Of a DNA stretch of 64,000 bases, positions 1 to 64,000 are shown piece by piece. The notes below the pieces were generated by a model. That model saw nothing but the letters and a program-made list of their open reading frames with translations. It did not search any database and was not told the origin of the DNA. Location of the stretch: the NCBI GenBank assembly GCA_016194585.1, contig JACQBG010000041.1, positions 1 to 64,000 of the forward strand. The letters are read 5' to 3'. Origin of the DNA: Gemmatimonadota bacterium (lineage in GTDB: Bacteria > Gemmatimonadota > Gemmatimonadetes > Gemmatimonadales > Gemmatimonadaceae). Numbering within the stretch: the first letter of the stretch is position 1; every line of letters begins with the position of its first letter. Both the position numbers and the translations under genes were made by a program.

Positions 1-252
1 GGCCACCACGCCGGCGATCTCGAAGTCTTCGGTGACGGGGTTCGCGAGGAGCTTGTCGCACATCGTGCGCACCGAATGCTCCGCCGCGGCGGCGTCCTTC
101 GCCGACGTCTCGATGACGAGATGCCGGCCGACGTGCACGTCGGAGACGGCGTCGAAACCGAGCGTGTGGAGCGCGTCGCTGACGGCCTTGCCCTGCGGAT
201 CGAGGAGGCCGCGGCGGGGGACGATGTGCACGGCCACTTTGAAGCGGGTCAT
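1..252 (-). CDS. purS: PurS, phosphoribosylformylglycinamidine synthase small subunit (3' end at window edge)
   Basis: Reading from the ATG at 252 downwards gives 84 codons with no stop before the window edge, beginning MTRFKVAVHIVPRRGLLDPQ and including KAVSDALHTLGF and a final DFEIAGVVA. This is the PurS pattern: a small subunit that, with PurL and PurQ, forms the FGAM synthase complex of purine synthesis in the cytoplasm. PurS proteins are about 80-85 residues, so probably only the last residue or the stop is missing. Its ATG overlaps the pssA stop (ATGA at 249-252), which makes it the last visible gene of the minus-strand run. purQ and purL would be expected just outside the window. Confidence 0.9.
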   Translation of the reverse strand, partial: MTRFKVAVHIVPRRGLLDPQGKAVSDALHTLGFDAVSDVHVGRHLVIETSAKDAAAAEHSVRTMCDKLLANPVTEDFEIAGVVA

Positions 253-1187
253 TCCGGGGAACCCTCTGAAGAGTGCGAGTCGGTCGGTGGATTGGGGCCG
301 CGGCGGCCGCGACGGCGGCGTCGCTTGCGGCGCGTCGCTTCGGTCTCGCGCGGCGGAGGCGCGATCTCGATGTCGTCTTCATCGTCCTCCTCTTCCTCGA
401 GCTCCACGCCGTAGTCGGCGGGGGAGACCGCTTCGTGCTCGGCGGTCGTCGGCCCCTGCCGCTCGAGCATGCCGCGCACGCCGGCCGCGAGGACGCCGGT
501 GATGACGTACAGCAGACCCACCGGGAAGAAGAAGGACTTGGGGAGGAACACGAGGCCCACGCCGAGGCCGATGAAGATCAGCAGGCCGACGACGCCGCGC
601 AGCGTGCGCAGGTTGAAGGTCGGCCAGGCGAGGTAGGGCACGTTGCTGATCATCAGGAACGCGAGCCCCGCCATCAGGAACTGCACGACGGTGTGCCACG
701 GCAGGTCGCCGATCGAGGTCTGCTGGTAGATCGGTGTCTGGCTGAACCACCAGTACGACGCGAGCACGCCCCCCGCGGCGGGGCTCGGGAGGCCGCGGAA
801 GTAGGTCTTCGCGTGTCCGGCCTGTTCGATGTTGAACCGGGCGAGGCGCATCACGGCCATCGCCGTGAAGAGGAAGACGAAGATCCAGTCCCACCCTTCG
901 TGACGGAGCACGGCGAAATAGAGGAGCAGCGCCGGGGCGAGGCCGAACGAGACCGCATCGACGAGCGAATCCAGTTCCTCGCCGAAGCGGCTTCCCGTGT
1001 TCGTCGCGCGGGCGACGCGGCCATCGAGCGCGTCGCAGACGCCGCCGACGAGGATGCAGCTCACGGCGAGGTCGAACTGGCCGCGCGACGCACTGACGAT
1101 CGCGTAGATGCCGAAGAACAGGTTTGCGAGGGTGAATCCGTTCGGCAGCATCACCATCGAAGGGCGGGGGAGGCGGGGGCGGCGCAC
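249..1187 (-). CDS. pssA: CDP-diacylglycerol--serine O-phosphatidyltransferase
   Basis: A 312-residue integral membrane enzyme that makes phosphatidylserine from CDP-diacylglycerol and serine, the step before Psd. The CDP-alcohol phosphotransferase signature is intact: D52, D55-G56, A59-R60, G69, D73 and D77 are spaced as in the family, followed by several hydrophobic segments to about residue 245. After the membrane part there is an unusual tail (about 260-312): an acidic run (EEEEDDEDD) followed by an arginine/lysine run (RRKRRRRRGRRG), which typical PssA proteins lack. The start is GTG at 1187; the in-frame ATGs at residues 11 and 13 are alternatives. It lies one base after psd, so the two phospholipid enzymes are probably co-transcribed. 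Confidence 0.92.
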   Translation of the reverse strand: MRRPRLPRPSMVMLPNGFTLANLFFGIYAIVSASRGQFDLAVSCILVGGVCDALDGRVARATNTGSRFGEELDSLVDAVSFGLAPALLLYFAVLRHEGWDWIFVFLFTAMAVMRLARFNIEQAGHAKTYFRGLPSPAAGGVLASYWWFSQTPIYQQTSIGDLPWHTVVQFLMAGLAFLMISNVPYLAWPTFNLRTLRGVVGLLIFIGLGVGLVFLPKSFFFPVGLLYVITGVLAAGVRGMLERQGPTTAEHEAVSPADYGVELEEEEDDEDDIEIAPPPRETEATRRKRRRRRGRRGPNPPTDSHSSEGSPE

Positions 1188-1188
1188 G

Positions 1189-1836
1189 TTACGGCAGCTC
1201 CGCGAGCACGGTCGTGCCGCTCATGGTGGAATCGCCGATCTTCACGCGCACGCGGCTCGTCGTCGGGACGAAGACGTCGACGCGCGATCCGAAGCGGATG
1301 AGCCCGAACCGGTCGCCCTGCCGTACGACGTCGCCGGGCTTGCTGTACGTCACGATGCGCCGCGCGATGAGCCCCGCGATCTGGCGCACGAGGATCCGGT
1401 GCGCGCCCGACACGAGCCCCACCGACATCTGTTCGTTCTCGAGGCTCGACTTCTCGACGGCGGCGTTGAGGAACTTGCCGGGATTGTAATGCACGTACTC
1501 GACCGTGCCGCTCATCGGGTACCGGTTCACGTGCACGTTGAAGACGCTCATGAAGATCGAGATGCGGAGCGCCTTGCCGTGCACGAACGTCGGTTCGTCG
1601 ACCTCCGTGACGTGCACGACGCGGCCGTCGGCCGGCGCGATGACGAGCGTGTCGCCGCGTTCGCCGGTGCGCTCCGGGTCACGGAAGAAATAGGCCACCC
1701 AGAGCGCGACGATGGTGAGCACGAAGGCGAGCAGCCAGAGCGCCCAGGACCGCCGTCCGAGGGCCAGCGCGAAACCGCCCGCCGCGATGACGATCGCGAC
1801 GACGATGAACGGGATACCTTCACGGGCGACGTTCAC
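1189..1836 (-). CDS. psd: Phosphatidylserine decarboxylase (short, archaeal-like type)
   Basis: This 215-residue protein decarboxylates phosphatidylserine to phosphatidylethanolamine. It is the short form of the family: hydrophobic N-terminus (two membrane segments, about 8-50), then a soluble domain with [23 protein letters not shown] and [10 protein letters not shown]. The self-cleavage site that makes the pyruvoyl group is visible as G183-S184 in [11 protein letters not shown]. The ATG at 1836 overlaps the purC stop by four bases. Its position between purC and pssA joins phosphatidylethanolamine synthesis to purine genes in a single transcript. Confidence 0.93.
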
Positions 1837-2759
1837 ATGAGCCTCGTGCGGTCGAGCGCGGCCCCGGTGAGGCGCGCGTAGGCGTCGAGGTAGCGCGCGC
1901 TCGTGGCGGCGACCACCTCGTCGGGAAGAGTGGGGGGGGGCGCGTTGCCGTCCCAGCGGCCGGCGCGGCGTTCGGCGTCGAGCCAGTCACGCAGCGGCTG
2001 CTTGTCGAAACTCGGCTGCGAGCGGCCCGGCGCGTACTGGTCGGCGGGCCAGAAGCGGGAGCTGTCTGGGGTCATCACCTCGTCGATGAGCAGCACGCGC
2101 CCGTCGACGAACCCGAACTCGAACTTCGTGTCGGCGATGATGATGCCGCGGGCCGCCGCGACGTCGCGTCCGCGCTCGTAGAGCCGTCGCGCGAGCCGCT
2201 CGAGTTCGCGGGTGGTGTCCATGCCGAGCCGCTCCTGCATCGTCGCGACGGTGATGTTCTCGTCGTGCCCCGTCTCGGCTTTGGTCGCGGGGCTGAAGAT
2301 GGGGCGCTCGAACCGGCTGCTCTCGAGCAGGCCGGCGGGGAGTCGCTCCCCGGCGAGCGTGCCGGTGGCCTGGTATTCCTTCCAGGCCGAGCCGGAGATG
2401 TAGCCACGCACCACGCACTCCACCGGATACACCTCGGTGCGACGGCACAGCATGGTGCGGCCGGCCAGCGTCCGCCGGTACGGCGCGAGCTCCGGCACGA
2501 GCTGCACGATCTCGTCGGCGTCGCGGCTCAGCATGTGGTGCGGGATCTCGTCCTCGAACTGCCGCAGCCACCAGGCGGTGATCTGCGTGAGCACGGCGCC
2601 CTTGAACGGCACGAGTTCGCGCATCACCACGTCGAACGCGCTCACGCGGTCGCTGGCCACCAGCAGGAGCCGGTCGTCGCCGACCGCGTAGACGTCGCGC
2701 ACCTTGCCGCGTCGCAGCAGCGGGAGGGGGAGGTCGGTCGTCCCCACGAGCGTCGTCAT
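1833..2759 (-). CDS. purC: Phosphoribosylaminoimidazole-succinocarboxamide (SAICAR) synthase
   Basis: PurC (308 residues) joins CAIR and aspartate with ATP to make SAICAR. Family motifs are clear: [20 protein letters not shown] near the N-terminus, [34 protein letters not shown] and [10 protein letters not shown]...[15 protein letters not shown]. The length and the SGSAWKEY stretch fit the longer form, also found in fungi, rather than the about 240-residue bacterial form. It overlaps purB upstream and psd downstream by four bases each. The next purine enzyme, PurB, is encoded directly upstream. Confidence 0.95.
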
Positions 2760-4192
2760 ACGCGCACCTCTTCGGTGGGCGCCGCGGGGGCGCCATGGCG
2801 GGCGAGCAGGGGGGCCACGACCTCGGCGAGGAACTCGTCCACCTGCTGCGGAGCCCGCCCCACGTAACGGTGCGGGTCGGCGGCCGCGCGCAGGTCATCG
2901 ATCGGCACGCCGAACGCGGGATCGCCGGCGAGCCGCTCGAGCATGTCGTTGGCGGCGCCGTCGTCCTTCATCGCGCGCGCCGCGGCGATGCTGTGGCGCC
3001 GGATCACCTCGTGCGCCTGCTGCCGGTCGCCCCCGGCCTCGACGGCACGGACGATGAGCGACTCCGTCGCCATGAACGGCAGCTCCTCCATGACCCGCGC
3101 GTGGATGCGCGCCGGGTGCACCTCAAGCCCGCCGGCGACGTTCTCGAGCAGGATGAGGATCGCGTCGGTCGCGAGGAACGCCTCCGGAAGGACGAGTCGG
3201 CGGTTGGCGCTGTCGTCGAGCGTGCGCTCGAAGTACTGCACGGCGTGCGTCTGGTTGGCGTTCGCCTCGAGCGAGAGCACGAACCGGGCGAGCGAATTGA
3301 TGCGTTCCGAGCGCATCGGGTTGCGCTTGTACGCCATCGCGCTCGACCCGATCTGCTCCCTCTCGAACGGCTCCTCGATCTCGCCGAACGCCTGCAGCAT
3401 GCGGAGGTCGCTCGCGAACTTCGCGGCGCTCGCCGCGATCCCGCTGAGCACGTCGAGCACCTGCGCGTCGAGCTTGCGCGAGTACGTCTGTCCCGACACC
3501 GGGATCGACGCCGGGAACCCCATCGCCGCGACGACGCGCCGGTCGAGTTCACGCACCTTCGCGTGGTCGCCGCGGAACAGCTCCAGGAAGCTCGCCTGCG
3601 TGCCGGTGGTGCCCTTCACGCCGCGCAGCGGGAGGTGCGCGATGCGATGGTCGAGCTCGGCGAGGTCGAGCACGAGGTCCTGCAGCCAGAGCGTCGTGCG
3701 CTTCCCGACCGTCGTCAGCTGTGCCGGCTGGAGGTGCGTGTACCCGAGCGTCGGCTCGGCGCGCCATTGCCTCGCGAACGCCGCCATCGTGCCGACGACG
3801 GCGAGCAGCCGCGCCCGCAGCAGCTCGAGGCCGCGGCGCATCTGCACGAGGTCGCCGTTGTCGGTGACGTACGCGCTCGTCGCGCCGAGGTGGATCACCC
3901 CGCGCGCCGCGGGCGCGGCGTCGCCGAAGGCGTGCACGTGCGCCATCACGTCGTGCCGGAACCGCTTCTCGTACCGCGCGACCGCGTCGAAGTCGATGTC
4001 GTCGAGGTGCCGGCGCATGTCGTCGATCGCCGCCGTCGGGATGTCGATGCCGAGCTCGCGCTCGGCTTCGGCGAGCGCGAGCCACAGGCGGCGCCAGAGC
4101 CCGTGCCGCGTCTGCGGCGACCAGAGCTCGAGCATCGCCTTGGACGCGTACCGCTCGGAGAGCGGGGAACTGTATTTCAGGTGAGCACTCAT
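2756..4192 (-). CDS. purB: Adenylosuccinate lyase
   Basis: PurB (478 residues) removes fumarate from SAICAR and from adenylosuccinate. It belongs to the fumarase/aspartase superfamily: TSAYVTDN near 105-112, YTHLQPAQ near 151-158 (catalytic His), and the signature loop [15 protein letters not shown] at about 282-296. The [11 protein letters not shown] form of the loop and the 480-residue length resemble animal adenylosuccinate lyases more than the E. coli form. The start is ATG at 4192, supported by [17 protein letters not shown]; the frame stays open further upstream, but only antisense to the protease gene. Four-base overlaps on both sides show a tight operon. Confidence 0.95.
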
Positions 4193-5616
4193 CGCCCGAT
4201 CTGGAAGTCGGAGAAGAACATCTGCCCGCCGCGCTCGAAGAACATGCGGATCTGTCCGCGTCCGCTGAGACTCTCGAGCACGCTCTTGGCCTGCTGGGCG
4301 TCGGTCACGTTCACGAACCCGATCGCCGTGTTGCCGATCTGCACGATCACGTCGCCGCTCTGGATCCCGAGGTTGTCGGCGACGGTCTTGGCCACGCTCA
4401 CGATGAGGGCGCCGCGTGTCGCGCGGATGCCGCGCTCCCCGCGGATCGCCGGCGTGAGCGTGACGAGCTCGAGCTCCTTGAGCACGGCCACCTTCTCCGC
4501 CGTCACCTCGGGGAGGTCCTCGATGCGCACGTTCGCCTGGAACTCCCGTCCGCCGCGCCGCACCACGAGTGGCGCGCTGTCGCCGACGCGCAGCTCGAGC
4601 AGCTCCGCCTCCCAGTCGTACGCGTTGCGCAGCACGCGGTCGCGCGAGCGCACGAGCACGTCCCCGGGCTGGATGCCCGCGGACGCCGCGGGCGACCCCG
4701 GCACGACGCTCTTCACGGTGGCGCCACTCGCCAACGCCTCGCGCGCGTTCGTGCCGGTGAGCTGCGGGAATTCCATCTTGACGCCGATCCACGGACGCCG
4801 CGCCTTGCCGTGCGCGAGCAGGTCCTCGGCGACGCGCTTGGCGCGATCGATCGGGATCGCGAAGCCGAGCCCGACCGATCCGCCCGACGGCGAGTAGATC
4901 GAACTGTTCACGCCGATCACCTCGCCCACGGCGTCGACGAGCGGACCGCCCGAGTTGCCGGGGTTGATCGAGGCGTCGGTCTGGATCATGTCGACGTACA
5001 ACCCGTTCCCCTCGGCGCGCGCCGTGAGGTTGCGTCCCGTGGCGCTGATCACGCCGGCCGTCACGCTCGGCTCCGTGTTGCCGAGCACGAATCCGTACGG
5101 ATTGCCGATCGCGATCGCCCACTCGCCTATCAGCAGCCCGCGCGACGTGCCGAGCGTGGCGACGGGGAGCTTCTTCGCGTCGATCTTCAGCACTGCGAGG
5201 TCGTTGAGCTCGTCCATCCCCTTGAGCGTGCCCGGGTACGTCGTGCCGTCACGCAGCGCGACGCTGATCTTCGTCGCCCCTGCCACGACGTGCGCGTTCG
5301 TGATGATGATGCCGTCCTCACGGATGATGAACCCCGAGCCGATGCCGGCCTGCACCTGTTGTTCGGGCTGCCGTCCGAAGAAGAAGTCGAACGGCGTCGA
5401 CTGCGTGCGCTGCACGACCTCGGTCTGCACGGTGACCACCGACGGCGCGACCTTGGCGACGGATTCGGTGATCGCCGTGCGGCGCGAGGCGTCGATGTGC
5501 ACCGGCGCGACCTCGGGCGGGCGCGTCCCCTGCGCCACCGACGGCGACGGCGACGACGCGCCGCCGCACGCCACGAGCAACGCCGCGCCGAGCGGCGTGA
5601 GCCGCACCAGCATCAC
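4189..5616 (-). CDS. DegP/HtrA-type serine protease, predicted lipoprotein
   Basis: A 475-residue periplasmic serine protease with trypsin and PDZ domains. The signal sequence ends in a lipobox, L14-V-A-C17, so the mature protein is probably a lipoprotein. The catalytic triad is intact: H109 in TNAHVV, D139 in ELNDLAVL and S222 in INPGNSGGP. A PDZ domain follows (about 275-370, with GSPAASAGIQPGDVL) and a second, degenerate PDZ-like region (about 380-475, with ADNLGIQSGDVIVQIG). Likely roles are degrading or refolding damaged envelope proteins. The start is GTG at 5616 (a GTGA overlap with the gene before it), with ATG at 5613 as the alternative. It is transcribed with purine genes, which have no evident functional link. 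Confidence 0.9.
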   Translation of the reverse strand: MMLVRLTPLGAALLVACGGASSPSPSVAQGTRPPEVAPVHIDASRRTAITESVAKVAPSVVTVQTEVVQRTQSTPFDFFFGRQPEQQVQAGIGSGFIIREDGIIITNAHVVAGATKISVALRDGTTYPGTLKGMDELNDLAVLKIDAKKLPVATLGTSRGLLIGEWAIAIGNPYGFVLGNTEPSVTAGVISATGRNLTARAEGNGLYVDMIQTDASINPGNSGGPLVDAVGEVIGVNSSIYSPSGGSVGLGFAIPIDRAKRVAEDLLAHGKARRPWIGVKMEFPQLTGTNAREALASGATVKSVVPGSPAASAGIQPGDVLVRSRDRVLRNAYDWEAELLELRVGDSAPLVVRRGGREFQANVRIEDLPEVTAEKVAVLKELELVTLTPAIRGERGIRATRGALIVSVAKTVADNLGIQSGDVIVQIGNTAIGFVNVTDAQQAKSVLESLSGRGQIRMFFERGGQMFFSDFQIGR

Positions 5617-6275
5617 CGCGCCCTCCGCGGCTTCGCCCGGCGCGAGATCACCGTCAGGAAGCGGTCGAGGCCGCGGTCGGTGAGCGGATGCTGCATCAGC
5701 GAGCGCAGCGTCATCGGCGTGACGATCGCGACGTCGGCGCCGGCGGCGGCGCAGGCGGCGAACGACGACGCGCTCGACGGTCCCGCCGCCGCGATGTCAC
5801 ATTCGGTGTCGTCGCCGAACGCCGCGCGCAACTCGCGCAGCACGCCCACGCCATCCTGTCCCACGGCGTCGAGCGCGTCGATCGCCACCGTCACCATCGA
5901 CGCGCCGGCCTTCGCGGCGAGGATCCCCTGTGCCGCCGAGTACACGAGCGTCGCCGCGACGCGCACCCCGTCGGCCGAGAGCTTCGCGATGGCCGGCACC
6001 GCGTCCTCGATGAACGGGATCGCGACGATCACGTTCTCGGCGAGCTTCGTGATGTCGCGCGCGCCCTTCACGATCTCGGCGGCGCCCACCGCGGGCACGC
6101 TCGCGCAGAGCGTGAGCCGGGTGGCGCGGGCGATCTCGGCGACCACCTCGCGGACGTCGGCGTTGGGCAGCTCCGACGCGACCACGGTCGGGGTGGCGAC
6201 GATGCCGTCGATGAGGCCGGCCGTCGTGGCCCAGCGGATGTCGTCGAGTGACGCGGTGGCGAGGAAGAGTCTCAT
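5613..6275 (-). CDS. Transaldolase/fructose-6-phosphate aldolase-like protein lacking catalytic residues
   Basis: At 220 residues this has the same length and fold signature as E. coli FsaA, including ATLVYSAAQGILAAKAGASMV, which matches the family's SAxQxLLAxxAGA region. The catalytic residues are missing: the Schiff-base lysine (K85 of FsaA, in VVKVP) is A85 in IVAIP; D6 is A6; N28 is T28; Q59 is S59. The reading frame is otherwise intact, shows no frameshift, and is tightly packed between truA (6-base gap) and the protease gene. It is therefore probably a maintained non-enzymatic or differently acting paralogue rather than a decaying gene. Its function is unknown; it should not be labelled transaldolase without a test. 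Confidence 0.8.
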   Translation of the reverse strand: MRLFLATASLDDIRWATTAGLIDGIVATPTVVASELPNADVREVVAEIARATRLTLCASVPAVGAAEIVKGARDITKLAENVIVAIPFIEDAVPAIAKLSADGVRVAATLVYSAAQGILAAKAGASMVTVAIDALDAVGQDGVGVLRELRAAFGDDTECDIAAAGPSSASSFAACAAAGADVAIVTPMTLRSLMQHPLTDRGLDRFLTVISRRAKPRRAR

Positions 6276-6281
6276 CGGGTC

Positions 6282-7055
6282 TCAGGCGGTGAGGTACAGG
6301 TCGTCAGGATAGGTCACGGCGTCCAGGCACAATCCTTCGGGCGGCGCGGGCGGCGAGACGTCGTCGTTCGCCGTCGCCACGAGGAGCGCGAGCAGTTCCT
6401 CCCGCTGCCGGCGGCCGCTGGCCACGTCGAGCATCGTGCCGACCAGGAAGCGGACCATGTGATGGAGGAACCGGTTCGCTTCGAGCTCGAGCACGAGGCC
6501 GCCCGGGGCGTCGCGCCACTGGCAGAGCCGCACCTCGCACCGGTGGTCGTCGGTCGCCGGCGCCGTGCCGCGCACGGCGAAGCCGAAGAACCGATGCGTG
6601 CCCACGATCCGCTCCGCACACCAGTCGAGCGCTTCACGGTCGAGGGCCCGGAGGAAGGCGTGTTCCCACCGCCGCCGGAAGGGCGAGCGGGCGGCCTCGT
6701 CGAGTCCCACCGCGTAACTGTAGCGCCTGCTGGTCGCGCTGTACCGGGCGTGAAACGCCGGCGCCATCTCGTGCGCCCGCGCCACCCACACGTCGCCGGG
6801 GAGGAGGCTGTTCACCGCGTGCCGCAGCCGCTCCGCCGTCCAATGCGCGGGCACCGACACGCCGGCCGCCTGCCCGCGCGCATGCACTCCCGCGTCCGTC
6901 CGCCCCGCGCCCGTCACCCGCACCGGCTGGTCGCACAGGCGCGACAGGGCCGTTTCGAGCACGCCTTGCACCGTGCGCTGCGCCGGCTGCACCTGCCACC
7001 CGGCGAAGTCGCTGCCATCATAGTGCAAAACGAGTTGGACGACGCGTCCCGCCAT
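6282..7055 (-). CDS. truA: tRNA pseudouridine(38-40) synthase TruA
   Basis: TruA (257 residues from the ATG at 7055) converts uridines 38-40 of the anticodon stem-loop to pseudouridine. It has the N-terminal VVQLVLHYDGSDFAGWQVQP, the catalytic-aspartate motif VTGAGRTDAGVHARGQ, and FLHHMVRFLVGTML near the C-terminus. The frame stays open upstream to 7142, but MAGRVVQL matches family N-termini. No Shine-Dalgarno sequence precedes the ATG, while a good promoter ends about seven bases before it, so the mRNA may be leaderless. It is the first gene of the minus-strand run that continues to purS. Confidence 0.93.
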   Translation of the reverse strand: MAGRVVQLVLHYDGSDFAGWQVQPAQRTVQGVLETALSRLCDQPVRVTGAGRTDAGVHARGQAAGVSVPAHWTAERLRHAVNSLLPGDVWVARAHEMAPAFHARYSATSRRYSYAVGLDEAARSPFRRRWEHAFLRALDREALDWCAERIVGTHRFFGFAVRGTAPATDDHRCEVRLCQWRDAPGGLVLELEANRFLHHMVRFLVGTMLDVASGRRQREELLALLVATANDDVSPPAPPEGLCLDAVTYPDDLYLTA

Positions 7056-7062
7056 TACACGG

Positions 7063-7091
7063 AAAATAGCCCGGCGCGCACCTCGCATCAA
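7063..7091 (-). promoter_or_regulatory. Predicted sigma-70 promoter of the truA-to-purS directon
   Basis: On the minus strand there is TTGATG (7091-7086), a 17-base spacer and TATTTT (7068-7063). Transcription would start about seven bases downstream, at or next to the truA ATG (7055), which fits a leaderless transcript. This is read from sequence only; the weak point is the G at position 6 of the -35 box. Confidence 0.45.
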
Positions 7092-7189
7092 GCAAACGCG
7101 AATCTTTAGAGAGCGATTGACTTTGCCCGCCGTCCACCGCAACCTTCGCCTGCAGAGCGCTTCCGTTCCGGATGCGTGTATGACGCCCT

Positions 7190-8485
7190 ATGCCGCCACG
7201 CACCCTCGCCTCCCTCGCGCACGCCCTCAGTGCCGCGACGGACCTCGATGCCGCACTCGTAGCGCTCGCCGAAGGCATCGCCGATACCGATCGCGAGGCC
7301 CGGGTGGCGATGCTGCGCATCGACGCCCGCGCGGGGCTCGTGCGTGAGCGTGCCCTCGCCGCCGGCGGACGCGTACAGCGCGAGCCGCTCGAGACGGCGA
7401 TCGAGCAACTCCCCAAGGCGGCGCTCCAGACGGTGCAGGCGGGGGGCATCCTTGCCGACCTCGCCGAAGAGTCGCCGGAGTTCGCGCGCCTCTTCGCCCT
7501 CCCGATGGCCGACGCCGGCGGCTTCCTCTCCCTGCTCGGGCTCCGGGAGGAGGGGCAGCTCTCGGCGCTCCTCGCGCTCGTCGAACCGCGCAACGTGTTC
7601 ACCACCCGCGCCGCCGAGCGCTTCGCCCCGATGGCGGCCCTCTTCGAACTCGCCTTCCAGCGCTTCGCCGAGCGGGACGCGAAGGCCGAAGCGGTGCAGA
7701 CGCTCGAGGACGTCGTGCAGCGGCTGCACGGCGAGTACGTCCAGAAGCTCACCGAGCTCGAGGGCGCGCTCGACCGGGCCCGCCGCACTCCGGGCACCTC
7801 CGACGCGGTGGCCGTGGAACGCGAGTCGGCGAAGGTCGCCGAGGAACAGCGGCGCTCGGCGCGACGGCTGGCCGCGCTGGAGAGTCAGCTGATGGCCGCC
7901 GTCGGGCAACTGGAGCAGGCCCACGTCGAACTGCACCGGCGCAGCGAGGCGCTGCGCCAGCGCACCCGCACCCTCTATCTCATCGAGCGCGTGCTCACGC
8001 TGGCGGCGTCGAGCGAGACGCCGCTGCGGCTCGCCGAAGCGCTCCTCGCGCTCGTCGGCGACGACATGCAGGCGCTGCGCTGCTCGCTCTTCCTCGCCGT
8101 GCCCGGCGACCCGCGGCGGCTCTACCTCGCCGCCGGACGCGGTCTCGCGCCGCACATCCGCCTCGGCGCGACGATCGTGCTCGGGCAGGGGGTGGCGGGC
8201 ACCGTCGCGTCGACGCGCGAACCGATGCTCGTCGTCGACGCGAGCGACGCCGCCGCGCAGCCGCTCCTCGGCGACGAGTACCTGACCACCGGCTCCTTCA
8301 TCAGCTTCCCGCTCGTGCTGCGCGACGAGCTCGTCGGCGTCGTCAACCTCACCAACCGGGCGCAGCGCGGCCTCTTCGTCGAGGAGGACGTCGAGCGCGT
8401 CGGCCTCCTCGGCCGCGTCATCTCGCTCCTCGCGAGCGAGGCGCGACTCCCCGAGCGGTTGATGGGGGCGATGCGCGGTGAGTAG
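7190..8485 (+). CDS. GAF-domain protein with central coiled coil
   Basis: A 431-residue soluble protein with no kinase, cyclase or DNA-binding domain visible. The N-terminal 160 residues look like a divergent GAF domain, residues about 165-265 are charged and heptad-like (VQRLHGEYVQKLTELEGALDRA, then EQRRSARRLAALESQL), and residues about 270-425 form a clearer GAF domain (ALRCSLFLAVPGDPRRLYLA, LGQGVAGTVA, SFISFPLVLRDELVGVVNLT). GAF domains bind small molecules or dimerise; the ligand is not predictable. The stop overlaps the trpD start by eight bases, so it is probably translated together with trpD. That makes it a candidate sensor or regulator linked to tryptophan synthesis. Confidence 0.8.
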   Translation: MPPRTLASLAHALSAATDLDAALVALAEGIADTDREARVAMLRIDARAGLVRERALAAGGRVQREPLETAIEQLPKAALQTVQAGGILADLAEESPEFARLFALPMADAGGFLSLLGLREEGQLSALLALVEPRNVFTTRAAERFAPMAALFELAFQRFAERDAKAEAVQTLEDVVQRLHGEYVQKLTELEGALDRARRTPGTSDAVAVERESAKVAEEQRRSARRLAALESQLMAAVGQLEQAHVELHRRSEALRQRTRTLYLIERVLTLAASSETPLRLAEALLALVGDDMQALRCSLFLAVPGDPRRLYLAAGRGLAPHIRLGATIVLGQGVAGTVASTREPMLVVDASDAAAQPLLGDEYLTTGSFISFPLVLRDELVGVVNLTNRAQRGLFVEEDVERVGLLGRVISLLASEARLPERLMGAMRGE

Positions 8486-9515
8486 CGCGCAGAACGCGCT
8501 GCAGCACGCGGTGCGGCAGCTCGCGCATGGCGCCTCGCTCAGCGTCGACGAGGCGACGCGCGCCTTCGCCACGGTGATGAGCGGGGAGGGGCTTCCCTCG
8601 CAGATCGCCGCGCTGCTGATGGCGCTCCGCGTGAAGGGCGAGACCGCCGACGAGGTGGCGGGCGCGGCGCGCGCGCTGCGCGACGCCATGACCGTGCTCG
8701 AAGCCGACAGCCCCGACACCCTCGTCGACACCTGCGGCACGGGGGGCGGCAGCATCCCGACCTTCAACATCTCGACCGCCGCGGCGCTCCTCACCGCCGG
8801 CGCCGGCGCGCGCGTCGCGAAGCACGGCAACCGCTCGTTCACGTCGAAGTCGGGGAGCGCCGACGTGATCGAAGCGCTCGGCATCGCCATCGACATCCCT
8901 GTCGCGGCGATGGGGGAGGTGCTCGAGCGTGCCGGCATCGTGTTCATGTTCGCTCCGACGATGCATCCGGCGATGCGCCACGTGGGACCGGTGCGCCGCG
9001 AGATCGCCGTGCCGACGGTCATGAACCTCATCGGCCCGCTGGCCAACCCCGCCCGGGCCGGGCGCCAGGTCATCGGTGTCGCCGACGCGAACCGGCTGGA
9101 GTTGATCGGCCAGGCGCTCGCCGCCCTCGGCACGCGCCATTCGCTCGTCGTGCATGGCGAGCCGGGACTTGACGAGATCTCCCCGCTGGGCCGCACGACC
9201 GTGCTCGAGTTGCAGGAGGGCGAGATGCGGCGCTGGACCCTCGAGCCCGCCGACCTCGGTGTCGACGCCATCGATGCGCGCGAACTCGCCGGCGGATCGC
9301 CGGCGGAGAACGCCGAGCTCATCGAACAGCTGTTGGTGGGAAAGGGGTCGGCGGCCGCAAGGTCGGCGGTGCTCATCAATGCGGCGGGCGCGATCTACGT
9401 GGCCGGGCTGGCGGGGCATTTCCAGAGCGCCCTCTCACTGGCCCGCCAGGCGCTGCGCGAAGGGGCCGGTCGCGATGCGCTCGACCGGCTGCGAAAAGCG
9501 GCGCCCCGTCGCTGA
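8478..9515 (+). CDS. trpD: Anthranilate phosphoribosyltransferase
   Basis: TrpD (345 residues) transfers phosphoribosyl from PRPP to anthranilate, the second committed step of tryptophan synthesis. The PRPP loop and anthranilate site are clear: DTCGTGGGSIPTFNIST, VAKHGNRSFTSKSGSADV and PTMHPAMRHVGPVRRE. It starts with GTG at 8478, overlapping the GAF gene. No trpE or trpG is present in the window, so the first step is encoded elsewhere. Its last codons contain a hairpin that serves as a terminator for lexA on the other strand. Confidence 0.95.
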   Translation: MSSAQNALQHAVRQLAHGASLSVDEATRAFATVMSGEGLPSQIAALLMALRVKGETADEVAGAARALRDAMTVLEADSPDTLVDTCGTGGGSIPTFNISTAAALLTAGAGARVAKHGNRSFTSKSGSADVIEALGIAIDIPVAAMGEVLERAGIVFMFAPTMHPAMRHVGPVRREIAVPTVMNLIGPLANPARAGRQVIGVADANRLELIGQALAALGTRHSLVVHGEPGLDEISPLGRTTVLELQEGEMRRWTLEPADLGVDAIDARELAGGSPAENAELIEQLLVGKGSAAARSAVLINAAGAIYVAGLAGHFQSALSLARQALREGAGRDALDRLRKAAPRR

Positions 9516-9523
9516 GGCGCCGC
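9494..9523 (-). terminator. Intrinsic terminator for lexA, inside the 3' end of trpD
   Basis: Perfect 8-base-pair stem GCGGCGCC (9498-9505) / GGCGCCGC (9516-9523) with a 10-base loop. Read on the minus strand it is followed by TTTT (9497-9494), the classic intrinsic-terminator layout, 24 bases past the lexA stop. On the plus strand it overlaps the trpD stop and has no U-run. Confidence 0.65.
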
Positions 9524-9546
9524 CACTCCCCGGGCCTGACGCGCGA

Positions 9547-10152
9547 CTAGAAGCGCCGCATCACCCCGACCACGACGCCGCGCACGTGCATCTGGTGTTC
9601 GTGCACGTAGATCGGCGCCATCGAGTCGTTCGCGGGCTGCAGCCGGATCCGGCCGTCGCGCTCCCGGTAGTAGCGCTTCACCGTCGCCGAGTTGTCGTCG
9701 AGCATGGCGATGACCATCTGGCCGTTGTCGGCCGTCTGCCGGTCGTGCACGACGACGAGGTCGCCGTCGGTGATGTGGTCGTCGACCATCGAGTCGCCGC
9801 GCACGCGGAGCACATAGTGATTGCCGGCGCGGCGCACGAAGTCCTCCGGTACGCTGACGGTCTCCTCGCTGATCGACTCGATCGGCAAGCCCGCCGCGAC
9901 CGCGCCCAGCAAGGGGAGCTCGACCGCCCGGGGAAGCACGTCGGAGGGAAGGATCTCGATCGAGCGGCTCTCATTATAGCTCCGCTTGATGTACCCCTTC
10001 CGCTCCAGGTTGCTGAGGTGTTCGTGAACCGTTGCCAGCGAGTTATAGTTGAACTGGGCGGCGATCTCCTCGAAACTCGGCGCGTATCCGTGCTCCGCGG
10101 AGTAACTGGAGAGATAGTCGAGTATCTGGCGCTGGCGCTTCGTGAGCGGCAT
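9547..10152 (-). CDS. lexA: LexA, SOS-response repressor/protease
   Basis: LexA (201 residues from the ATG at 10152) represses DNA-damage genes and cleaves itself when RecA is activated. N-terminal winged helix: LTKRQRQILDYLSSYSAEHGYAPSFEEIAAQF, then a helix with NSLATVHEHLSNLERKGYIKR. The autocleavage bond A87-G88 lies in AVAAGLPIES; the catalytic serine is S121 in RGDSMVDD and the lysine is K159 in SATVKRYYRE. The frame is open to 10245, but MPLTKRQRQI matches LexA N-termini. It diverges from trpC; two operator-like repeats lie between them. Confidence 0.96.
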   Translation of the reverse strand: MPLTKRQRQILDYLSSYSAEHGYAPSFEEIAAQFNYNSLATVHEHLSNLERKGYIKRSYNESRSIEILPSDVLPRAVELPLLGAVAAGLPIESISEETVSVPEDFVRRAGNHYVLRVRGDSMVDDHITDGDLVVVHDRQTADNGQMVIAMLDDNSATVKRYYRERDGRIRLQPANDSMAPIYVHEHQMHVRGVVVGVMRRF

Positions 10153-10211
10153 GGCTGCCCCTGCTGGAGTGTGCGTCGTGCGACGGATGCGTCCTCTGCG
10201 TCGGATGACGC

Positions 10212-10254
10212 CCGAACAACACCCGAAGTAACGGTATCCGAACATTGACCGAAG
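10212..10254. promoter_or_regulatory. Two putative LexA operators (GAAC-N7-GAAG direct repeats)
   Basis: Between divergent lexA and trpC are two copies of CCGAACA-N4-CCGAAG, at 10212-10228 and 10238-10254. Each is a pair of CCGAA half-sites 11 bases apart, so four half-sites in all; on the minus strand they read CTTC-N7-GTTC. This is close to the GTTC-N7-GTTC SOS box of Alphaproteobacteria. A possible lexA promoter (TTGCGC, 17 bases, TACCGT on the minus strand, 10259-10231) lies within the pair. Placement and duplication strongly suggest autoregulation. The second box covers the trpC start codon as called here. Confidence 0.65.
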
Positions 10255-11072
10255 CGCAACAGGGAGCGGCGTGGACTCCGCCGACCGGACCGTTGGGGGA
10301 GCTCACCGCCGCCTCGCGGGAGCGGGCCGCCGGCGCGCGGGGGTCGGCGGCGGCGCTCGAGCGGGCGGTCGTCGACTGCCCTCCGGTGCCTTCGTTCCGC
10401 GGGGCGTTGCGTCGCGATGCCGTGCAGGTCATCGCCGAGATCAAGCGCCGGAGCCCGAGCAAGGGGGCGATCAACGAGGGGCTCGACGCTCCCGAGCGGG
10501 CGGTGGCATACGCGGCGGCGGGCGCGGCGGCCCTCTCCGTGTTGACCGAGCCGGCGCGGTTCGGCGGGTCGCTCGATGACCTGCGCGCCGTGCATGCGGC
10601 GACGCCGCTTCCGCTCCTGCGCAAGGATTTCATCGTCGACGAGGTCCAGCTGCTCGAGGCGCGGGTCGCCGGCGCCTCGGCGGTGTTGCTCATCGCCCGC
10701 GCCCTGCCGCCGTCGCGCTTCGCCGCCCTCGCCCGGGCCGCGCAGACGCTCTCGCTCGACGTGCTGCTCGAGGTGCGCGATGAGGGCGAACTCGAGCGCG
10801 CCCTCTCGGTGACTGACGCGGTGATCGGCGTGAACAACCGGAACCTCGAGACGCTGCAGATCGACGATGTCGTGAGCGAACGGCTCGTCCCGGGCATCCC
10901 GCCCGAGCGGATCGTGGTGTACGAGAGCGGTATCTCGAGCCGTGCGGGGGTCGAGCGCGCCGCGTCGCTCGGAGCCGACGCGGTGCTGGTCGGTTCGGCA
11001 CTCTCGGCGGCCGCCGACGGCGGCGCCGGGCTTGCCGCGCTCGTCGGCGTCACGAGGCACTCGCGTGGTTAG
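10245..11072 (+). CDS. trpC: Indole-3-glycerol phosphate synthase
   Basis: TrpC (275 residues as called) closes the indole ring to form indole-3-glycerol phosphate. Family motifs: VIAEIKRRSPSKGAI, LPLLRKDFIVDEVQLLEARVAGA, IGVNNRNLETLQID and VVYESGISSRAGV, all in a TIM barrel. The start is uncertain: TTG at 10245 lacks a good ribosome site and lies inside a LexA-like box; an in-frame TTG at 10293 (before GELTAASRERA) would still retain the family-conserved region. The 3' end overlaps trpF by eight bases. Confidence 0.92.
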   Translation: MTEAQQGAAWTPPTGPLGELTAASRERAAGARGSAAALERAVVDCPPVPSFRGALRRDAVQVIAEIKRRSPSKGAINEGLDAPERAVAYAAAGAAALSVLTEPARFGGSLDDLRAVHAATPLPLLRKDFIVDEVQLLEARVAGASAVLLIARALPPSRFAALARAAQTLSLDVLLEVRDEGELERALSVTDAVIGVNNRNLETLQIDDVVSERLVPGIPPERIVVYESGISSRAGVERAASLGADAVLVGSALSAAADGGAGLAALVGVTRHSRG

Positions 11073-11709
11073 CGTCAAGTTCTGCGGACTTACCCGTGAG
11101 GGCGACGCCCGCGAGGCCGCCGCGCTCGGCGCGTCGTACGTGGGCGCGATCTTCGCCGGAGGGCCGCGTTCGCTCGCTCCCGAACGGGCGCGCGACGTGC
11201 TCGCCGGCGCCGGTGCCGGCGTTGACCGGGTGGGCGTGTTCGGCGCCGACGGGCCCGACGTCGTGCGCGACGTCGCGCGGGTCGTGGGCCTGACCGTGGT
11301 GCAGCTGCACGGCGATCCGCGCGCCGCCGACGTGCGTGGCGTGCGGGCACGCTTCGGCGGCGCGGTGTGGGCCGTGGCGCGCGCCGAGGGGTCGCTCCTC
11401 CCCGAGTGGGCGGAGGAGCTGTTTCGCGAGGCCGACGCCGTCCTCCTCGATGCGCGCGTGCCGGGGCAGTTGGGCGGAACGGGGGTGACGCTCGAGTGGG
11501 ACGCGCTCGCGCGTTCGCTGGATGCGGTGCGCGGCGTCACCCCCGTGGTGCTGGCGGGAGGGCTGCGCCCTTCGAACGTGGCGGCGGCGGTGCGCGCCAT
11601 CGCGCCCGATATCGTGGACGTGTCGTCCGGCGTGGAGCAGTCGCCGGGGATCAAGGATCACCTGAAGATGCGCGCCTTCGTCGAGGCGGTGCGCGGGAGT
11701 GGTGTGTGA
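11065..11709 (+). CDS. trpF: Phosphoribosylanthranilate isomerase
   Basis: TrpF (214 residues from the GTG at 11065) isomerises phosphoribosylanthranilate to CdRP in the tryptophan pathway. Evidence: [22 protein letters not shown] with the catalytic cysteine C7, [27 protein letters not shown] containing the catalytic aspartate, and [15 protein letters not shown] with [14 protein letters not shown] at the phosphate site. The start overlaps trpC by eight bases, and the stop overlaps the trpB GTG (GTGTGA), so the three genes are translationally coupled. Confidence 0.94.
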
Positions 11710-12896
11710 CGACGGACCTGATGGAGACCGGGCGCTTCGGCGCATTCGGCGGGCGCTACGTGCCCGAGACGCTCATCCCGGCGCTCGACGAGCTCGAGGC
11801 GGCATACGCGCACGCCTCGACCGACGCGGCGTTCCACGCGGAGCTCGATTCGGCGCTGCGCCACTACGTGGGCCGGCCGTCGCCGCTGTCCGATGCGCCG
11901 CACCTCTCGGCCGTGGTCGGCGCGCCGGTGTGGCTGAAGCGCGAGGACCTGAACCACACCGGCGCGCACAAGATCAACAATGCCCTGGCGCAGGCGCTCC
12001 TCGCGAAGCGCATGGGGAAGCAGCGCATCATCGCCGAGACGGGCGCCGGGCAGCACGGGGTCGCGACGGCGACCGTGTGCGCGAGGCTCGGGCTCTCGTG
12101 CGTGGTCTACATGGGGGAGGAGGACATGCGGCGGCAGTCGCTGAACGTCTTCCGCATGAAGCTGCTGGGTGCCGAGGTGGTGCCGGTGACGAGCGGCACG
12201 CGCACGCTCAAGGACGCCACGAGCGAGGCGATCCGCGACTGGGTCACGACGTGCGACCACAGCCACTACATCATCGGGTCGGTGGTGGGGCCGGCGCCGT
12301 ATCCGCGGATGGTGCGTGACTTCCAGGCGGTGATCGGGCGCGAGGCACGCTCGCAGATGCTCGAGCGGGCGGGGCGGCTGCCACGCACCGTGGTCGCCTG
12401 CGTGGGCGGCGGCTCGAACGCGATGGGGATCTTCCATGCGTTCGTTCCCGACGACGGCGTCGAATTGGTTGGGGTCGAGGCGGCCGGGCACGGGCTCGAG
12501 ACGGACGCGCACTCCGCGTCGCTGTCGAAGGGACGCCCCGGCGTCCTGCACGGAGCGCTCAGTTACCTGCTCCAGGACGCGCACGGGCAGGTGCACCCGG
12601 CGCACTCGGTGTCGGCCGGACTGGACTATCCCGGCGTCGGGCCGGAGCACGCCCACCTCAAGGACACCGGGCGGGCGACCTACGTGTCGGTGACCGACCA
12701 GGAGGCGCTCGACGCGTTCGGCCGGTTCAGCCGGCTCGAGGGGATCATTCCGGCGCTCGAGACCGCCCACGCAGCGTCATGGATCATGCAGAACGCCGGG
12801 CGGTGGGCATCCGGCGACCCGGTGCTGTTGTGCGTGAGCGGACGGGGAGACAAGGACGTGGCGCAGGTCGCGGAAATGGGTATCTTGCCAGAGTGA
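11706..12896 (+). CDS. trpB: Tryptophan synthase beta chain
   Basis: TrpB (396 residues) condenses indole with serine using PLP. It has [16 protein letters not shown], the PLP lysine K89 in [31 protein letters not shown], and the phosphate-binding [11 protein letters not shown]. Length matches the TrpB1 family. GTG at 11706 is chosen because it overlaps the trpF stop; ATG at 11721 is an alternative. In most operons trpA follows at once. Here trpA is separated from trpB by two large signalling-type genes, although the TrpA-TrpB complex channels indole and the two subunits are normally made together. Confidence 0.96.
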
Positions 12897-14674
12897 ACTC
12901 GCCACGCGCGACAGTGTCCAACAATGCGACGGAGCTCCCCGAACCGCCGTTCGAGCCGGCGTTGGTCGAGGAGATGCTGCGCCAGCTGGATAAGACCGTG
13001 CGCGCGCATCAGTTGTACATGCACAACAACCCGACGTACCTGAAGTCGCTCGAGAATCTCCGGGCGACCTTCGCCCCCATCTGGGAGCACACGGATTCGC
13101 TCCCGCTGCAGGTGAGCGACTCCCAGCTCACGTGGATGGGACGCGTCGTGCGTGAGGAGCCGGAGAAGGCGTCCGACTCGTTGCCGTGGACGCTGTACAA
13201 GGACGGCGTCCGCGAGATCACGCTCGCTCCCGGATTCGAGGGGCAGGAGCTGGAGTGGCTCCTCGACATCATCCCGCGCGTGCGGAAAGCGCAGGACCAC
13301 GAGGACGACCTGCTCACGCTGCTGTGGGAGCAGGAGTTCAGCTTCCTCACGTATCGCTACGTGGACGTCTCCGGCGATCCGGCGCTTCCGCTCGACCAGA
13401 CGGCCACGGCGGGACGTTGGCCGGTGGGGCCCGGCGAGGTGGTGGAGAACCCCATCGAGGCGATCGAGGACGCGAAGGAGGAGGCGCAGGAGGGCGAGGG
13501 GAAGCCGGGGCAGGGGTCGAGCGCGATGCAGGAGTCGCCGAAGGCGTCCGGCCTCGTGCGCATGGAGGACTTCGACTCGACGCTCTACTTCCTCGAGGCG
13601 GGGGAGATCGAGTACCTGCGTCGCGAGGCGGAGCGCGAGTACCAGATGGACCTCCGGCACGGCGTGCTGAACGCGCTGTTCGACATCTTCGAGCTCCAGC
13701 CCGATCCCCTCGTGCGGCGCGAGGTGGCGCAGGACATCGAGGCGCTCACGCTCCACCTCCTCGCTGGCCGGCAGTTCGGCATCGTCGCGTTCCTGCTCCG
13801 CGAAGTGGAGGTGGTGCTCGAGCGGGCGCGCGACCTGCCGCCCGAGATCCGGCAGTCCTTCGCCCGGCTTCCCGACCGGCTCAGCGAGCCTTCGGCGCTC
13901 TCGCAGCTCATCGAGGCGATGGACGAGGCCGCGACACTGCCCGCCGCGGCCGATCTCGAGGGGCTGTTCGAGCGGCTGCGCCCGGCCGCACTTGGGACGG
14001 TGTTCCACTGGTTGGGCCAGTTGCGCAACGCGCAGCTGCGTCCGCTGCTCGAGCGGGCGGCCGACCGCCTCGCGCAATCGAACACCGCGGAACTCGTGCG
14101 GCTCATCGTCTCCGACGACCCGGTCGTCGCGCTCGAAGCGGTGAAGCGGTCGGCCGCGCTCAAGACGCCGGCGGCCGTGCCTCCCCTCGGCAAGGCGCTC
14201 GTCGAGGGCGCGCGTGACCTGCGGGTGGCGGCGGTCACCGCGCTCGTCGAGATCGGCACGGCCGGCGCGCTGCAGGCGCTCGAGCGCGCGCTCGACGACA
14301 CCGACCGTGACGTGCGGCTCGGCGCGATCCGCGCCCTCACCGCGAAGGCGTACCGCCCGGCCCTCGCGCGCGTGACGACGATGCTGAAGTCGAAGGACCT
14401 CAAGGAGCTCGACCGTACCGAGCGGGTGTCGGTGTTCGAACTGTACGGCACGCTCTGCGGCGACGCGGGGGTGCCCTATCTCGACGAACTGCTCAATCCG
14501 AAGAGCGGGCTCTTCTCGCGCAAGGAAGACCCCGACGTGCGGGCCTGCGCGGCGCTCGCGCTCGGTCGCGTCGGCACGCCCAAGGCCCAGGCGTCGCTAC
14601 AGAAAGCCGCCGCCGAGAAAGACGTGATCGTGCGCACGGCCGTGAATCGCGCCCTGAAGGTCGGTGGCCCGTGA
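12893..14674 (+). CDS. HEAT-repeat protein encoded between trpB and trpA
   Basis: A 593-residue soluble protein without a recognised catalytic motif. Residues about 22-175 form a domain that resembles the N-terminus of the next protein: [16 protein letters not shown] here against MYPIENSVVQKSLEEL there. A linker rich in E, G and P (about 180-220) follows. Residues about 380-590 hold HEAT-type repeats, e.g. [42 protein letters not shown] and [27 protein letters not shown] solenoids usually bind proteins. It starts with GTG overlapping the trpB stop and ends in a GTGA overlap with the HD-GYP gene. Probable role: partner or scaffold of that protein. Confidence 0.8.
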
Positions 14675-16146
14675 ACCGCCCGACGTCGCGGGTCTCTGGG
14701 TCGATCGCCCAGGTCGGCGATGCCGGCGGCGAGGGGTTCGTCCGCGCGATGGGGCGCAACTTCATCCTCGGCTTGTACGGCGCGCTCCGCAGCATCCGGA
14801 TGTACCCGATCGAGAACTCCGTCGTCCAGAAGTCGCTCGAGGAGCTCACGGCGATCGCCGAGGAGCTGCGGAGCAAGGAGGGGGAGCTCGAGTTCCGCGT
14901 GTCGGGCGAGTTCATCTTCGTGAACTCGACGCGCCTGCGTCTCGACCTCGACAACTACACGACCTTCAGCTACCTGCTCTCGCAGTGCCGGGGGAGCGGC
15001 GTCGGCGTGATCCGCATCGTGTCGCGTCCGGCCGCCCGCGACTGGACGGTGCTGCTCGCGTTCCTCCTGCAGCCGCAGGGCGAGGTGCCGGCCGACCGGT
15101 TCGCGACGCTGCTGCAGCGCCTCGACACCACGGGCGTCACGGCGTTCGAGCTCGCGCCGCCGGTGGAGTCCGAGGACGACGAGAAGCACCGGTCGCAATC
15201 GAAGGAGGCGGCCAAGCGCACCTATGCGCAGTCGGTCGCGGCGACGAAGGAAGTGATGAATTCGGTGCGGCTCGGCCAGAGCCCGAACATCCGCAAGGTG
15301 AAGCGCGTGGTGCAGGGGATCGTCGACCAGATCCTCGCCGACGAGACTTCGCTGGTGGGACTCACCACCATCCGGGACTACGACGACTACACGTTCACGC
15401 ACTCGGTGAACGTGTGCATCTTCGGCGTCGCGCTCGGCCGCCGGCTCGGGCTCACCCGGCTCCAGCTGTACGACCTCGGGCTCGCGGCGCTGTTCCACGA
15501 CATCGGGAAGTCGCGCGTGCCGCTCGCCGTCGTCAACAAGCCGGACCTCCTCACCGACGACGAATGGCGGCTCATCGCGTCGCATCCGTGGATGGGGGTG
15601 CTCGCGCTCTTCCAGCTCAAGGAACAGCAGGAGTTCCCCTATCGCTCGATGATGGTCGCCTACGAGCACCACATGCGGCGCGACGTCACGGGCTATCCGC
15701 GCTCGCTGCGCACCAAGGCGATCGGGTTCTTCAGCAAGATCATCGCCGTGGCCGACGGGTTCGACGCGGCGACGTCGCGCCGCTCGTACCAGACGGAGCC
15801 GATGAACCCCGCGTCGGTGCTCGCCGAGATGCGGGACAATCCCCGGCGCGGCATGGACCCGGTGATCGTGAAGGCGTTCGTGAACCTGCTCGGCATCTAT
15901 CCCGTGGGGACCTTCGTCGTGCTCGACACGTTCGAGCTGGCGATCGTCCACTCGAACAATCCCAACCCCGAGATGCTCTCGCGGCCGATGGCGCTCATCG
16001 TGAGCGACGACCTCGGCAACGTGAAGTTCCCCGGGGAACTCGTCGATCTCGCCGAGCCCGACGAATCGGGGAATTTCCGGCGCACCATCATCAAGACGGC
16101 CGACCCCGAGCGCTATGGCATCCGGGTCGGCGACTACTTCATCTGA
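14671..16146 (+). CDS. HD-GYP-type phosphodiesterase with an N-terminal domain shared with the HEAT protein
   Basis: A 491-residue protein. The C-terminal half is an HD-GYP domain (about 215-400), a family that degrades cyclic di-GMP. Metal and signature residues are present: H244, H276-D277 in FHDIGKSRVP, H305 in ASHPWMG, and EHHMRRDVTGYP (H333-H334, D338, GYP 341-343). The consensus is HHExxDGxGYP, so the E is M and the first G is V. The N-terminal domain (about 25-165) resembles that of the upstream HEAT protein (MYPIENSVVQKSLEEL). A further about 90 residues after the HD-GYP core are unassigned. No membrane segments are seen. Activity on cyclic di-GMP is likely but unproven. Confidence 0.85.
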   Translation: MNRPTSRVSGSIAQVGDAGGEGFVRAMGRNFILGLYGALRSIRMYPIENSVVQKSLEELTAIAEELRSKEGELEFRVSGEFIFVNSTRLRLDLDNYTTFSYLLSQCRGSGVGVIRIVSRPAARDWTVLLAFLLQPQGEVPADRFATLLQRLDTTGVTAFELAPPVESEDDEKHRSQSKEAAKRTYAQSVAATKEVMNSVRLGQSPNIRKVKRVVQGIVDQILADETSLVGLTTIRDYDDYTFTHSVNVCIFGVALGRRLGLTRLQLYDLGLAALFHDIGKSRVPLAVVNKPDLLTDDEWRLIASHPWMGVLALFQLKEQQEFPYRSMMVAYEHHMRRDVTGYPRSLRTKAIGFFSKIIAVADGFDAATSRRSYQTEPMNPASVLAEMRDNPRRGMDPVIVKAFVNLLGIYPVGTFVVLDTFELAIVHSNNPNPEMLSRPMALIVSDDLGNVKFPGELVDLAEPDESGNFRRTIIKTADPERYGIRVGDYFI

Positions 16147-16147
16147 C

Positions 16148-16912
16148 GTGCTGACTTCACGATTCGCCGCGCTGCGGGCCGAAGGACGCCGCGCGCTGGT
16201 GTGCTACATGACGGCTGGCCATCCCGACCGTGCCCGCAGCCTCGCCCTCCTGCGCGGTCTCGCCGACGCGGGGGCGGACGTGGTGGAGGTCGGCGTGCCG
16301 TTCTCCGACCCCGTGGCCGACGGGCCGATCATCCAGGGGAGCTCGCAGGCGGCGCTCGAGCAGGGGATGACGCTCGACGGCGCCCTCGCGCTCATCGCCG
16401 AGGCGCGCGTGCCGATCCCGGTCGTGCTCTTCTCGTATCTCAATCCGCTCCTCTCGGCGGGCGACGACGTGCTGCAGCGCGCTCGCGACGCGGGGGTGCA
16501 CGGCGTGCTCGTCACCGACCTGCCGGTCGGCGCCGATCCGGAGCGCGAGGCGTGGTTCGGGCGTGGCCCCCTCGATTTCGTGCGGCTCGTCGCGCCGACG
16601 ACGCCGGCGGCCCGAATGGGGGAGATCGCGCGGCACGGACGCGGGTTCGTCTATCTGATCAGCCGGCTCGGCGTGACCGGCGTGCGCGACGCGATGCCGG
16701 AGTCGCTGCCGTCGACCGTGGCGCAGCTTCGCGCCGTGTGCGACCTCCCGATCTGCGTCGGTTTCGGCGTGTCGACCGCGGCGCACGCCCGCGCGGTTGG
16801 CGCGGTCGCCGATGGCGTCGTCGTCGGCAGCGCGATCGTGCAGGCCGCCGAGCGCAGCGTCGACGAGGCATTGGCGCTCGTGCGCGAACTGCGGGCCGCG
16901 CTCGACGGGTGA
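16148..16912 (+). CDS. trpA: Tryptophan synthase alpha chain
   Basis: TrpA (254 residues from the GTG at 16148) cleaves indole-3-glycerol phosphate to indole, passed to TrpB. The catalytic residues are E47 in [10 protein letters not shown] and D58 in [34 protein letters not shown] and [13 protein letters not shown] complete the barrel. It starts one base after the HD-GYP stop. Earlier in-frame ATG codons lie inside the HD-GYP gene and would add residues not seen in TrpA proteins. Confidence 0.96.
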
Positions 16913-16919
16913 ACGCGGC

Positions 16920-19007
16920 GTGAACGACCGCCTCATCGCGCTCCACGCGCGCCTCGTCCCGCTGGCGGGCACGGTGGCGTTGGCGTTCGCCGCGTGGCTC
17001 GACACGTCGTGGGCCGTTCACCTCCTGCCGTTCGTGGCGCTCGTCGTCGCGACGGTCGAGTTCCGCCGGCACCAGCTGCCCGTCACGAAGTACGGCGCGC
17101 TGAACCTGCTGATGATCATCGCCACGGGGGGCTCGCTCGTCGTCGGCCCCACGACGGCGGCGCTCGCGCTGTTCGTCGGCCTCCTCGCCGCCGATTGGAT
17201 GATACTGCGCAAGCAGCTCGAGGTGTCGTGGATCAACGCCGGACGCGAGACGCTCGCGCTCTTCGTCTCGTACGGTCTCTACGCGTGGGCGGCGCACCTC
17301 CTCGGCGCGGCCGGCGGGGCCGCGACGGGACCCGAGTTCATCCCGGCGATGGCGCTCTTCCTGCTCGCGCACTTCGTCGTGAGCCGGTTGCTGCTGTACT
17401 TCTCGCTCCTCGTGCGCGGGAAGCTGCTGCGCGAGGAGCGCAACCTCATCCTCCGCTACGAGGTGCTCACCTACGGCGCCGGCGCGACGGCCGTGGCCGT
17501 CATCGTCACCGCGCTGCAGCTGCTCGGATGGCTCGGCACCGCGGTCGTGGGGGCGGTGATCCTCTTCGCGGGATTGCTGCTCCGCCGCATCATCGAGGAA
17601 TCGATCGCCGCCGAGGAGCTGAACACGATCCTCGCGATGGAGCAGGTCATCGCCAGTGATCGCGGGCTGGCCGAGGCGATCCGCCGAATCGAGGCGCTCG
17701 CGCACCGGCTCGTCGACTGGCGGGCGCTGCGCATCAGCCGCATCGTCGACGGCCACGCGATGGTGGCCTACCAGGGCGGCGTCGGGCTGCTCGAGACGCC
17801 CGTGCCTGCCGCCGCCGACGGCGCGCGGCTGCGCTCGCTGGCGCTCGAGAGCGAGGAGCCCGTCATCATCCGCGACTCGACGCGCGACGCGCGCATCGAG
17901 CGGCCGCGCCCCGAAGTCCGCTCGGCGCTTGCCGTCGCGCTCCGCTTCGGCGAACGCAGCGTCGGCATCCTCGAGCTGGAACATCACAAGGCGAACGCCT
18001 ATGGCGCGAAGGAGGCGATGCTCGTCAAGCGCTTCGCCAACCAGCTCGCGACCACGCTGCACATCTACGACCTGCGCGGCCCGCTCCTCGACACCGTGAA
18101 GAAGCTCAGCGAGGAACTGGCGACGCTCACGGAATCGGCGAACCGGCTGCAGGCCGGCGGCGAGTCGGTGGCGTTCACCGTGCAGGACATCACGCGCGGC
18201 ATCGCCGAAGAGGCAGAGGAAGTACGGTCCAGTCTCGAGATGTCGCAGCGCATGCTCGAGGCGACGGGGCGCGTCGTCGCCGATGCCCGGGAAGCGGCGG
18301 CGACCAGTCGCGCCGCCACCGACACGGCGGCGGCGAGCCAGGGGCAGATCGGCACGGCCATCGAGCGGCTCGTCGGCGCGAAGAGCTTCGTCAGCGAGAG
18401 CGCCTGGCAGGTCTCGGCGCTCACCGCGGCGACGTCGCGCATCACCGAATTCATCACCGTCATCGCGCAGATCGCCGACCAGACCAATCTCCTCGCGTTG
18501 AACGCGGCGATCGAAGCGGCGCGTGCCGGCGCCGAGGGGCGCGGGTTCGCGGTCGTCGCCGAGGAAGTGCGGGCGCTCGCGGAGCAGAGCCGCAAGGCGA
18601 GCGACCAGGCGGGGGAGATCCTCGTCGATTTCTCGTCGCAGATGCGCCGCATCGGCGAGCAGATGGGGAGCGGCGAAGCGCTCGTCGCCGACGTCGAGCA
18701 ACTCTCGACCGGCTCGAGCGTCGCCCTCGAACAGATCGTGAGTGGCACCGCGCGGAGCGCTGACCGCGCCCAGCGCATCGTCGGCAACGCCGAATCGCAG
18801 CAGGCGGAATTCGCCGTGCTGCTCGATCGCGTCGCCCGCGTGTCGGAGATCGCCGAGCGCAATCGCGTGGGCGCCGTGCAGGTGGCCGACTCCGCGGTCG
18901 ACCAGGCCTCGGCGCTGCGCGAGCTCACCGGCGCCGTGCAGGGCCTTCGGGAGGTCGTGACGAGCCTGAACGACCTCGCGCAGCGCATCACCACCACGGT
19001 GGTCTGA
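16920..19007 (+). CDS. Membrane chemoreceptor-like protein with GAF-like and MCP signalling domains
   Basis: A 695-residue protein. About six hydrophobic segments cover residues 10-235; a GAF-like sensor domain lies at about 245-395 ([47 protein letters not shown]); and the C-terminal third is a methyl-accepting chemotaxis signalling domain with the hairpin-tip motif [20 protein letters not shown] and [17 protein letters not shown]. Such proteins normally control CheA. No che genes are in the window. It starts with GTG just after trpA and its stop overlaps the next ATG (TGATG). Neither a methyltransferase nor a ligand can be named from sequence. Confidence 0.85.
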
Positions 19008-19558
19008 TGGCGCCGAACGCGATGCGGCTCCCGGATTGGGCGCAGGTCGGGGACAAGCGGCGCGCTCACATCGAGCGCGTCACCGCGCTGCTCGATCGCT
19101 GGGCGCACGAGATGCATCTGGCGAGCAACGACGCGGCCGCGTGGCACGACGTCGGCCTCTGGCACGATGCGCTGCGCGACGCGCCCGAGCCGGAACTGCG
19201 CGCCCTCACGGCCAGCGGTCCGTTCTCCGACGCGCCCCCCGACGTCCTGCATGGCCCCGCCGCGGCGACCTACCTCGAGCGGCATGGCGAGTCGCGAACT
19301 GGCGTGATCCTCGCGGTGCGCTACCACACGGTCGGGAATCCCGCGTGGGACCGCACCGGGCGCGCGCTCTTCATGGCCGATTTCCTCGAGCCCGGACGGC
19401 GCTTCCAGCAGGCCGACCGCGCGTTCCTCGCCGCCCAGTTGCCGCGCGACTTCGACGGCGTGTTCCGGCAGGTCGTGCGCATGCGCCTCGAGTGGACGTT
19501 GCGCGAGGGGAAGGCGCTCTTCCCCGAGAGCGTGGGGCTGTGGAACTCGGTACGCTAG
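19007..19558 (+). CDS. YqeK-like HD-domain hydrolase
   Basis: The 183-residue protein has the HD-domain layout of YqeK, a bacterial diadenosine tetraphosphate hydrolase: H21 in RRAHIERV, H53-D54 in GLWHDALRD, H82 in VLHGPAAATYL, H107 in AVRYHTVG, D125, and MADFLEPGRRF near the family's conserved LADYIEP. These residues would bind a metal pair. The usual HD motif, LLHDYAK, is LWHDALR here, so substrate specificity may differ. The ATG overlaps the previous stop (TGATG). The next gene encodes a LytR_C protein, a pairing seen elsewhere with yqeK (family knowledge). Confidence 0.75.
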   Translation: MAPNAMRLPDWAQVGDKRRAHIERVTALLDRWAHEMHLASNDAAAWHDVGLWHDALRDAPEPELRALTASGPFSDAPPDVLHGPAAATYLERHGESRTGVILAVRYHTVGNPAWDRTGRALFMADFLEPGRRFQQADRAFLAAQLPRDFDGVFRQVVRMRLEWTLREGKALFPESVGLWNSVR

Positions 19559-20016
19559 ACACGGCGCCCCGTCGCGGGCGCCACATCGGACGGTGGATCC
19601 TGCTCGCCCTGGTCGTCCTCGGCGGCGCGGGATGGGCGGCATATCGGTACCGCTCCTGGCGGCGCTTCACCGCGACGCCCGCGGCCGCGTCGCGACCGGT
19701 CGGGCGTGTCGTCCCGGAGAGCCTCCATGTGCGGGTCGAGGTGCTCAACGCCACGGGGACCAGGGGGCTCGCCCGCCAGGCGATGTTCGCCATGCGCGAC
19801 GCGGGATTCGACGTCGTCTCCTACGGCAACTCGAGCGAGCCGCAGGACTCGTCGCTCGTGCTCGACCGCAGCGGCCACGCCGACTGGGCGGCGCTCGCCG
19901 TCAGGGCCCTCGGCGCGGCGCGCGCCGAAGCGCGCCCCGACACCTCACGGTATCTGGACCTCACGATCCTCATCGGCCGTCGCTGGACGCCGCCGGGCGA
20001 GCCGCTCCACCCGTAG
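19540..20016 (+). CDS. Membrane-anchored LytR_C-domain protein
   Basis: 158 residues from a GTG at 19540, 19 bases inside the yqeK-like gene. A single membrane anchor (about 17-36, WILLALVVLGGAGWAAYRY) is followed by an about 85-residue LytR_C-like domain beginning LHVRVEVLNATGTRGLARQ and ending DLTILIGRRW. The domain occurs at the C-terminus of cell-wall LytR-CpsA-Psr proteins and alone in small envelope proteins; no catalytic LCP domain is present. The 3' end overlaps the convergent rlmN gene by 72 bases. Confidence 0.75.
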   Translation: MELGTLDTAPRRGRHIGRWILLALVVLGGAGWAAYRYRSWRRFTATPAAASRPVGRVVPESLHVRVEVLNATGTRGLARQAMFAMRDAGFDVVSYGNSSEPQDSSLVLDRSGHADWAALAVRALGAARAEARPDTSRYLDLTILIGRRWTPPGEPLHP

Positions 20017-21027
20017 CTGTCCGCACGCGGCGGCGATGTCCATGCCGCGGCTCTTCCGGATGGCAACTTCCACACCCAGGCCGCGGATGGTGCGCGCGAA
20101 CTTCGCGATCTCCGACGGTGACGTCGGGGTGAACCCCATCGCGCCGCCGGGATGCAGCGGGATCAGGTTCACGAACGCACGACACCGCTTGGCGAGCGCG
20201 GCGAGCATCCTCGCGTGCTCCGGCTGGTCGTTCACGCCGCCGAGCATCACGTACTCGAACGTCACCCGGCGGTCGAACGTCGCCGCGGCGGCGATCACGT
20301 CGTCGAGCGGGAACTTGATGTTCACCGGCATGAGCGTGGCGCGCAGCGCATCGCTCGGCGCGTGCACCGAGATCGCGAGGCGGAACTGCTCCGGTCGCAG
20401 CGCCAGCGCCTCGATGCCGGGGAGCCAGCCGACCGTCGAGATGGTGATGTGGCGCGCGCCGATCCCGAAGCCCTTCGGGCTGTTGAGGATGGTCAGCACC
20501 GTGTCGACCGACTTCCAGTTCATGAGCGGCTCGCCCATCCCCATGAACACGATGTTCGTCGCCCGCAACGGCGGGTCGAGCAGCGCCAGTTCGCGCACCT
20601 GCCCCGCGATCTCCGACGGCGTGAGGTTCCGCGCGAACCCCATCGCGCCGGTGGCGCAGAAGGCGCAGGCGAGCGGGCACCCGGCCTGCGACGAGATGCA
20701 GAAGGTGAGGCGTCCGTCGTCCGGGATCGCGACGGTCTCGATCGCCTGCCCGTCGTGCATGCGGAAGAGGAACTTCCGCGTGCCGTCCGTCGATTCCTGG
20801 TGCGCCGACAACCCGAGGCGCGGAAGCTCGAAGTGCTCGGCGAGCCGCGCGCGGAAGGCGGCGGGGAGGTCGCTCATCGCCTCGAACGTCGCCACCGGCG
20901 ACGCCCAGAGATGGCGCGCGGCCTGGCTGCCCCGGTACGCACCTTCGCCCTGGGCCACCGCGAACTCGCGGAGCGCGAGCTCCGCGTCTGCCGGCGACAG
21001 GTCGAGCAGGTTCACGCGCGCGCTCAC
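19945..21027 (-). CDS. rlmN: 23S rRNA/tRNA (adenine-C2)-methyltransferase RlmN
   Basis: RlmN (360 residues) is a radical-SAM enzyme that methylates A2503 of 23S rRNA and A37 of some tRNAs. The iron-sulfur motif CPLACAFC and FCISSQAG, VFMGMGEPLMN, ISTVGWLPGI and the C-terminal MDIAAACGQL carry the conserved cysteines. Most RlmN proteins end soon after CGQL; here about 20 more residues overlap the end of the LytR_C gene on the other strand. GTG at 21027 overlaps the stop of the upstream gene (GTGA). The frame is open far upstream, but only antisense to the next gene. Confidence 0.95.
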   Translation of the reverse strand: MSARVNLLDLSPADAELALREFAVAQGEGAYRGSQAARHLWASPVATFEAMSDLPAAFRARLAEHFELPRLGLSAHQESTDGTRKFLFRMHDGQAIETVAIPDDGRLTFCISSQAGCPLACAFCATGAMGFARNLTPSEIAGQVRELALLDPPLRATNIVFMGMGEPLMNWKSVDTVLTILNSPKGFGIGARHITISTVGWLPGIEALALRPEQFRLAISVHAPSDALRATLMPVNIKFPLDDVIAAAATFDRRVTFEYVMLGGVNDQPEHARMLAALAKRCRAFVNLIPLHPGGAMGFTPTSPSEIAKFARTIRGLGVEVAIRKSRGMDIAAACGQLRVERLARRRPATADEDREVQIP

Positions 21028-21920
21028 GGGAACACGGAGCTGAGGGTGAACTGATAGCTGGGGGCGAAGCCGTTCGGCGTCTCCTCGCGCGCCACCCCCA
21101 CGAGATACCCCCCGTGGTGGAACACGACGCCGAACCGCATGCGCCAGTTCGTCTGTTGGTAGATCGCCGTCTCGGCCGTGCCGACGCGCACTTCCAGCTT
21201 GTCCCATCGTCCCGAGCCGTAGACGAAGTGCTCGGTGTAGAGGCCGTTCGCGCGCTGGAACGAATAGCCGGCGCGGATCGTGTGCGACGTGTCGCGCGCG
21301 ATCACCCGCGCATCCACGCCGGCGAGCAGCGACGCCGTCTCGCGCGACATCGCCGAGGGACTCAGGAGGAAACTCGACGCGCCGACGCGGAGGTCGAGCG
21401 GCGTGAGGTGGTCGGCGACGACGCCGACGTCGACCGACGTGCTCGTGCGGCTCACGTCGTCGAGGCGGCCGTTGCGACTGCGCACGGCGATGCCGGCGAC
21501 GAGGTGTGGGAGCAGGCGACGCGACGCCTGCAGCGAGAGCAATACGGTCTGGTACTGGATCTCGTCGCCGATCGTGAGCGGGTCGGTGTCGGTGCGCAGC
21601 AGCTTGCCGACGTTGGCGCGTGTCATCGACGCGGTGTACGTGGTGCCGAGCCATGCGTGCGAGACCGCGAAGAATTGCGCGGTCACGGCGACGTCGGTGG
21701 GGGCGTTCATGGAACCCACCGAGAGCCGCCAGCGGTTGCTGTCGGCGAGCTCGGTCGCGGCAGGATTCCAGATGCCGGCGCCACTCACGCCCCCCGTCGC
21801 CGGAGCCTCGACGACCAGGCCGATCGGGAAGGTGAGGAGGTCGCGCCCCGGGATCGCGCTCGATTGGGCTGCGGCGCACACAGGGAGGGTCAGGACTACG
21901 GCAAAAGCTTTGCGCCACAT
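21024..21920 (-). CDS. Outer-membrane-type protein, unassigned family
   Basis: 298 residues with a clear signal peptide (MWRKAFAVVLTLPVCAAAQ, cleavage near AAAQS). The rest shows alternating beta-strand-like segments (SLLAGVDARVIARD, GRWDKLEVRVGTAE, NWRMRFGVVFHHGGYLVGVA) and ends in an aromatic-proximal terminus (QFTLSSVFP), as in outer-membrane barrels. The segment GGVSGAGIWNPAA resembles the start of PorV/PorQ-like barrels (an impression, not a match I can prove). It is co-transcribed with rlmN by a four-base overlap. The function is unknown. Confidence 0.65.
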   Translation of the reverse strand: MWRKAFAVVLTLPVCAAAQSSAIPGRDLLTFPIGLVVEAPATGGVSGAGIWNPAATELADSNRWRLSVGSMNAPTDVAVTAQFFAVSHAWLGTTYTASMTRANVGKLLRTDTDPLTIGDEIQYQTVLLSLQASRRLLPHLVAGIAVRSRNGRLDDVSRTSTSVDVGVVADHLTPLDLRVGASSFLLSPSAMSRETASLLAGVDARVIARDTSHTIRAGYSFQRANGLYTEHFVYGSGRWDKLEVRVGTAETAIYQQTNWRMRFGVVFHHGGYLVGVAREETPNGFAPSYQFTLSSVFP

Positions 21921-22023
21921 ACACTTGAAGCTATCGGGAGAGAGGGGGGACGGTCAACCCGTCAGCTACCACCAAGTGACGGCGTGCCTTATATTTATCC
22001 CACTTCCGCCCGGAGTCCGACTG

Positions 22024-22479
22024 TTGCTCAGCGAGCTGCTCTCAACGGAGCGCGTGCGCGTTCCGCTCGGCAGCCATGCCAAGGCCGATCTGCTTCGCGA
22101 ACTGGTGCGTCTGGCCGTCCCCGATGCCGACGCGCCGACGTTCGATGGCATCGTCGCGGCGGTCGAGGACCGTGAGCGGCAGGTCAGCACCGCGATGGGG
22201 GGTGGACTCGCCGTGCCGCACGGCCGCACGGACCTCGCGCCCGAGCTTCGGCTCGCGGCCGGACTCATCGACTCGGTGCCGGATTACGAGTCGCCCGACG
22301 GCGCCCCGGTACGCGTGGTGTTCCTCGTGCTCACGCCGGAGTCGGCGACGGGGCAGCACGTGAAAGTGCTGTCGCGCATCGCGCGGATCATGCACGCGCC
22401 GGACTCGCGCGCCGCGCTCGTGGGCGCGACCACGGCGGCCGGATTCCTCGACGCCATCCGCCGGGCCGAGGCCGCGTGA
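22024..22479 (+). CDS. PTS EIIA type-2 (EIIA-Ntr-like) domain protein
   Basis: A 151-residue stand-alone EIIA domain of the fructose/nitrogen phosphotransferase type. The phosphoacceptor histidine is H66 in MGGGLAVPHGRT; the C-terminal VKVLSRIARIMH matches the family. No EIIB or EIIC is nearby, so a regulatory role is more likely than sugar uptake. The start is unclear: TTG at 22024 has GGAG eight bases upstream; CTG at 22021 and GTG at 21977 are alternatives. The stop overlaps the VanZ-like gene (GTGA). Confidence 0.8.
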   Translation: MLSELLSTERVRVPLGSHAKADLLRELVRLAVPDADAPTFDGIVAAVEDRERQVSTAMGGGLAVPHGRTDLAPELRLAAGLIDSVPDYESPDGAPVRVVFLVLTPESATGQHVKVLSRIARIMHAPDSRAALVGATTAAGFLDAIRRAEAA

Positions 22480-22864
22480 ACGCGCGGGTCTCTCGGTTGG
22501 TGCCGCCGGTGGTGTGGGCGCTCGTGATCGAGGTCGCGACCTCGTGGCCCAACCCGCCCGTCCCGGGCGGGTTGCCGGAGCATTCGGACAAGGTCGTGCA
22601 CCTCGTCATGTATGGCGTGTTCGGCGCGCTGATCACGCGCTCGGTGGGCAGCGACGGATGGCGGTCGCGCGTGTTCGCGCGCGGCCTCATGGTCGTCGCC
22701 GCCATCTCGTGCTTCGGCGCGCTCGACGAGTGGCATCAGCAGTTCATCCCGGGGCGCAGCATGGAGCTCGGCGACTGGATCGCCGACACCACCGGTGCTC
22801 TCCTCGGGTTCCTCTTCTCCACCTTCATGGCCGGCGTCGTTCTGCGGCGCCGCGACTCACGCTC

Positions 22865-22868
<4 letters not shown>
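22476..22868 (+). CDS. VanZ-like family membrane protein
   Basis: 130 residues with about four hydrophobic segments. Motifs HSDKVVHLVMYGVFGALI and GALDEWHQQFIPGRSMELGDWI are the conserved VanZ-family signatures (KxxH and DExxQxxxxxRxxxxxDxxxDxxG). The family includes the teicoplanin-resistance accessory protein VanZ, but most members have unknown roles in the envelope. GTG start overlaps the EIIA stop; the stop overlaps aspS. Nothing suggests antibiotic resistance here. Confidence 0.85.
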
Positions 22869-24651
<1,783 letters not shown>

Positions 24652-24652
<1 letters not shown>

Positions 24653-25635
24653 TGGCCGACGGCATGCTGACGTCGTCGTCGGGCACCGATCAGGTGACGC
24701 AGCGGCTCTCGACGGAGGGGGCCGACCTGCTGACGCTCGCCGGCGTCGCCGACGCGAACCTGGTCGAGTTGCAGAAGCTGCTCCCGGTGCGGGTCACGTT
24801 GCGGGGCGACGCGATGGCGTTGACCGGCGCGGTCGAGGCGGTGGAGAAGGCGGCGGTCGTGGCGCAGCGGATGATCGACGCCGCGCGCCAGCGGCAGGCG
24901 CTCGAACCGGACGACGTGCTCCGCATGTCGATGGAAGGGGGCGCGGCGTCGTCGGGCGCGCGCATCGTGCTTCCCGGGGTGCGCAAGATCATCCAGCCCA
25001 AGACGGCGGGGCAGGCGACATACCTGCAGGCCATCGCCGACAACGACATCGTCGTCGGCATCGGGCCTGCCGGCACGGGCAAGACGTACCTCGCCGTGGC
25101 GGCGGCGGTCGACGCATTGGCGCGCAAGCGTGTGCGGCGCATCGTGCTCGCGCGCCCCGCGGTCGAGGCGGGGGAGTCGCTGGGTTTCCTGCCGGGCGAC
25201 ATGCAGGCGAAGGTCGACCCGTACCTGCGTCCGCTCTACGATGCGCTCGAGGACATGATGCCCCCCGACCGCGTGCAGAAGGCGCTCGAGACGCGCATCA
25301 TCGAGATCGCGCCGCTCGCCTACATGCGCGGACGCACGCTCGCCGACGCGTTCGTGATCCTCGACGAGGCGCAGAACGCGACGTCGGCGCAGATGAAGAT
25401 GTTCCTCACGCGCCTCGGCGTGAACTCGCGGGCCGTGATCACCGGCGACAAGACGCAGGTCGACCTCCCGAAGCGCGAGGAGAGCGGGCTGTTCCAGGTG
25501 GAGCGCATTTTGCCGGGGATCGACGGCATCGCGTTCCAGTACCTGACCGACGTGGACGTCGTGCGCCACCGGCTCGTGCGCGACATCGTGAAGGCCTACG
25601 AGCGCGACGGCGTGCGCGACGGCGAGCGCGCGTGA
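24652..25635 (+). CDS. PhoH family ATPase (PhoH-like, YbeZ type)
   Basis: 327 residues. The P-loop is G138-PAGTGKT-145 and the Walker B region is AFVILDEAQNATSAQMKMFLTRLG (about 233-256); VITGDKTQVDLP follows. The N-terminal about 110 residues hold a small KH-like region. In many bacteria this PhoH paralogue (ybeZ) sits next to ybeY and is linked to ribosome and RNA metabolism (family knowledge). Here ybeY follows with a four-base overlap, which supports this assignment. The phosphate-starvation name is historical. Confidence 0.93.
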
Positions 25636-26114
25636 CCCGGCGCTTGCGCGCCCGCGGCACTGGTCGCGATGGACTCGTCGTCGCCGTCACGGCCGACGGC
25701 GTGCGATCTCCGGTCGCGGCGGCACGTCTCGCCGATGTGGTGCGGCTGGTGCTGCGCGCCGAGAAGGAGCGCGCGGCGATGATCTCGGTGACGCTGCTCG
25801 CGGACGACGCGATCGCGGCACTCAACTCGCGGCACCTGCGGCACGCCGGTCCGACCGACGTGATCTCGTTCGGGTTCCGCCGCGAACGGGGCGCGCCGCT
25901 CGTCGGCGACATCTATATCGCGCCGGGCGTGGCGCGCGTGAACGCTGCCGCAGCCGGCGTCGGCGTGCGAGAGGAGCTGGTCCGGCTGGTCGTGCACGGG
26001 GTGCTCCATGTGCTCGGCTACGACCATCCCGCCGGCGCCGGGCGCGAGGCCTCGCCGATGTGGCGGCGGCAGGAAGCGCTGCTGCGCCGGGCACTGCCCG
26101 TTCTCGCGCCATGA
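25632..26114 (+). CDS. ybeY: YbeY, rRNA maturation endoribonuclease
   Basis: 160 residues with the zinc motif HGVLHVLGYDH (three histidines) and MWRRQEALL after it. PTDVISFGFRRERG...VGDIYIAPGVA matches the family's central region. YbeY is needed for 16S rRNA 3'-end maturation and ribosome quality control. The N-terminal about 45 residues are longer than usual. The GTG start overlaps the phoH stop; an internal start (e.g. near VAVTADG) cannot be ruled out. Confidence 0.92.
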   Translation: MTRRLRARGTGRDGLVVAVTADGVRSPVAAARLADVVRLVLRAEKERAAMISVTLLADDAIAALNSRHLRHAGPTDVISFGFRRERGAPLVGDIYIAPGVARVNAAAAGVGVREELVRLVVHGVLHVLGYDHPAGAGREASPMWRRQEALLRRALPVLAP

Positions 26115-27346
26115 CGCTGCTCATGCTCGTGGTGGCGCTCGCGTCGGCCGCCGCCGCGGCCTTCTGCGCGTTCGCCGACGGCGCCCTGCTGGCGCTCGAC
26201 GAGGACGAGCCTCCAGCGTCATCGCGGGCCGCGGCGCTCCTCGCGCGGCGCGAGCCGACGCATCGCGCGCTCGCCTTCGCCCGCATCCTCGCATTGCTCT
26301 TCGCCGGCGCGGCGTCGTCGGTGGCGGTCCGCTCGTCGGGGCTGCCGGCCGCGGACGTCGCGCCGGTGGTCATCCTGCTCGGCATCGTCATCATCGTGCT
26401 CGCCGAGGTCGCGGCCCGCAGTGCCGGTGACGACCTCGGCGCGCCGGCGCTCGAGTCCATCGCCCCCGTCGTCGTGGGCATCGAGGGGGTGTTGCGCCCC
26501 GTCGTCGCGTTCGGGCGCTGGTGCGACGCGTTCCTGCTCGATCTGCTCCCGCCGCCCGCGCCGAATGCCGAGGACCGGGAGGAGAGCATCGAGCAGTTCC
26601 GGGAGGTCGTCTCGGCCGACGCGACGCCGGCCGAGGCCGTCATGCTGAAGGGGGTGTTCTCGCTCGGCCGCACGACGGTCCAGGAGATCATGGTGCCGCG
26701 GGTCGACATCGTCGGTGTCGAGAAGGAGACTTCGTGGTCGGAACTCGTCGACCGGGTGCGGAGCGCGCAGCATGCGCGGCTCGTCGTGTTCGACGGGGTC
26801 GTCGACGAGGTGGTGGGCATCCTGTACGCGAAGGACCTGCTCCCGTCGATCGTGGCCGACGTCGAGCCGGCCGGCGGCTGGCTCTCGCTCGTGCGGCCGG
26901 CGGTGTTCATCCCCGGCGGCAAGACCGTCGACGCGCAACTCCGCGAGTTCCGCGCGACGCACCGCCACATCGCCATCGTCGCCGACGAGTTCGGTGGCAC
27001 GGCGGGACTCGTGACGCTCGAGGACGCCCTCGAGTTGATCGTCGGTGACATCCGCGACGAGCACGACGCCGTCGAGCCGGAGGTCGTGCGCGGCGCCGAC
27101 GGCGCGCTCTGGCTCTCCGCGCGGATCACGCTCGAGGAGCTGACCGACCTCACCGGCCACGATTTCACGCGCGACGACGTGACGACGGTCGGTGGACTCG
27201 TCTACGAGCTCGTGGGGCAGGTGCCGCGCGCCGGTCAGATGCTCGAACTCGACGGCTATCGCTTCGTCGTCGAGCGGGTGGTCGGGCGCCGGGTCGAGCG
27301 CGTGTACGTGGTGCCGCAGCCCCGAGCGGCCGGAGGCGGCGCGTGA
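26111..27346 (+). CDS. CNNM/CorC-type membrane protein with CBS pair
   Basis: 411 residues: hydrophobic N-terminal region (DUF21-like, about 1-145), a paired CBS domain (about 190-325: GRTTVQEIMVPRVDIVGV, RLVVFDGVVDEVVGILYAKDLL, IAIVADEFGGTAGLVTLEDALE) and a C-terminal CorC_HlyC domain (about 335-400: TTVGGLVYELVGQVPRAGQ). The family exports or senses magnesium/cobalt and is often mislabelled hemolysin. The ATG at 26111 overlaps the ybeY stop (ATGA). In E. coli a corC homologue (ybeX) also follows ybeY, which fits the gene order. Confidence 0.88.
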   Translation: MTLLMLVVALASAAAAAFCAFADGALLALDEDEPPASSRAAALLARREPTHRALAFARILALLFAGAASSVAVRSSGLPAADVAPVVILLGIVIIVLAEVAARSAGDDLGAPALESIAPVVVGIEGVLRPVVAFGRWCDAFLLDLLPPPAPNAEDREESIEQFREVVSADATPAEAVMLKGVFSLGRTTVQEIMVPRVDIVGVEKETSWSELVDRVRSAQHARLVVFDGVVDEVVGILYAKDLLPSIVADVEPAGGWLSLVRPAVFIPGGKTVDAQLREFRATHRHIAIVADEFGGTAGLVTLEDALELIVGDIRDEHDAVEPEVVRGADGALWLSARITLEELTDLTGHDFTRDDVTTVGGLVYELVGQVPRAGQMLELDGYRFVVERVVGRRVERVYVVPQPRAAGGGA

Positions 27347-28293
27347 CCGGTGCGTCGCTGCTCGTCCTGTTCACGCTGCTCGTCGCGTGGCTCACGGCGG
27401 CCGCGACCGCGGTGCGTTCCGTGAGCCGCATCTGGCTGCGCCACTGGGCGGAGACGCGGCTCGGCGGGGCGCTCGAGTCGCCGGGGATCGAGCGGCCACA
27501 GCGTTTGCTCATCGCCGCCGCGATGGGCATCGCGTCGCTCGTCTTCGCGCTCGGCGCGCTGCTCGCGTTCGAGGCGGATGGGCTCGCACTGCTCCGCACC
27601 CTCGTGGTCGCGGCACTGACCCTGCTCGTCGGCGGGCAGCTCGTGCCACGCGCCGTCGCCCGGCGCTGGTCCACGGCGCTCGTCGCGACGCTGACGCCGC
27701 TCCTGCGCCTGCTGGAGTGGGGCTTCCGCCCGGTCGTCCGGCTGTCGGCGTTCATCACGCGCCCGTTGACGCGGCGCGCGGGAGCGGCGGCGGAGACGCC
27801 GCGCGACGCCCTCGAGGACCTGCTCCGCGAGGGAGAGATGGAAGGAGTCGGCGCGCCCGCCGAGAGCGCGATCATCAGCGGCGTCGTCGAGTTCGGCGAG
27901 AAGACGGTCGCCGAGGTGATGACCCCGCGTGCCGACATCGTCGCCGTCGAGCTGCGAGCGCCGGCCGCCGACATCGTCCGCATCATCGCGCAGTCGAAGT
28001 ACAGCCGGATCCCGGTCTATGACGGCGACCTCGATCACGTCGTCGGACTCGTGCACTCGTTCGACCTGCTGGCGCGCTCCGAAGCCCCGGTGAGCGTGTT
28101 GCGCAAGGTCGTCGTCGCCCCGAGCGGGGAGCGGTGCGACGAACTCATGCGCCGCCTGCTGCGCGAACGGGTCCATCTCGCCATCATTCAGGACGGCGCG
28201 GGTTCGACGCTCGGACTCGTCACGCTCGAGGATCTCGTGGAGGAGCTGGTTGGCGAGATCGGCGACGAGCACGACGAACCGCCGGCCACCTAA
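27343..28293 (+). CDS. Second CBS-pair membrane protein, lacking the CorC_HlyC domain
   Basis: 316 residues, a paralogue of the previous gene: membrane N-terminus (about 1-140), then a CBS pair (VAEVMTPRADIVAVE, KYSRIPVYDGDLDHVVGLVHSFDLL, LAIIQDGAGSTLGLVTLEDLVEELVGEIGDEHDE). It stops right after the CBS pair, so the C-terminal CorC_HlyC domain of its neighbour is absent. The GTG start overlaps the upstream stop. The two proteins may form a heteromer in which only one carries CorC_HlyC; that is inference. Confidence 0.82.
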   Translation: MTGASLLVLFTLLVAWLTAAATAVRSVSRIWLRHWAETRLGGALESPGIERPQRLLIAAAMGIASLVFALGALLAFEADGLALLRTLVVAALTLLVGGQLVPRAVARRWSTALVATLTPLLRLLEWGFRPVVRLSAFITRPLTRRAGAAAETPRDALEDLLREGEMEGVGAPAESAIISGVVEFGEKTVAEVMTPRADIVAVELRAPAADIVRIIAQSKYSRIPVYDGDLDHVVGLVHSFDLLARSEAPVSVLRKVVVAPSGERCDELMRRLLRERVHLAIIQDGAGSTLGLVTLEDLVEELVGEIGDEHDEPPAT

Positions 28294-28325
28294 CCTCCCG
28301 CGCCCACGACCACCCGCCCGCGCCG

Positions 28326-29443
28326 ATGACTCCCAACCCCCACGCCGACCGGCCGCCGCTCGCACTCGACGCACGCGCGTCCGACGCGCTGCGCGCGCTC
28401 GTCACGGAGTTCGACGCGGGGCGCAAGGCGGCCCTCGCGCGCGCGGTCTCCGTCGTGGAGGACCAGCGCGCCGGGAGCGACCTGTTGCTCGCCGCGATGC
28501 ATCCGCGCGTCGGGCGGGCGCGGCGCATCGGCCTCACCGGGCCGCCGGGAGCGGGGAAGAGCACGCTCACCACGCTCCTCGCCGCCGAACTGCGGAAGGC
28601 CGGGTTGACCGTCGGCATCGTGGCCGTCGACCCGACCTCGCCGTTCACGGGGGGCGCCCTCCTCGGCGACCGTGTGCGCATGGAATCGGTCGCGCTCGAC
28701 CCCGGCGTGTTCATCCGGTCGATGGCCACGCGCGGCTCGCTCGGCGGACTCGCCGCGACGACGCGCGAAGTGTGCGACGTCCTCGACGCGTTCGGCGTCG
28801 ACCGCATCCTCGTCGAGACGGTGGGCGTCGGCCAGAGCGAGCTCGACATCGCGCGCACCGTCGACACGAGCGCCGTGGTGCTGGTGCCCGAATCCGGCGA
28901 CTCGATCCAGACGCTGAAGGCCGGCGTGATGGAGATCGCCGACCTCTTCGTCGTCAACAAGGCCGATCGGCCCGGCGCCGACCGGCTGCGCAACGACATC
29001 GAACTGATGCTCGGCCTGCGCTCCGGTCTCACGCTCAAGGACACGCCGGCGCATCACGGCATCGATCTCAAGGCGCTCGCCAACCCCGCCAAGGCGGCCC
29101 GCAAGGCCGCCGCCGCCCCCGATGGCGACCGGTGGGTGCCGCCGGTGCTGCGGGCCGTCGGGACGACGGGGGACGGGATCGTCGAGATGCTCGACGCACT
29201 CGACCGTCATTTTGCGTATCTTGAACGGAGCGGCGCGCTGCAGCGCCGCCGCCGCGCGCGTCTCCGTGAGCGCGTGATGGACGTCGTCGAACAGCGCGTG
29301 CGGCGTCGCCTCTGGACCGACCCGGCGACGAGCGCGTGGCTCGACGACCGCATCCCCGAACTCGAAACCGGCCGCACGACGCCATACGCCGTCGCCGACG
29401 CGCTTCTCGCGCAGAGCGGCGCACTCCTCACCGGAGAGTCCCG

Positions 29444-29447
<4 letters not shown>
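28326..29447 (+). CDS. meaB: MeaB/ArgK-type GTPase, chaperone of B12-dependent acyl-CoA mutase
   Basis: 373 residues. P-loop [17 protein letters not shown], then [31 protein letters not shown] and [10 protein letters not shown] are typical of MeaB (human MMAA). These G proteins load and protect the adenosylcobalamin cofactor of methylmalonyl-type mutases. An extra segment (about 250-275, [18 protein letters not shown]) interrupts the usual sequence. It ends four bases inside the mutase gene, so chaperone and large subunit are made together. ATG at 28326 is the first start after an unremarkable 32-base gap. Confidence 0.93.
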
Positions 29448-31134
<1,687 letters not shown>

Positions 31135-31138
<4 letters not shown>

Positions 31139-31833
31139 GGAAGCCGGCCACGCGGGCTCCGGCGGCCACCGGCGACTGGTGGCGCACCTACTTCGATGCC
31201 GGCTACCTGCGCGAGTACGAGCCGATGTTCGACCTCGTCGAGAGCCGCCGGCAGGTCGCGCGCCTGCTCGAGCTGCTCGAGCTGCCGTCGGGCGCGCGGC
31301 TGCTCGACTGCCCCTGCGGCCAGGGCCGCCACGCCCACCTCCTCGCCGAAGCCGGTTTCGACGTCGACGGCGTCGACTACTCCGGGCCGCTGCTCGAGAA
31401 GGCGCGCGAACGGGGGGCGGGGCGTACCCTGCGCTACCGCCGGGCCGACATGCGGAAGCTTCCGGCCGGCTGGAGCGGGCGGTTCGACGCCGTGCTTAAC
31501 CTGTTCACGAGCTTCGGGTTCTTCGGCGACCCGCGCGACGACGCGCGCGTGGTGCGCGAATTCGCGCGCGTGCTCAAGCCCGGCGGCTTGCTCCTCTGGC
31601 ACGGCGGCGACCGCGATGGCGTGATGGCCAAGTTCCTCACCCGCGACTGGTGGACCACCGCGGACGGCACGCTCGTGGCCCAGGAACGGAGTTTCGACCC
31701 GCTCTCCGGGTTCCTCACGGTCGAGTCGGTGTGGCGCGGCCCGCGCGTGCACGAGGAGCGCACCCACCGCATCCGGCTCTATTCGCCGACGCACCTCGCG
31801 GAGTTGATGCGCGACGCGGGGCTCATCGTCTAA
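31135..31833 (+). CDS. Class I SAM-dependent methyltransferase, probably C-terminally truncated by an in-frame stop
   Basis: A Rossmann methyltransferase: [20 protein letters not shown] (motif I), [21 protein letters not shown] and LKPGGLLLW. The first ATG is at 31225, but the 28 upstream codons still encode family sequence ([17 protein letters not shown]), so translation probably starts earlier. CTG at 31135 overlaps the mutase stop (CTGA) like the GTGA overlaps elsewhere. The frame ends at TAA 31831-31833; beyond it the same frame reads QAFDGFTSKSLSRR...MLLVARKDG to TGA at 31914, the normal C-terminus. One base change (for example TAC to TAA) would explain it. The substrate is unknown. Confidence 0.7.
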
Positions 31834-31951
31834 CAGGCGTTCGACGGTTTCACGTCCAAGTCGCTCTCGCGGCGTTCGAGCGAGATGCTGCTGGTCGCGC
31901 GAAAGGACGGCTGACCGGGCGTCACTCCACGACGTACACGAGCTGCTTGCG

Positions 31952-32233
31952 CGCGAGCTGCGCAACGTCATCGAGCGCATCCTGCTCGTCGAGGACGACG
32001 GCGTGGTGCGGCTCACGCAGCTGCCGCGGGCCATCGCGGGATCGGCGGGGCCGGCGCCGAACGGGGGAGGGATGGTGCTCCCCGCGGCCGGACTCGATCT
32101 CGGCGCCACGGAGCGCGAGCTCATCGCGCAGGCGTTGGCACGCGCGGGCGGCAACAAGACGGCCGCGGCGCGACTGCTCGGCCTCTCCCGCGACACGCTC
32201 CGTTACCGGCTGGAGAAGTTCAACATCCAGTAG
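31952..32233 (+). pseudogene. C-terminal remnant of an NtrC-family sigma-54 activator (Fis-type HTH)
   Basis: The frame begins with RELRNVIERILLVEDD, the end of the AAA+ domain of NtrC-family regulators, then PRAIAG, a Gly/Pro-rich linker and a complete Fis-type helix-turn-helix: LIAQALARAGGNKTAAARLLGLSRDTLRYRLEKFNIQ. The receiver and ATPase parts are missing; the sequence before it is unrelated and follows the end of the methyltransferase. GTG at 32003 could still give a 76-residue Fis-like protein that binds DNA. Whether it is expressed is unknown. It is most simply a deletion remnant. Confidence 0.65.
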
Positions 32234-32236
32234 CCG

Positions 32237-33190
32237 TCAGAGGTCGCGCTCCCAGACCTGCTCGACGAGGTCGTGCCCGAAGCTGTGGTGGGGCGCCTCG
32301 TGCACGAGCTGGAACCCCGCCGCCTGGTAGATGCGCCGGGCCGCGACGAGCACGTCGTTCGTCCAGAGCGTCATCCGCGTGTAGCCCGACGCGCGGGCGA
32401 AGGCGACGCACGCCTCGACGAGCCGCTGCCCGACGCCGAGCCCGCGCGCCGTCGGTTCCACGAGAAGGAGACGGAGCTGCGCCACTTTCGGCGACTTCGT
32501 CACGACGAACACGCATCCCACGGGCACGCCGTGGCGTTCGGCGATCCAGCATCGCTCGCGCGCCGGATCGTGCTGCCGCGCGAACTTCGCGACGATCTCG
32601 GCGACGAGCGCCTCGAACTCCGGGTTCCAGCCGTACTCGCGGGCGTAGAGGGCGCCGTGCCGCTCGACGACCCAGCCCAGGTCGCCGGGCTCCGGCTCGC
32701 GCAGTACGACGGTCGGCGGTTCGTCCGGCGCGCCGAGGAGCCGCTCGATCGTCGAGGTGGCGTCGACGAGGGCGCGTTGCGCCGGTGCGGGGAGGGGTTC
32801 GAGCAGCGCGGCGACGTCGCGTGCGGCGCCGCGGTCGAGGCGCCGGAACGCGGCGCGCCCGGCCGTCGTGAGCGAGAGGGTCGCGACGCGCCCGTCGGCG
32901 CCGTCCCTGACGCGGCGGACGAGCCGGCGCCGTTCGAAGCGGGCGACCACCCGGCTCACGTATCCGGCGTTCAGCCGCAGCTCGCGCACGAGGTCGGAGG
33001 CGGTGAGGCCGCGTCGGTTCGCGAGCTCGTACAGCACGCGGGTCTCGGTGAGGGAGAATCCGCTGCCGAGATGGGCGTCGCCGAGGGCGCCGATGGTGGA
33101 GGTGTAGAAGCGATTGAAGCGGCGGAGCGCGGCGACGCGGCTGGTGAGGCGGTCGGCGGCGGGGCCGGCGGAGCGAGGGTGCCGGGGCAT
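32237..33190 (-). CDS. MarR-family transcription factor fused to a GNAT acetyltransferase
   Basis: 317 residues. Residues about 15-160 are a MarR winged helix (LTETRVLYELANRRGLTASDLVRELRLNAGYVSRVVARFERRRLV, DGRVATLSLTTAGR). Residues about 165-317 are a GNAT domain with LRLLLVEPTARGLGVGQRLVEACVAFA (acetyl-CoA loop, RGxGxG form) and NDVLVAARRIYQAAGF. Such fusions are known; the acetylated target is not. The ATG at 33190 is followed upstream by a perfect palindrome overlapping its likely -10 box, so it is probably self-regulated and may also control the divergent mutase-carboxylase genes. Confidence 0.88.
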   Translation of the reverse strand: MPRHPRSAGPAADRLTSRVAALRRFNRFYTSTIGALGDAHLGSGFSLTETRVLYELANRRGLTASDLVRELRLNAGYVSRVVARFERRRLVRRVRDGADGRVATLSLTTAGRAAFRRLDRGAARDVAALLEPLPAPAQRALVDATSTIERLLGAPDEPPTVVLREPEPGDLGWVVERHGALYAREYGWNPEFEALVAEIVAKFARQHDPARERCWIAERHGVPVGCVFVVTKSPKVAQLRLLLVEPTARGLGVGQRLVEACVAFARASGYTRMTLWTNDVLVAARRIYQAAGFQLVHEAPHHSFGHDLVEQVWERDL

Positions 33191-33208
33191 GGAGACTCAC
33201 TTGACGAA

Positions 33209-33226
33209 GGCAACTAAATAGTTGCC
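33209..33226. promoter_or_regulatory. Palindromic operator for the MarR-GNAT regulator
   Basis: GGCAACTA-AA-TAGTTGCC: perfect 8-base arms around two bases, 18-36 bases before the marR-gnat ATG. Size and symmetry fit a MarR dimer site, and it overlaps the predicted -10 box. GCAAC recurs at 33231, so a further partial half-site may exist. Confidence 0.65.
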
Positions 33227-33246
33227 TCAAGCAACTGTTCCGTCAA
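33218..33246 (-). promoter_or_regulatory. Predicted promoter of the MarR-GNAT gene
   Basis: On the minus strand TTGACG (33246-33241), a 17-base spacer and AACTAT (33223-33218). The -10 box falls inside the palindrome, which would allow repression by the product. Confidence 0.4.
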
Positions 33247-33371
33247 GCGCGATCCGGGCGCGTCGCGCCCCGCGTGACCGGGGCGAGGGTGCCGGTGCCG
33301 CCCCGGCGTGCCCCGGACGGCGCGCCGGACGGCGAGTTGCCCCCCTCCGTTCACGCCGCTTAATTGAAGGC

Positions 33372-33782
33372 ATGGAACGTCCCATCCGTGTACTCGTTGC
33401 GAAGCCCGGCCTCGACGGGCACGACCGTGGCGCCAAGGTCGTCGCCGCCGCCCTGCGTGACGCCGGCATGGAGGTCATCTACACCGGCCTCCACCAGACG
33501 CCCGACATGATCGCCAGCGCGGCGGTGCAGGAGGACGTCGACGTCGTCGGCCTCTCGATCCTCTCCGGCGCGCACATGACGCTCTTCCCGAGGGTCCGCG
33601 CACTGCTCGACGCGCAGGGACGCCAGGACATCCTCATCACCGGCGGCGGCATCATCCCGAAGGAGGACATGGACGCCCTCGCCGCGCTCGGGATCGGCCA
33701 CCTTTTCGGACCGGGCACCTCCACCCAGGAGCTCGTCGAGTACATCCGCGACTGGTTCGCGTCGCGGCCGCAGGGCGTGTGA
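33372..33782 (+). CDS. B12-binding small subunit of the acyl-CoA mutase
   Basis: 136 residues, a complete cobalamin-binding domain. The base-off/His-on motif DxHxxG is D15-G-H17-D-R-G20, and [38 protein letters not shown] and [19 protein letters not shown] follow. It should pair with the 564-residue subunit at 29444, although a regulator and two damaged genes lie between. The open frame extends upstream to 33222, but [16 protein letters not shown] is the family N-terminus and AAGG lies just before the ATG. The stop overlaps the carboxyltransferase start (GTGTGA). Confidence 0.92.
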
Positions 33783-35398
33783 CCTCCCGCCTGCGAGAGT
33801 TGAGCGACGCCACGCGCGCGCTCGAAGCGACGCTGCGCCAGGGGGGCGGCGCCGAGAAGGCCGCCCGGCAGCACAAGCAGGGGAAGCTCACGGCGCGCGA
33901 GCGGGTGACGCAGCTCATGGACGCCGACTCGCCGTTCCTCGAGATCGGTCTCCTCGTGGCGCACGACCGCTACGACGGCCAGGCGCCCGCGGCGGGGGTC
34001 GTGACGGGCATCGTCATGGTCGCGGGGCGCGAGTGCGTCGTCGTCGCCAATGACGCCACGGTGAAGGCCGGCAGCTGGTGGCCCGAGACCATCACCAAGA
34101 TCCTGCGCGCGCAGGAGCTGGCGATGCGCTGCCACATCCCGATCCTCTACCTCGTCGACTCGGCGGGGGTGAACCTGCCGTATCAGGGGGGCGTCTTCCC
34201 CGGGCAGTACGGCGCCTCGCGCATCTTCTATTACAACTCGCTCATGCGGCGCTATCTCCACGTGCCGCAGATCGCCGCGGTGATGGGGCAATGCGTCGCC
34301 GGCGGCGCCTACCTGCCCGCGCTCTCCGACGTCATCCTCATGGTGAAGGGGACGAGCTTCATGGGACTCGGCGGACCGAATCTCGTGAAGGGGGCGACGG
34401 GGCAGACGATCGACGGCGAGACGCTGGGCGGCGCCATCACGCACACCGAGATCAGCGGCGTGGCGCATTACGCGGTCGACAACGACGTCGACTGCATCCG
34501 GCAACTCCGCGAACTGGTGGCACGGCTCCCCGCCGCGCCGCCGACGCGGCAGGCGCTCGCCGAGCCGCTCCCTCCCGCCGAGCCGCCCGAGCACCTCTAC
34601 GACGTGCTTCCGCACGACCACCGCATGTCGTACGACATGCACGCCGTGCTGCGCTGCGTGCTCGATGGCGGCGTGATCGACGAGTTCCAGTCGCACCTCG
34701 CCAAGGAGATCATCTGCGGCGACGCGCGCATCGAGGGGATGCCGGTCGGCGTGATCGCGAACCAGCGCGGCCTCATCAAGGGGCGCGCCGGCGAGAAGCC
34801 ACGCTTCGGCGGCATCATCTACGCCGAGAGCGCGGAGAAGACCGCGTATTTCATCGACCGGTGCAACCGGCAGGGGCTGCCGCTGCTCTTCGTGCAGGAC
34901 GTCTCCGGCTTCATGGTGGGCGCGGAGGCGGAGCACGAGGGGATCATCCGCGCGGGCGCGCGGTTCGTCGAGGCGATGGCGACGGCGACCGTGCCGAAGC
35001 TCGTCCTCACCGTCAATCACGCCTCGGGCGCCGGCTACTACGCGATGGCGGGGCAGGGGTTCGATCCCGACTTCATCTTCTCGTGGCCCACCGGCCGCAT
35101 GGCGGTGATGGAGGGGGAGTCGGCGGTGCAGGCGGTGCACGGCCCGTCGATCCAGGCCGCGAAGGCCGCCGGGGGACCGGTCTCCGCCGACGTCGCCGAC
35201 TCGATGGCCGAGATGCGCGAGGACTACGAGCACCAGCTCGACGCGCGGTATGCGGGCGCCCGCGGCTACATCGACGCCATCGTCTATCCCGAGGACACGC
35301 GTGCCGCGCTCGCGATGGCGTTGCGCAGCGCGCTGCAGAATCCGGGGCCGCACCTCGGCCCCTTCGTCCTACCCACCCGATTGGGAGTGTCTGAATGA
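33779..35398 (+). CDS. Acyl-CoA carboxylase carboxyltransferase (beta) subunit
   Basis: 539 residues of the PccB/MccB/AtuC family, which transfers CO2 from biotin to an acyl-CoA. N-terminal half: [34 protein letters not shown] and [16 protein letters not shown]-terminal half: [49 protein letters not shown] and [20 protein letters not shown]. The [11 protein letters not shown] and [12 protein letters not shown] regions resemble methylcrotonyl- or geranyl-CoA carboxylase beta subunits. No biotin carboxylase or biotin carrier protein is in the window, so a partner must be encoded elsewhere. GTG at 33779 overlaps the B12 subunit. Confidence 0.92.
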
Positions 35399-36768
35399 CT
35401 GCACCGCGCATCGTGCGCGTGGCCGGCGGCCAGGGGTTCTGGGGCGACTCGCTCGACGCGCCGCGTCAGCAGGTCGAGAACGGCCCCGTCGACTACCTGA
35501 TGCTCGATTATCTCGCCGAAGTCACGATGTCCATCCTGCAGAAGCAGAAGGAGCGCGACCCGGCCATGGGGTATGCGCGCGACTTCGTCGGCGCGATGGA
35601 GAGCGTGCTCGACGCCGTGGTGACGCGTGGCGTGAAGGTCATCGCCAACGCCGGTGGGGTGAACCCCGAGGCGTGCGCGGCCGCGGTGCTGGCGATGGCG
35701 GCGTCGCGCGGCGCGGCGGGCAAGCTGAAGATCGGCGTGATCACGGGCGACAACCTGCTGCCGCGCATCGACGAGCTCATCGCGGCGGGGCACGAGCTGC
35801 GCAACATGGACACCGGCGAGCCGCTCTCGCTGGTGCGCGACCGCGTGATCGCGGCGAACGCGTACATCGGCAGCACCCCCATCGTCGAGGCGCTCGCGCG
35901 CGGGGCGAACGTGGTCATCGTCGGCCGCTCCACCGACACCGCGCTCACGATGGCGCCGTTGCGCCACGAGTTCGGGTGGGGGGCGACCGACTGGAACCAG
36001 CTCGCCGCGGGGATCATCGCCGGACACATCATCGAGTGCGGTGCGCAGTGCTCGGGGGGCAACTGCCTCTACGACTGGCGGTCGATCGAGCGACTCGAGG
36101 ACGTCGGGTATCCGATCGTCGAGGCGCAGGCCGACGGCACCTTCGTCGTCACCAAGCACGCGGGCACCGGTGGCCGCGTCTCGGTGCCGACGGTGAGCGA
36201 GCAGCTCGTGTACGAGATGGGGGACCCGCATTCGTACATCACGCCCGACGTGGTCGCGGACTTCACCTCGATCCAGCTCACCGCCGACGGCACCGATCGC
36301 GTGCGCGTGCACGGCATCGTGGGACGGCCGGCGACCGACAAGCTGAAGGTCTCGATCGCCTATCGTGCCGGCTACAAGGCGGTCGGCTCGCTCGTCTACG
36401 CCTGGCCCGACGCGCTCGAGAAGGCGCACGCCGCCGAGCGCATCCTGCGCGCGCGCCTCGACCGGCTCGGGCTGAAGTTCGAGCACATCCTCTCGGAATT
36501 CGTCGGCGCGAACGCGACGCATGGCCCGCTGGCCGGCCCCGACGCCGGCAAGGACGCACCCGAGGTGCAGTTCCGCATCGGCGTGCGCGACGCCGACCGC
36601 AAGAAGGTCGAGCGGTTCACGCGGGAGATCGCGCCGCTGGTGTTGAACGGTCCGCCGAGCGTCACCGGCTTCGCCGGCGGGCGCCCGAAGGTCGAGGAGA
36701 TCGTCGCGTACTGGCCGGCGCTCGTCGACAAGACCGTCGTCACGACGCACGTGGAGGTGGTCTCGTGA
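35395..36768 (+). CDS. AtuA-like (DUF1446) protein
   Basis: 457 residues. [46 protein letters not shown] and [16 protein letters not shown]...GAQCSGGN are the conserved DUF1446 patterns. AtuA of Pseudomonas is part of the acyclic terpene (citronellol/geraniol) catabolic cluster, but its reaction is not established. Here it directly follows a carboxyltransferase, as in atu clusters. The ATG overlaps the upstream stop; the last codon overlaps the next gene. The combination suggests use of a branched acyl-CoA; the exact substrate is not predictable. Confidence 0.88.
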
Positions 36769-37124
36769 AGGTCCGCCTGCTCGACATCGCGCATGCGCGC
36801 TCCGGCGACAAGGGTGACACGGCCAACGTCGGCGTCATCGCGCTCAAGCCGGAATGGTATCCGGTGCTCGCCAAGCACCTGACGCTCGACCGGGTCGTCT
36901 CGCACTTCCGTGACGTGATCGAGGGGGGCGTCGAGCGCTACGAGCTGCCCAACCTGCGCGCGCTGAACTTCCTCCTGCACGGCGCGCTCGACGGCGGCGG
37001 CACGCTCTCGCTCAAGACCGACGCGCAGGGGAAGGTCTACTCGACGGCGATGCTGCGGCTCGTCCTCGACGTCCCGGACGCGGAAGCACGCGCGGCCGGA
37101 CTGCCGGCGTGGAACGGGAAGTGA
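36765..37124 (+). CDS. AtuA C-terminal-domain-like protein
   Basis: 119 residues (GTG at 36765). [23 protein letters not shown] and [23 protein letters not shown] match the region that is fused to the C-terminus of some longer AtuA proteins. Here it is a separate gene, overlapping atuA by four bases, so the two products probably form one complex. The open frame extends far upstream only in the shadow of other genes. The reaction is unknown. Confidence 0.85.
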
Positions 37125-38197
37125 GCGGCGGCCAGCTCCTGATCTACGGGGCGAACGGCTACACCGGCCGGCTCGTCATCCGTGAGGCGCTCGAGAAGGG
37201 GTTGCGTCCCATCCTCTCCGGACGGAATGCGGTGGAGCTGGACGCGCTCGGGGCGGAGCATGGGCTTCAGGTGCGCGTCGCCGCTCTCGACGACGACCGG
37301 GCGCTCGACGGTGTGCTGGCGGGGTGCGGCGTCGTCATCCACTGCGCGGGTCCGTTCTCGCGCACCGCGCGTCCGATGGCCGAAGCCTGCATGCGCACCG
37401 GCACGCACTACCTCGACATCACCGGCGAGATCTCGGTGTTCGAGGGGATGGCCGCGCTGTCGAAGGAGGCCGCCGCGAAGGGCGTCATGCTGATGCCGGG
37501 CGCCGGCTTCGACGTCGTGCCGAGTGATTGCCTGGCCGCGTTCCTCAAGGAGCAGTTGCCGACGGCGACGACGCTCACGCTCGCGTTCGTCGGTGGCAGC
37601 GGACTCTCGCGCGGCACCGCGACGACGATGACCGAGAACATCGCGGAGGGGGGCGCCGTGCGTCGCGGCGGCAAGATCGTGCGCGTGCCGTCGGCGTGGC
37701 GGGAACGCGACATCGATTTCGGCGACAAGGTGCGGCACACGGTGACGATCCCGTGGGGCGACGTCTCGACGGCCTGGCACAGCACGCGCATCCCCGACAT
37801 CGAGGTGTACACGGGCGTGCCGAGGAGCACGGCGCGGGCGATGAAGATGACGCGGTACCTCGGCTGGCTGCTCGCGACGGCGCCGGTACAGCGGTGGCTC
37901 AAGGCGCGCATCCGCTCCGGCGCGCCGGGCCCGTCGGATGCGCAGCGCAGCACGGCGCAGTCGCGGCTCTGGGGCGAAGTGCGCGATGCCGAAGGGCGTG
38001 TCGTGCAGGCTCGCTTGCTCGCGCCGGACGGTTACACGCTCACGGCGCGCACGGCGGTCGCCGCCGCGCAGAAGGTGCTCGCCGGGACGTTCAAGCCCGG
38101 GTTCCAGACGCCGTCGCGCGCCTTCGGGTCGGGCTTCATCCTCGAGATCCCCGGTTGCACGCGCGAGATCGTGCCGGTCGTGGAGCGCTCGGCGTGA
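37121..38197 (+). CDS. Saccharopine dehydrogenase-like (trans-acting enoyl reductase-like) oxidoreductase
   Basis: 358 residues from a GTG overlapping the previous stop (GTGA); another GTG at 37109 is possible. The nucleotide-binding motif is LLIYGANGYTGRL (GxxGxTG), then VVIHCAGPFSRTARPMAEAC, HYLDITGEISVFE and GVMLMPGAGFDVVPSDC, typical of the family that includes saccharopine reductases and the mycobacterial trans-acting enoyl reductase. NAD(P)-dependent reduction of an enoyl or keto group would suit an acyl-CoA pathway; neither substrate nor direction is known. Confidence 0.82.
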   Translation: MSGGQLLIYGANGYTGRLVIREALEKGLRPILSGRNAVELDALGAEHGLQVRVAALDDDRALDGVLAGCGVVIHCAGPFSRTARPMAEACMRTGTHYLDITGEISVFEGMAALSKEAAAKGVMLMPGAGFDVVPSDCLAAFLKEQLPTATTLTLAFVGGSGLSRGTATTMTENIAEGGAVRRGGKIVRVPSAWRERDIDFGDKVRHTVTIPWGDVSTAWHSTRIPDIEVYTGVPRSTARAMKMTRYLGWLLATAPVQRWLKARIRSGAPGPSDAQRSTAQSRLWGEVRDAEGRVVQARLLAPDGYTLTARTAVAAAQKVLAGTFKPGFQTPSRAFGSGFILEIPGCTREIVPVVERSA

Positions 38198-38370
38198 AGC
38201 CGCTCACCATCGCGAAATTGGTGCTCGCGGCGGCCGGCGTGGTCGTGTTCGCCCTTGGCGTTCGCGCCGACGCGTCCGCGCTCCGCTGGACCGGCACGGG
38301 GCTCGTCGCCGCCGCGTGGTTGATGCGCTTCGTGAAGGACAAGCCGGGCGATCCTCCGCCAGCATCCTGA
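38194..38370 (+). CDS. 58-residue, two-segment membrane protein
   Basis: GTG at 38194 overlaps the previous stop (GTGA). The product starts with a hydrophobic segment (TIAKLVLAAAGVVVFALGVR), followed by a second, shorter one (TGTGLVAAAWLMRFV) and a charged end (KDKPGDPPPAS). No family is recognised. Its tight overlap makes it a real gene rather than a chance frame, and it closes the acyl-CoA cluster. Confidence 0.65.
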   Translation: MKPLTIAKLVLAAAGVVVFALGVRADASALRWTGTGLVAAAWLMRFVKDKPGDPPPAS

Positions 38371-38386
38371 GCGCGGCGGCCGCCCG

Positions 38387-39187
38387 TTAGAGCTTCGTCC
38401 AGAGCACGAGCACGCCGCAGGTGTTGCGTTTCTGCGGGAACTCCGGCGGCGCCTGCGCCGCGCCCGCGTAGAACTCGGCCGCCGCGAGCGTGTTCGCCGG
38501 GATGGTGTTGAGGTCGAAGAGCATCTCGTTCGGCATCGCGCTGAACGCCGGCATGCCGTCGAGGTAGACCGACGCGTAACAGTCGCGGTCGGGTTGGGCG
38601 CCGCGCTGCCGGTCGAATCGGCTGACCGCGGCGGTGACCGAGCCTCGCGCCAGCCGGCCGCCGGCAAGCCATGTCGCGTTGCTCGTCGCGGACTTCACGA
38701 TGCGGGTGCCGGGGAGCAGGCGAAGGAAGTCGGCCGTCGAACGCGCGTCGTCGCGGCTGAACGTCTCCGGACCGATGAAGTGCCCGAAGCCGGCGGAGCG
38801 GCGCTCCTCGAAGCCCATGAGCCTCAGCTTCAACGGATCGCGCGTCGTGATCTCCACTTCCGGCAGGCGCTCCGGCACCGCGGAGAGGGCGATGTCGGCG
38901 TCGAGCGTATCACCGGGGGCGACGGTGATCACGGTCGTCACGCGAGTGTAACCGAGCCGCCGCACCGTCACGACATGCTGGCCGGGCGGGATCAGCCCGA
39001 TCGAGAAGCGCCCCGCCGTGTCGGTGCGCGCCGTGAGGGTCGTGCCGTCGATGGCGAGTTGGGCGCCCCCTAATGGGGCCGCCGCCGCGAGGTCGCGCAC
39101 GATCCCGGTCAGCACGCCGGATGACTGCGCCCCTGCGTCGTGCGCCGCCGTACAGAGCACCAACGCGAGCGCGCCCCATCGTCGCAT
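38387..39187 (-). CDS. Secreted carboxypeptidase-regulatory-like/TonB-plug-like protein without a barrel
   Basis: 266 residues. Signal peptide (about 1-20), a carboxypeptidase regulatory-like beta sandwich (about 24-100: SGVLTGIVRDLAAAAPLGGAQLAI, GRFSIGLIPPGQHVVTVRRLGY) and a second half like the plug of TonB-dependent receptors (about 110-266), ending PQKRNTCGVLVLWTKL. Typical receptors continue with about 500 barrel residues; here there is none. Cysteines occur at CYASVYLDG and NTCG. It is a paralogue of the gene at 39201. The role is unknown. Confidence 0.7.
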   Translation of the reverse strand: MRRWGALALVLCTAAHDAGAQSSGVLTGIVRDLAAAAPLGGAQLAIDGTTLTARTDTAGRFSIGLIPPGQHVVTVRRLGYTRVTTVITVAPGDTLDADIALSAVPERLPEVEITTRDPLKLRLMGFEERRSAGFGHFIGPETFSRDDARSTADFLRLLPGTRIVKSATSNATWLAGGRLARGSVTAAVSRFDRQRGAQPDRDCYASVYLDGMPAFSAMPNEMLFDLNTIPANTLAAAEFYAGAAQAPPEFPQKRNTCGVLVLWTKL

Positions 39188-39200
39188 CCCGCCTCCGTCG

Positions 39201-40028
39201 CTAGCGCGTCCAGATCACCACGGCGCCACAGGTGTTGCCGCCACGCTGGAACTCGGGCGGGACCGTGGCATTGCCGCCGTACACCTCGATCCCCGCGAGT
39301 TGCTTGGGATCGAGCGAGTTGAGGTCGAACAGCAGCTGGCCCGAGCGGCCGGTGAAGAGCGGGTTGCCGTCGAGGAACACGGCGGCGTAGCACATGTTGG
39401 CCGGCGCACCGCGATTCGCGTCGAACGGATCGAGTTGGAACACCCCTTCCACCGACTGCTGGCCGCGGGAACTTCCCGCCCACGCCGCCGTGGAGGTGTT
39501 CGAGCGGTACATCCGGATCGCGGGCACCACGGTCAGCACGTCGGCCATCGCGCGCCCGACGGCCTTGTCGAGGTCAGCGGTCGTCAGGAAGTGACCGAGC
39601 CCCTCGCCGCGGCGCTGCTCGAAGCCGGCGAGCTTGGCGGGAGTCGCCGACCCCTTCACGCTCACCCGGGGGAGCGGTTGCGCGGCTCGTACGAGGAGGA
39701 AGTCGGCCTCGATCGCGGTGCCGGGCATGAACTGGAAGGGCTGCGAGACGGGCTGGAAACCGACGCGTCGCACCATCACCAACTGGCGCCCGGCCGGGAT
39801 GCCATTGAGCTGGAACGTCCCCGTGGAGTCGCTGAGCACCGAGAGGCGCAGCTGCGGGATGACCACCTCGGCGCCGCGGATCGGGAGTTCGGCCGAATCG
39901 GTCAGCACGCGGCCGGTGATCGAGGCGAGGCGCGGCTGGGCCAGGGCGGGGAGGGCCCAGAACGCCAGCAGGAGGAGCGCTCTGCGCGTCGTCGCGCCGA
40001 AGGTCAGGTTCGCATCCCGGGAGTCCAT
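39201..40028 (-). CDS. Paralogue of the preceding barrel-less TonB-plug-like protein
   Basis: 275 residues from the ATG at 40028 (GTG at 40034 is an alternative). Signal peptide near 18-32 (LLLLAFWALPALAQ), then a regulatory-like domain (SITGRVLTDSAELPIRGAEVV, GTFQLNGIPAGRQLVMVRRVGF) and a plug-like domain ending QRGGNTCGAVVIWTR. It shares with its neighbour the order of domains, CYAAVFLDG and NTCGxxxxWT. The two lie 13 bases apart on the same strand and are probably co-transcribed; an AT-rich TATATA at 40036-40041 may be the -10 box. Confidence 0.7.
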   Translation of the reverse strand: MDSRDANLTFGATTRRALLLLAFWALPALAQPRLASITGRVLTDSAELPIRGAEVVIPQLRLSVLSDSTGTFQLNGIPAGRQLVMVRRVGFQPVSQPFQFMPGTAIEADFLLVRAAQPLPRVSVKGSATPAKLAGFEQRRGEGLGHFLTTADLDKAVGRAMADVLTVVPAIRMYRSNTSTAAWAGSSRGQQSVEGVFQLDPFDANRGAPANMCYAAVFLDGNPLFTGRSGQLLFDLNSLDPKQLAGIEVYGGNATVPPEFQRGGNTCGAVVIWTR

Positions 40029-40071
40029 ACACACATATATATCGCCCCGGTCGAGCTCCCGTCACAGCCGG

Positions 40072-40380
40072 TCAGGCGCCCGGGCCCAGGTAGATCCCGC
40101 TGCGGACATCCTTGGCGCCGGCGTTGACCCCGAGGCCCACGCTCAGGCCGAAGACCACGGCGGTGCCGCCGCCGACGAGCGAGCCGACGATCGGGATCCA
40201 ATGGATAAGGCCGATCACGGGCCACGCCACAACCAGCGCGACGACCCCGGCGACGATCGCCGCCGTCGGCTTGAGCGCGGCTTCGACGTAGCGCAGGCGC
40301 TCGCGTACGAAGCGGCGCGCCGTCCCATAACTGACCCAGGAGACCGCCAGTGTCGCGGCCAAGGCGAGGAGACCCCACAT
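40072..40380 (-). CDS. Small membrane protein of unknown function
   Basis: 102 residues: an N-terminal hydrophobic stretch (WGLLALAATLAVSWVSYG), a basic link (RRFVRERLRYVEAALK), two more hydrophobic segments (AAIVAGVVALVVAWPVIGLI, VGGGTAVVFGLSVGLGVNAG), end GIYLGPGA. I do not recognise a family. Separated by about 40 bases from the TonB-plug-like genes on the same strand. Confidence 0.55.
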   Translation of the reverse strand: MWGLLALAATLAVSWVSYGTARRFVRERLRYVEAALKPTAAIVAGVVALVVAWPVIGLIHWIPIVGSLVGGGTAVVFGLSVGLGVNAGAKDVRSGIYLGPGA

Positions 40381-40466
40381 AATCCCTCCGGTTATCTGAA
40401 CCTACGCGGCAGGGCGGCGAAGGGTTTCATTTGGCGCTGGCCGATGCGCCGGTGCAGCTTTCGTCC

Positions 40467-41003
40467 ATGCATCCACGACTCGTCGAGATCACCGGCTACC
40501 TCGCCACCGTCCGCGCCGACGTCACGCGCGAACTGGCGCCCTGCACCCCGGAGCAGCTCCACCGCACGTCCGGGACCAACCGCTGGTCGGCGGCGCAGGT
40601 CGTCGAGCACTTGGGCCGCGTCGAGGGATCGACCGCGAAACTCCTCGAAGGGCTCTTCGCGCGGGCCATGGAGGGGGGGGGCCTTCCGGAGGATCACGAG
40701 ACCTCGTCGCTGCTGGGCTCCCTCGACCGGTGGAACGTCACGAGCCGGCGGTCGCGCATCGAGGCGCCGGAGCGACTCGTGCCATCGCCGCGACCGGACT
40801 TCGCGGTGGCCTGGGCGTCGTTGCAGAAAGCGCGGGAACGCACGCTGGCGGTCGTGGCGAGCGTCGACGGGCGCGACCTCACGCGCGTGTCGTTCAAGCA
40901 CCCGGTGCTCGATGAGTTCAACGGCTACGAGTGGATCCTGTTCATCGGCCAGCACGAGGCGCGTCATCTCGACCAGATGAGGGAAGCGCTCCACGGGCGG
41001 TGA
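40467..41003 (+). CDS. DinB-like (DinB_2) metal-dependent protein
   Basis: 178 residues from the ATG at 40467. Four-helix DinB-like fold with the expected histidines: H48 in AAQVVEHLGRVE and GQHEARHLDQM near the C-terminus. Members bind a divalent metal; some transfer bacillithiol or mycothiol, others have unknown roles. Despite the name, there is no relation to DNA polymerase IV. A TTG at 40431 could extend the N-terminus. The 86 bases before it contain no clear signal. Confidence 0.8.
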   Translation: MHPRLVEITGYLATVRADVTRELAPCTPEQLHRTSGTNRWSAAQVVEHLGRVEGSTAKLLEGLFARAMEGGGLPEDHETSSLLGSLDRWNVTSRRSRIEAPERLVPSPRPDFAVAWASLQKARERTLAVVASVDGRDLTRVSFKHPVLDEFNGYEWILFIGQHEARHLDQMREALHGR

Positions 41004-41062
41004 GCCCCTCGACGTAAGGCGCCGCCCGGTGGCGGCGCTCACCGAGGTGGTATCTTTCGTTC

Positions 41063-43552
41063 ATGCCCCGCCCGGAACTCCTCGCCCCCGCCGGCTCGCT
41101 CGACGCCGTGCGTGCCGCCGTCGCCAACGGCGCGGACGCCGTGTACCTCGGCGTCGAGAAGTTCAATGCGCGCGACGAGGGTGCCCAGCTCTCGCTCGAC
41201 GACCTCGAACAGGCGTGCCTGATCGCCCATGAACGGGGCACCCGCGTCTATCTCACGCTGAACATCCTGGTCAAGCCGCACGAGATGAGCGACGCCCTCG
41301 CGCATCTCGGCGAGTGCATCGACCGTGGCATCGACGCCGCCATCGTGCAGGATCTCGGGCTCGTGCGCCTCATCCAGCAGGTGTATCCCGGGTTCGAGAT
41401 CCACGGGTCCACCCAGATGACGGTGCACGACGCCAGCGGCGCGCGCGTGATGCACCGCCTTGGCGTCGACCGCGTGGTGCTCGCGCGCGAGAACACCCTC
41501 GACGACATCCGGGAGATCCGTGCCGCGGTGCAGGGACTCGGTCTCGAGAGCTTCGTGCACGGCGCCCTCTGCATCTCCTACTCCGGGCAGTGCTTCATGT
41601 CCGGGATGATCTCCGAGCGCAGCGCCAACCGCGGTTCCTGCGCGCAGTCGTGCCGCAAGGACTACGTGCTGGCCGACGCGGAATCCCACGAGGAGCTGGA
41701 TCGCGGTTACCTCATCTCGGCGAAGGACCTCGGCGCCTGGTCGCACCTGCAGGAGATCGCCGACGCCGGCATCGGCTGCCTGAAGGTCGAGGGGCGCAAG
41801 AAGAAGCCGGAGTACGTCGCGACGGTCACCCGCACGTATCGCGAGTTCCTCGACCGCGTGGAGCGCGGCGTGTTCGAGGAACCGCCGGCCGGCGAGGTGG
41901 AGCCGCTCGTGCAGATCTTCAGCCGGGGATTCACGGGCGGGATGTACGGGGGGCGGGCGGGGCGCGAGTATATCACGCGCACGCAGCCCGACAACCATGG
42001 GCTCGACCTCGGCGTCGTGGTGGCGAACGAGAAGGGCGAGATCATCATCGATGTCCGCTCACCCGTGGCGGTGGGCGATGGGCTCGGTTTCGAACCGATG
42101 GGCGGCGGCAAGCCGGACGAGACGCGGGGCTTCGCGGTCAGCGCGATCCGCACGATCTCGGAGCGGCCGGGCGCCGTGCGGCAGGCGATCGGCGCCCGGG
42201 CGTTCGTGCCCGTCGGGTGGGCGGTGCGACGGACATCGGACGCGCAACTGCTCGACCGTGCACGGCGCAGCTTCGCCGCGCTGCAGGGGGAGACCCGCCG
42301 GCGGCGCACGGCGCTCGACGTGCGCCTGTTCGGCCACGCCGGAGCGCCGCTGAAGGCGGTGTTCCACGCCGACGGCGAGGAGGTGACCGTGGCCTCCGAG
42401 GTGTCGCTGGCGCCGGCGAGCAAGCGTTCGCTCGACGTCGGCGTGCTCCGCGAGCAACTCGGCCGGCTCGGCGAGACCCCGTTCGCCCTTGGCAATGTCG
42501 ACGCGGCCGGATTGGCGGCGGGGCTCTTCCTGCCGTTGAGCGAACTCAACCATCTGCGCCAGTCCGCGGTCGACGAGTTGGTGCTGCGCCGCGATTGGGC
42601 GCATCAGGCACTGATCGCGGAGCGCGCCGCGCGCATCGCCGCGCTGGTGGCGACTGCGCCACCGGCGAGCCCGGTGGCCGGGCGTGACGATCGATCGTTC
42701 ACGCTGAGCGCCGAGGTGTGGAATGAGAGCGACGCGCGCGCCGCGCTCGAGGCCGGAGCCGACGAGATCGTCTTCGATCCGTTCCTCCGCCATCCCGCGC
42801 CGCCGCGCGCTCGCGTGAAGGCGCTCGCGGACGAATGCCGCGCCCGCGGCGCCACGCTGCGCCTTCGCACGCCGACGATCGTGCGCCCCGAGGACCGCCG
42901 GCAGCTCAAGCCATGGCTCGAGCTCGGTCTGCCCATCCTCACCGGACATCTCGGGCTCGTCGCCGAGCTCTCGGAGCTCGGGATGGACGTCGCCGCCGAC
43001 TACGCCGTCAACTGCTTCAATCCGATCACGGCAGCGGAGCTCTTCGCGCTCGGCGCGCGACGCATCACGGCCTCGATCGAACTCACCGCGGACGAACTCG
43101 CCGCGCTCGTGGCGCCGTGGAACGGACGCGGGTTCGAGGCGTTCCTGTACGGCCGTCCGGAGGGGATGACGATCGAACACTGCGTGCTCTCGGCGGCGTT
43201 CGACCGCGAGGCGACCACGTGCCGCGATCTCTGCGTGCAGAAGCACCCGAACGTCGAACTCACCGACCCCTCGGGCTATGTCTTTCCCGTGGCGACCGAC
43301 AGCGCGTGCCGAAACCGCCTCCTGCACTCACGTCCGGTGGAGGGCGGCGAGTACGTGCCGCGTCTCTGGCGCGCTGGCGTTCGCGATTTCCGCCTCGTGT
43401 TCAACGTCGCCGGTGACCCCGTGGCCGACGTCGTGCGGGGCTACCGGGAGCTGATCGAGGCCGTCGCGCGAGGCGAGCGCGCCGACCCGGCCGCCGTCCG
43501 CGCCGCGGTGCACGGACGCTTCACGCGAGGCCACTTCGCGAGAGCGGTCTGA
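41063..43552 (+). CDS. U32-family protein, RlhA-like (DUF3656 C-terminal region)
   Basis: 829 residues. The N-terminal U32 domain (LLAPAGSLDAVRAAVANGADAVYLG, HGSTQMTVHD, ARENTLDDIREI) has the four conserved cysteines C170, C177, C193 and C197 (C-x6-C-x15-C-x3-C), like those binding [4Fe-4S] in E. coli RlhA and UbiU. The long C-terminal half (about 290-829) includes a DUF3656-like part. E. coli RlhA hydroxylates C2501 of 23S rRNA, so the likely role is rRNA modification, not protein digestion. The ATG follows a 59-base gap. Its end overlaps the convergent kinase gene by 32 bases. Confidence 0.85.
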   Translation: MPRPELLAPAGSLDAVRAAVANGADAVYLGVEKFNARDEGAQLSLDDLEQACLIAHERGTRVYLTLNILVKPHEMSDALAHLGECIDRGIDAAIVQDLGLVRLIQQVYPGFEIHGSTQMTVHDASGARVMHRLGVDRVVLARENTLDDIREIRAAVQGLGLESFVHGALCISYSGQCFMSGMISERSANRGSCAQSCRKDYVLADAESHEELDRGYLISAKDLGAWSHLQEIADAGIGCLKVEGRKKKPEYVATVTRTYREFLDRVERGVFEEPPAGEVEPLVQIFSRGFTGGMYGGRAGREYITRTQPDNHGLDLGVVVANEKGEIIIDVRSPVAVGDGLGFEPMGGGKPDETRGFAVSAIRTISERPGAVRQAIGARAFVPVGWAVRRTSDAQLLDRARRSFAALQGETRRRRTALDVRLFGHAGAPLKAVFHADGEEVTVASEVSLAPASKRSLDVGVLREQLGRLGETPFALGNVDAAGLAAGLFLPLSELNHLRQSAVDELVLRRDWAHQALIAERAARIAALVATAPPASPVAGRDDRSFTLSAEVWNESDARAALEAGADEIVFDPFLRHPAPPRARVKALADECRARGATLRLRTPTIVRPEDRRQLKPWLELGLPILTGHLGLVAELSELGMDVAADYAVNCFNPITAAELFALGARRITASIELTADELAALVAPWNGRGFEAFLYGRPEGMTIEHCVLSAAFDREATTCRDLCVQKHPNVELTDPSGYVFPVATDSACRNRLLHSRPVEGGEYVPRLWRAGVRDFRLVFNVAGDPVADVVRGYRELIEAVARGERADPAAVRAAVHGRFTRGHFARAV

Positions 43553-46070
43553 GCTCGAGCGGCGCGCGGTCGAGCGCGTCGCGCACGGCGGTCAGCAGTT
43601 CGGCGGCGGTGAACGGTTTGGCGACGAATCCGGCGTCGAGATCGGCGAGTTCACCGTGGTGGGCCTCCGCCGCGGCGTGACCTGACATCAGGACGATCCG
43701 CAGGTCGCCGCGCCGCGCGCGGAGTCGACGTGCCGCCTGCACCCCGTCCACGTGCGGCATCGCCAAGTCGGTGAGCAGCAGATGGATCGGACCCACGAAG
43801 GTCCTCGCCTGCGCGAGCGCGTCCTCACCGTTCGCGGCCACGAGCACGGCATACCCCTTCGACGAGAGGATGCGAGCCGCCGCCGCGCAGGCGGACGGAT
43901 CGTCTTCGGCGATGAGGATCGTCTCGGTGCCGCCTGGCGCGTCCGCGGAGGGCACCTCGACGACGGGCGCGTCGTCCCCCGCGTGATGCCGTGGGAGGAA
44001 CACCGTGCACGTCGTGCCGAGGTTAGTGACCGGCGACACCCAGAGGATACCGCGCGCCTGAGCGACGATGGCTCGCGCCACCTCGAGCGAGTCGCTCTCG
44101 CCGTCTGGGCCTTGAGGCATCGTGGCCGGGCCGCCCGCGCGGGTGCCGCGGCCGGCGATCGTGATCGTCACGTACTCGCCCGGCGATACCGGCACGCCAT
44201 CCCCGCGCAGGGGCACGACGGTCTGCAACGCGGACGTCTCCAGGGAGAGGATCCCTCCTCCCGCCAAGGAGGCGCGTTGGGCGAGCGCGAGGTCGACGAC
44301 CATCTGTTCGAATTGTCCGGCGTCCATCTGCACGGTCCAATCGAGCGCGTCGAGCCTCGTCGTGATGTGCACCTCTGCGCCGAGCGCTCGCTGCAGCAGC
44401 GGGTCGACCTCGGCGACGCGCGCGCCGGGGACGAACACCGTCAGCGCGTCCCCGTGGTCGCCGGCGAATCCCTGCAATCGACGCACGAGGCGGCGCCCCC
44501 GTTCGGCCGCGATGACGATCTCGGCGAGGTCGGTCGCCTTCGGGGCGCGCTCCCGAGCGAGCGACGCGTTGGCGAGGACCGTCGTGAGGACGTTGTTGAA
44601 GTCGTGGGCGATCCCGGTGACGAGCCGCCCGACGCTCGCGCCACGCTGCCGTCGGCGGAGCTCCGCTTCGATGGCGTGTCGCTCCGTCACGTCGCGAGCG
44701 TTGATCACGACGGTGGGCTCGCCGGAGGCGGTGAGCCCGGCGGTGCACACGCCGTCGAGCAGGCGCAGCCCACCCGCCCGGTGGCGGAAGCGGAAGCGCA
44801 GGGGCCTCGCGAGTGCCGGCCCTTCGCGCGAGCCGTGAAGGGCGCGGCGTACCTGCTCGGCGTCGTCGTCCGCGATGAACATGAGCACGCCGCGACCGGC
44901 CAGGTCGTCGGCCTTCCATCCCAGCAGGCGCTCGACCGACGGCGAGGCGAAGGAAACGCTGCCTTCGGCGGTGACGCGCAGGACGATGTCGGTCGCGTTG
45001 GCGTTCAGCGCGCGGAACTCCTCAGCGTTCGCGTGCAGCTTCTCGGCGAGACGGCGCACCTCGGTGACGTCGCGCCCGCTCGCCACGACGCCGACGACGA
45101 GGGAACCGTGCATCACCGGCGCGAGGGCGACCGCCTCGATGCGCGTGCTCCCCGAGGGTTCCACGACCACCGTGTCGAGTGTCAGGTGCTTGCCGGCGAG
45201 TGCTCCCTGATAGCGCGCCTCCCAGGCCGGACCGTCCTTGACCGGATAACATCGCTCGACGGCCTGGTCGAGTTCCGGAATACGCCCGGTGAGTTGTCGC
45301 ACGCGCGAGCGGAAGGTCTCGTTGCACGCGAGCAGCCGGAGATGCTGGTCGACCATGTGCAGGGCGTCGGTGCTGATCTCGAAGGCGGCCGAGAGTTCCG
45401 CGCGCGCGCGCGCAACCGCCGTCTCGGCCCGCTCGATCGCCCGTGCATGGTCGGGCGCCTGTGCCCGCTCGCGGTCGGCGGCGTCGAGGAATGAACCGGT
45501 GACCACGACGGAGAGCGCGAGCCCTCCCGCCACGGCGGCCACCCACGTCGTCGTCGAGGGCGTGAGCGCCGCCTCGACGGCTCCAGCGACGGCGCGCGCG
45601 ACGAGCAGCGACATGCCCCAGCCCAACACTCGTCGCCCGCTGCCGGCGCGAGACGCCGCGAAGCACTCGAGGGTCGACCACCCGGCCGTCGTCGCGAGGA
45701 CCGCGCTCCCGGCGAGCACCGCGGTCAAGCCACCGGTTCCCACCGGCAGCGCGGCGACGGCCGCAGCGCCGATCCCCCACAGCATGATCGTGCGCTGGAC
45801 CCGCGCGGAACGTCGTGCCCGGAACTCGAGCGATGACATCACCGCGCGCGCCACGAGCACGGACGCGACGACGCCACCCAGCGCGAGCGCGGCGCGCGCG
45901 ATCCAGTGGTCCCGGCCGGGCACGAACGCCGCGAGCGCCGCGTCTCCGCCCAACGCCGCGACCGCCCCGAGCCACGCCGTGCGCGGACGCGGGCCGTCAT
46001 GACGGCGCGCCGCCCACAGGGCGATCACGGCGAAGAGTGCGCTGAGCGGTTCGAGGAGTAAGAAGGACAC
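43521..46070 (-). CDS. Hybrid histidine kinase with degenerate ATP-binding domain
   Basis: 849 residues. Membrane region (about 1-195, roughly six to seven segments), two PAS domains (about 228-335 and 345-465), a dimerisation domain with H489 in GIAHDFNNVLTT, then an ATPase-like domain and a receiver. The ATPase domain is abnormal: the usual N-box (NLAxNARDAM-like) reads VVDLALAQRASL, the G1-box DxGxG is replaced by AGRGTRAGG, and the G2-box GLGL is absent. The receiver looks intact: D722-D724 region, D768 in LLTDLAMPHVDG, K818 in VAKPF. It may accept phosphate from another kinase. Start is GTG. Confidence 0.85.
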   Translation of the reverse strand: MSFLLLEPLSALFAVIALWAARRHDGPRPRTAWLGAVAALGGDAALAAFVPGRDHWIARAALALGGVVASVLVARAVMSSLEFRARRSARVQRTIMLWGIGAAAVAALPVGTGGLTAVLAGSAVLATTAGWSTLECFAASRAGSGRRVLGWGMSLLVARAVAGAVEAALTPSTTTWVAAVAGGLALSVVVTGSFLDAADRERAQAPDHARAIERAETAVARARAELSAAFEISTDALHMVDQHLRLLACNETFRSRVRQLTGRIPELDQAVERCYPVKDGPAWEARYQGALAGKHLTLDTVVVEPSGSTRIEAVALAPVMHGSLVVGVVASGRDVTEVRRLAEKLHANAEEFRALNANATDIVLRVTAEGSVSFASPSVERLLGWKADDLAGRGVLMFIADDDAEQVRRALHGSREGPALARPLRFRFRHRAGGLRLLDGVCTAGLTASGEPTVVINARDVTERHAIEAELRRRQRGASVGRLVTGIAHDFNNVLTTVLANASLARERAPKATDLAEIVIAAERGRRLVRRLQGFAGDHGDALTVFVPGARVAEVDPLLQRALGAEVHITTRLDALDWTVQMDAGQFEQMVVDLALAQRASLAGGGILSLETSALQTVVPLRGDGVPVSPGEYVTITIAGRGTRAGGPATMPQGPDGESDSLEVARAIVAQARGILWVSPVTNLGTTCTVFLPRHHAGDDAPVVEVPSADAPGGTETILIAEDDPSACAAAARILSSKGYAVLVAANGEDALAQARTFVGPIHLLLTDLAMPHVDGVQAARRLRARRGDLRIVLMSGHAAAEAHHGELADLDAGFVAKPFTAAELLTAVRDALDRAPLELRPLSRSGLA

Positions 46071-46218
46071 GGGTGCGGAGACGTTGCGGGACGTGACCCG
46101 CGGTGAACGGAGCGATCACCCAGAGTATCGGCCGTGGTGCGCACGCATTGAAACGGTCGGCGCCGACACGCAACGTGCGGTGGTGCCGCCGGTCGCGGTC
46201 CGTTGGGTATTCTTCCCT

Positions 46219-48249
46219 GTGACCACCGATGCCCTCGACCGCGCGCGCGCCCTGCTCGAATCCAGATTCGGGCACGCCGCGTTCCGCCCAGGGCAGGAGC
46301 GCGCGGTGGCGTCGATCCTCGAAGGCCGCGACACGCTCGTCATCCTGCCCACCGGCGGCGGCAAGTCGCTCTGTTACCAGGTCCCGGCGCTCGTGCTCGA
46401 CGGCCTCACCGTCGTGCTCTCGCCGCTCATCTCCCTGATGAAGGACCAGGTCGACCAGCTCACCGCGCGCGGGATCCCGGCGACTTTCATCAACAGCTCG
46501 CTGGGGGCGGCAGAGATCTCGAACCGCCTCGGCCAGGTGACGCGCGGCGAGATCAAGCTGCTGTACGTGGCGCCGGAGCGGTTCGATGCCGGCGGGGCCG
46601 GCGATCGCATCGCGGCGGCCGGCGTCTCGCTCCTCGCCGTCGACGAGGCCCACTGCATCAGCGAATGGGGACACGACTTCCGGCCGAGCTACCGTCGCGT
46701 GCGCGAGATCCGCGAGCGGCTCGGTGCGCCGCCGACCGTCGCCCTCACCGCGACGGCGACCCCCGAGGTGCGCCGCGACATCGCCCACTCGCTCGGACTG
46801 CGCGAGCCGGAGGTGATCGTCACGGGGTTCGACCGGCCCAACCTGCGCTGGCACGTCATCCGCACCAAGAACGACGCGGAGAAGGACGGCACGCTCGCCC
46901 ATCTGCTGGAACGCCACGTGGGCGCCGCCATCGTCTACGCCTCGACGCGAAAGACGGTCGACCGCGTGGCGGCACGCCTGGGCCGCGCCGGGCTGCGCGC
47001 GGCCGCGTACCACGCCGGACTCGACGACGAACACCGGCGTGACGTGCAGGAGTCGTTCATGCGCGGCGACGTGCGCGTGATCGTCGCGACGAACGCCTTC
47101 GGCATGGGGATCGACAAGCGCGACGTCCGCCTCGTCGTGCATCACGCGATGCCCGGCTCGCTCGAGGCCTACTACCAGGAGGCCGGGCGCGCCGGACGCG
47201 ACGGCGCCACCGCCGATTGCGTGCTCCTGCACGCCTTTCAGGACCGGTTCACGCACGAGTTCTTCATCCGCGGGGCGCATCCCGAGCGGAGCGTCGTCGA
47301 GGCGGTGTATGCCGCCGCGTGCCGGAGGGCCGACGCCGACGGCCTCGTCGACGGCGACGTCGCGGCGCTCGCGGCGTCGGCCGCCGGCAAGGTCTCCGAC
47401 CGCGAAGCCGACTCGGCCGTCCGCATCCTCGTCACCGCGGGCGCCATGCATCACGGCGTCGGCTCCACCTCGGCGGCACGCGTGCGGCTGCTGGCGACGC
47501 CGGACCGCATCAAGCAGGAACTCGGCGGCGAGGAGAACATCGAGCGCGACCTGCTGCGAGCACTCTGGCGGCAGAGTCGCGGCGGCGTCGCCGATGGCGC
47601 GATCGTCGACCTCGGTGCGCTCCCCCCGGGACTCGGAGATCCGTTCGCCCTCACCGAGCGGCTCGACGCGCTCGAGCAGCGGCAGTTCCTCGTCTGGAGC
47701 CGGGTGGGCGAGGGGCTCGTCGTCACCGACCAGAAGGCGCCGCTCACGCGATGGAGCATCGACTGGGCGTCGCTCGATCGGCGGCGACAGTCGGAGCTCG
47801 CGCAGCTCGAGGTCATGCAGAAGTACGCCTACACCGAGCGGTGCCGGCGCAGCTACGTGCTCCGGCACTTCGGCGACCCCGCCGCGACCCCCACGTGCGC
47901 CCAGTGCGACAACTGCCTGCACCTCGCCCACGAAGCCGTGCGTGACGAGCCCGCCTCGGGCACCGCGGCCAAGCCGCGAAAGAAGGCGCCGACCCGGTCG
48001 AAGGCCGACGACGACGCCCCGCTCGACGACGCGGCGCAGTCGTTGCTCGACCGCCTGCGGGCACTTCGCTCCGAGCTCGCGCGTTCAGGCAGCGTGCCCG
48101 CGTACGTCGTCTTCCCCGACCGCACGTTGCGAGCGATGGCGCTCGCGCGCCCCCGCACGCCGGGCGCGCTCGCCGACCTCCACGGCGTCGGGCCGGCGAA
48201 GATGGAGAAGTTCGGCGAAGCGTTCCTGTCGGTGATCCGCGAAGGGTGA
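46219..48249 (+). CDS. recQ: ATP-dependent DNA helicase RecQ
   Basis: 676 residues from the GTG at 46219. Walker A in ILPTGGGKSLCYQVPAL, DEAHCISEWGHDFRP (Walker B and RecQ loop), ALTATATPEV, NAFGMGIDKRDVRLVVHH and QEAGRAGRDGATADC. The zinc-binding cysteines lie in CRRSYVLRHFGD...CAQCDNC; a winged helix is before about 600 and an HRDC domain occupies about 595-676 (LHGVGPAKMEKFGEAFL). RecQ unwinds recombination intermediates and stalled forks. Upstream 148 bases to the divergent kinase hold no clear promoter. Confidence 0.95.
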   Translation: MTTDALDRARALLESRFGHAAFRPGQERAVASILEGRDTLVILPTGGGKSLCYQVPALVLDGLTVVLSPLISLMKDQVDQLTARGIPATFINSSLGAAEISNRLGQVTRGEIKLLYVAPERFDAGGAGDRIAAAGVSLLAVDEAHCISEWGHDFRPSYRRVREIRERLGAPPTVALTATATPEVRRDIAHSLGLREPEVIVTGFDRPNLRWHVIRTKNDAEKDGTLAHLLERHVGAAIVYASTRKTVDRVAARLGRAGLRAAAYHAGLDDEHRRDVQESFMRGDVRVIVATNAFGMGIDKRDVRLVVHHAMPGSLEAYYQEAGRAGRDGATADCVLLHAFQDRFTHEFFIRGAHPERSVVEAVYAAACRRADADGLVDGDVAALAASAAGKVSDREADSAVRILVTAGAMHHGVGSTSAARVRLLATPDRIKQELGGEENIERDLLRALWRQSRGGVADGAIVDLGALPPGLGDPFALTERLDALEQRQFLVWSRVGEGLVVTDQKAPLTRWSIDWASLDRRRQSELAQLEVMQKYAYTERCRRSYVLRHFGDPAATPTCAQCDNCLHLAHEAVRDEPASGTAAKPRKKAPTRSKADDDAPLDDAAQSLLDRLRALRSELARSGSVPAYVVFPDRTLRAMALARPRTPGALADLHGVGPAKMEKFGEAFLSVIREG

Positions 48250-48326
48250 ACGAGCACGCCCTCGCGCGCGTTCTACAACGGCGCTCCCATACACCTATCC
48301 AGCGGCACTGAGGCATATTTCACGTC

Positions 48327-49550
48327 ATGCATGACAGCCTGTATTTCACCGAGCAGCACCTCGCCGTGCGCGACATGGTCCGGTCGTTCGCGCAGCAGGA
48401 GGTCGCGCCGGTCGCCGCGCGGTTCGACGAATCCCAGGAGTTCCCCTGGGAGAACGTGAAGAAGATGGGCGAGCTCGGATTGCTCGGCATCCCGTGGTCC
48501 GAGGAACTCGGCGGCGCGGGGCTCGACACGATCAGCTTCATGATCGCGATCGAGGAGCTCGCCCGGGTCTGCGCGTCGCACTCCATCACCATCTCGGCGC
48601 ACACGACGCTCGGCACCTCGCCGATCGTGAACTTCGGCAACGACCAGCAGAAGAAGCGCTACGTCCCCCTCCTCGCGTCGGGTGCCGTGCTGGGCGGCTT
48701 CGGCCTCACCGAGCCGGGCGCCGGCAGCGATGCCGGCGGCACGCAGACGACCGCCGTCAAGAAGGGGAGCCACTACGTCCTCAACGGCTCCAAGCGGTTC
48801 ATCACGCACGCCGGCGTCGGGGAGATCTTCGTCGTCACCGCGGTCACCGACCCGGGGCAGGGCACGAAGGGGATCAGCTCGTTCATCCTCACCAAGGAGA
48901 CGTGCGACCTCGAGGCCACCCGTGCCGTCGGCATCGGCCACGACGCGTCGCTCACGCCGATGCCGGGCTTCACCTCGGGCCGCAAGGAAGACAAACTCGG
49001 CTGGCGCGCGTCCGACACGCGTGAACTGATCTTCACCGACGTCGAAGTCCCCGCCGAGAACCTCCTCGGGATCGAAGGGAAGGGGTTCGTGAACTTCATG
49101 CGCACCCTCGACTCCGGGCGCATCGGCATCGGTGCTCTCTCGCTCGGCATCGCCCAGGGGGCGTTCGATCACGCCCTCAAGTACGCGTCGACGCGCAAGC
49201 AGTTCGGCCAGGCGATCATCGAGTTCCAGGGAGTGCAGTTCCAACTCTCCGACCTCGCCACCGAGCTCGAGGCCGCGCGCCATCTGGTGTATCACGCGGC
49301 GTGGCTCGCGCAGAACGGCCGCCCGTATGGCAAGGAAGCCGCGATGGCCAAACTGTTCGCCTCGGAACTCGCCATGCGCGCGACGATCAAGGCGATCCAG
49401 GTGCACGGGGGCTACGGGTACACCAAGGATTATCCCGTGGAGCGCATGATGCGTGACGCGAAGATCGGCGAGATCGGCGAGGGGACCTCCGAGATCCAGC
49501 GCATCGTCATCGCGCGGCATCTCCTGAAGGAGCTCGGCGCCGCCGTCTGA
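48327..49550 (+). CDS. Acyl-CoA dehydrogenase
   Basis: 407 residues. N-terminal helical domain ([24 protein letters not shown]), beta barrel ([27 protein letters not shown]) and C-terminal helical domain ([48 protein letters not shown]). The catalytic glutamate is E385 in [10 protein letters not shown], the short/medium-chain and isobutyryl type. A segment of about 25 residues ([20 protein letters not shown]) is inserted between the FAD-binding parts. It introduces a double bond into acyl-CoA with FAD and passes electrons to ETF. It could serve the branched-chain block, which lies 10 kb away. Confidence 0.9.
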
Positions 49551-49577
49551 GGCCGCATCGCGGCAAGCGCATCGGAC

Positions 49578-49609
49578 AGGGGGTGGCCGCTTTCGAGCGG
49601 CCACCCCCT
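49578..49609 (+). terminator. Strong hairpin terminator after the acyl-CoA dehydrogenase gene
   Basis: A perfect 14-base-pair stem (AGGGGGTGGCCGCT / AGCGGCCACCCCCT) with a TTCG loop, 27 bases past the stop. There is no U-run after it, so function rests on stem strength. Confidence 0.65.
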
Positions 49610-49649
49610 AACCCATTGCGGAGACGACGGTTCCCCCGTTAGCTCTAGT

Positions 49650-49762
49650 AGACGCTTATGCGTCTCCTGGCAAACGCGGGGCACCCTGACCCGGCTGCCG
49701 TCGCAGTAACCAGGAAGGACGGATCGACCAACCGGAGCAGGTTCGGCTGGAGCACGCGATCC
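49650..49762 (+). ncRNA. Structured RNA in the 504-base gap before the RNase E/G gene (candidate mRNA leader)
   Basis: The 504 bases from 49551 to 50054 hold no credible gene. After the terminator there are at least three helices in a row: AGACGC/GCGTCT with TTAT loop (49650-49665), TCCTGG/CCAGGA (49665-49670 with 49710-49715), and GGATCG/CGATCC (49721-49726 with 49757-49762) enclosing CCAACCG/CGGCTGG (49728-49734 with 49744-49750, one mismatch). This looks like a folded 5' leader. It may be the target of RNase E autoregulation or a small RNA; I match it to no known riboswitch. From 49763 to 50054 I see nothing. Confidence 0.4.
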
Positions 49763-50054
49763 GTTCGCTCACCCGCTCGTGTCGCCTCTACAACCGACAG
49801 GATGCACTCAGCATTCGATCGCACGCCAAGCCGCACCAGACCGGACGCCCCGCGAATCGTGGGCGCGTATCGGGCGGCAGCGGCGTGTCCGATCACGCGC
49901 GAGCCGGGGAGCCCGTCCACTTCGAGTCTGCGGCAGGCGGTCGCTCCGCCCAAGCGCGAGCGTCGCCGGCCGTCCAACGACCTCATGTCCAACTCCTGGT
50001 TGGCCGCGCCGGCGTTCGCCGGGTCATGTCGTGCGGCGCACCAGATGGTCATCG

Positions 50055-51671
50055 ATGAAAAGAGAGATCCTGATCAGCGCCACGCAGCGGGAGATCCGCG
50101 TGGCGATTCTGGAGGACGACCAGCTCGTTGAGCTCCAGGTCGACCGCCCCGAAGCGCGCCGCATGGTCGGCGACATCTACTGGGGCAAGGTCGACGCCGT
50201 GCTGCCCGGCATCCAGGCCGCGTTCGTCGACATCGGCACCGAGAAGAGCGCCTTCCTCCATTCCTCCGACCTCGTCTTCGACGAGGACGGCGACGAGGAT
50301 GACGACGACGAGGCCGACGACGACGCCGAGGGTGACGACGAGCAGCCCGAATCGCCCGAGGCCGCCGAGAAGGCCGAGGCCCCCGCGCGCAAGCCGCGTG
50401 GCGGCCGCCGGCGCCGCAAGGAACCGCCGCAGATCCAGGACGTCCTGAAGCGCGGCCAGCAGATCATCGTCCAGGTCTCCAAGGAACCGATCTCCACCAA
50501 GGGGCCGCGCGTCACCGCGCAGGTCTCGCTGGCCGGCCGGTTCGTCGTCTACATGCCCGCCGCGTCACGCGTCGGCGTGAGCCGCAAGATCGGCGAGCGC
50601 GCCGAACGGCAGCGCCTGCGCGAGCAGGTGCAGAAGGTGCTTCCCAAGAACTCGGGGGGCGTCATCGTCCGCACCGTCGGCGAGGACGTCACGCCGGAGA
50701 CGTTCGAGCGGGAGATCACCACGCTCATCAGCCAGTGGAAGCGCATCGAGAAGAAGACGAAGTTCGTCGGCTCGGCGCCCAAGCTGCTCCACCGCGAGAC
50801 GTCGCTCACGCGCGGCATCATCCGCGACCTCTTCAGCACCAAGGTCGACAAGCTCACCGTCGACTCCAAGCAGGTCTACAACGAGATCAGCGAGTACCTC
50901 AAGGCCATCGCGCCCGAGCTCATCGACCGCGTCGTGCTGTACGAGGAGAAGGTGCCGCTGTTCGACAAGGCGGAGATCGAGACCGAGATCCGCGACCTCT
51001 TCAAGCGCCGCTGCGACCTGCCGAGCGGCGGCTACCTGATCATCGAACCCACCGAGGCGCTCGTCTCCATCGACGTCAACTCGGGGCGCTACACGGGCAA
51101 GAAGGACCCGGAGAAGACGAGCCTCCGCACCAACGTCGAGGCGGCCCGTGAGGTGGCCCGACAGCTCCGGTTGCGCGACGTGGGCGGCATCATCGTGTGC
51201 GACTTCATCGACATGGACACGCGGCAGAACCGCGACAAGGTGCTGCAGGAGCTCCGCACGCATCTCGGCCGCGACCGGGCGCGCACGAAGGCGTTCGCCG
51301 TGAGCGACCTCGGCCTCATCGAGATGACGCGCCAGCGGGTGCGGCAGAGCCACCTGCAGCAGATGACGGAGTCGTGCCCGACGTGCCACGGCACGGGGCG
51401 GGTGTTCACGCCGGAGACGATCGTGCGCCGCATGGAACGCTCCGTGCGCCGCATCGCCGTCGACGGGCGCAAGGACAACCTCATCGTGAAGCTGCACCCC
51501 GACACGGCGATGTACCTGCTCGAGAACGAGCGCGACCTCATCAAGAAGCTCGAGAAGGGGCTGGGCTTCTCGCTCGAGACGCGCGACGACCCGCTCCTGC
51601 GCCCCGACGAGTTCAAGCTCGTCGTGAAGGGCGCGGGACGAGACGTCACCCAGCAGTACGCGGTGGCGTAG
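50055..51671 (+). CDS. Ribonuclease E/G family endoribonuclease
   Basis: 538 residues. The N-terminal S1 domain (VGDIYWGKVDAVLPGIQAAFVDIG) is interrupted at about 75-126 by an acidic stretch (DEDGDEDDDDEADDDAEGDDE) and a basic stretch (RKPRGGRRRRKE). The RNase core follows: LTRGIIRDLFSTKVDKLTV, LIIEPTEALVSIDVNSGRYTG, GGIIVCDFIDM (metal-binding aspartates in VSIDVNSG and IVCDFIDM) and CPTCHGTG with the Zn-link cysteines. It stops after the Rng-like core, so no long RNase E scaffold tail exists. ATG at 50055 fits MKREILISAT. It processes rRNA and degrades mRNA. Confidence 0.93.
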   Translation: MKREILISATQREIRVAILEDDQLVELQVDRPEARRMVGDIYWGKVDAVLPGIQAAFVDIGTEKSAFLHSSDLVFDEDGDEDDDDEADDDAEGDDEQPESPEAAEKAEAPARKPRGGRRRRKEPPQIQDVLKRGQQIIVQVSKEPISTKGPRVTAQVSLAGRFVVYMPAASRVGVSRKIGERAERQRLREQVQKVLPKNSGGVIVRTVGEDVTPETFEREITTLISQWKRIEKKTKFVGSAPKLLHRETSLTRGIIRDLFSTKVDKLTVDSKQVYNEISEYLKAIAPELIDRVVLYEEKVPLFDKAEIETEIRDLFKRRCDLPSGGYLIIEPTEALVSIDVNSGRYTGKKDPEKTSLRTNVEAAREVARQLRLRDVGGIIVCDFIDMDTRQNRDKVLQELRTHLGRDRARTKAFAVSDLGLIEMTRQRVRQSHLQQMTESCPTCHGTGRVFTPETIVRRMERSVRRIAVDGRKDNLIVKLHPDTAMYLLENERDLIKKLEKGLGFSLETRDDPLLRPDEFKLVVKGAGRDVTQQYAVA

Positions 51672-51679
51672 GGGAATTC

Positions 51680-51889
51680 AACGACGCCTCAGGTTTGCGC
51701 AGGTACACGAACGACGCCGCAGATTCACGCGGATACGGCAGGAAAGACGGGGGAAACGTGAACGGGGGAACGACACTCGCCGGCCGAGATGTCGTTCCCC
51801 CCTTCAGTTGCGGTTCGACTCGCGCCTGTCGTATCCGCGAAGATCCGCGGCGTCGTTTCGCCGTACCTGCGCACTCCTGAGGCGTCGTT
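51680..51889. repeat. Nested 210-base palindrome (MITE/REP-like element or double terminator)
   Basis: Outer arms of about 63 bases (51680-51742 and 51825-51889) are imperfect inverted copies: AACGACGCCTCAGG with CCTGAGGCGTCGTT, TGCGCAGGTAC with GTACCTGCGCA, and CGCGGATACGGCAGG with CCTGTCGTATCCGCG. An inner perfect 12-base palindrome GGGGGAACGACA / TGTCGTTCCCCC (51764-51775, 51790-51801) encloses CTCG/CGAG. No transposase is present. The left arm's GCCGCAGATTCACGCGGATA resembles dispersed CGCAGATTnACGCGGAT-type repeats of other bacterial genomes. It fills the gap between convergent rne/rng and SPFH genes, and could also stop transcription both ways. Confidence 0.7.
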
Positions 51890-51910
51890 CCGGCCGCGCC
51901 GCCACCCCGC

Positions 51911-53185
51911 TCAGGCCTTCTTCGGCGGCACGATCCCCGACTGCTGCACGAGCTGCGCGGCGATCACGGTCTGGATCACCGACGCCACGTTGTTCGCGGC
52001 GTTCCCCGCCGCCCCGCCTTCCTCGCCGTTCCCCGAGATGGTGATGAGCTTCGCCTCGGCCAGCGCCGCGGCGATCTGCGGCACGATCATCGGGAGCATC
52101 TCGATCTGGCGATAGCGGAAGTAGGCGTCGCCGCCGGCCTTGATCGCGTCGTTCACCTTCTGGATGCTCTCCGCGTTCGCCGACGCCACCGTGCGGATGC
52201 GGATCGCCTCCGCCTCGGCGCCCGCCGTCGCCTCGATCTTCACGCGTTCGGCGTCGGCCCGCGCCTGCGCGATCTGCGTCGCCTCGAGCTCCGCCACGCG
52301 CTGGACGCCCAGCGCCTCCTGCCGCTTGGCTTCGGCGCCGGCGATGATCGCCGCGTTCTGCGCCTTCGTCTGCTCCAGCTCGCGCGTGCGATCGCTGATC
52401 GTGCGCTCGGCCTCGATCTGCGCTTCCTTCGCGCGGCGCGACTGCTGCGCCGACACGATGTCGGCGTTCGCCTGCGCTTCGGCGGCCGACATGCGGCGCC
52501 GGGCGTCGGCGACCTCCGACTGCACCACCTTGATGTTCAGCGAGTTGAAGATCAGCCCGAGGTCGGTGAGCTCGCGCGAACACGCCTTGCGGATGATCAC
52601 GGCGAGCGGATCGTCGTCGTCCTCGATCGGCGTGCCGTCCTCGTTCGTCACGGGGAGCGGCGGCGCGACGACCACCGGGAGCGCGGCCGCGCCGCTCCCG
52701 AGCGCGCGCGTCGCCGTCTTGGCCGAGAACAGCTGGTCGTGCGTGAGCAGGTTCACGGCGCGGCGTCCCGAGCTCGACAGGAGGTCGGTGAGCGTGTTGA
52801 GCTGGTCGTCCGGCGATTTCGAGAAGAAACGGTTGGCGGCCGTCTTGATGAGCGTGTCGCTGTCGCCTACGGACACGATGGCGCTGGCCAGCACCCGCAC
52901 CTTGATCGGCTGGGGCTGCCCGTTCTCGGCGATGTCGGCCGTCTGGTCGGTGATGTCGAGGTCGACGTTGATGACCTTGCTCGAGATCGTCGTGCCGGTG
53001 GTGAGCAGCGGGATCTCCTTCGACTTGCCCGGCCCGCGGTACATCACGGTGTTGCCGTGCAGCCAGCTCACGATGCGGATGGTGCCGGCGTCGACGTTGC
53101 GCAGGAAGCTCGCGACCACCGCGGGGATGAGGATGAACACGGCGAACAGCACGCCGCCGATGACGACCATCTCGTTGATTGGCAT
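51911..53185 (-). CDS. SPFH/flotillin-like membrane protein
   Basis: 424 residues from the ATG at 53185. One N-terminal anchor (MVVIGGVLFAVFILIPAVVA), a SPFH domain (about 30-235: FLRNVDAGTIRIVSWLHGNTV, ELTDLGLIFNSLNIKVV) and a long alanine/glutamate-rich coiled coil (about 240-360: RRRMSAAEAQANADIVSAQQ, ERTISDRTRELEQTKAQNAA). Flotillins assemble membrane microdomains. An acidic loop (EDGTPIEDDDDP) breaks the SPFH domain. The next gene on the strand encodes a NfeD-like partner, the usual flotillin pairing. The frame extends upstream to 53299 without homology. Confidence 0.88.
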   Translation of the reverse strand: MPINEMVVIGGVLFAVFILIPAVVASFLRNVDAGTIRIVSWLHGNTVMYRGPGKSKEIPLLTTGTTISSKVINVDLDITDQTADIAENGQPQPIKVRVLASAIVSVGDSDTLIKTAANRFFSKSPDDQLNTLTDLLSSSGRRAVNLLTHDQLFSAKTATRALGSGAAALPVVVAPPLPVTNEDGTPIEDDDDPLAVIIRKACSRELTDLGLIFNSLNIKVVQSEVADARRRMSAAEAQANADIVSAQQSRRAKEAQIEAERTISDRTRELEQTKAQNAAIIAGAEAKRQEALGVQRVAELEATQIAQARADAERVKIEATAGAEAEAIRIRTVASANAESIQKVNDAIKAGGDAYFRYRQIEMLPMIVPQIAAALAEAKLITISGNGEEGGAAGNAANNVASVIQTVIAAQLVQQSGIVPPKKA

Positions 53186-53216
53186 GAAGGGGATGTAGGG
53201 GAAGGGAAGCGGACGA

Positions 53217-53918
53217 TCAGCGCTGCGGAACCGAGACCGTGCAGCGGCCCCGCGCGGCGTCGACGTCCTCGATGCGCACCGAGTCGCCGGAGCGCACACG
53301 ACGGCCGGCGGCCTTGTCCTCGACGCGCAGCGTCGCGAGACATTGCACCACCTGTCCGTCGACGTCGACGGCGATCAGTCCTTGGCCCTGCGCATCGAAC
53401 GAGGTGACCGCCGTGGCCAGGTCGGTGATGGCGCTCTCGAGCGTCACCAGCGGATTCGACGCGAACCGGAAGAGGAAGCGCCAGAACGGCCCGACGATCA
53501 ACGCCTCGAACAGCACGCCGCCCGCGAGCGCGACGCCGAGGAGCACGACGCCGCCCAGGAAACGGTGCGCCAGCAGCCCGGTCGCCCCGAAGCCCACGAG
53601 CATGCTGAACCAGAGGCGCGGCGAGAGGAGGGTGGCGAACCGGTCAGAGAGCCCCCGCGCGAGGGTTCCGGCGGCGTGCGATCCGGCGTGCCCCGCGTGG
53701 CCGGCGTGGAGGGGGGCCGCGTGCCCGGCGCCGTGCGCGTGGGCTCCCGGCAGGGCGTGGCCGGCGTGTGCGTGGGCGAGGCCCCCGTGCCCTCCGGTGC
53801 CTCCGCCAACGCTGTGGCTGGGCCCGTGGGAGTGTCCACCCCGTGCCCCGAGGCCGCCCAGGGCCATCAGGCCGAGACCGGCACTCCCCAAGACAAGACT
53901 GCTTGTGTAGAGATCCAT
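53217..53918 (-). CDS. NfeD-like membrane protein with a histidine-rich insert
   Basis: 233 residues from the ATG at 53918. Membrane segment 1 (about 5-23), then a His/Gly/Ala-rich loop of about 55 residues (29-81) with 14 histidines in HxH, GHAGH and HAGHA patterns, then two or three membrane segments (about 97-150) and a C-terminal OB-fold like that of NfeD (about 160-233: GQGLIAVDVDGQVVQCLATL, AGRRVRSGDSVRIEDVD). It lies 31 bases upstream of the SPFH gene on the same strand. NfeD proteins associate with flotillins. The His-rich loop may bind Zn, Ni or Cu; this is inference. Divergent from rplU. Confidence 0.78.
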   Translation of the reverse strand: MDLYTSSLVLGSAGLGLMALGGLGARGGHSHGPSHSVGGGTGGHGGLAHAHAGHALPGAHAHGAGHAAPLHAGHAGHAGSHAAGTLARGLSDRFATLLSPRLWFSMLVGFGATGLLAHRFLGGVVLLGVALAGGVLFEALIVGPFWRFLFRFASNPLVTLESAITDLATAVTSFDAQGQGLIAVDVDGQVVQCLATLRVEDKAAGRRVRSGDSVRIEDVDAARGRCTVSVPQR

Positions 53919-54038
53919 TGTGCGGCGGCCGGCTGAATCGGCCACCCCTCCATACGGGGCGGAAGATGGGGGTGTGTCGGTGCCCGCGCCAGCAGAAGGC
54001 GCGAATGCGTCTCCCCCCGGCTTTCTTCGGCCTGCCAG

Positions 54039-54067
54039 TTGACGTCCAACTCCCAATCAGCTATAAT
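54039..54067 (+). promoter_or_regulatory. Consensus sigma-70 promoter of rplU-rpmA
   Basis: TTGACG (54039-54044), a 17-base spacer and a perfect TATAAT (54062-54067). Transcription should start near 54074, leaving an about 34-base leader before rplU. It is the best promoter in the window and marks housekeeping sigma recognition in this organism. Confidence 0.85.
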
Positions 54068-54107
54068 CTTAGGCTCGCGATAAACACACCAAGCATCGAG
54101 TCGCACC

Positions 54108-54425
54108 ATGTCATACGCCATCATCAAGACCGGCGGCAAGCAGTTCCGTGCCGAGCCGGGCAAGACGCTCCGCATCCCGACCATGCTCGGCGAAGCCGGG
54201 ACGTCGATCGAATTCAACGAAGTGCTCCTCGGGTCCGACGGCGGCGTGGTGAAGGCTGGCGTGCCGACGCTCAAGGGCGCGAAGGTCACCGGCGAGATCG
54301 TCAAGCACGGACTCGGCGAGAAGATCGTCGTCTTCAAGTTCCGCCGCCGCAAGAACTACGCGAAGAAGCAGGGACACCGTCAGGGCTTCACCGAAGTCCG
54401 CATCAACGCGATCTCGCTCGGCTGA
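54108..54425 (+). CDS. rplU: 50S ribosomal protein L21
   Basis: 105 residues: [20 protein letters not shown] at the start, [30 protein letters not shown] and [21 protein letters not shown] are unmistakable L21. It binds 23S rRNA in the large subunit. It is driven by the strong promoter at 54039 and followed by rpmA after 28 bases, the standard pair. Confidence 0.97.
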
Positions 54426-54453
54426 CGCCGGCTGCAAATAGAGAGAGGATACC

Positions 54454-54729
54454 ATGGCACATAAGAAGGGCGTCGGTTCATCGCGCAACGGGCGCGACTC
54501 CAACCCGCAGTACCGCGGCGTGAAGAAGTTCGGCGGCGAGGCCGTCCGCGCCGGGAACATCATCATCCGCCAGTGCGGCACCCGCTGGCACCCGGGGCGC
54601 AACGTCGGCCTGGGCACGGACTACACGATCTTCGCGCTCGTCGACGGGCACGTGAAGTTCGAGCACAAGAGCAAGACGCGCTTCAAGGTCTCCGTCGTGC
54701 CGGCCGAGGCCGTCGCCGCGGCGAGCTGA
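54454..54729 (+). CDS. rpmA: 50S ribosomal protein L27
   Basis: 91 residues: [58 protein letters not shown] and [11 protein letters not shown] define L27, whose N-terminus reaches the peptidyl-transferase centre. It begins with MAHKKG directly, so no N-terminal cleavage extension as in Firmicutes. A GAGAGAGGA ribosome site precedes the ATG. A hairpin terminator follows at 54750. Confidence 0.97.
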
Positions 54730-54749
54730 GTCGCGATCCACGACGTGTG

Positions 54750-54780
54750 GGGGCGGCGGACCGAACCGGTCAGCCGCCCC
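54750..54780 (+). terminator. Hairpin terminator after rpmA
   Basis: GGGGCGGC (54750-54757) pairs with GCCGCCCC (54773-54780), and inside it GACCG pairs with CGGTC around AAC. Two Ts follow, so the U-run is minimal. Confidence 0.7.
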
Positions 54781-54846
54781 TTCGCGTTCCGGGGGAAACC
54801 GCGCCGCTCGCCGGAGCGTAGTGTGGACACCTTCACGGGAGCGCGT

Positions 54847-55224
54847 ATGAGCCTCTGGTCCCGATTGTCGAGCGAACTCCGCACCGCCGGCCGTGCCGCG
54901 CAGGGTGCGATCGACGAGGGCAAGGTGCGGCTCGAGCTGTTCCGCATGGGCCAGCTCTCCGACAAGGCGGCGCAGGCACTGGGCTACGCCGTGCATCGCG
55001 CGCGGCGCGAGGGGCGGGAACTCGAAGCCGACGTGATGGAACGCCTCGACGCCGTCGTGACCAAGCACGAGGAGGAGATGCGGAAGCTGGAGGCGGAGCT
55101 CGCGGCGATGGCGGCCGCAACGACCGCTGCTTCGGCGGCGTCCGGCGCCCCGGCCGCCGGCGCATCCACGTCCTCGGCGTCGGGCGGCTCCGCCGCCCCG
55201 GGTGCGACACCACCGGAGGCGTGA
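54847..55224 (+). CDS. Small helical protein with Ala/Ser/Gly-rich tail
   Basis: 125 residues from the ATG at 54847. Residues about 1-90 look helical with heptads (LSSELRTAGRAAQGAIDEGK, YAVHRARREGRELEADVM, ERLDAVVTKHEEEMRKLEAE); the last 35 residues are Ala/Ser/Gly/Pro. No signal peptide, membrane segment or family is visible. It sits alone after the rpmA terminator. Confidence 0.6.
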   Translation: MSLWSRLSSELRTAGRAAQGAIDEGKVRLELFRMGQLSDKAAQALGYAVHRARREGRELEADVMERLDAVVTKHEEEMRKLEAELAAMAAATTAASAASGAPAAGASTSSASGGSAAPGATPPEA

Positions 55225-55268
55225 GGAAAACGGAGACCGCGCCGTAGGGCTACCGCTGATTGTTGGGG

Positions 55269-55306
55269 GGAGTGCCGTATCCAAACGTTCGGATACGCAG
55301 CACTCC
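55269..55306. promoter_or_regulatory. 38-base inverted repeat before the cupredoxin-like gene
   Basis: GGAGTG-C-CGTATCC-N8-GGATACG-CAG-CACTCC: 13 paired bases per arm with small interruptions, ending 22 bases before the ATG at 55329. It could be an operator, a leader hairpin, or a terminator of the previous gene; no U-run follows. Confidence 0.5.
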
Positions 55307-55328
55307 TCAACCTCACCGGAGGCCCCCG

Positions 55329-55856
55329 ATGGCAGTTCGGTCACTCACCCGTGCCGGCGTGCTGCTCGCCGCGCTCGCGCTCGCCGCGCCGTCCCGCACC
55401 GGCGCGCAGGGCACGGCGTCGGAGCGCGTCCAATACGTGAAGGTCGTCGGGGCCGACTATCAGTTCCACGCGCCGGCGTCGGTCGAGGAGGGGATCTCCG
55501 TCTTCCATCTGGTCAATGCCGGCTCCGACGTGCACCAGATGACGGTGATCGAGTTGGGGACGGGGCACACGGTGAAGGATTTCTTCGACGCCATGCACGC
55601 CAAGGGGATGCCCCCCGCGTGGGCGGTCACCGTCGGAGCGACGCCCATCATCCAGAAGGGGACTGAGGCGCTGCTCGCGCTCCGGCTCCCGCCCGGAAAG
55701 TACGTCCTCGCGTGCCTCATCCCGGCCAGCGACGGCCGCTCGCACACCGAGAAGGGGATGTATCAGGCGTTCAACGTGACGCCGCTCGCGAAGGCCGCGG
55801 CGAAGCCCTCGGCTCCCGCGAAGGCGGCTCCGGCGACGCCCGCGAAGAAGCCGTAG
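55329..55856 (+). CDS. Secreted cupredoxin-like (plastocyanin-fold) protein
   Basis: 175 residues from the ATG at 55329, which follows GGAGG. A signal peptide (about 1-26, ending near TGAQG) leads to a cupredoxin-like domain. The four type 1 copper ligands seem present in order: H69 in SDVHQM, C129 in YVLACLIP, H139 in RSHTEKGM and M144. The C-terminus is a Lys/Ala/Pro tail (about 155-175). Copper binding is predicted, as is a role in electron transfer or copper handling; neither is demonstrated. The next gene converges eight bases away. Confidence 0.78.
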   Translation: MAVRSLTRAGVLLAALALAAPSRTGAQGTASERVQYVKVVGADYQFHAPASVEEGISVFHLVNAGSDVHQMTVIELGTGHTVKDFFDAMHAKGMPPAWAVTVGATPIIQKGTEALLALRLPPGKYVLACLIPASDGRSHTEKGMYQAFNVTPLAKAAAKPSAPAKAAPATPAKKP

Positions 55857-55863
55857 TTCGTCG

Positions 55864-56562
55864 TCAGCGCCCCAGCACGCGGCGGGCGAGGGCGACGTCG
55901 TTGGTGCAGAGCGCGTCGACGCCCAGCGACGTGAGCGCGCGGACGACCGCTTCGTCATCGACCGTCCAGGCGACGATGCGCTTCCCCGCCGCGTGCGCGG
56001 CGCGCACGAGGGGGGCGTCGATCATCGTCCAATCCTGCCAGATGTCGCGTGCGTCGACGCTGTTCGCGCCGGCCAGCGGGTCCACGTGATAGCTGACCTC
56101 GAGCACGCCGCGCGCGATCGCTGGCGCCAGTCGGCGCGCCTCGGCCACCTGGCGATGGTCGAATGCGTGCACGGCGTGCGTACCCGCTGAGCTGGCGAGC
56201 AGGGCGCATGCCGGCGCGGCCGTGCCGGCCCCTTTCAGCTCGCAGTAGACGGTCAGCCGCGCGCCGACGGCGTCGATCACCTCCCGAAGCGTGGGGATCG
56301 GCTCGCCGTCCACCCGGAACCGGGCCACCTCGGCACTCGACAGCTCGTGCAAGGGGCGCCCGGCGAGCGCTGGGTCGGGGGCCGCATGCGGCACCGCGTC
56401 ATGGTGCACGACGAGCACGCCGTCGGTCGTGAGGTGCACGTCCAGTTCCACGCCATCGGCCCCCAGCTCCACGGCACGCCGGAACGCCGCGACGGTGTTC
56501 TCCGGGCGCTCGCGGGACGCCCCGCGGTGCGCGATCAGCTCAGGGAAAGCCACGGGAGGCAC
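55864..56562 (-). CDS. Glycerophosphodiester phosphodiesterase family protein
   Basis: 232 residues from a GTG at 56562 (GTG at 56553 is an alternative). ELIAHRGASRERPENTVAAF carries the catalytic histidine and general base; GVELDVHLTTDGVLVVHHD and TVYCELKG supply the metal ligands; the TIM barrel ends with VAWTVDDEAVVRALTSLGVDALCTND. GDPDs split glycerophosphodiesters into alcohol and glycerol-3-phosphate. No signal peptide, so probably cytoplasmic. It diverges from the sigma factor gene across an AT-rich stretch (56597-56606). Confidence 0.88.
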   Translation of the reverse strand: MPPVAFPELIAHRGASRERPENTVAAFRRAVELGADGVELDVHLTTDGVLVVHHDAVPHAAPDPALAGRPLHELSSAEVARFRVDGEPIPTLREVIDAVGARLTVYCELKGAGTAAPACALLASSAGTHAVHAFDHRQVAEARRLAPAIARGVLEVSYHVDPLAGANSVDARDIWQDWTMIDAPLVRAAHAAGKRIVAWTVDDEAVVRALTSLGVDALCTNDVALARRVLGR

Positions 56563-56642
56563 TCGGGCTGGAGGGAACGGGAGATAACCGGTGTGACATA
56601 TATTAACGCCGCCGGCCCACCGGCGTCTCACTCACCGAACGA

Positions 56643-57200
56643 ATGGACGTGCCAGCGAAGCAGGACGAGGCGGCCATCGATGCCGCGCTGATCGAGCGAT
56701 GGAAGGCGGGCGACCAGCGGGCGGCGACGGAGATCGTCAGCCGGCATGCGCCCGCCCTCGCGCGTTTCGCGTCGAGTTCGGGCGAGAGGGACGGGGTGGA
56801 CGAGCTCGTGCAGGACACGTTCGTGCGCGCGTTCAACGCCCTCGACTCCTTCCGGTCGGACAGTTCGCTCCGGACGTGGCTGTTCACGATCCTGCACCGG
56901 CTGGTGCTCGACCGGAAGCGGTCGGAGCGGCGGCGCGGCCCCAGCGTCGAGCTGGAAGAGGGGCATGCGGTGCAGGGGTACGACGCGCTCGACGCGCTCG
57001 TGGCCGAGGAGACGGCGGCTCGGGTGCGGCAGGCGGTCTCGCGCCTCTCGCCGCTGCAGCGGGACGTGTTCGTGCTCCGGGTGACGGAAGGGATGGCATA
57101 CGCCGACATCGCGACGACGGTGGGCAGTACCGAAGGCGCATGCCGGGTGCATTACCACAACGCGATGCGCGCTGTGAAGGAGTTCCTCGATGATGCGTGA
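56643..57200 (+). CDS. ECF-type sigma-70 family factor
   Basis: 185 residues. Region 2 is ALARFASSSGERDGVDELVQDTFVRAFNALDSFRSD and SLRTWLFTILHRLVLDRKR; region 4 is LSPLQRDVFVLRVTEGMAYADIATTVGSTEGACRVHYHNAM, an HTH that recognises the -35 box. There is no region 1.1 or 3, as in ECF sigmas. The stop lies inside the start of the anti-sigma gene. Upstream is AT-rich (ACATATATTAA), with GGGAAC at 56574-56579 as a possible autoregulated -35, weak evidence. Confidence 0.88.
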   Translation: MDVPAKQDEAAIDAALIERWKAGDQRAATEIVSRHAPALARFASSSGERDGVDELVQDTFVRAFNALDSFRSDSSLRTWLFTILHRLVLDRKRSERRRGPSVELEEGHAVQGYDALDALVAEETAARVRQAVSRLSPLQRDVFVLRVTEGMAYADIATTVGSTEGACRVHYHNAMRAVKEFLDDA

Positions 57201-57783
57201 TTGCGAAGATGGCCTGATGCGCGATCGACTCCCGCTCTGGGTGCATGGCGCATTGCCGAGTGACGAGGCCGGCGCCGTGGCGGCCCACGTGGCCGGGTGC
57301 GAGGCGTGCGCGGCCGAGGTCGCGCTCATCCGGCGGATCGCGGGGTCGTTGGCGGCGCCGATGCCCGACGTCGCGCGCATCGTCGCCGCGTTGCCGACGG
57401 CCGCCGACCTCCGGGCTCGTGCGGCGCGCACGCGCCGGTTCCGCTTCGCGGCCGCGGCTTCCGTGCTGCTCGTGGCGTCGGCGGCGGTCGTGACGCTGCG
57501 GTCGCCGCGCGACGTCGGCGGTGGGCGCGCCGACGCGGCGCCCCAGCTCGCCGTGCGCGCCGAGCCGGCGATGCCGAGCATCGTGCCCGACGAGAGCGTG
57601 ACGGTCACGCTCGACGAACCGGGGGTGCATGACGTGCCGGGATTCCCCACGGTATCGGAGCTGTCCGACGACCAACTGCGCGAGTTGATCGTCTCCCTGC
57701 AGCAGATCGAGGCTCTCCCGAGCGCGCAGCCGGCGGCGCCGAGCCATTCGTTGGTGCACGACACTTCGGAGGACGACCTGTGA
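57190..57783 (+). CDS. Zinc-binding anti-sigma factor, membrane-anchored
   Basis: 197 residues. An N-terminal zf-HC2/ZAS motif has H33-x3-C37-x2-C40 (AHVAGCEACAAEV), the pattern of redox- or zinc-dependent anti-sigma factors. One membrane segment (about 82-98, FAAAASVLLVASAAVVTL) anchors it, and the C-terminal part (periplasmic) is rich in P and D. It overlaps the sigma gene, so it is the likely cognate inhibitor. Signals in the envelope would release the sigma factor. Confidence 0.82.
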   Translation: MMRDCEDGLMRDRLPLWVHGALPSDEAGAVAAHVAGCEACAAEVALIRRIAGSLAAPMPDVARIVAALPTAADLRARAARTRRFRFAAAASVLLVASAAVVTLRSPRDVGGGRADAAPQLAVRAEPAMPSIVPDESVTVTLDEPGVHDVPGFPTVSELSDDQLRELIVSLQQIEALPSAQPAAPSHSLVHDTSEDDL

Positions 57784-58289
57784 TTCGACGACTGATCATG
57801 CTCGCGCTGGCCGTGCCGTTCGCACTCGGCGCGCAGAATCTGCCGGCACCCGCCGCCGGGGCGCGCCCGCTCGACGAGGTGGTGCGGGCGCAGCTTGCGC
57901 GCGTGCTGAAGAACCAGGTGGGGTTGAGCGATGCGCAACTGCAGCGCGTGCAGGAGCTCAACACGCGGCTCGACGCGCAGCGCCGCCAGATGAACCAGGA
58001 GGAGGGGCGCTTGCGGCAAGCGCTGCGCGACGAGGTCACGCTCGGTGATTCGACCCGCAACCCTGCCGTCGGTGACATGCTCGACCGGCTGATGAAGATC
58101 GAGCGGCAGCGTGCGGAGCTGTTCGAGCAGGAGCATAAGGAACTCGGCCAGTTCATGACGCCCATGCAGCACGCGAAGTACCTTGGCGTGCAGGAGGCGG
58201 TGCGTCGCCGGGTGCAGCAGCTCCTGGCGGGGCAGCCGGGCGACTCGGGGGCGACCCGACGTGGCATGCCACGGAAACGGCCGGAGTGA
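57780..58289 (+). CDS. Spy/CpxP-like periplasmic protein (first of two)
   Basis: 169 residues with a signal peptide (MIRRLIMLALAVPFALGAQ). Helical core: LARVLKNQVGLSDAQLQRVQELNTRLDAQRRQM and FMTPMQHAKYLGVQEAV, where xTPxQ is the family's LTxxQ-type motif. Spy-like proteins are ATP-independent chaperones made under envelope stress. GTG start overlaps the anti-sigma stop (GTGA), so it belongs to the same operon, and it is a probable target of the sigma factor. Confidence 0.75.
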   Translation: MIRRLIMLALAVPFALGAQNLPAPAAGARPLDEVVRAQLARVLKNQVGLSDAQLQRVQELNTRLDAQRRQMNQEEGRLRQALRDEVTLGDSTRNPAVGDMLDRLMKIERQRAELFEQEHKELGQFMTPMQHAKYLGVQEAVRRRVQQLLAGQPGDSGATRRGMPRKRPE

Positions 58290-58398
58290 CCACGGCCGGT
58301 CGAGCGCTCTAACGGATTCGACCGCGCATCGGTCAAGGAGATGAAGGCGCCCGCGGTCGATGGACCGTGGCCCGACATATCCGTAAGAGGAGGGCACC

Positions 58399-59205
58399 AT
58401 GCAACGCACGATGATCCGAGTCGCCGCTCTGCTGGCCGTGGGAGCCAGCGCGGCCATCGCCCAAGGCGGCCAGCCGCCGCGTGCGGCGGGCCCGCCGGCT
58501 CAGCCGGGACAGGTCCGCGTCATCAGGCGCGACAGCGCGCGCGTCGGTCCGCGTGCCGGGCAGATGCGCGAGCACATGCAGCAGATGATGAAGGAGCACC
58601 TTGGCCTCACCGATGCGCAGGTGGCGAAGCTCGAGGAGACGCACAAGAAGTTCGCTGAACAGAATCGCCTGCTCGCGGGCCAGGCCCGGGACATCCGCAT
58701 GGCGATGCGCGACGAGATGCTGCGCCCCGACAGCGCGCGTTCGGCGCAGTTGAGCGCGCTGCTCGACAAGCAGAGCGCGCTCGCGCGGCAGCGGCTCGAG
58801 ATCGCTGAGGCGCATCAGAAGGAGCTCGCGACCTTCCTCACGCCGCTCCAGCGCGTGAAGCTCGGTGCCGGCATGGCGATGATGCGGGAGCGCATGCGCG
58901 GCGGCCCGGGCATGGGGCGCGGCTTCATGGGCGCGCGCGGCATGCATCGCCAGGGCATGTGGCGCGGCCGCATGGGGATGATGGGCGGCGGAATGGGCCC
59001 AGGCGCCGGGATGGGGCGCGGTGGCATGGAGCCGATGATGGGTGGCGGTCGCATGGGCGGCATGATGGGGCAGCCCGGCATGATGGGCGGACGCATGGGG
59101 CAGGGTGGTGGCATGGGCGGCATGCAGATGGGACCGCCGCCGGCCGCGCGTCGTGGCCCCCCGCCCACGATCGCCGACTCGACGAAGAAGAAGCCCGAGA
59201 ACTGA
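58399..59205 (+). CDS. Spy/CpxP-like periplasmic protein with Met/Gly-rich tail (second of two)
   Basis: 268 residues after AGGAGG with a 5-base spacer. Signal peptide (about 1-22), helical region (MKEHLGLTDAQVAKLEETHKKF, FLTPLQRVKLG) and a tail from about residue 157 to 250 made of Gly, Met and Arg (GMGRGFMGARGM, GRMGMMGGGMGPG) with about 25 methionines. Met-rich tails can bind Cu(I), but low complexity may also reflect repeat expansion. Lies 109 bases after the first spy-like gene; an imperfect inverted repeat (CCACGG at 58290, CCGTGG at 58365) spans the gap. Followed by a perfect hairpin. Confidence 0.72.
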   Translation: MQRTMIRVAALLAVGASAAIAQGGQPPRAAGPPAQPGQVRVIRRDSARVGPRAGQMREHMQQMMKEHLGLTDAQVAKLEETHKKFAEQNRLLAGQARDIRMAMRDEMLRPDSARSAQLSALLDKQSALARQRLEIAEAHQKELATFLTPLQRVKLGAGMAMMRERMRGGPGMGRGFMGARGMHRQGMWRGRMGMMGGGMGPGAGMGRGGMEPMMGGGRMGGMMGQPGMMGGRMGQGGGMGGMQMGPPPAARRGPPPTIADSTKKKPEN

Positions 59206-59224
59206 TCGCGATCACTGGAACGCG

Positions 59225-59265
59225 CCACGCGCCGTCACTAGCTTCCCGCTGGTGACGGCGCGTGG
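59225..59265 (+). terminator. Hairpin terminator after the sigma/Spy operon
   Basis: A perfect 14-base-pair stem CCACGCGCCGTCAC (59225-59238) / GTGACGGCGCGTGG (59252-59265) with a 13-base loop, followed by TT, 20 bases after the stop. Confidence 0.75.
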
Positions 59266-59283
59266 TTCAGGTGCGCCGGCCGC

Positions 59284-59369
59284 GCCGGGATGGCGAAACT
59301 GGCAGACGCATCAGACTCAAAATCTGACGGGGTGCAAACCCCGTGCGGGTTCGATTCCCGCTCCCGGCA
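59284..59369 (+). tRNA. tRNA-Leu (anticodon CAA)
   Basis: 86 bases. The acceptor stem is GCCGGGA (59284-59290) / TCCCGGC (59362-59368) with discriminator A. The anticodon stem CAGA/TCTG encloses loop CTCAAAA, so the anticodon is CAA (59318-59320), reading UUG. A long variable arm (ACGGGGTGCAAACCCCGT) makes it class II, as required for Leu; the T arm has GGTTCGATTCC. The CCA end is not encoded (CTGCG follows). It is monocistronic, followed by a strong terminator. Confidence 0.97.
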
Positions 59370-59372
59370 CTG

Positions 59373-59406
59373 CGACGGGGGCCGGCCGATGGGCCGGCCC
59401 CCGTCG
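59373..59406 (+). terminator. Strong hairpin terminator after tRNA-Leu
   Basis: GACGGGGGCCGGCC (59374-59387) pairs perfectly with GGCCGGCCCCCGTC (59392-59405), loop GATG; C59373-G59406 extends it to 15 pairs. It lies four bases past the tRNA and also faces the 3' end of the minus-strand amidohydrolase gene. Confidence 0.8.
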
Positions 59407-59419
59407 TCGCTTCTGACGG

Positions 59420-60400
59420 CTACAGTTTGTACAGCCGCGCCGCGTTCCCGCCGAGGATCGCCGCACGATCGCTCTCGCTCACCTTGATCGAGGCGAGCGC
59501 GGCTTTCATCGCCGGGATGCTGCCGATGGCGTGTGGATAGTCGCTTCCCGCCATGATGTGCGACGCGCCGGCGAACCGTACCGCCAACTCGAGCGATGCC
59601 GTATCGAAGTTCACCGTGTCGTAGTACCAGCGCTTCAGATACTCGCTCGGCGGCATCTTCAGGTTCGCGCGGCACTCCGGGAAAGCCTGGTATCCGCGGT
59701 CGAGGCGCTCGGCGAGGTACGGGATGGCACCGCCGAGGTGGCTCAACACCCAGTTGATGCGCGGGAAGCGTTCGGCCACGCCGCTGAAGACGAGGTGCGA
59801 CGCCGCGATCGTCGTGTCGAAGAGGAACCCGACGAGCGGCATCAGCCAGTATTCCCGCATGGCCTCGACGCTGATCGGGTTGGTGGGGTGGATGTGGAGC
59901 ACCGCGCCGTACTCGTTCGCCAGCTCGTAGAGCGGCCAGTAGCGCTCGTCGGCGAGCGCCACGCCGTTCACGTTGCTGAACAGCATCGCGCCGGGAAGCT
60001 TCAACTGCTCCACGGCGCGCCGGAACTCGGCCACCGAGGCCACCGGATCGTTGAGCGGGAGTGTCGCGAGCGCCGAGAAGCGGCCGCGGTAGCGCGCCAC
60101 CGCCTCGGCGAAGTCGTCATTGGTGAGTCTCGCGAGCCGTACAGCGCGTTCCGGTGTCTCGACGTGCGTGCCCGGCGTGGTGAGCGTCACCACCTGCGTG
60201 TCGACCCCCTCGGCCTCGAGCACCTCGGCGCGGTACGCGATGTCGCGATGCCCGCGCACCGCGGTGTTGAAGTCGCCGGGGTAATGGATCTCCGGGTTGC
60301 CGTCGGCATCGTGCTTGATGGTGACCGCACTGTCGCCCGCTTCGAGGGCCGCCATGTAGCGGGGCGGATAGTAATGGTTGTGGACGTCGATCACGCGCAC
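59420..60400 (-). CDS. Amidohydrolase-2 family metal-dependent hydrolase (ACMSD-like)
   Basis: 326 residues. The metal ligands are visible: H-x-H in VIDVHNHYYPP, H in VLHIHPTNPI, H in WVLSHLGGAI and D in MAGSDYPHAIGS. These fit the family of alpha-amino-beta-carboxymuconate-semialdehyde decarboxylase and related decarboxylases. The substrate is unknown; it could be an aromatic or a tryptophan breakdown product, but nothing nearby shows this. Start is GTG at 60400, three bases after the stop of the permease gene on the same strand. Confidence 0.83.
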   Translation of the reverse strand: MRVIDVHNHYYPPRYMAALEAGDSAVTIKHDADGNPEIHYPGDFNTAVRGHRDIAYRAEVLEAEGVDTQVVTLTTPGTHVETPERAVRLARLTNDDFAEAVARYRGRFSALATLPLNDPVASVAEFRRAVEQLKLPGAMLFSNVNGVALADERYWPLYELANEYGAVLHIHPTNPISVEAMREYWLMPLVGFLFDTTIAASHLVFSGVAERFPRINWVLSHLGGAIPYLAERLDRGYQAFPECRANLKMPPSEYLKRWYYDTVNFDTASLELAVRFAGASHIMAGSDYPHAIGSIPAMKAALASIKVSESDRAAILGGNAARLYKL

Positions 60401-60403
60401 GAT

Positions 60404-61741
60404 TCAGGCTCCGGAAGCAGAAGGACGAGCGATCTTGCGGGACCACCACGAATACACGGGAAGCCCGCTCAGCACGAGGAGGAGGCCGGTGGCGGCGTCG
60501 CCGGGATGGGCCACCATCTCGTTCACTACGATGAACGCGGTCGTTACGATGAACACGGCGGGGAGCAGCGGATACCCCCAGGTGCGGAACGACGGCCGGT
60601 AATCGCTCCGCCGGCGCAGCACGAACAGGCTCGCCGCGAGCAGGCCGAAGAAGATCCACTCCGTGTAGACGACACGCGAGAACAGGGCGCGGAACGTCCC
60701 CGTCGAGACGAGCACGGCGCTCCAGACGGCCTGCAGCACGATGGCGCGGTGTGGCGTGCCGAAGCGCGGATGGGTCGCGCCGGCCCACTTGAAGAGCAGC
60801 CCGTCGGCTGCCATCGCGCGGTACACGCGCGGTCCCGCGAGGATCACGCCGTTCATCGCGCCGAGTGTGGAGAGCACGACGAGCGCGGCCATGACCCGCA
60901 GTCCGTCGCCGCCGAGGACGGCGTCGGCGAAGTCGGCGGCGACGCGCGTCGACGTTGCGACGGCGGCGAGAGGGAGCACCCTCAGGTATGCGATGTTCAC
61001 GCCGACGTAGAGCAAGGTCACGAGCGCCGTGCCGAAGAGCAGCGCGCGCGGGATCGTGCGGGCCGCGTCGCGCGTCTCCCCCGCGGTGTACGACACCATG
61101 TGCCAGCCGCCGTAGGCGAACAGTCCGGCGACGACCGCGGCGCTGAACGCGCCCCCGCTCGGGACGGACGTGGCGCTGGCGGCGGCGTGTGCCGGAGCGG
61201 TGAAGCCGAGAATGATCAGCAGCACGAGCGCGCCGACCTTCACGGCCGTGACGGCGGTCTGGAGCACGGCGGCTGGCGCCGCGCCGCGGTAGTTCAGCGC
61301 CGACAGGGCGAGCACGGCGGCCACCGCGACGGCGCGCGTGCCGGTGTCGCCGAGCGGCACGAACACGCCGAGGTAGCGCGCGAAGATGGTGGCGATGGCC
61401 GCGATGATGCCGCTGTGCATCGTCCAGAACATCGCCCATCCCCAGAGGAAGCCCACCGCGGGCGACCAGGCCTGTCGCAGGTGGGCGTAGACCCCCGTCG
61501 CGTGTGGCCACGCGGACGAGAGCTCGGCGAGCACGAGCGCACCGGTGAGCGTGAGCGCGCCGGCGACGATCCACGCGGCGATGATGCCGCGGGTCGACGG
61601 CAGCTGCGCGGTGATCGCCGACGGTTGAACGAAGATCGACGCGCCGATGATGATGCCGACGACCATCGCGCTCGCGCGCCAGACGCCGAATGGCGCAGCC
61701 GCGTCGGCGACGGTGGGGCGATCGGTGGCCGCGTTCGACAC
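60404..61741 (-). CDS. Amino acid/polyamine/organocation (APC) family permease
   Basis: 445 residues from a GTG at 61741, with about 12 hydrophobic segments. VWRASAMVVGIIIGASIFVQPS (the GxxIGxGIF-like start), SALNYRGAAPAAVLQTAVTAVKV, AYGGWHMVSYTAGETRDAARTIPRAL and MNGVILAGPRVYRAMAADGLL are typical of the LAT/APC group. It probably imports an amino acid or amine. It sits directly upstream of the amidohydrolase (3-base gap), so uptake and breakdown of the same compound may be coupled. A longer reading frame upstream (to 61927) lacks family sequence. Confidence 0.88.
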   Translation of the reverse strand: MSNAATDRPTVADAAAPFGVWRASAMVVGIIIGASIFVQPSAITAQLPSTRGIIAAWIVAGALTLTGALVLAELSSAWPHATGVYAHLRQAWSPAVGFLWGWAMFWTMHSGIIAAIATIFARYLGVFVPLGDTGTRAVAVAAVLALSALNYRGAAPAAVLQTAVTAVKVGALVLLIILGFTAPAHAAASATSVPSGGAFSAAVVAGLFAYGGWHMVSYTAGETRDAARTIPRALLFGTALVTLLYVGVNIAYLRVLPLAAVATSTRVAADFADAVLGGDGLRVMAALVVLSTLGAMNGVILAGPRVYRAMAADGLLFKWAGATHPRFGTPHRAIVLQAVWSAVLVSTGTFRALFSRVVYTEWIFFGLLAASLFVLRRRSDYRPSFRTWGYPLLPAVFIVTTAFIVVNEMVAHPGDAATGLLLVLSGLPVYSWWSRKIARPSASGA

Positions 61742-61911
61742 GAGATCCCGAGGTGAGGTCGAAGAGAGATACGGTCTCGTACGCCTCGCCGCCAGCGCGC
61801 GACCGCGTCGCCGACCCATCGTCGGCGAGCGGTTCCGCTGCCAGCGAAAGCCATCGGTGCGGCGTATGTTCTTCGGCTTGTTGCCCTCACCCGTGGGTGC
61901 CAGGAGGCATG

Positions 61912-64000
61912 ATGTCGCGCAGTCCACTCATCGCTCGCCGGTCCGCCTTGGCGGCCCTCGCCGCCGTGCTGCTCGTTCCGGTGGCGTCCGCCGCTCAGCA
62001 GAAGCAGGACGACGAATACACCCGGAAGATCAAGGAATACCTGCAGGATCCCCGCATCAGCACCGAGCTGGTGGATCACCTGCCGGCGTCGAGCACCGTC
62101 CCGACGCCTCTCAAGTTCTTCGGCAAGATCGTCGGGACGCCCGGCGAGCTCAGTTACGCGAAGGACATGAACCGCTATCTCGAGGCCATCGCGAAGGCCG
62201 CGCCGGGACGGGCGCGTTTCTTCACCATCGGCAAGACCGAGGAAGGGCGCGACATGGTGCTCCTCGCGATCGGCGACGAGGCGACCATCCGGAACCTCGA
62301 CAAGGCGAAGGCGGATGCCGCGGCGCTGTCGGACCCGCGCGCCACGAGCGAGGAGCGGGCCCGCGAGCTCATCAAGACGGCGAAGCCGATGTACTGGATC
62401 ACGAGCGGCATCCACTCGCCCGAGAAGGGCGGTCCCGAGATGCTGATGGAGCTCTCCTACCGGCTGGTCGTCGAGGAGACGCCGTTCATCCAGAACATCC
62501 GCAAGAACGTGCTCACGCTCATCACACCGGTGATCGAGGTCGACGGGCACGAGAAGATGGTCGACAACTACTACTACAACAAGGCGCGCGCCGCGGGCAC
62601 GGGCTCGCTGCCGCTGATGTACTGGGGCAAGTACGTGCAGCACGACAACAACCGGGACGGCATGGGGCAGTTCCTCGCCCTCACGCGGAACGTCACGAAG
62701 ACGTTCCTCGACTGGCACCCGATCATGCTGCACGACCTGCACGAGGCGCAGACGTACCTCTACTCGTCGACGGGCAGCGGCCCGTACAACAACGAGCTCG
62801 ACCCGATCACCGTCGGGGAATGGTGGCAGTTCGCCGAGAACGACGTCGTCGAGATGACGAAGCGCGGCGTGCCGGGCGTGTGGACCTACGGGTTCTACGA
62901 CGGGTGGGTGCCGAACTACATGTTCTTCATCGCCCACGAGCACAACGCGATCGGCCGCTTCTACGAGGTGCAGAGCTACGGTCCCGACAACTACGTCGTG
63001 ACGCCTCCCGCGACGACGACGAGCAAGGAGTGGTTCCGCCCGAACCCGCCGCTGCCGCGCATCAACTGGGGACCGCGCAACAACACGAACATCCAGGAGT
63101 CGGCCATCCTGTTCTCGCTGCAGCACATGGCGAAGAACCGCGAACTGTATCTCGAGAACTTCTGGCTCAAGGGCAAGCGGGCGATCGCGAAGGGGAAGGA
63201 CGGCCCGACGTATGGCTGGGTGATCCCGGCCGACCAGCGTCACAAGGCGAACGCCGCGGACGCGATCAACGACCTGCGCGCGCAGGGGCTCGAAGTGCAC
63301 GTCGCGCAGTCGGCGTTCAAGTCGGGCACCGTCGACGTGAAGGCGGGCGACTACATCGTGCGCGGCGACCAGCCGTACCGCACGCTGGCCGACATGTACT
63401 TCTCCCTGCAGAACTTCGCGCCCGGCAATCCGTCGCCGTACGACGACACGGGGTGGACGTTCCAGCTGATGCGCAACCTCGTCATCACGCCGCTCGCCGA
63501 CAAGAACGTGCTCGACCAGAAGATGGCGCTCGTCACCGCGCCGGTGCGCGCCGCCGGCGGGATCGCCGGCTCGGGCTCGACGGTCATCGTCGAGAACGGC
63601 GGGGACAACAACCTCACGGCGTTCCGCTTCAAGTTCAAGAACGTGAAGATGGCCGCGGCGGAGGATGGCTTCGACGCGGGTGGCCACCACTTCGGCGCGG
63701 GCGCATTCATCATCGAGAACGCCGACCGCGCCGCGCTCGAGCCGGCGCTCAAGGAGCTCGGCCTCTCCGCGTGGGCCGTGGCGAACGCGCCCTCCGTGAA
63801 GACGCACGACCTCGACATCCCGCGCATCGGCTACGCGCACAGCTGGAACCGTACGCAGGACGAGGGGTGGGTGCGCGCCGCGCTCGATACCTATGGCGTT
63901 CCTTACACCTACTTCGGTGACAAGGAATTCAAGACCATGGGGAACCTGCGCGAGAAGTTCGACGTGATCATCTACCCGCATGTCAGCGGCAACGCGCAGT
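61912..64000 (+). CDS. M14-family metallocarboxypeptidase, secreted (3' end beyond the window)
   Basis: At least 696 residues without a stop. Signal peptide (about 1-29, ALAALAAVLLVPVASAAQQ), then an M14 catalytic domain: H168-S-P-E171 in SGIHSPEKGGPEML (HxxE zinc ligands), DNNRDGMGQF near 245-255 (NRD, substrate carboxylate site) and MLHDLHEAQ near 272-280 (third zinc His). The rest (about 400-696) has no assigned domain. Proteins of this sort can reach about 900 residues. Two ATGs occur in a row; AGGAGG (61902-61907) favours the second, at 61912. The gene diverges from the permease across 170 bases. Likely digests peptides outside or in the periplasm. Confidence 0.88.
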   Translation, partial: MSRSPLIARRSALAALAAVLLVPVASAAQQKQDDEYTRKIKEYLQDPRISTELVDHLPASSTVPTPLKFFGKIVGTPGELSYAKDMNRYLEAIAKAAPGRARFFTIGKTEEGRDMVLLAIGDEATIRNLDKAKADAAALSDPRATSEERARELIKTAKPMYWITSGIHSPEKGGPEMLMELSYRLVVEETPFIQNIRKNVLTLITPVIEVDGHEKMVDNYYYNKARAAGTGSLPLMYWGKYVQHDNNRDGMGQFLALTRNVTKTFLDWHPIMLHDLHEAQTYLYSSTGSGPYNNELDPITVGEWWQFAENDVVEMTKRGVPGVWTYGFYDGWVPNYMFFIAHEHNAIGRFYEVQSYGPDNYVVTPPATTTSKEWFRPNPPLPRINWGPRNNTNIQESAILFSLQHMAKNRELYLENFWLKGKRAIAKGKDGPTYGWVIPADQRHKANAADAINDLRAQGLEVHVAQSAFKSGTVDVKAGDYIVRGDQPYRTLADMYFSLQNFAPGNPSPYDDTGWTFQLMRNLVITPLADKNVLDQKMALVTAPVRAAGGIAGSGSTVIVENGGDNNLTAFRFKFKNVKMAAAEDGFDAGGHHFGAGAFIIENADRAALEPALKELGLSAWAVANAPSVKTHDLDIPRIGYAHSWNRTQDEGWVRAALDTYGVPYTYFGDKEFKTMGNLREKFDVIIYPHVSGNAQ

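Follow-up and report, generated by a model that had tools for sequence, protein, structure and literature searches.

A gene-less palindrome at 51680-51889 of a Gemmatimonadota contig and its probable kinship with GxxExxY-associated repeats

A nested palindrome at 51680-51889 of the stretch of DNA analysed here (64,000 nucleotides of a Gemmatimonadota genome, hereafter the window) very probably belongs to a family of palindromic repeats associated with GxxExxY genes. These elements flank GxxExxY genes, are dispersed through the genomes that carry them and are present in a lineage-specific manner. The explanation that best covers all of the observations, and which is probably correct, is that the window element is a gene-less (non-autonomous-like) copy of an element that, in its complete form, has a gene for a GxxExxY PD-(D/E)XK nuclease enclosed by the same arms. 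GxxExxY proteins occur in many phyla and, to our knowledge, have no assigned role.

Structure and setting of the palindrome

A preliminary description of this DNA had reported long imperfect outer arms, a perfect 12-bp stem and a further 4-bp stem, nested in a palindrome between convergent genes, and every one of these parts was found where it had been placed. The element as a whole (51680-51889, no strand assigned) is defined by arm complementarity, copies, fold-back score and DNA fold. Its left outer arm, AACGACGCCTCAGGTTTGCGCAGGTAC (51680-51706, plus strand), is 27 nt long and 93% complementary to the 27-nt right outer arm with which it pairs (51863-51889, minus strand). Inside these lie two 33-nt inner arms, the left, AACGACGCCGCAGATTCACGCGGATACGGCAGG, at 51710-51742 on the plus strand and the right at 51825-51857 on the minus strand, which are 85% complementary; the left one is of an arm family common to a GxxExxY element on contig C1 of the same genome. 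A pair of inward-facing CRCRGAT units, CGCAGAT TCA CGCGGAT, spaced by 10 bp, is found at 51718-51734 (plus strand) and has its counterpart in the other arm, CGCGGAT CTT CGCGGAT, at 51833-51849 (minus strand). The core is formed by GGGGGAACGACA (51764-51775, plus strand) and, as written on the plus strand, TGTCGTTCCCCC (51790-51801, minus strand), which make a perfect 12-bp stem. Between them is a variable apex (51776-51789, no strand assigned) consisting of a 4-bp stem (CTCG at 51776-51779 with CGAG at 51785-51788), a five-base loop and one extra A. The outer and inner arms are 71-78% identical to one another, being diverged copies of one AACGACGCCKCAGRT-type unit string, so that a tandem of units makes up each arm. 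What characterises the GxxExxY-associated palindromes is a pair of inverted arms whose CRCRGAT units point inward at a spacing of 9-10 bp, and the window element has this structure.

The element occupies the whole gap between the stop codon of an RNase E/G gene at 51671 and the end of a convergent ORF at 51911. The RNase E/G gene is rng-type (50049-51671, plus strand; PF10150, 334 bits), 50049 being only the start of the stretch scanned. The convergent ORF (51911-53299, minus strand, with 53299 as a provisional start) looks flotillin/SPFH-like by eye and gave no Pfam match.

The palindrome is far beyond chance. Its fold-back local-alignment score is 54 at centre 51783, whereas approximately 3000 random centres in the window average 13.4 ± 3.0 and never exceed 28. 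Moreover, as single-stranded DNA the element folds at -90.2 kcal/mol, whereas shuffles reach -46.3 ± 3.6 (z -12.3), and the corresponding RNA fold has a z of -13.4. A search of Rfam with the element returned nothing meaningful.

Copies in the genome and among relatives

The arms had been taken for a family of dispersed CGCAGATT-type repeats, and copies were indeed found in the organism's own genome. With the 221-bp element as query there were 65 alignments in its assembly (3.34 Mb, 50 contigs). A single copy without relatives, the outcome that the preliminary description had set against its own reading, is not the case, as approximately 20 related gene-less palindromes are present, mainly at gene 3′ ends. 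Several further full-length palindromes are found on contigs C46, C16, C3 and C23, together with many partial ones. The copies are modular. Their outer arms are AACGACGCC(T/G)CAGAT..CGCAGGTAC or CCACGGAT..CACGGAT strings, and their core is a GGGGGAACGAC..GTCGTTCCCCC hairpin of near-fixed length, mostly 37 nt, with a variable apex; around this hairpin the arms are built of CRCRGAT units approximately 10 bp apart. Arms differ strongly between copies yet match within one copy. A miniature mobile element or a cruciform-forming site, both proposed beforehand, fits these dispersed unit-array copies and is supported by them in kind.

The core pattern was matched 17 times in the own genome (one or two of these places, e.g. 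on C50, are without arms), 7 times in the relative G011, 5 in G017 and 3 in G012, with few or none in the other relatives, whilst the reversed control pattern gave 0 matches in the same genomes. Base pairs flanking the fixed part of the core covary: 24 double-change cells were counted, compared to a value of 13.4 in shuffles (0 of 500); the central ten core pairs are fixed by the search pattern and are thus uninformative in this respect. At two loci of the own genome (L015, C44:5421-5608, and L027, C16:90011) the arms lie beside or around AT-rich interiors in place of the usual core. A third (L013, C41:13399-13463) is a half element with left arms only, adjoining what by eye is a tRNA-like gene on the minus strand.

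Full-length elements contain a gene. At C1:34200-34706 of the same genome the arm family of the window element (the B arms) encloses a GxxExxY ORF, which scores 121.8 bits against TIGR04256 (cut-off 35) and 128.7 bits against PF13366 (cut-off 22). By these curated cut-offs the gene is an ordinary member of GxxExxY / PDDEXK_3, with a nuclease fold of the Cas4/RecB/Hjc type. A second GxxExxY gene, at C15:30798, has the CCACGGAT-type arms seen in other gene-less copies. The gene-bearing copy on C1 is without GGGGG core halves; such halves adjoin the GxxExxY gene in several relatives (L051, L052 and L054). The arms that flank GxxExxY in the relatives vary between loci, and in most loci the two arms match. 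One GxxExxY element of G012 (L213, contig C19) is directly followed by a gene-less element with other arms and the same core hairpin. In that genome too, downstream of a GxxExxY gene (L064, C34, approximately 15131-15501), gene-less elements stand in tandem with a 118-bp period and four consecutive unit-pair matches.

Comparison of gene junctions points to gain. Of 18 genomes of the genus, 16 have tal and pyk overlapping or no more than tens of bases apart, and a GxxExxY element separates these genes only in the own genome and in G017, the nearest sampled relative. Between these two genomes the units have changed on both arms together (CGCAGAT..CGCGGAT versus CGCAGGT..CGCAGGT), arm complementarity being kept while the arm sequences diverge. 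An ancestral insertion lost elsewhere could in principle account for the tal-pyk element, though it needs more events. At the rng junction, an element of the window type was absent in the 16 relatives read, and therefore the window copy is lineage-specific under the present sampling. In two relatives, G006 and G008, rng apparently faces the convergent gene seen in the window, and a plain hairpin stands in place of the element; in most other relatives rng is followed by rplU. Just after rng in G012 and G015 (L223 and L224), at the rng-rplU junction, there are nested palindromes of other unit strings (GAGCGACGGGTGACGAGCG; GTCTAGGGTCTA).

Orientation of the neighbouring genes, assigned by a simple GC3 frame test for 33 gene-less elements (a few of them a core hairpin without arms), gave 21 with convergent, 11 with tandem and 1 with divergent neighbours. 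This placement suggests that the elements are tolerated at gene 3′ ends and may also act as a two-way transcription barrier; for the window locus itself we consider a barrier role an even call. The same convergent bias, with only one divergent case, would also be expected of a selected bidirectional terminator or mRNA-stabilising hairpin that is now immobile and whose old duplications were kept for RNA structure. The covarying core stem, the very stable RNA fold and the plain hairpin at the same junction in two relatives sit well with this. However, no U-tract or intrinsic terminator site was found in 51400-52200, and the nested arms, the CRCRGAT units and the nuclease gene in other copies would all be superfluous. 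Moreover, selected pairing on the sense strand predicts that G-U mispairs outnumber A-C, and there was no such excess in the arms of 55 gene-bearing elements (65 G-U versus 73 A-C) or in 14 elements from relatives (19 versus 18). The arm symmetry is therefore better explained at the DNA level. On the whole, a terminator or hairpin kept for its RNA structure is an unlikely explanation of the element. For the symmetry we infer a DNA-level cause, be it protein sites in the two halves, template switching or a combination of these.

The GxxExxY nuclease and its association with the repeats

Within the catalytic D..ExK of the GxxExxY family, the D, E and K are invariant or nearly so, which argues that the protein matters. 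GxxExxY has no sequence relatives in the PDB. An AlphaFold2 model from a 45-sequence input (pLDDT 96.3, pTM 0.87) found its closest solved fold in SSO0001 (Foldseek E 7e-4; VIA Z 10.0, rmsd 3.2 over 94 residues), which we take to be a Cas4 protein. Other matches were AF1548 (Z 8.6) and the Holliday-junction resolvase Hjc (Z 7.4, where a VIA Z below 8 may reflect merely a common arrangement), and PADLOC gave weak Cas4b matches. The small Cas4/Hjc-like core predicted by the model is compatible with branched or folded DNA as substrate.

One scan of 84,980 species genomes gave 80 GxxExxY loci, which, by record titles, came from Pseudomonadota, Bacteroidota, Acidobacteriota, Chloroflexota, Planctomycetota, Nitrospirota, Gemmatimonadota and others. 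Arms were scored as the best inverted repeat between the 250 nt before and the 250 nt after the gene, with a threshold of at least 18. This score was reached in 70% of 77 loci, compared to 15% of mismatched loci, 15% of segments taken 1.2 kb further out and 5% of shuffles; approximately 30% of GxxExxY loci thus fall under the threshold, and at a Treponema locus no inverted arms were seen. Inward CRCDGAT units numbered 272 in 150 GxxExxY flanks versus approximately 18 expected from distant segments, with successive units 9 or 10 bp apart, one helical turn, in 96 cases. Carrier genomes from other phyla contain up to 150 matches to CRCRGATNNNCRCRGAT, with 131, 133 and 150 in three Luteimonas, 72 in a Nitrospirae MAG and 68 in a Chloracidobacterium MAG. 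The control pattern is near zero in the same genomes, and a few carriers are almost without CRCRGATNNNCRCRGAT matches. Some carriers hold 50-150 unit pairs, and gene-less palindromes are directly visible in the copy-rich carriers of other phyla. No GxxExxY was found in phages.

In the class to which the window belongs, 13 of 245 genomes have at least 5 matches to the unit pattern. These make up 11 of the 71 GxxExxY-positive genomes and 2 of the 174 negative ones (Fisher p = 3e-5, phylogeny ignored); G169 and G258 are unit-rich yet without GxxExxY.

In Luteimonas padinae (G272, L299, approximately 2504-2673) a pair of the GTAGGAGC...-type, resembling a classical REP dimer, sits at the apex of a CRCRGAT palindrome, one repeat type nested inside another. 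In several Xanthomonadales (L084, L087, L089, L098 and L134) a GxxExxY element lies just upstream of a gene that by eye is biotin-carboxylase-like, and at L134 the outer arm, again by eye, matches the start of that gene.

The unit type follows the cargo. At least 2 inward CRCRGA units were found in 57% of PF13366 loci but in 7% of PF05635 loci (relatives, p=2e-4). Loci of PF05635 (23S_rRNA_IVP) nevertheless have arms, the inverted-repeat score being at least 18 in 75% of 28 versus 17% cross-locus and 39% further out. In the relatives and the own genome (L254-L282, L074-L076) these are inverted arms of other short tandem units, such as GGAAGCC, GAGAGTTGA and GGTGTTA, which suggests that PF05635 elements are a second, parallel class.

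That the IVS-type four-helix-bundle family in the relatives also lies within inverted unit arms raises a further explanation, in which the elements are IVS-like, neutral since RNase III would excise their folded RNA, spread via RNA or by chance, and carry the ORF as incidental cargo. In the IVS of Coxiella 23S rRNA, the loop closed by a terminal stem contains the ORF, and IVSs are regarded as selfish (PMC4990558). Our elements share this plan of a small ORF (S23p in the 23S rRNA case) looped out by a long terminal stem, and one is inserted between the tightly spaced tal and pyk. However, no copy read here is within rRNA; the window copy, though a terminal stem is present, and the other dispersed gene-less copies lie between protein genes. 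The cargo is a nuclease with conserved residues, and the arms are phased DNA unit arrays in which G-U does not exceed A-C. An IVS-like origin is accordingly improbable. Ahead of its ORF the Coxiella IVS carries GACAGAT three times in tandem, heptamers that are CRCRGAT-like, maybe by coincidence (PMC4990558).

Relation to known mobile repeats and a possible mode of spread

Like MITEs, the elements are short (200 bp for the gene-less form), dispersed, lineage-specific in presence and bounded by inverted ends. They could be classical MITEs, in which the arms serve as terminal inverted repeats for a DDE transposase whose gene lies at another locus and GxxExxY is a passenger. Target-site duplications, which the preliminary description had proposed to look for, gave no signal: the mean boundary repeat was 1.30 versus 1.28 in mismatched pairs for 23 elements with motif-defined ends, although old insertions could have lost them. 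Moreover, the arms vary strongly among copies while matching within each, the fold-back here spans the whole element, and what the matching arms enclose is a GxxExxY gene, not an end-linked transposase. A passenger would not retain one unit type across phyla. We consider that there is little likelihood of a MITE origin.

The closest parallel in organisation is the REP/BIME/REPIN system with RAYT (TnpA-REP, 'REPtrons'). RAYT genes are flanked by REPs (PMC2817692), and published REPs measure 20-40 bp and are tagged on one side by GTAG or CGTC (PMC3733652). Both systems comprise many-copy extragenic palindromes with a nuclease gene between two inverted copies, gene-less copies far exceed gene-bearing ones, and most are downstream of genes. 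In contrast, the enzyme here is the PD-(D/E)XK GxxExxY and not a Y1/HUH RAYT, and the elements are CRCRGAT arrays of approximately 100-250 bp, in the window a nested 210-bp one, and not a GTAG- or CGTC-tagged stem of 20-40 bp. No match to Y1_Tnp/RAYT (PF01797) was obtained in the own genome (98% complete), whereas control genomes were positive. The REP-associated transposase suggested as a check is therefore missing, and the proposal of a REP-type repeat is not supported, in view of this, of the length of approximately 210 bp, of arms without the GTAG-tagged REP form and of the lack of a TSD signal. Mobilisation as REP/BIME by RAYT, a Y1 tyrosine transposase, was rejected because PF01797 is absent and the size and ends are unlike REP; we regard it as extremely improbable.

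We thus favour a gene-less copy of a GxxExxY element, MITE/REPIN-like in nature and now maybe a transcript barrier. Whether the GxxExxY nuclease drives the mobilisation is an even call. In such a scheme the nuclease would recognise the helically phased unit arrays in each arm and act on the folded-back element, either a cruciform or a hairpin on single-stranded DNA. Its nick would start a repair or template-switch event that could both copy the element elsewhere and homogenise its two arms, and gene-less copies would be mobilised in trans. Survivors would lie mainly at the 3′ ends of genes, positions in which the core hairpin may be tolerated or useful as a two-way transcription barrier. No young insertion with clean ends was found among the copies.

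No description of GxxExxY embedded in unit-array palindromes, or of gene-less derivatives, was found in the open-access literature searched, where mentions of GxxExxY are incidental and its association, or that of PF13366, with the repeat units is not described. We tentatively propose, at somewhat less than even confidence, an unnamed, phylum-spanning class of mobile palindromes. In these a minimal PD-(D/E)XK protein, GxxExxY, would recognise phased 10-bp arrays and spread gene-bearing and gene-less fold-backs without TSD, the arms being kept matched by DNA template switching; in a parallel class a four-helix-bundle S23/IVP gene would lie in arms of other units.

CRCRGAT-type repeats occur in high copy in the same kinds of genomes as GxxExxY and have so far been without explanation. 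Their link would assign to each a testable function, with the nuclease as engine and the repeats as substrate. If true, this would be a nuclease-based analogue of the REP/RAYT system, and it would explain widespread intergenic palindromes that may also reshape transcript ends.
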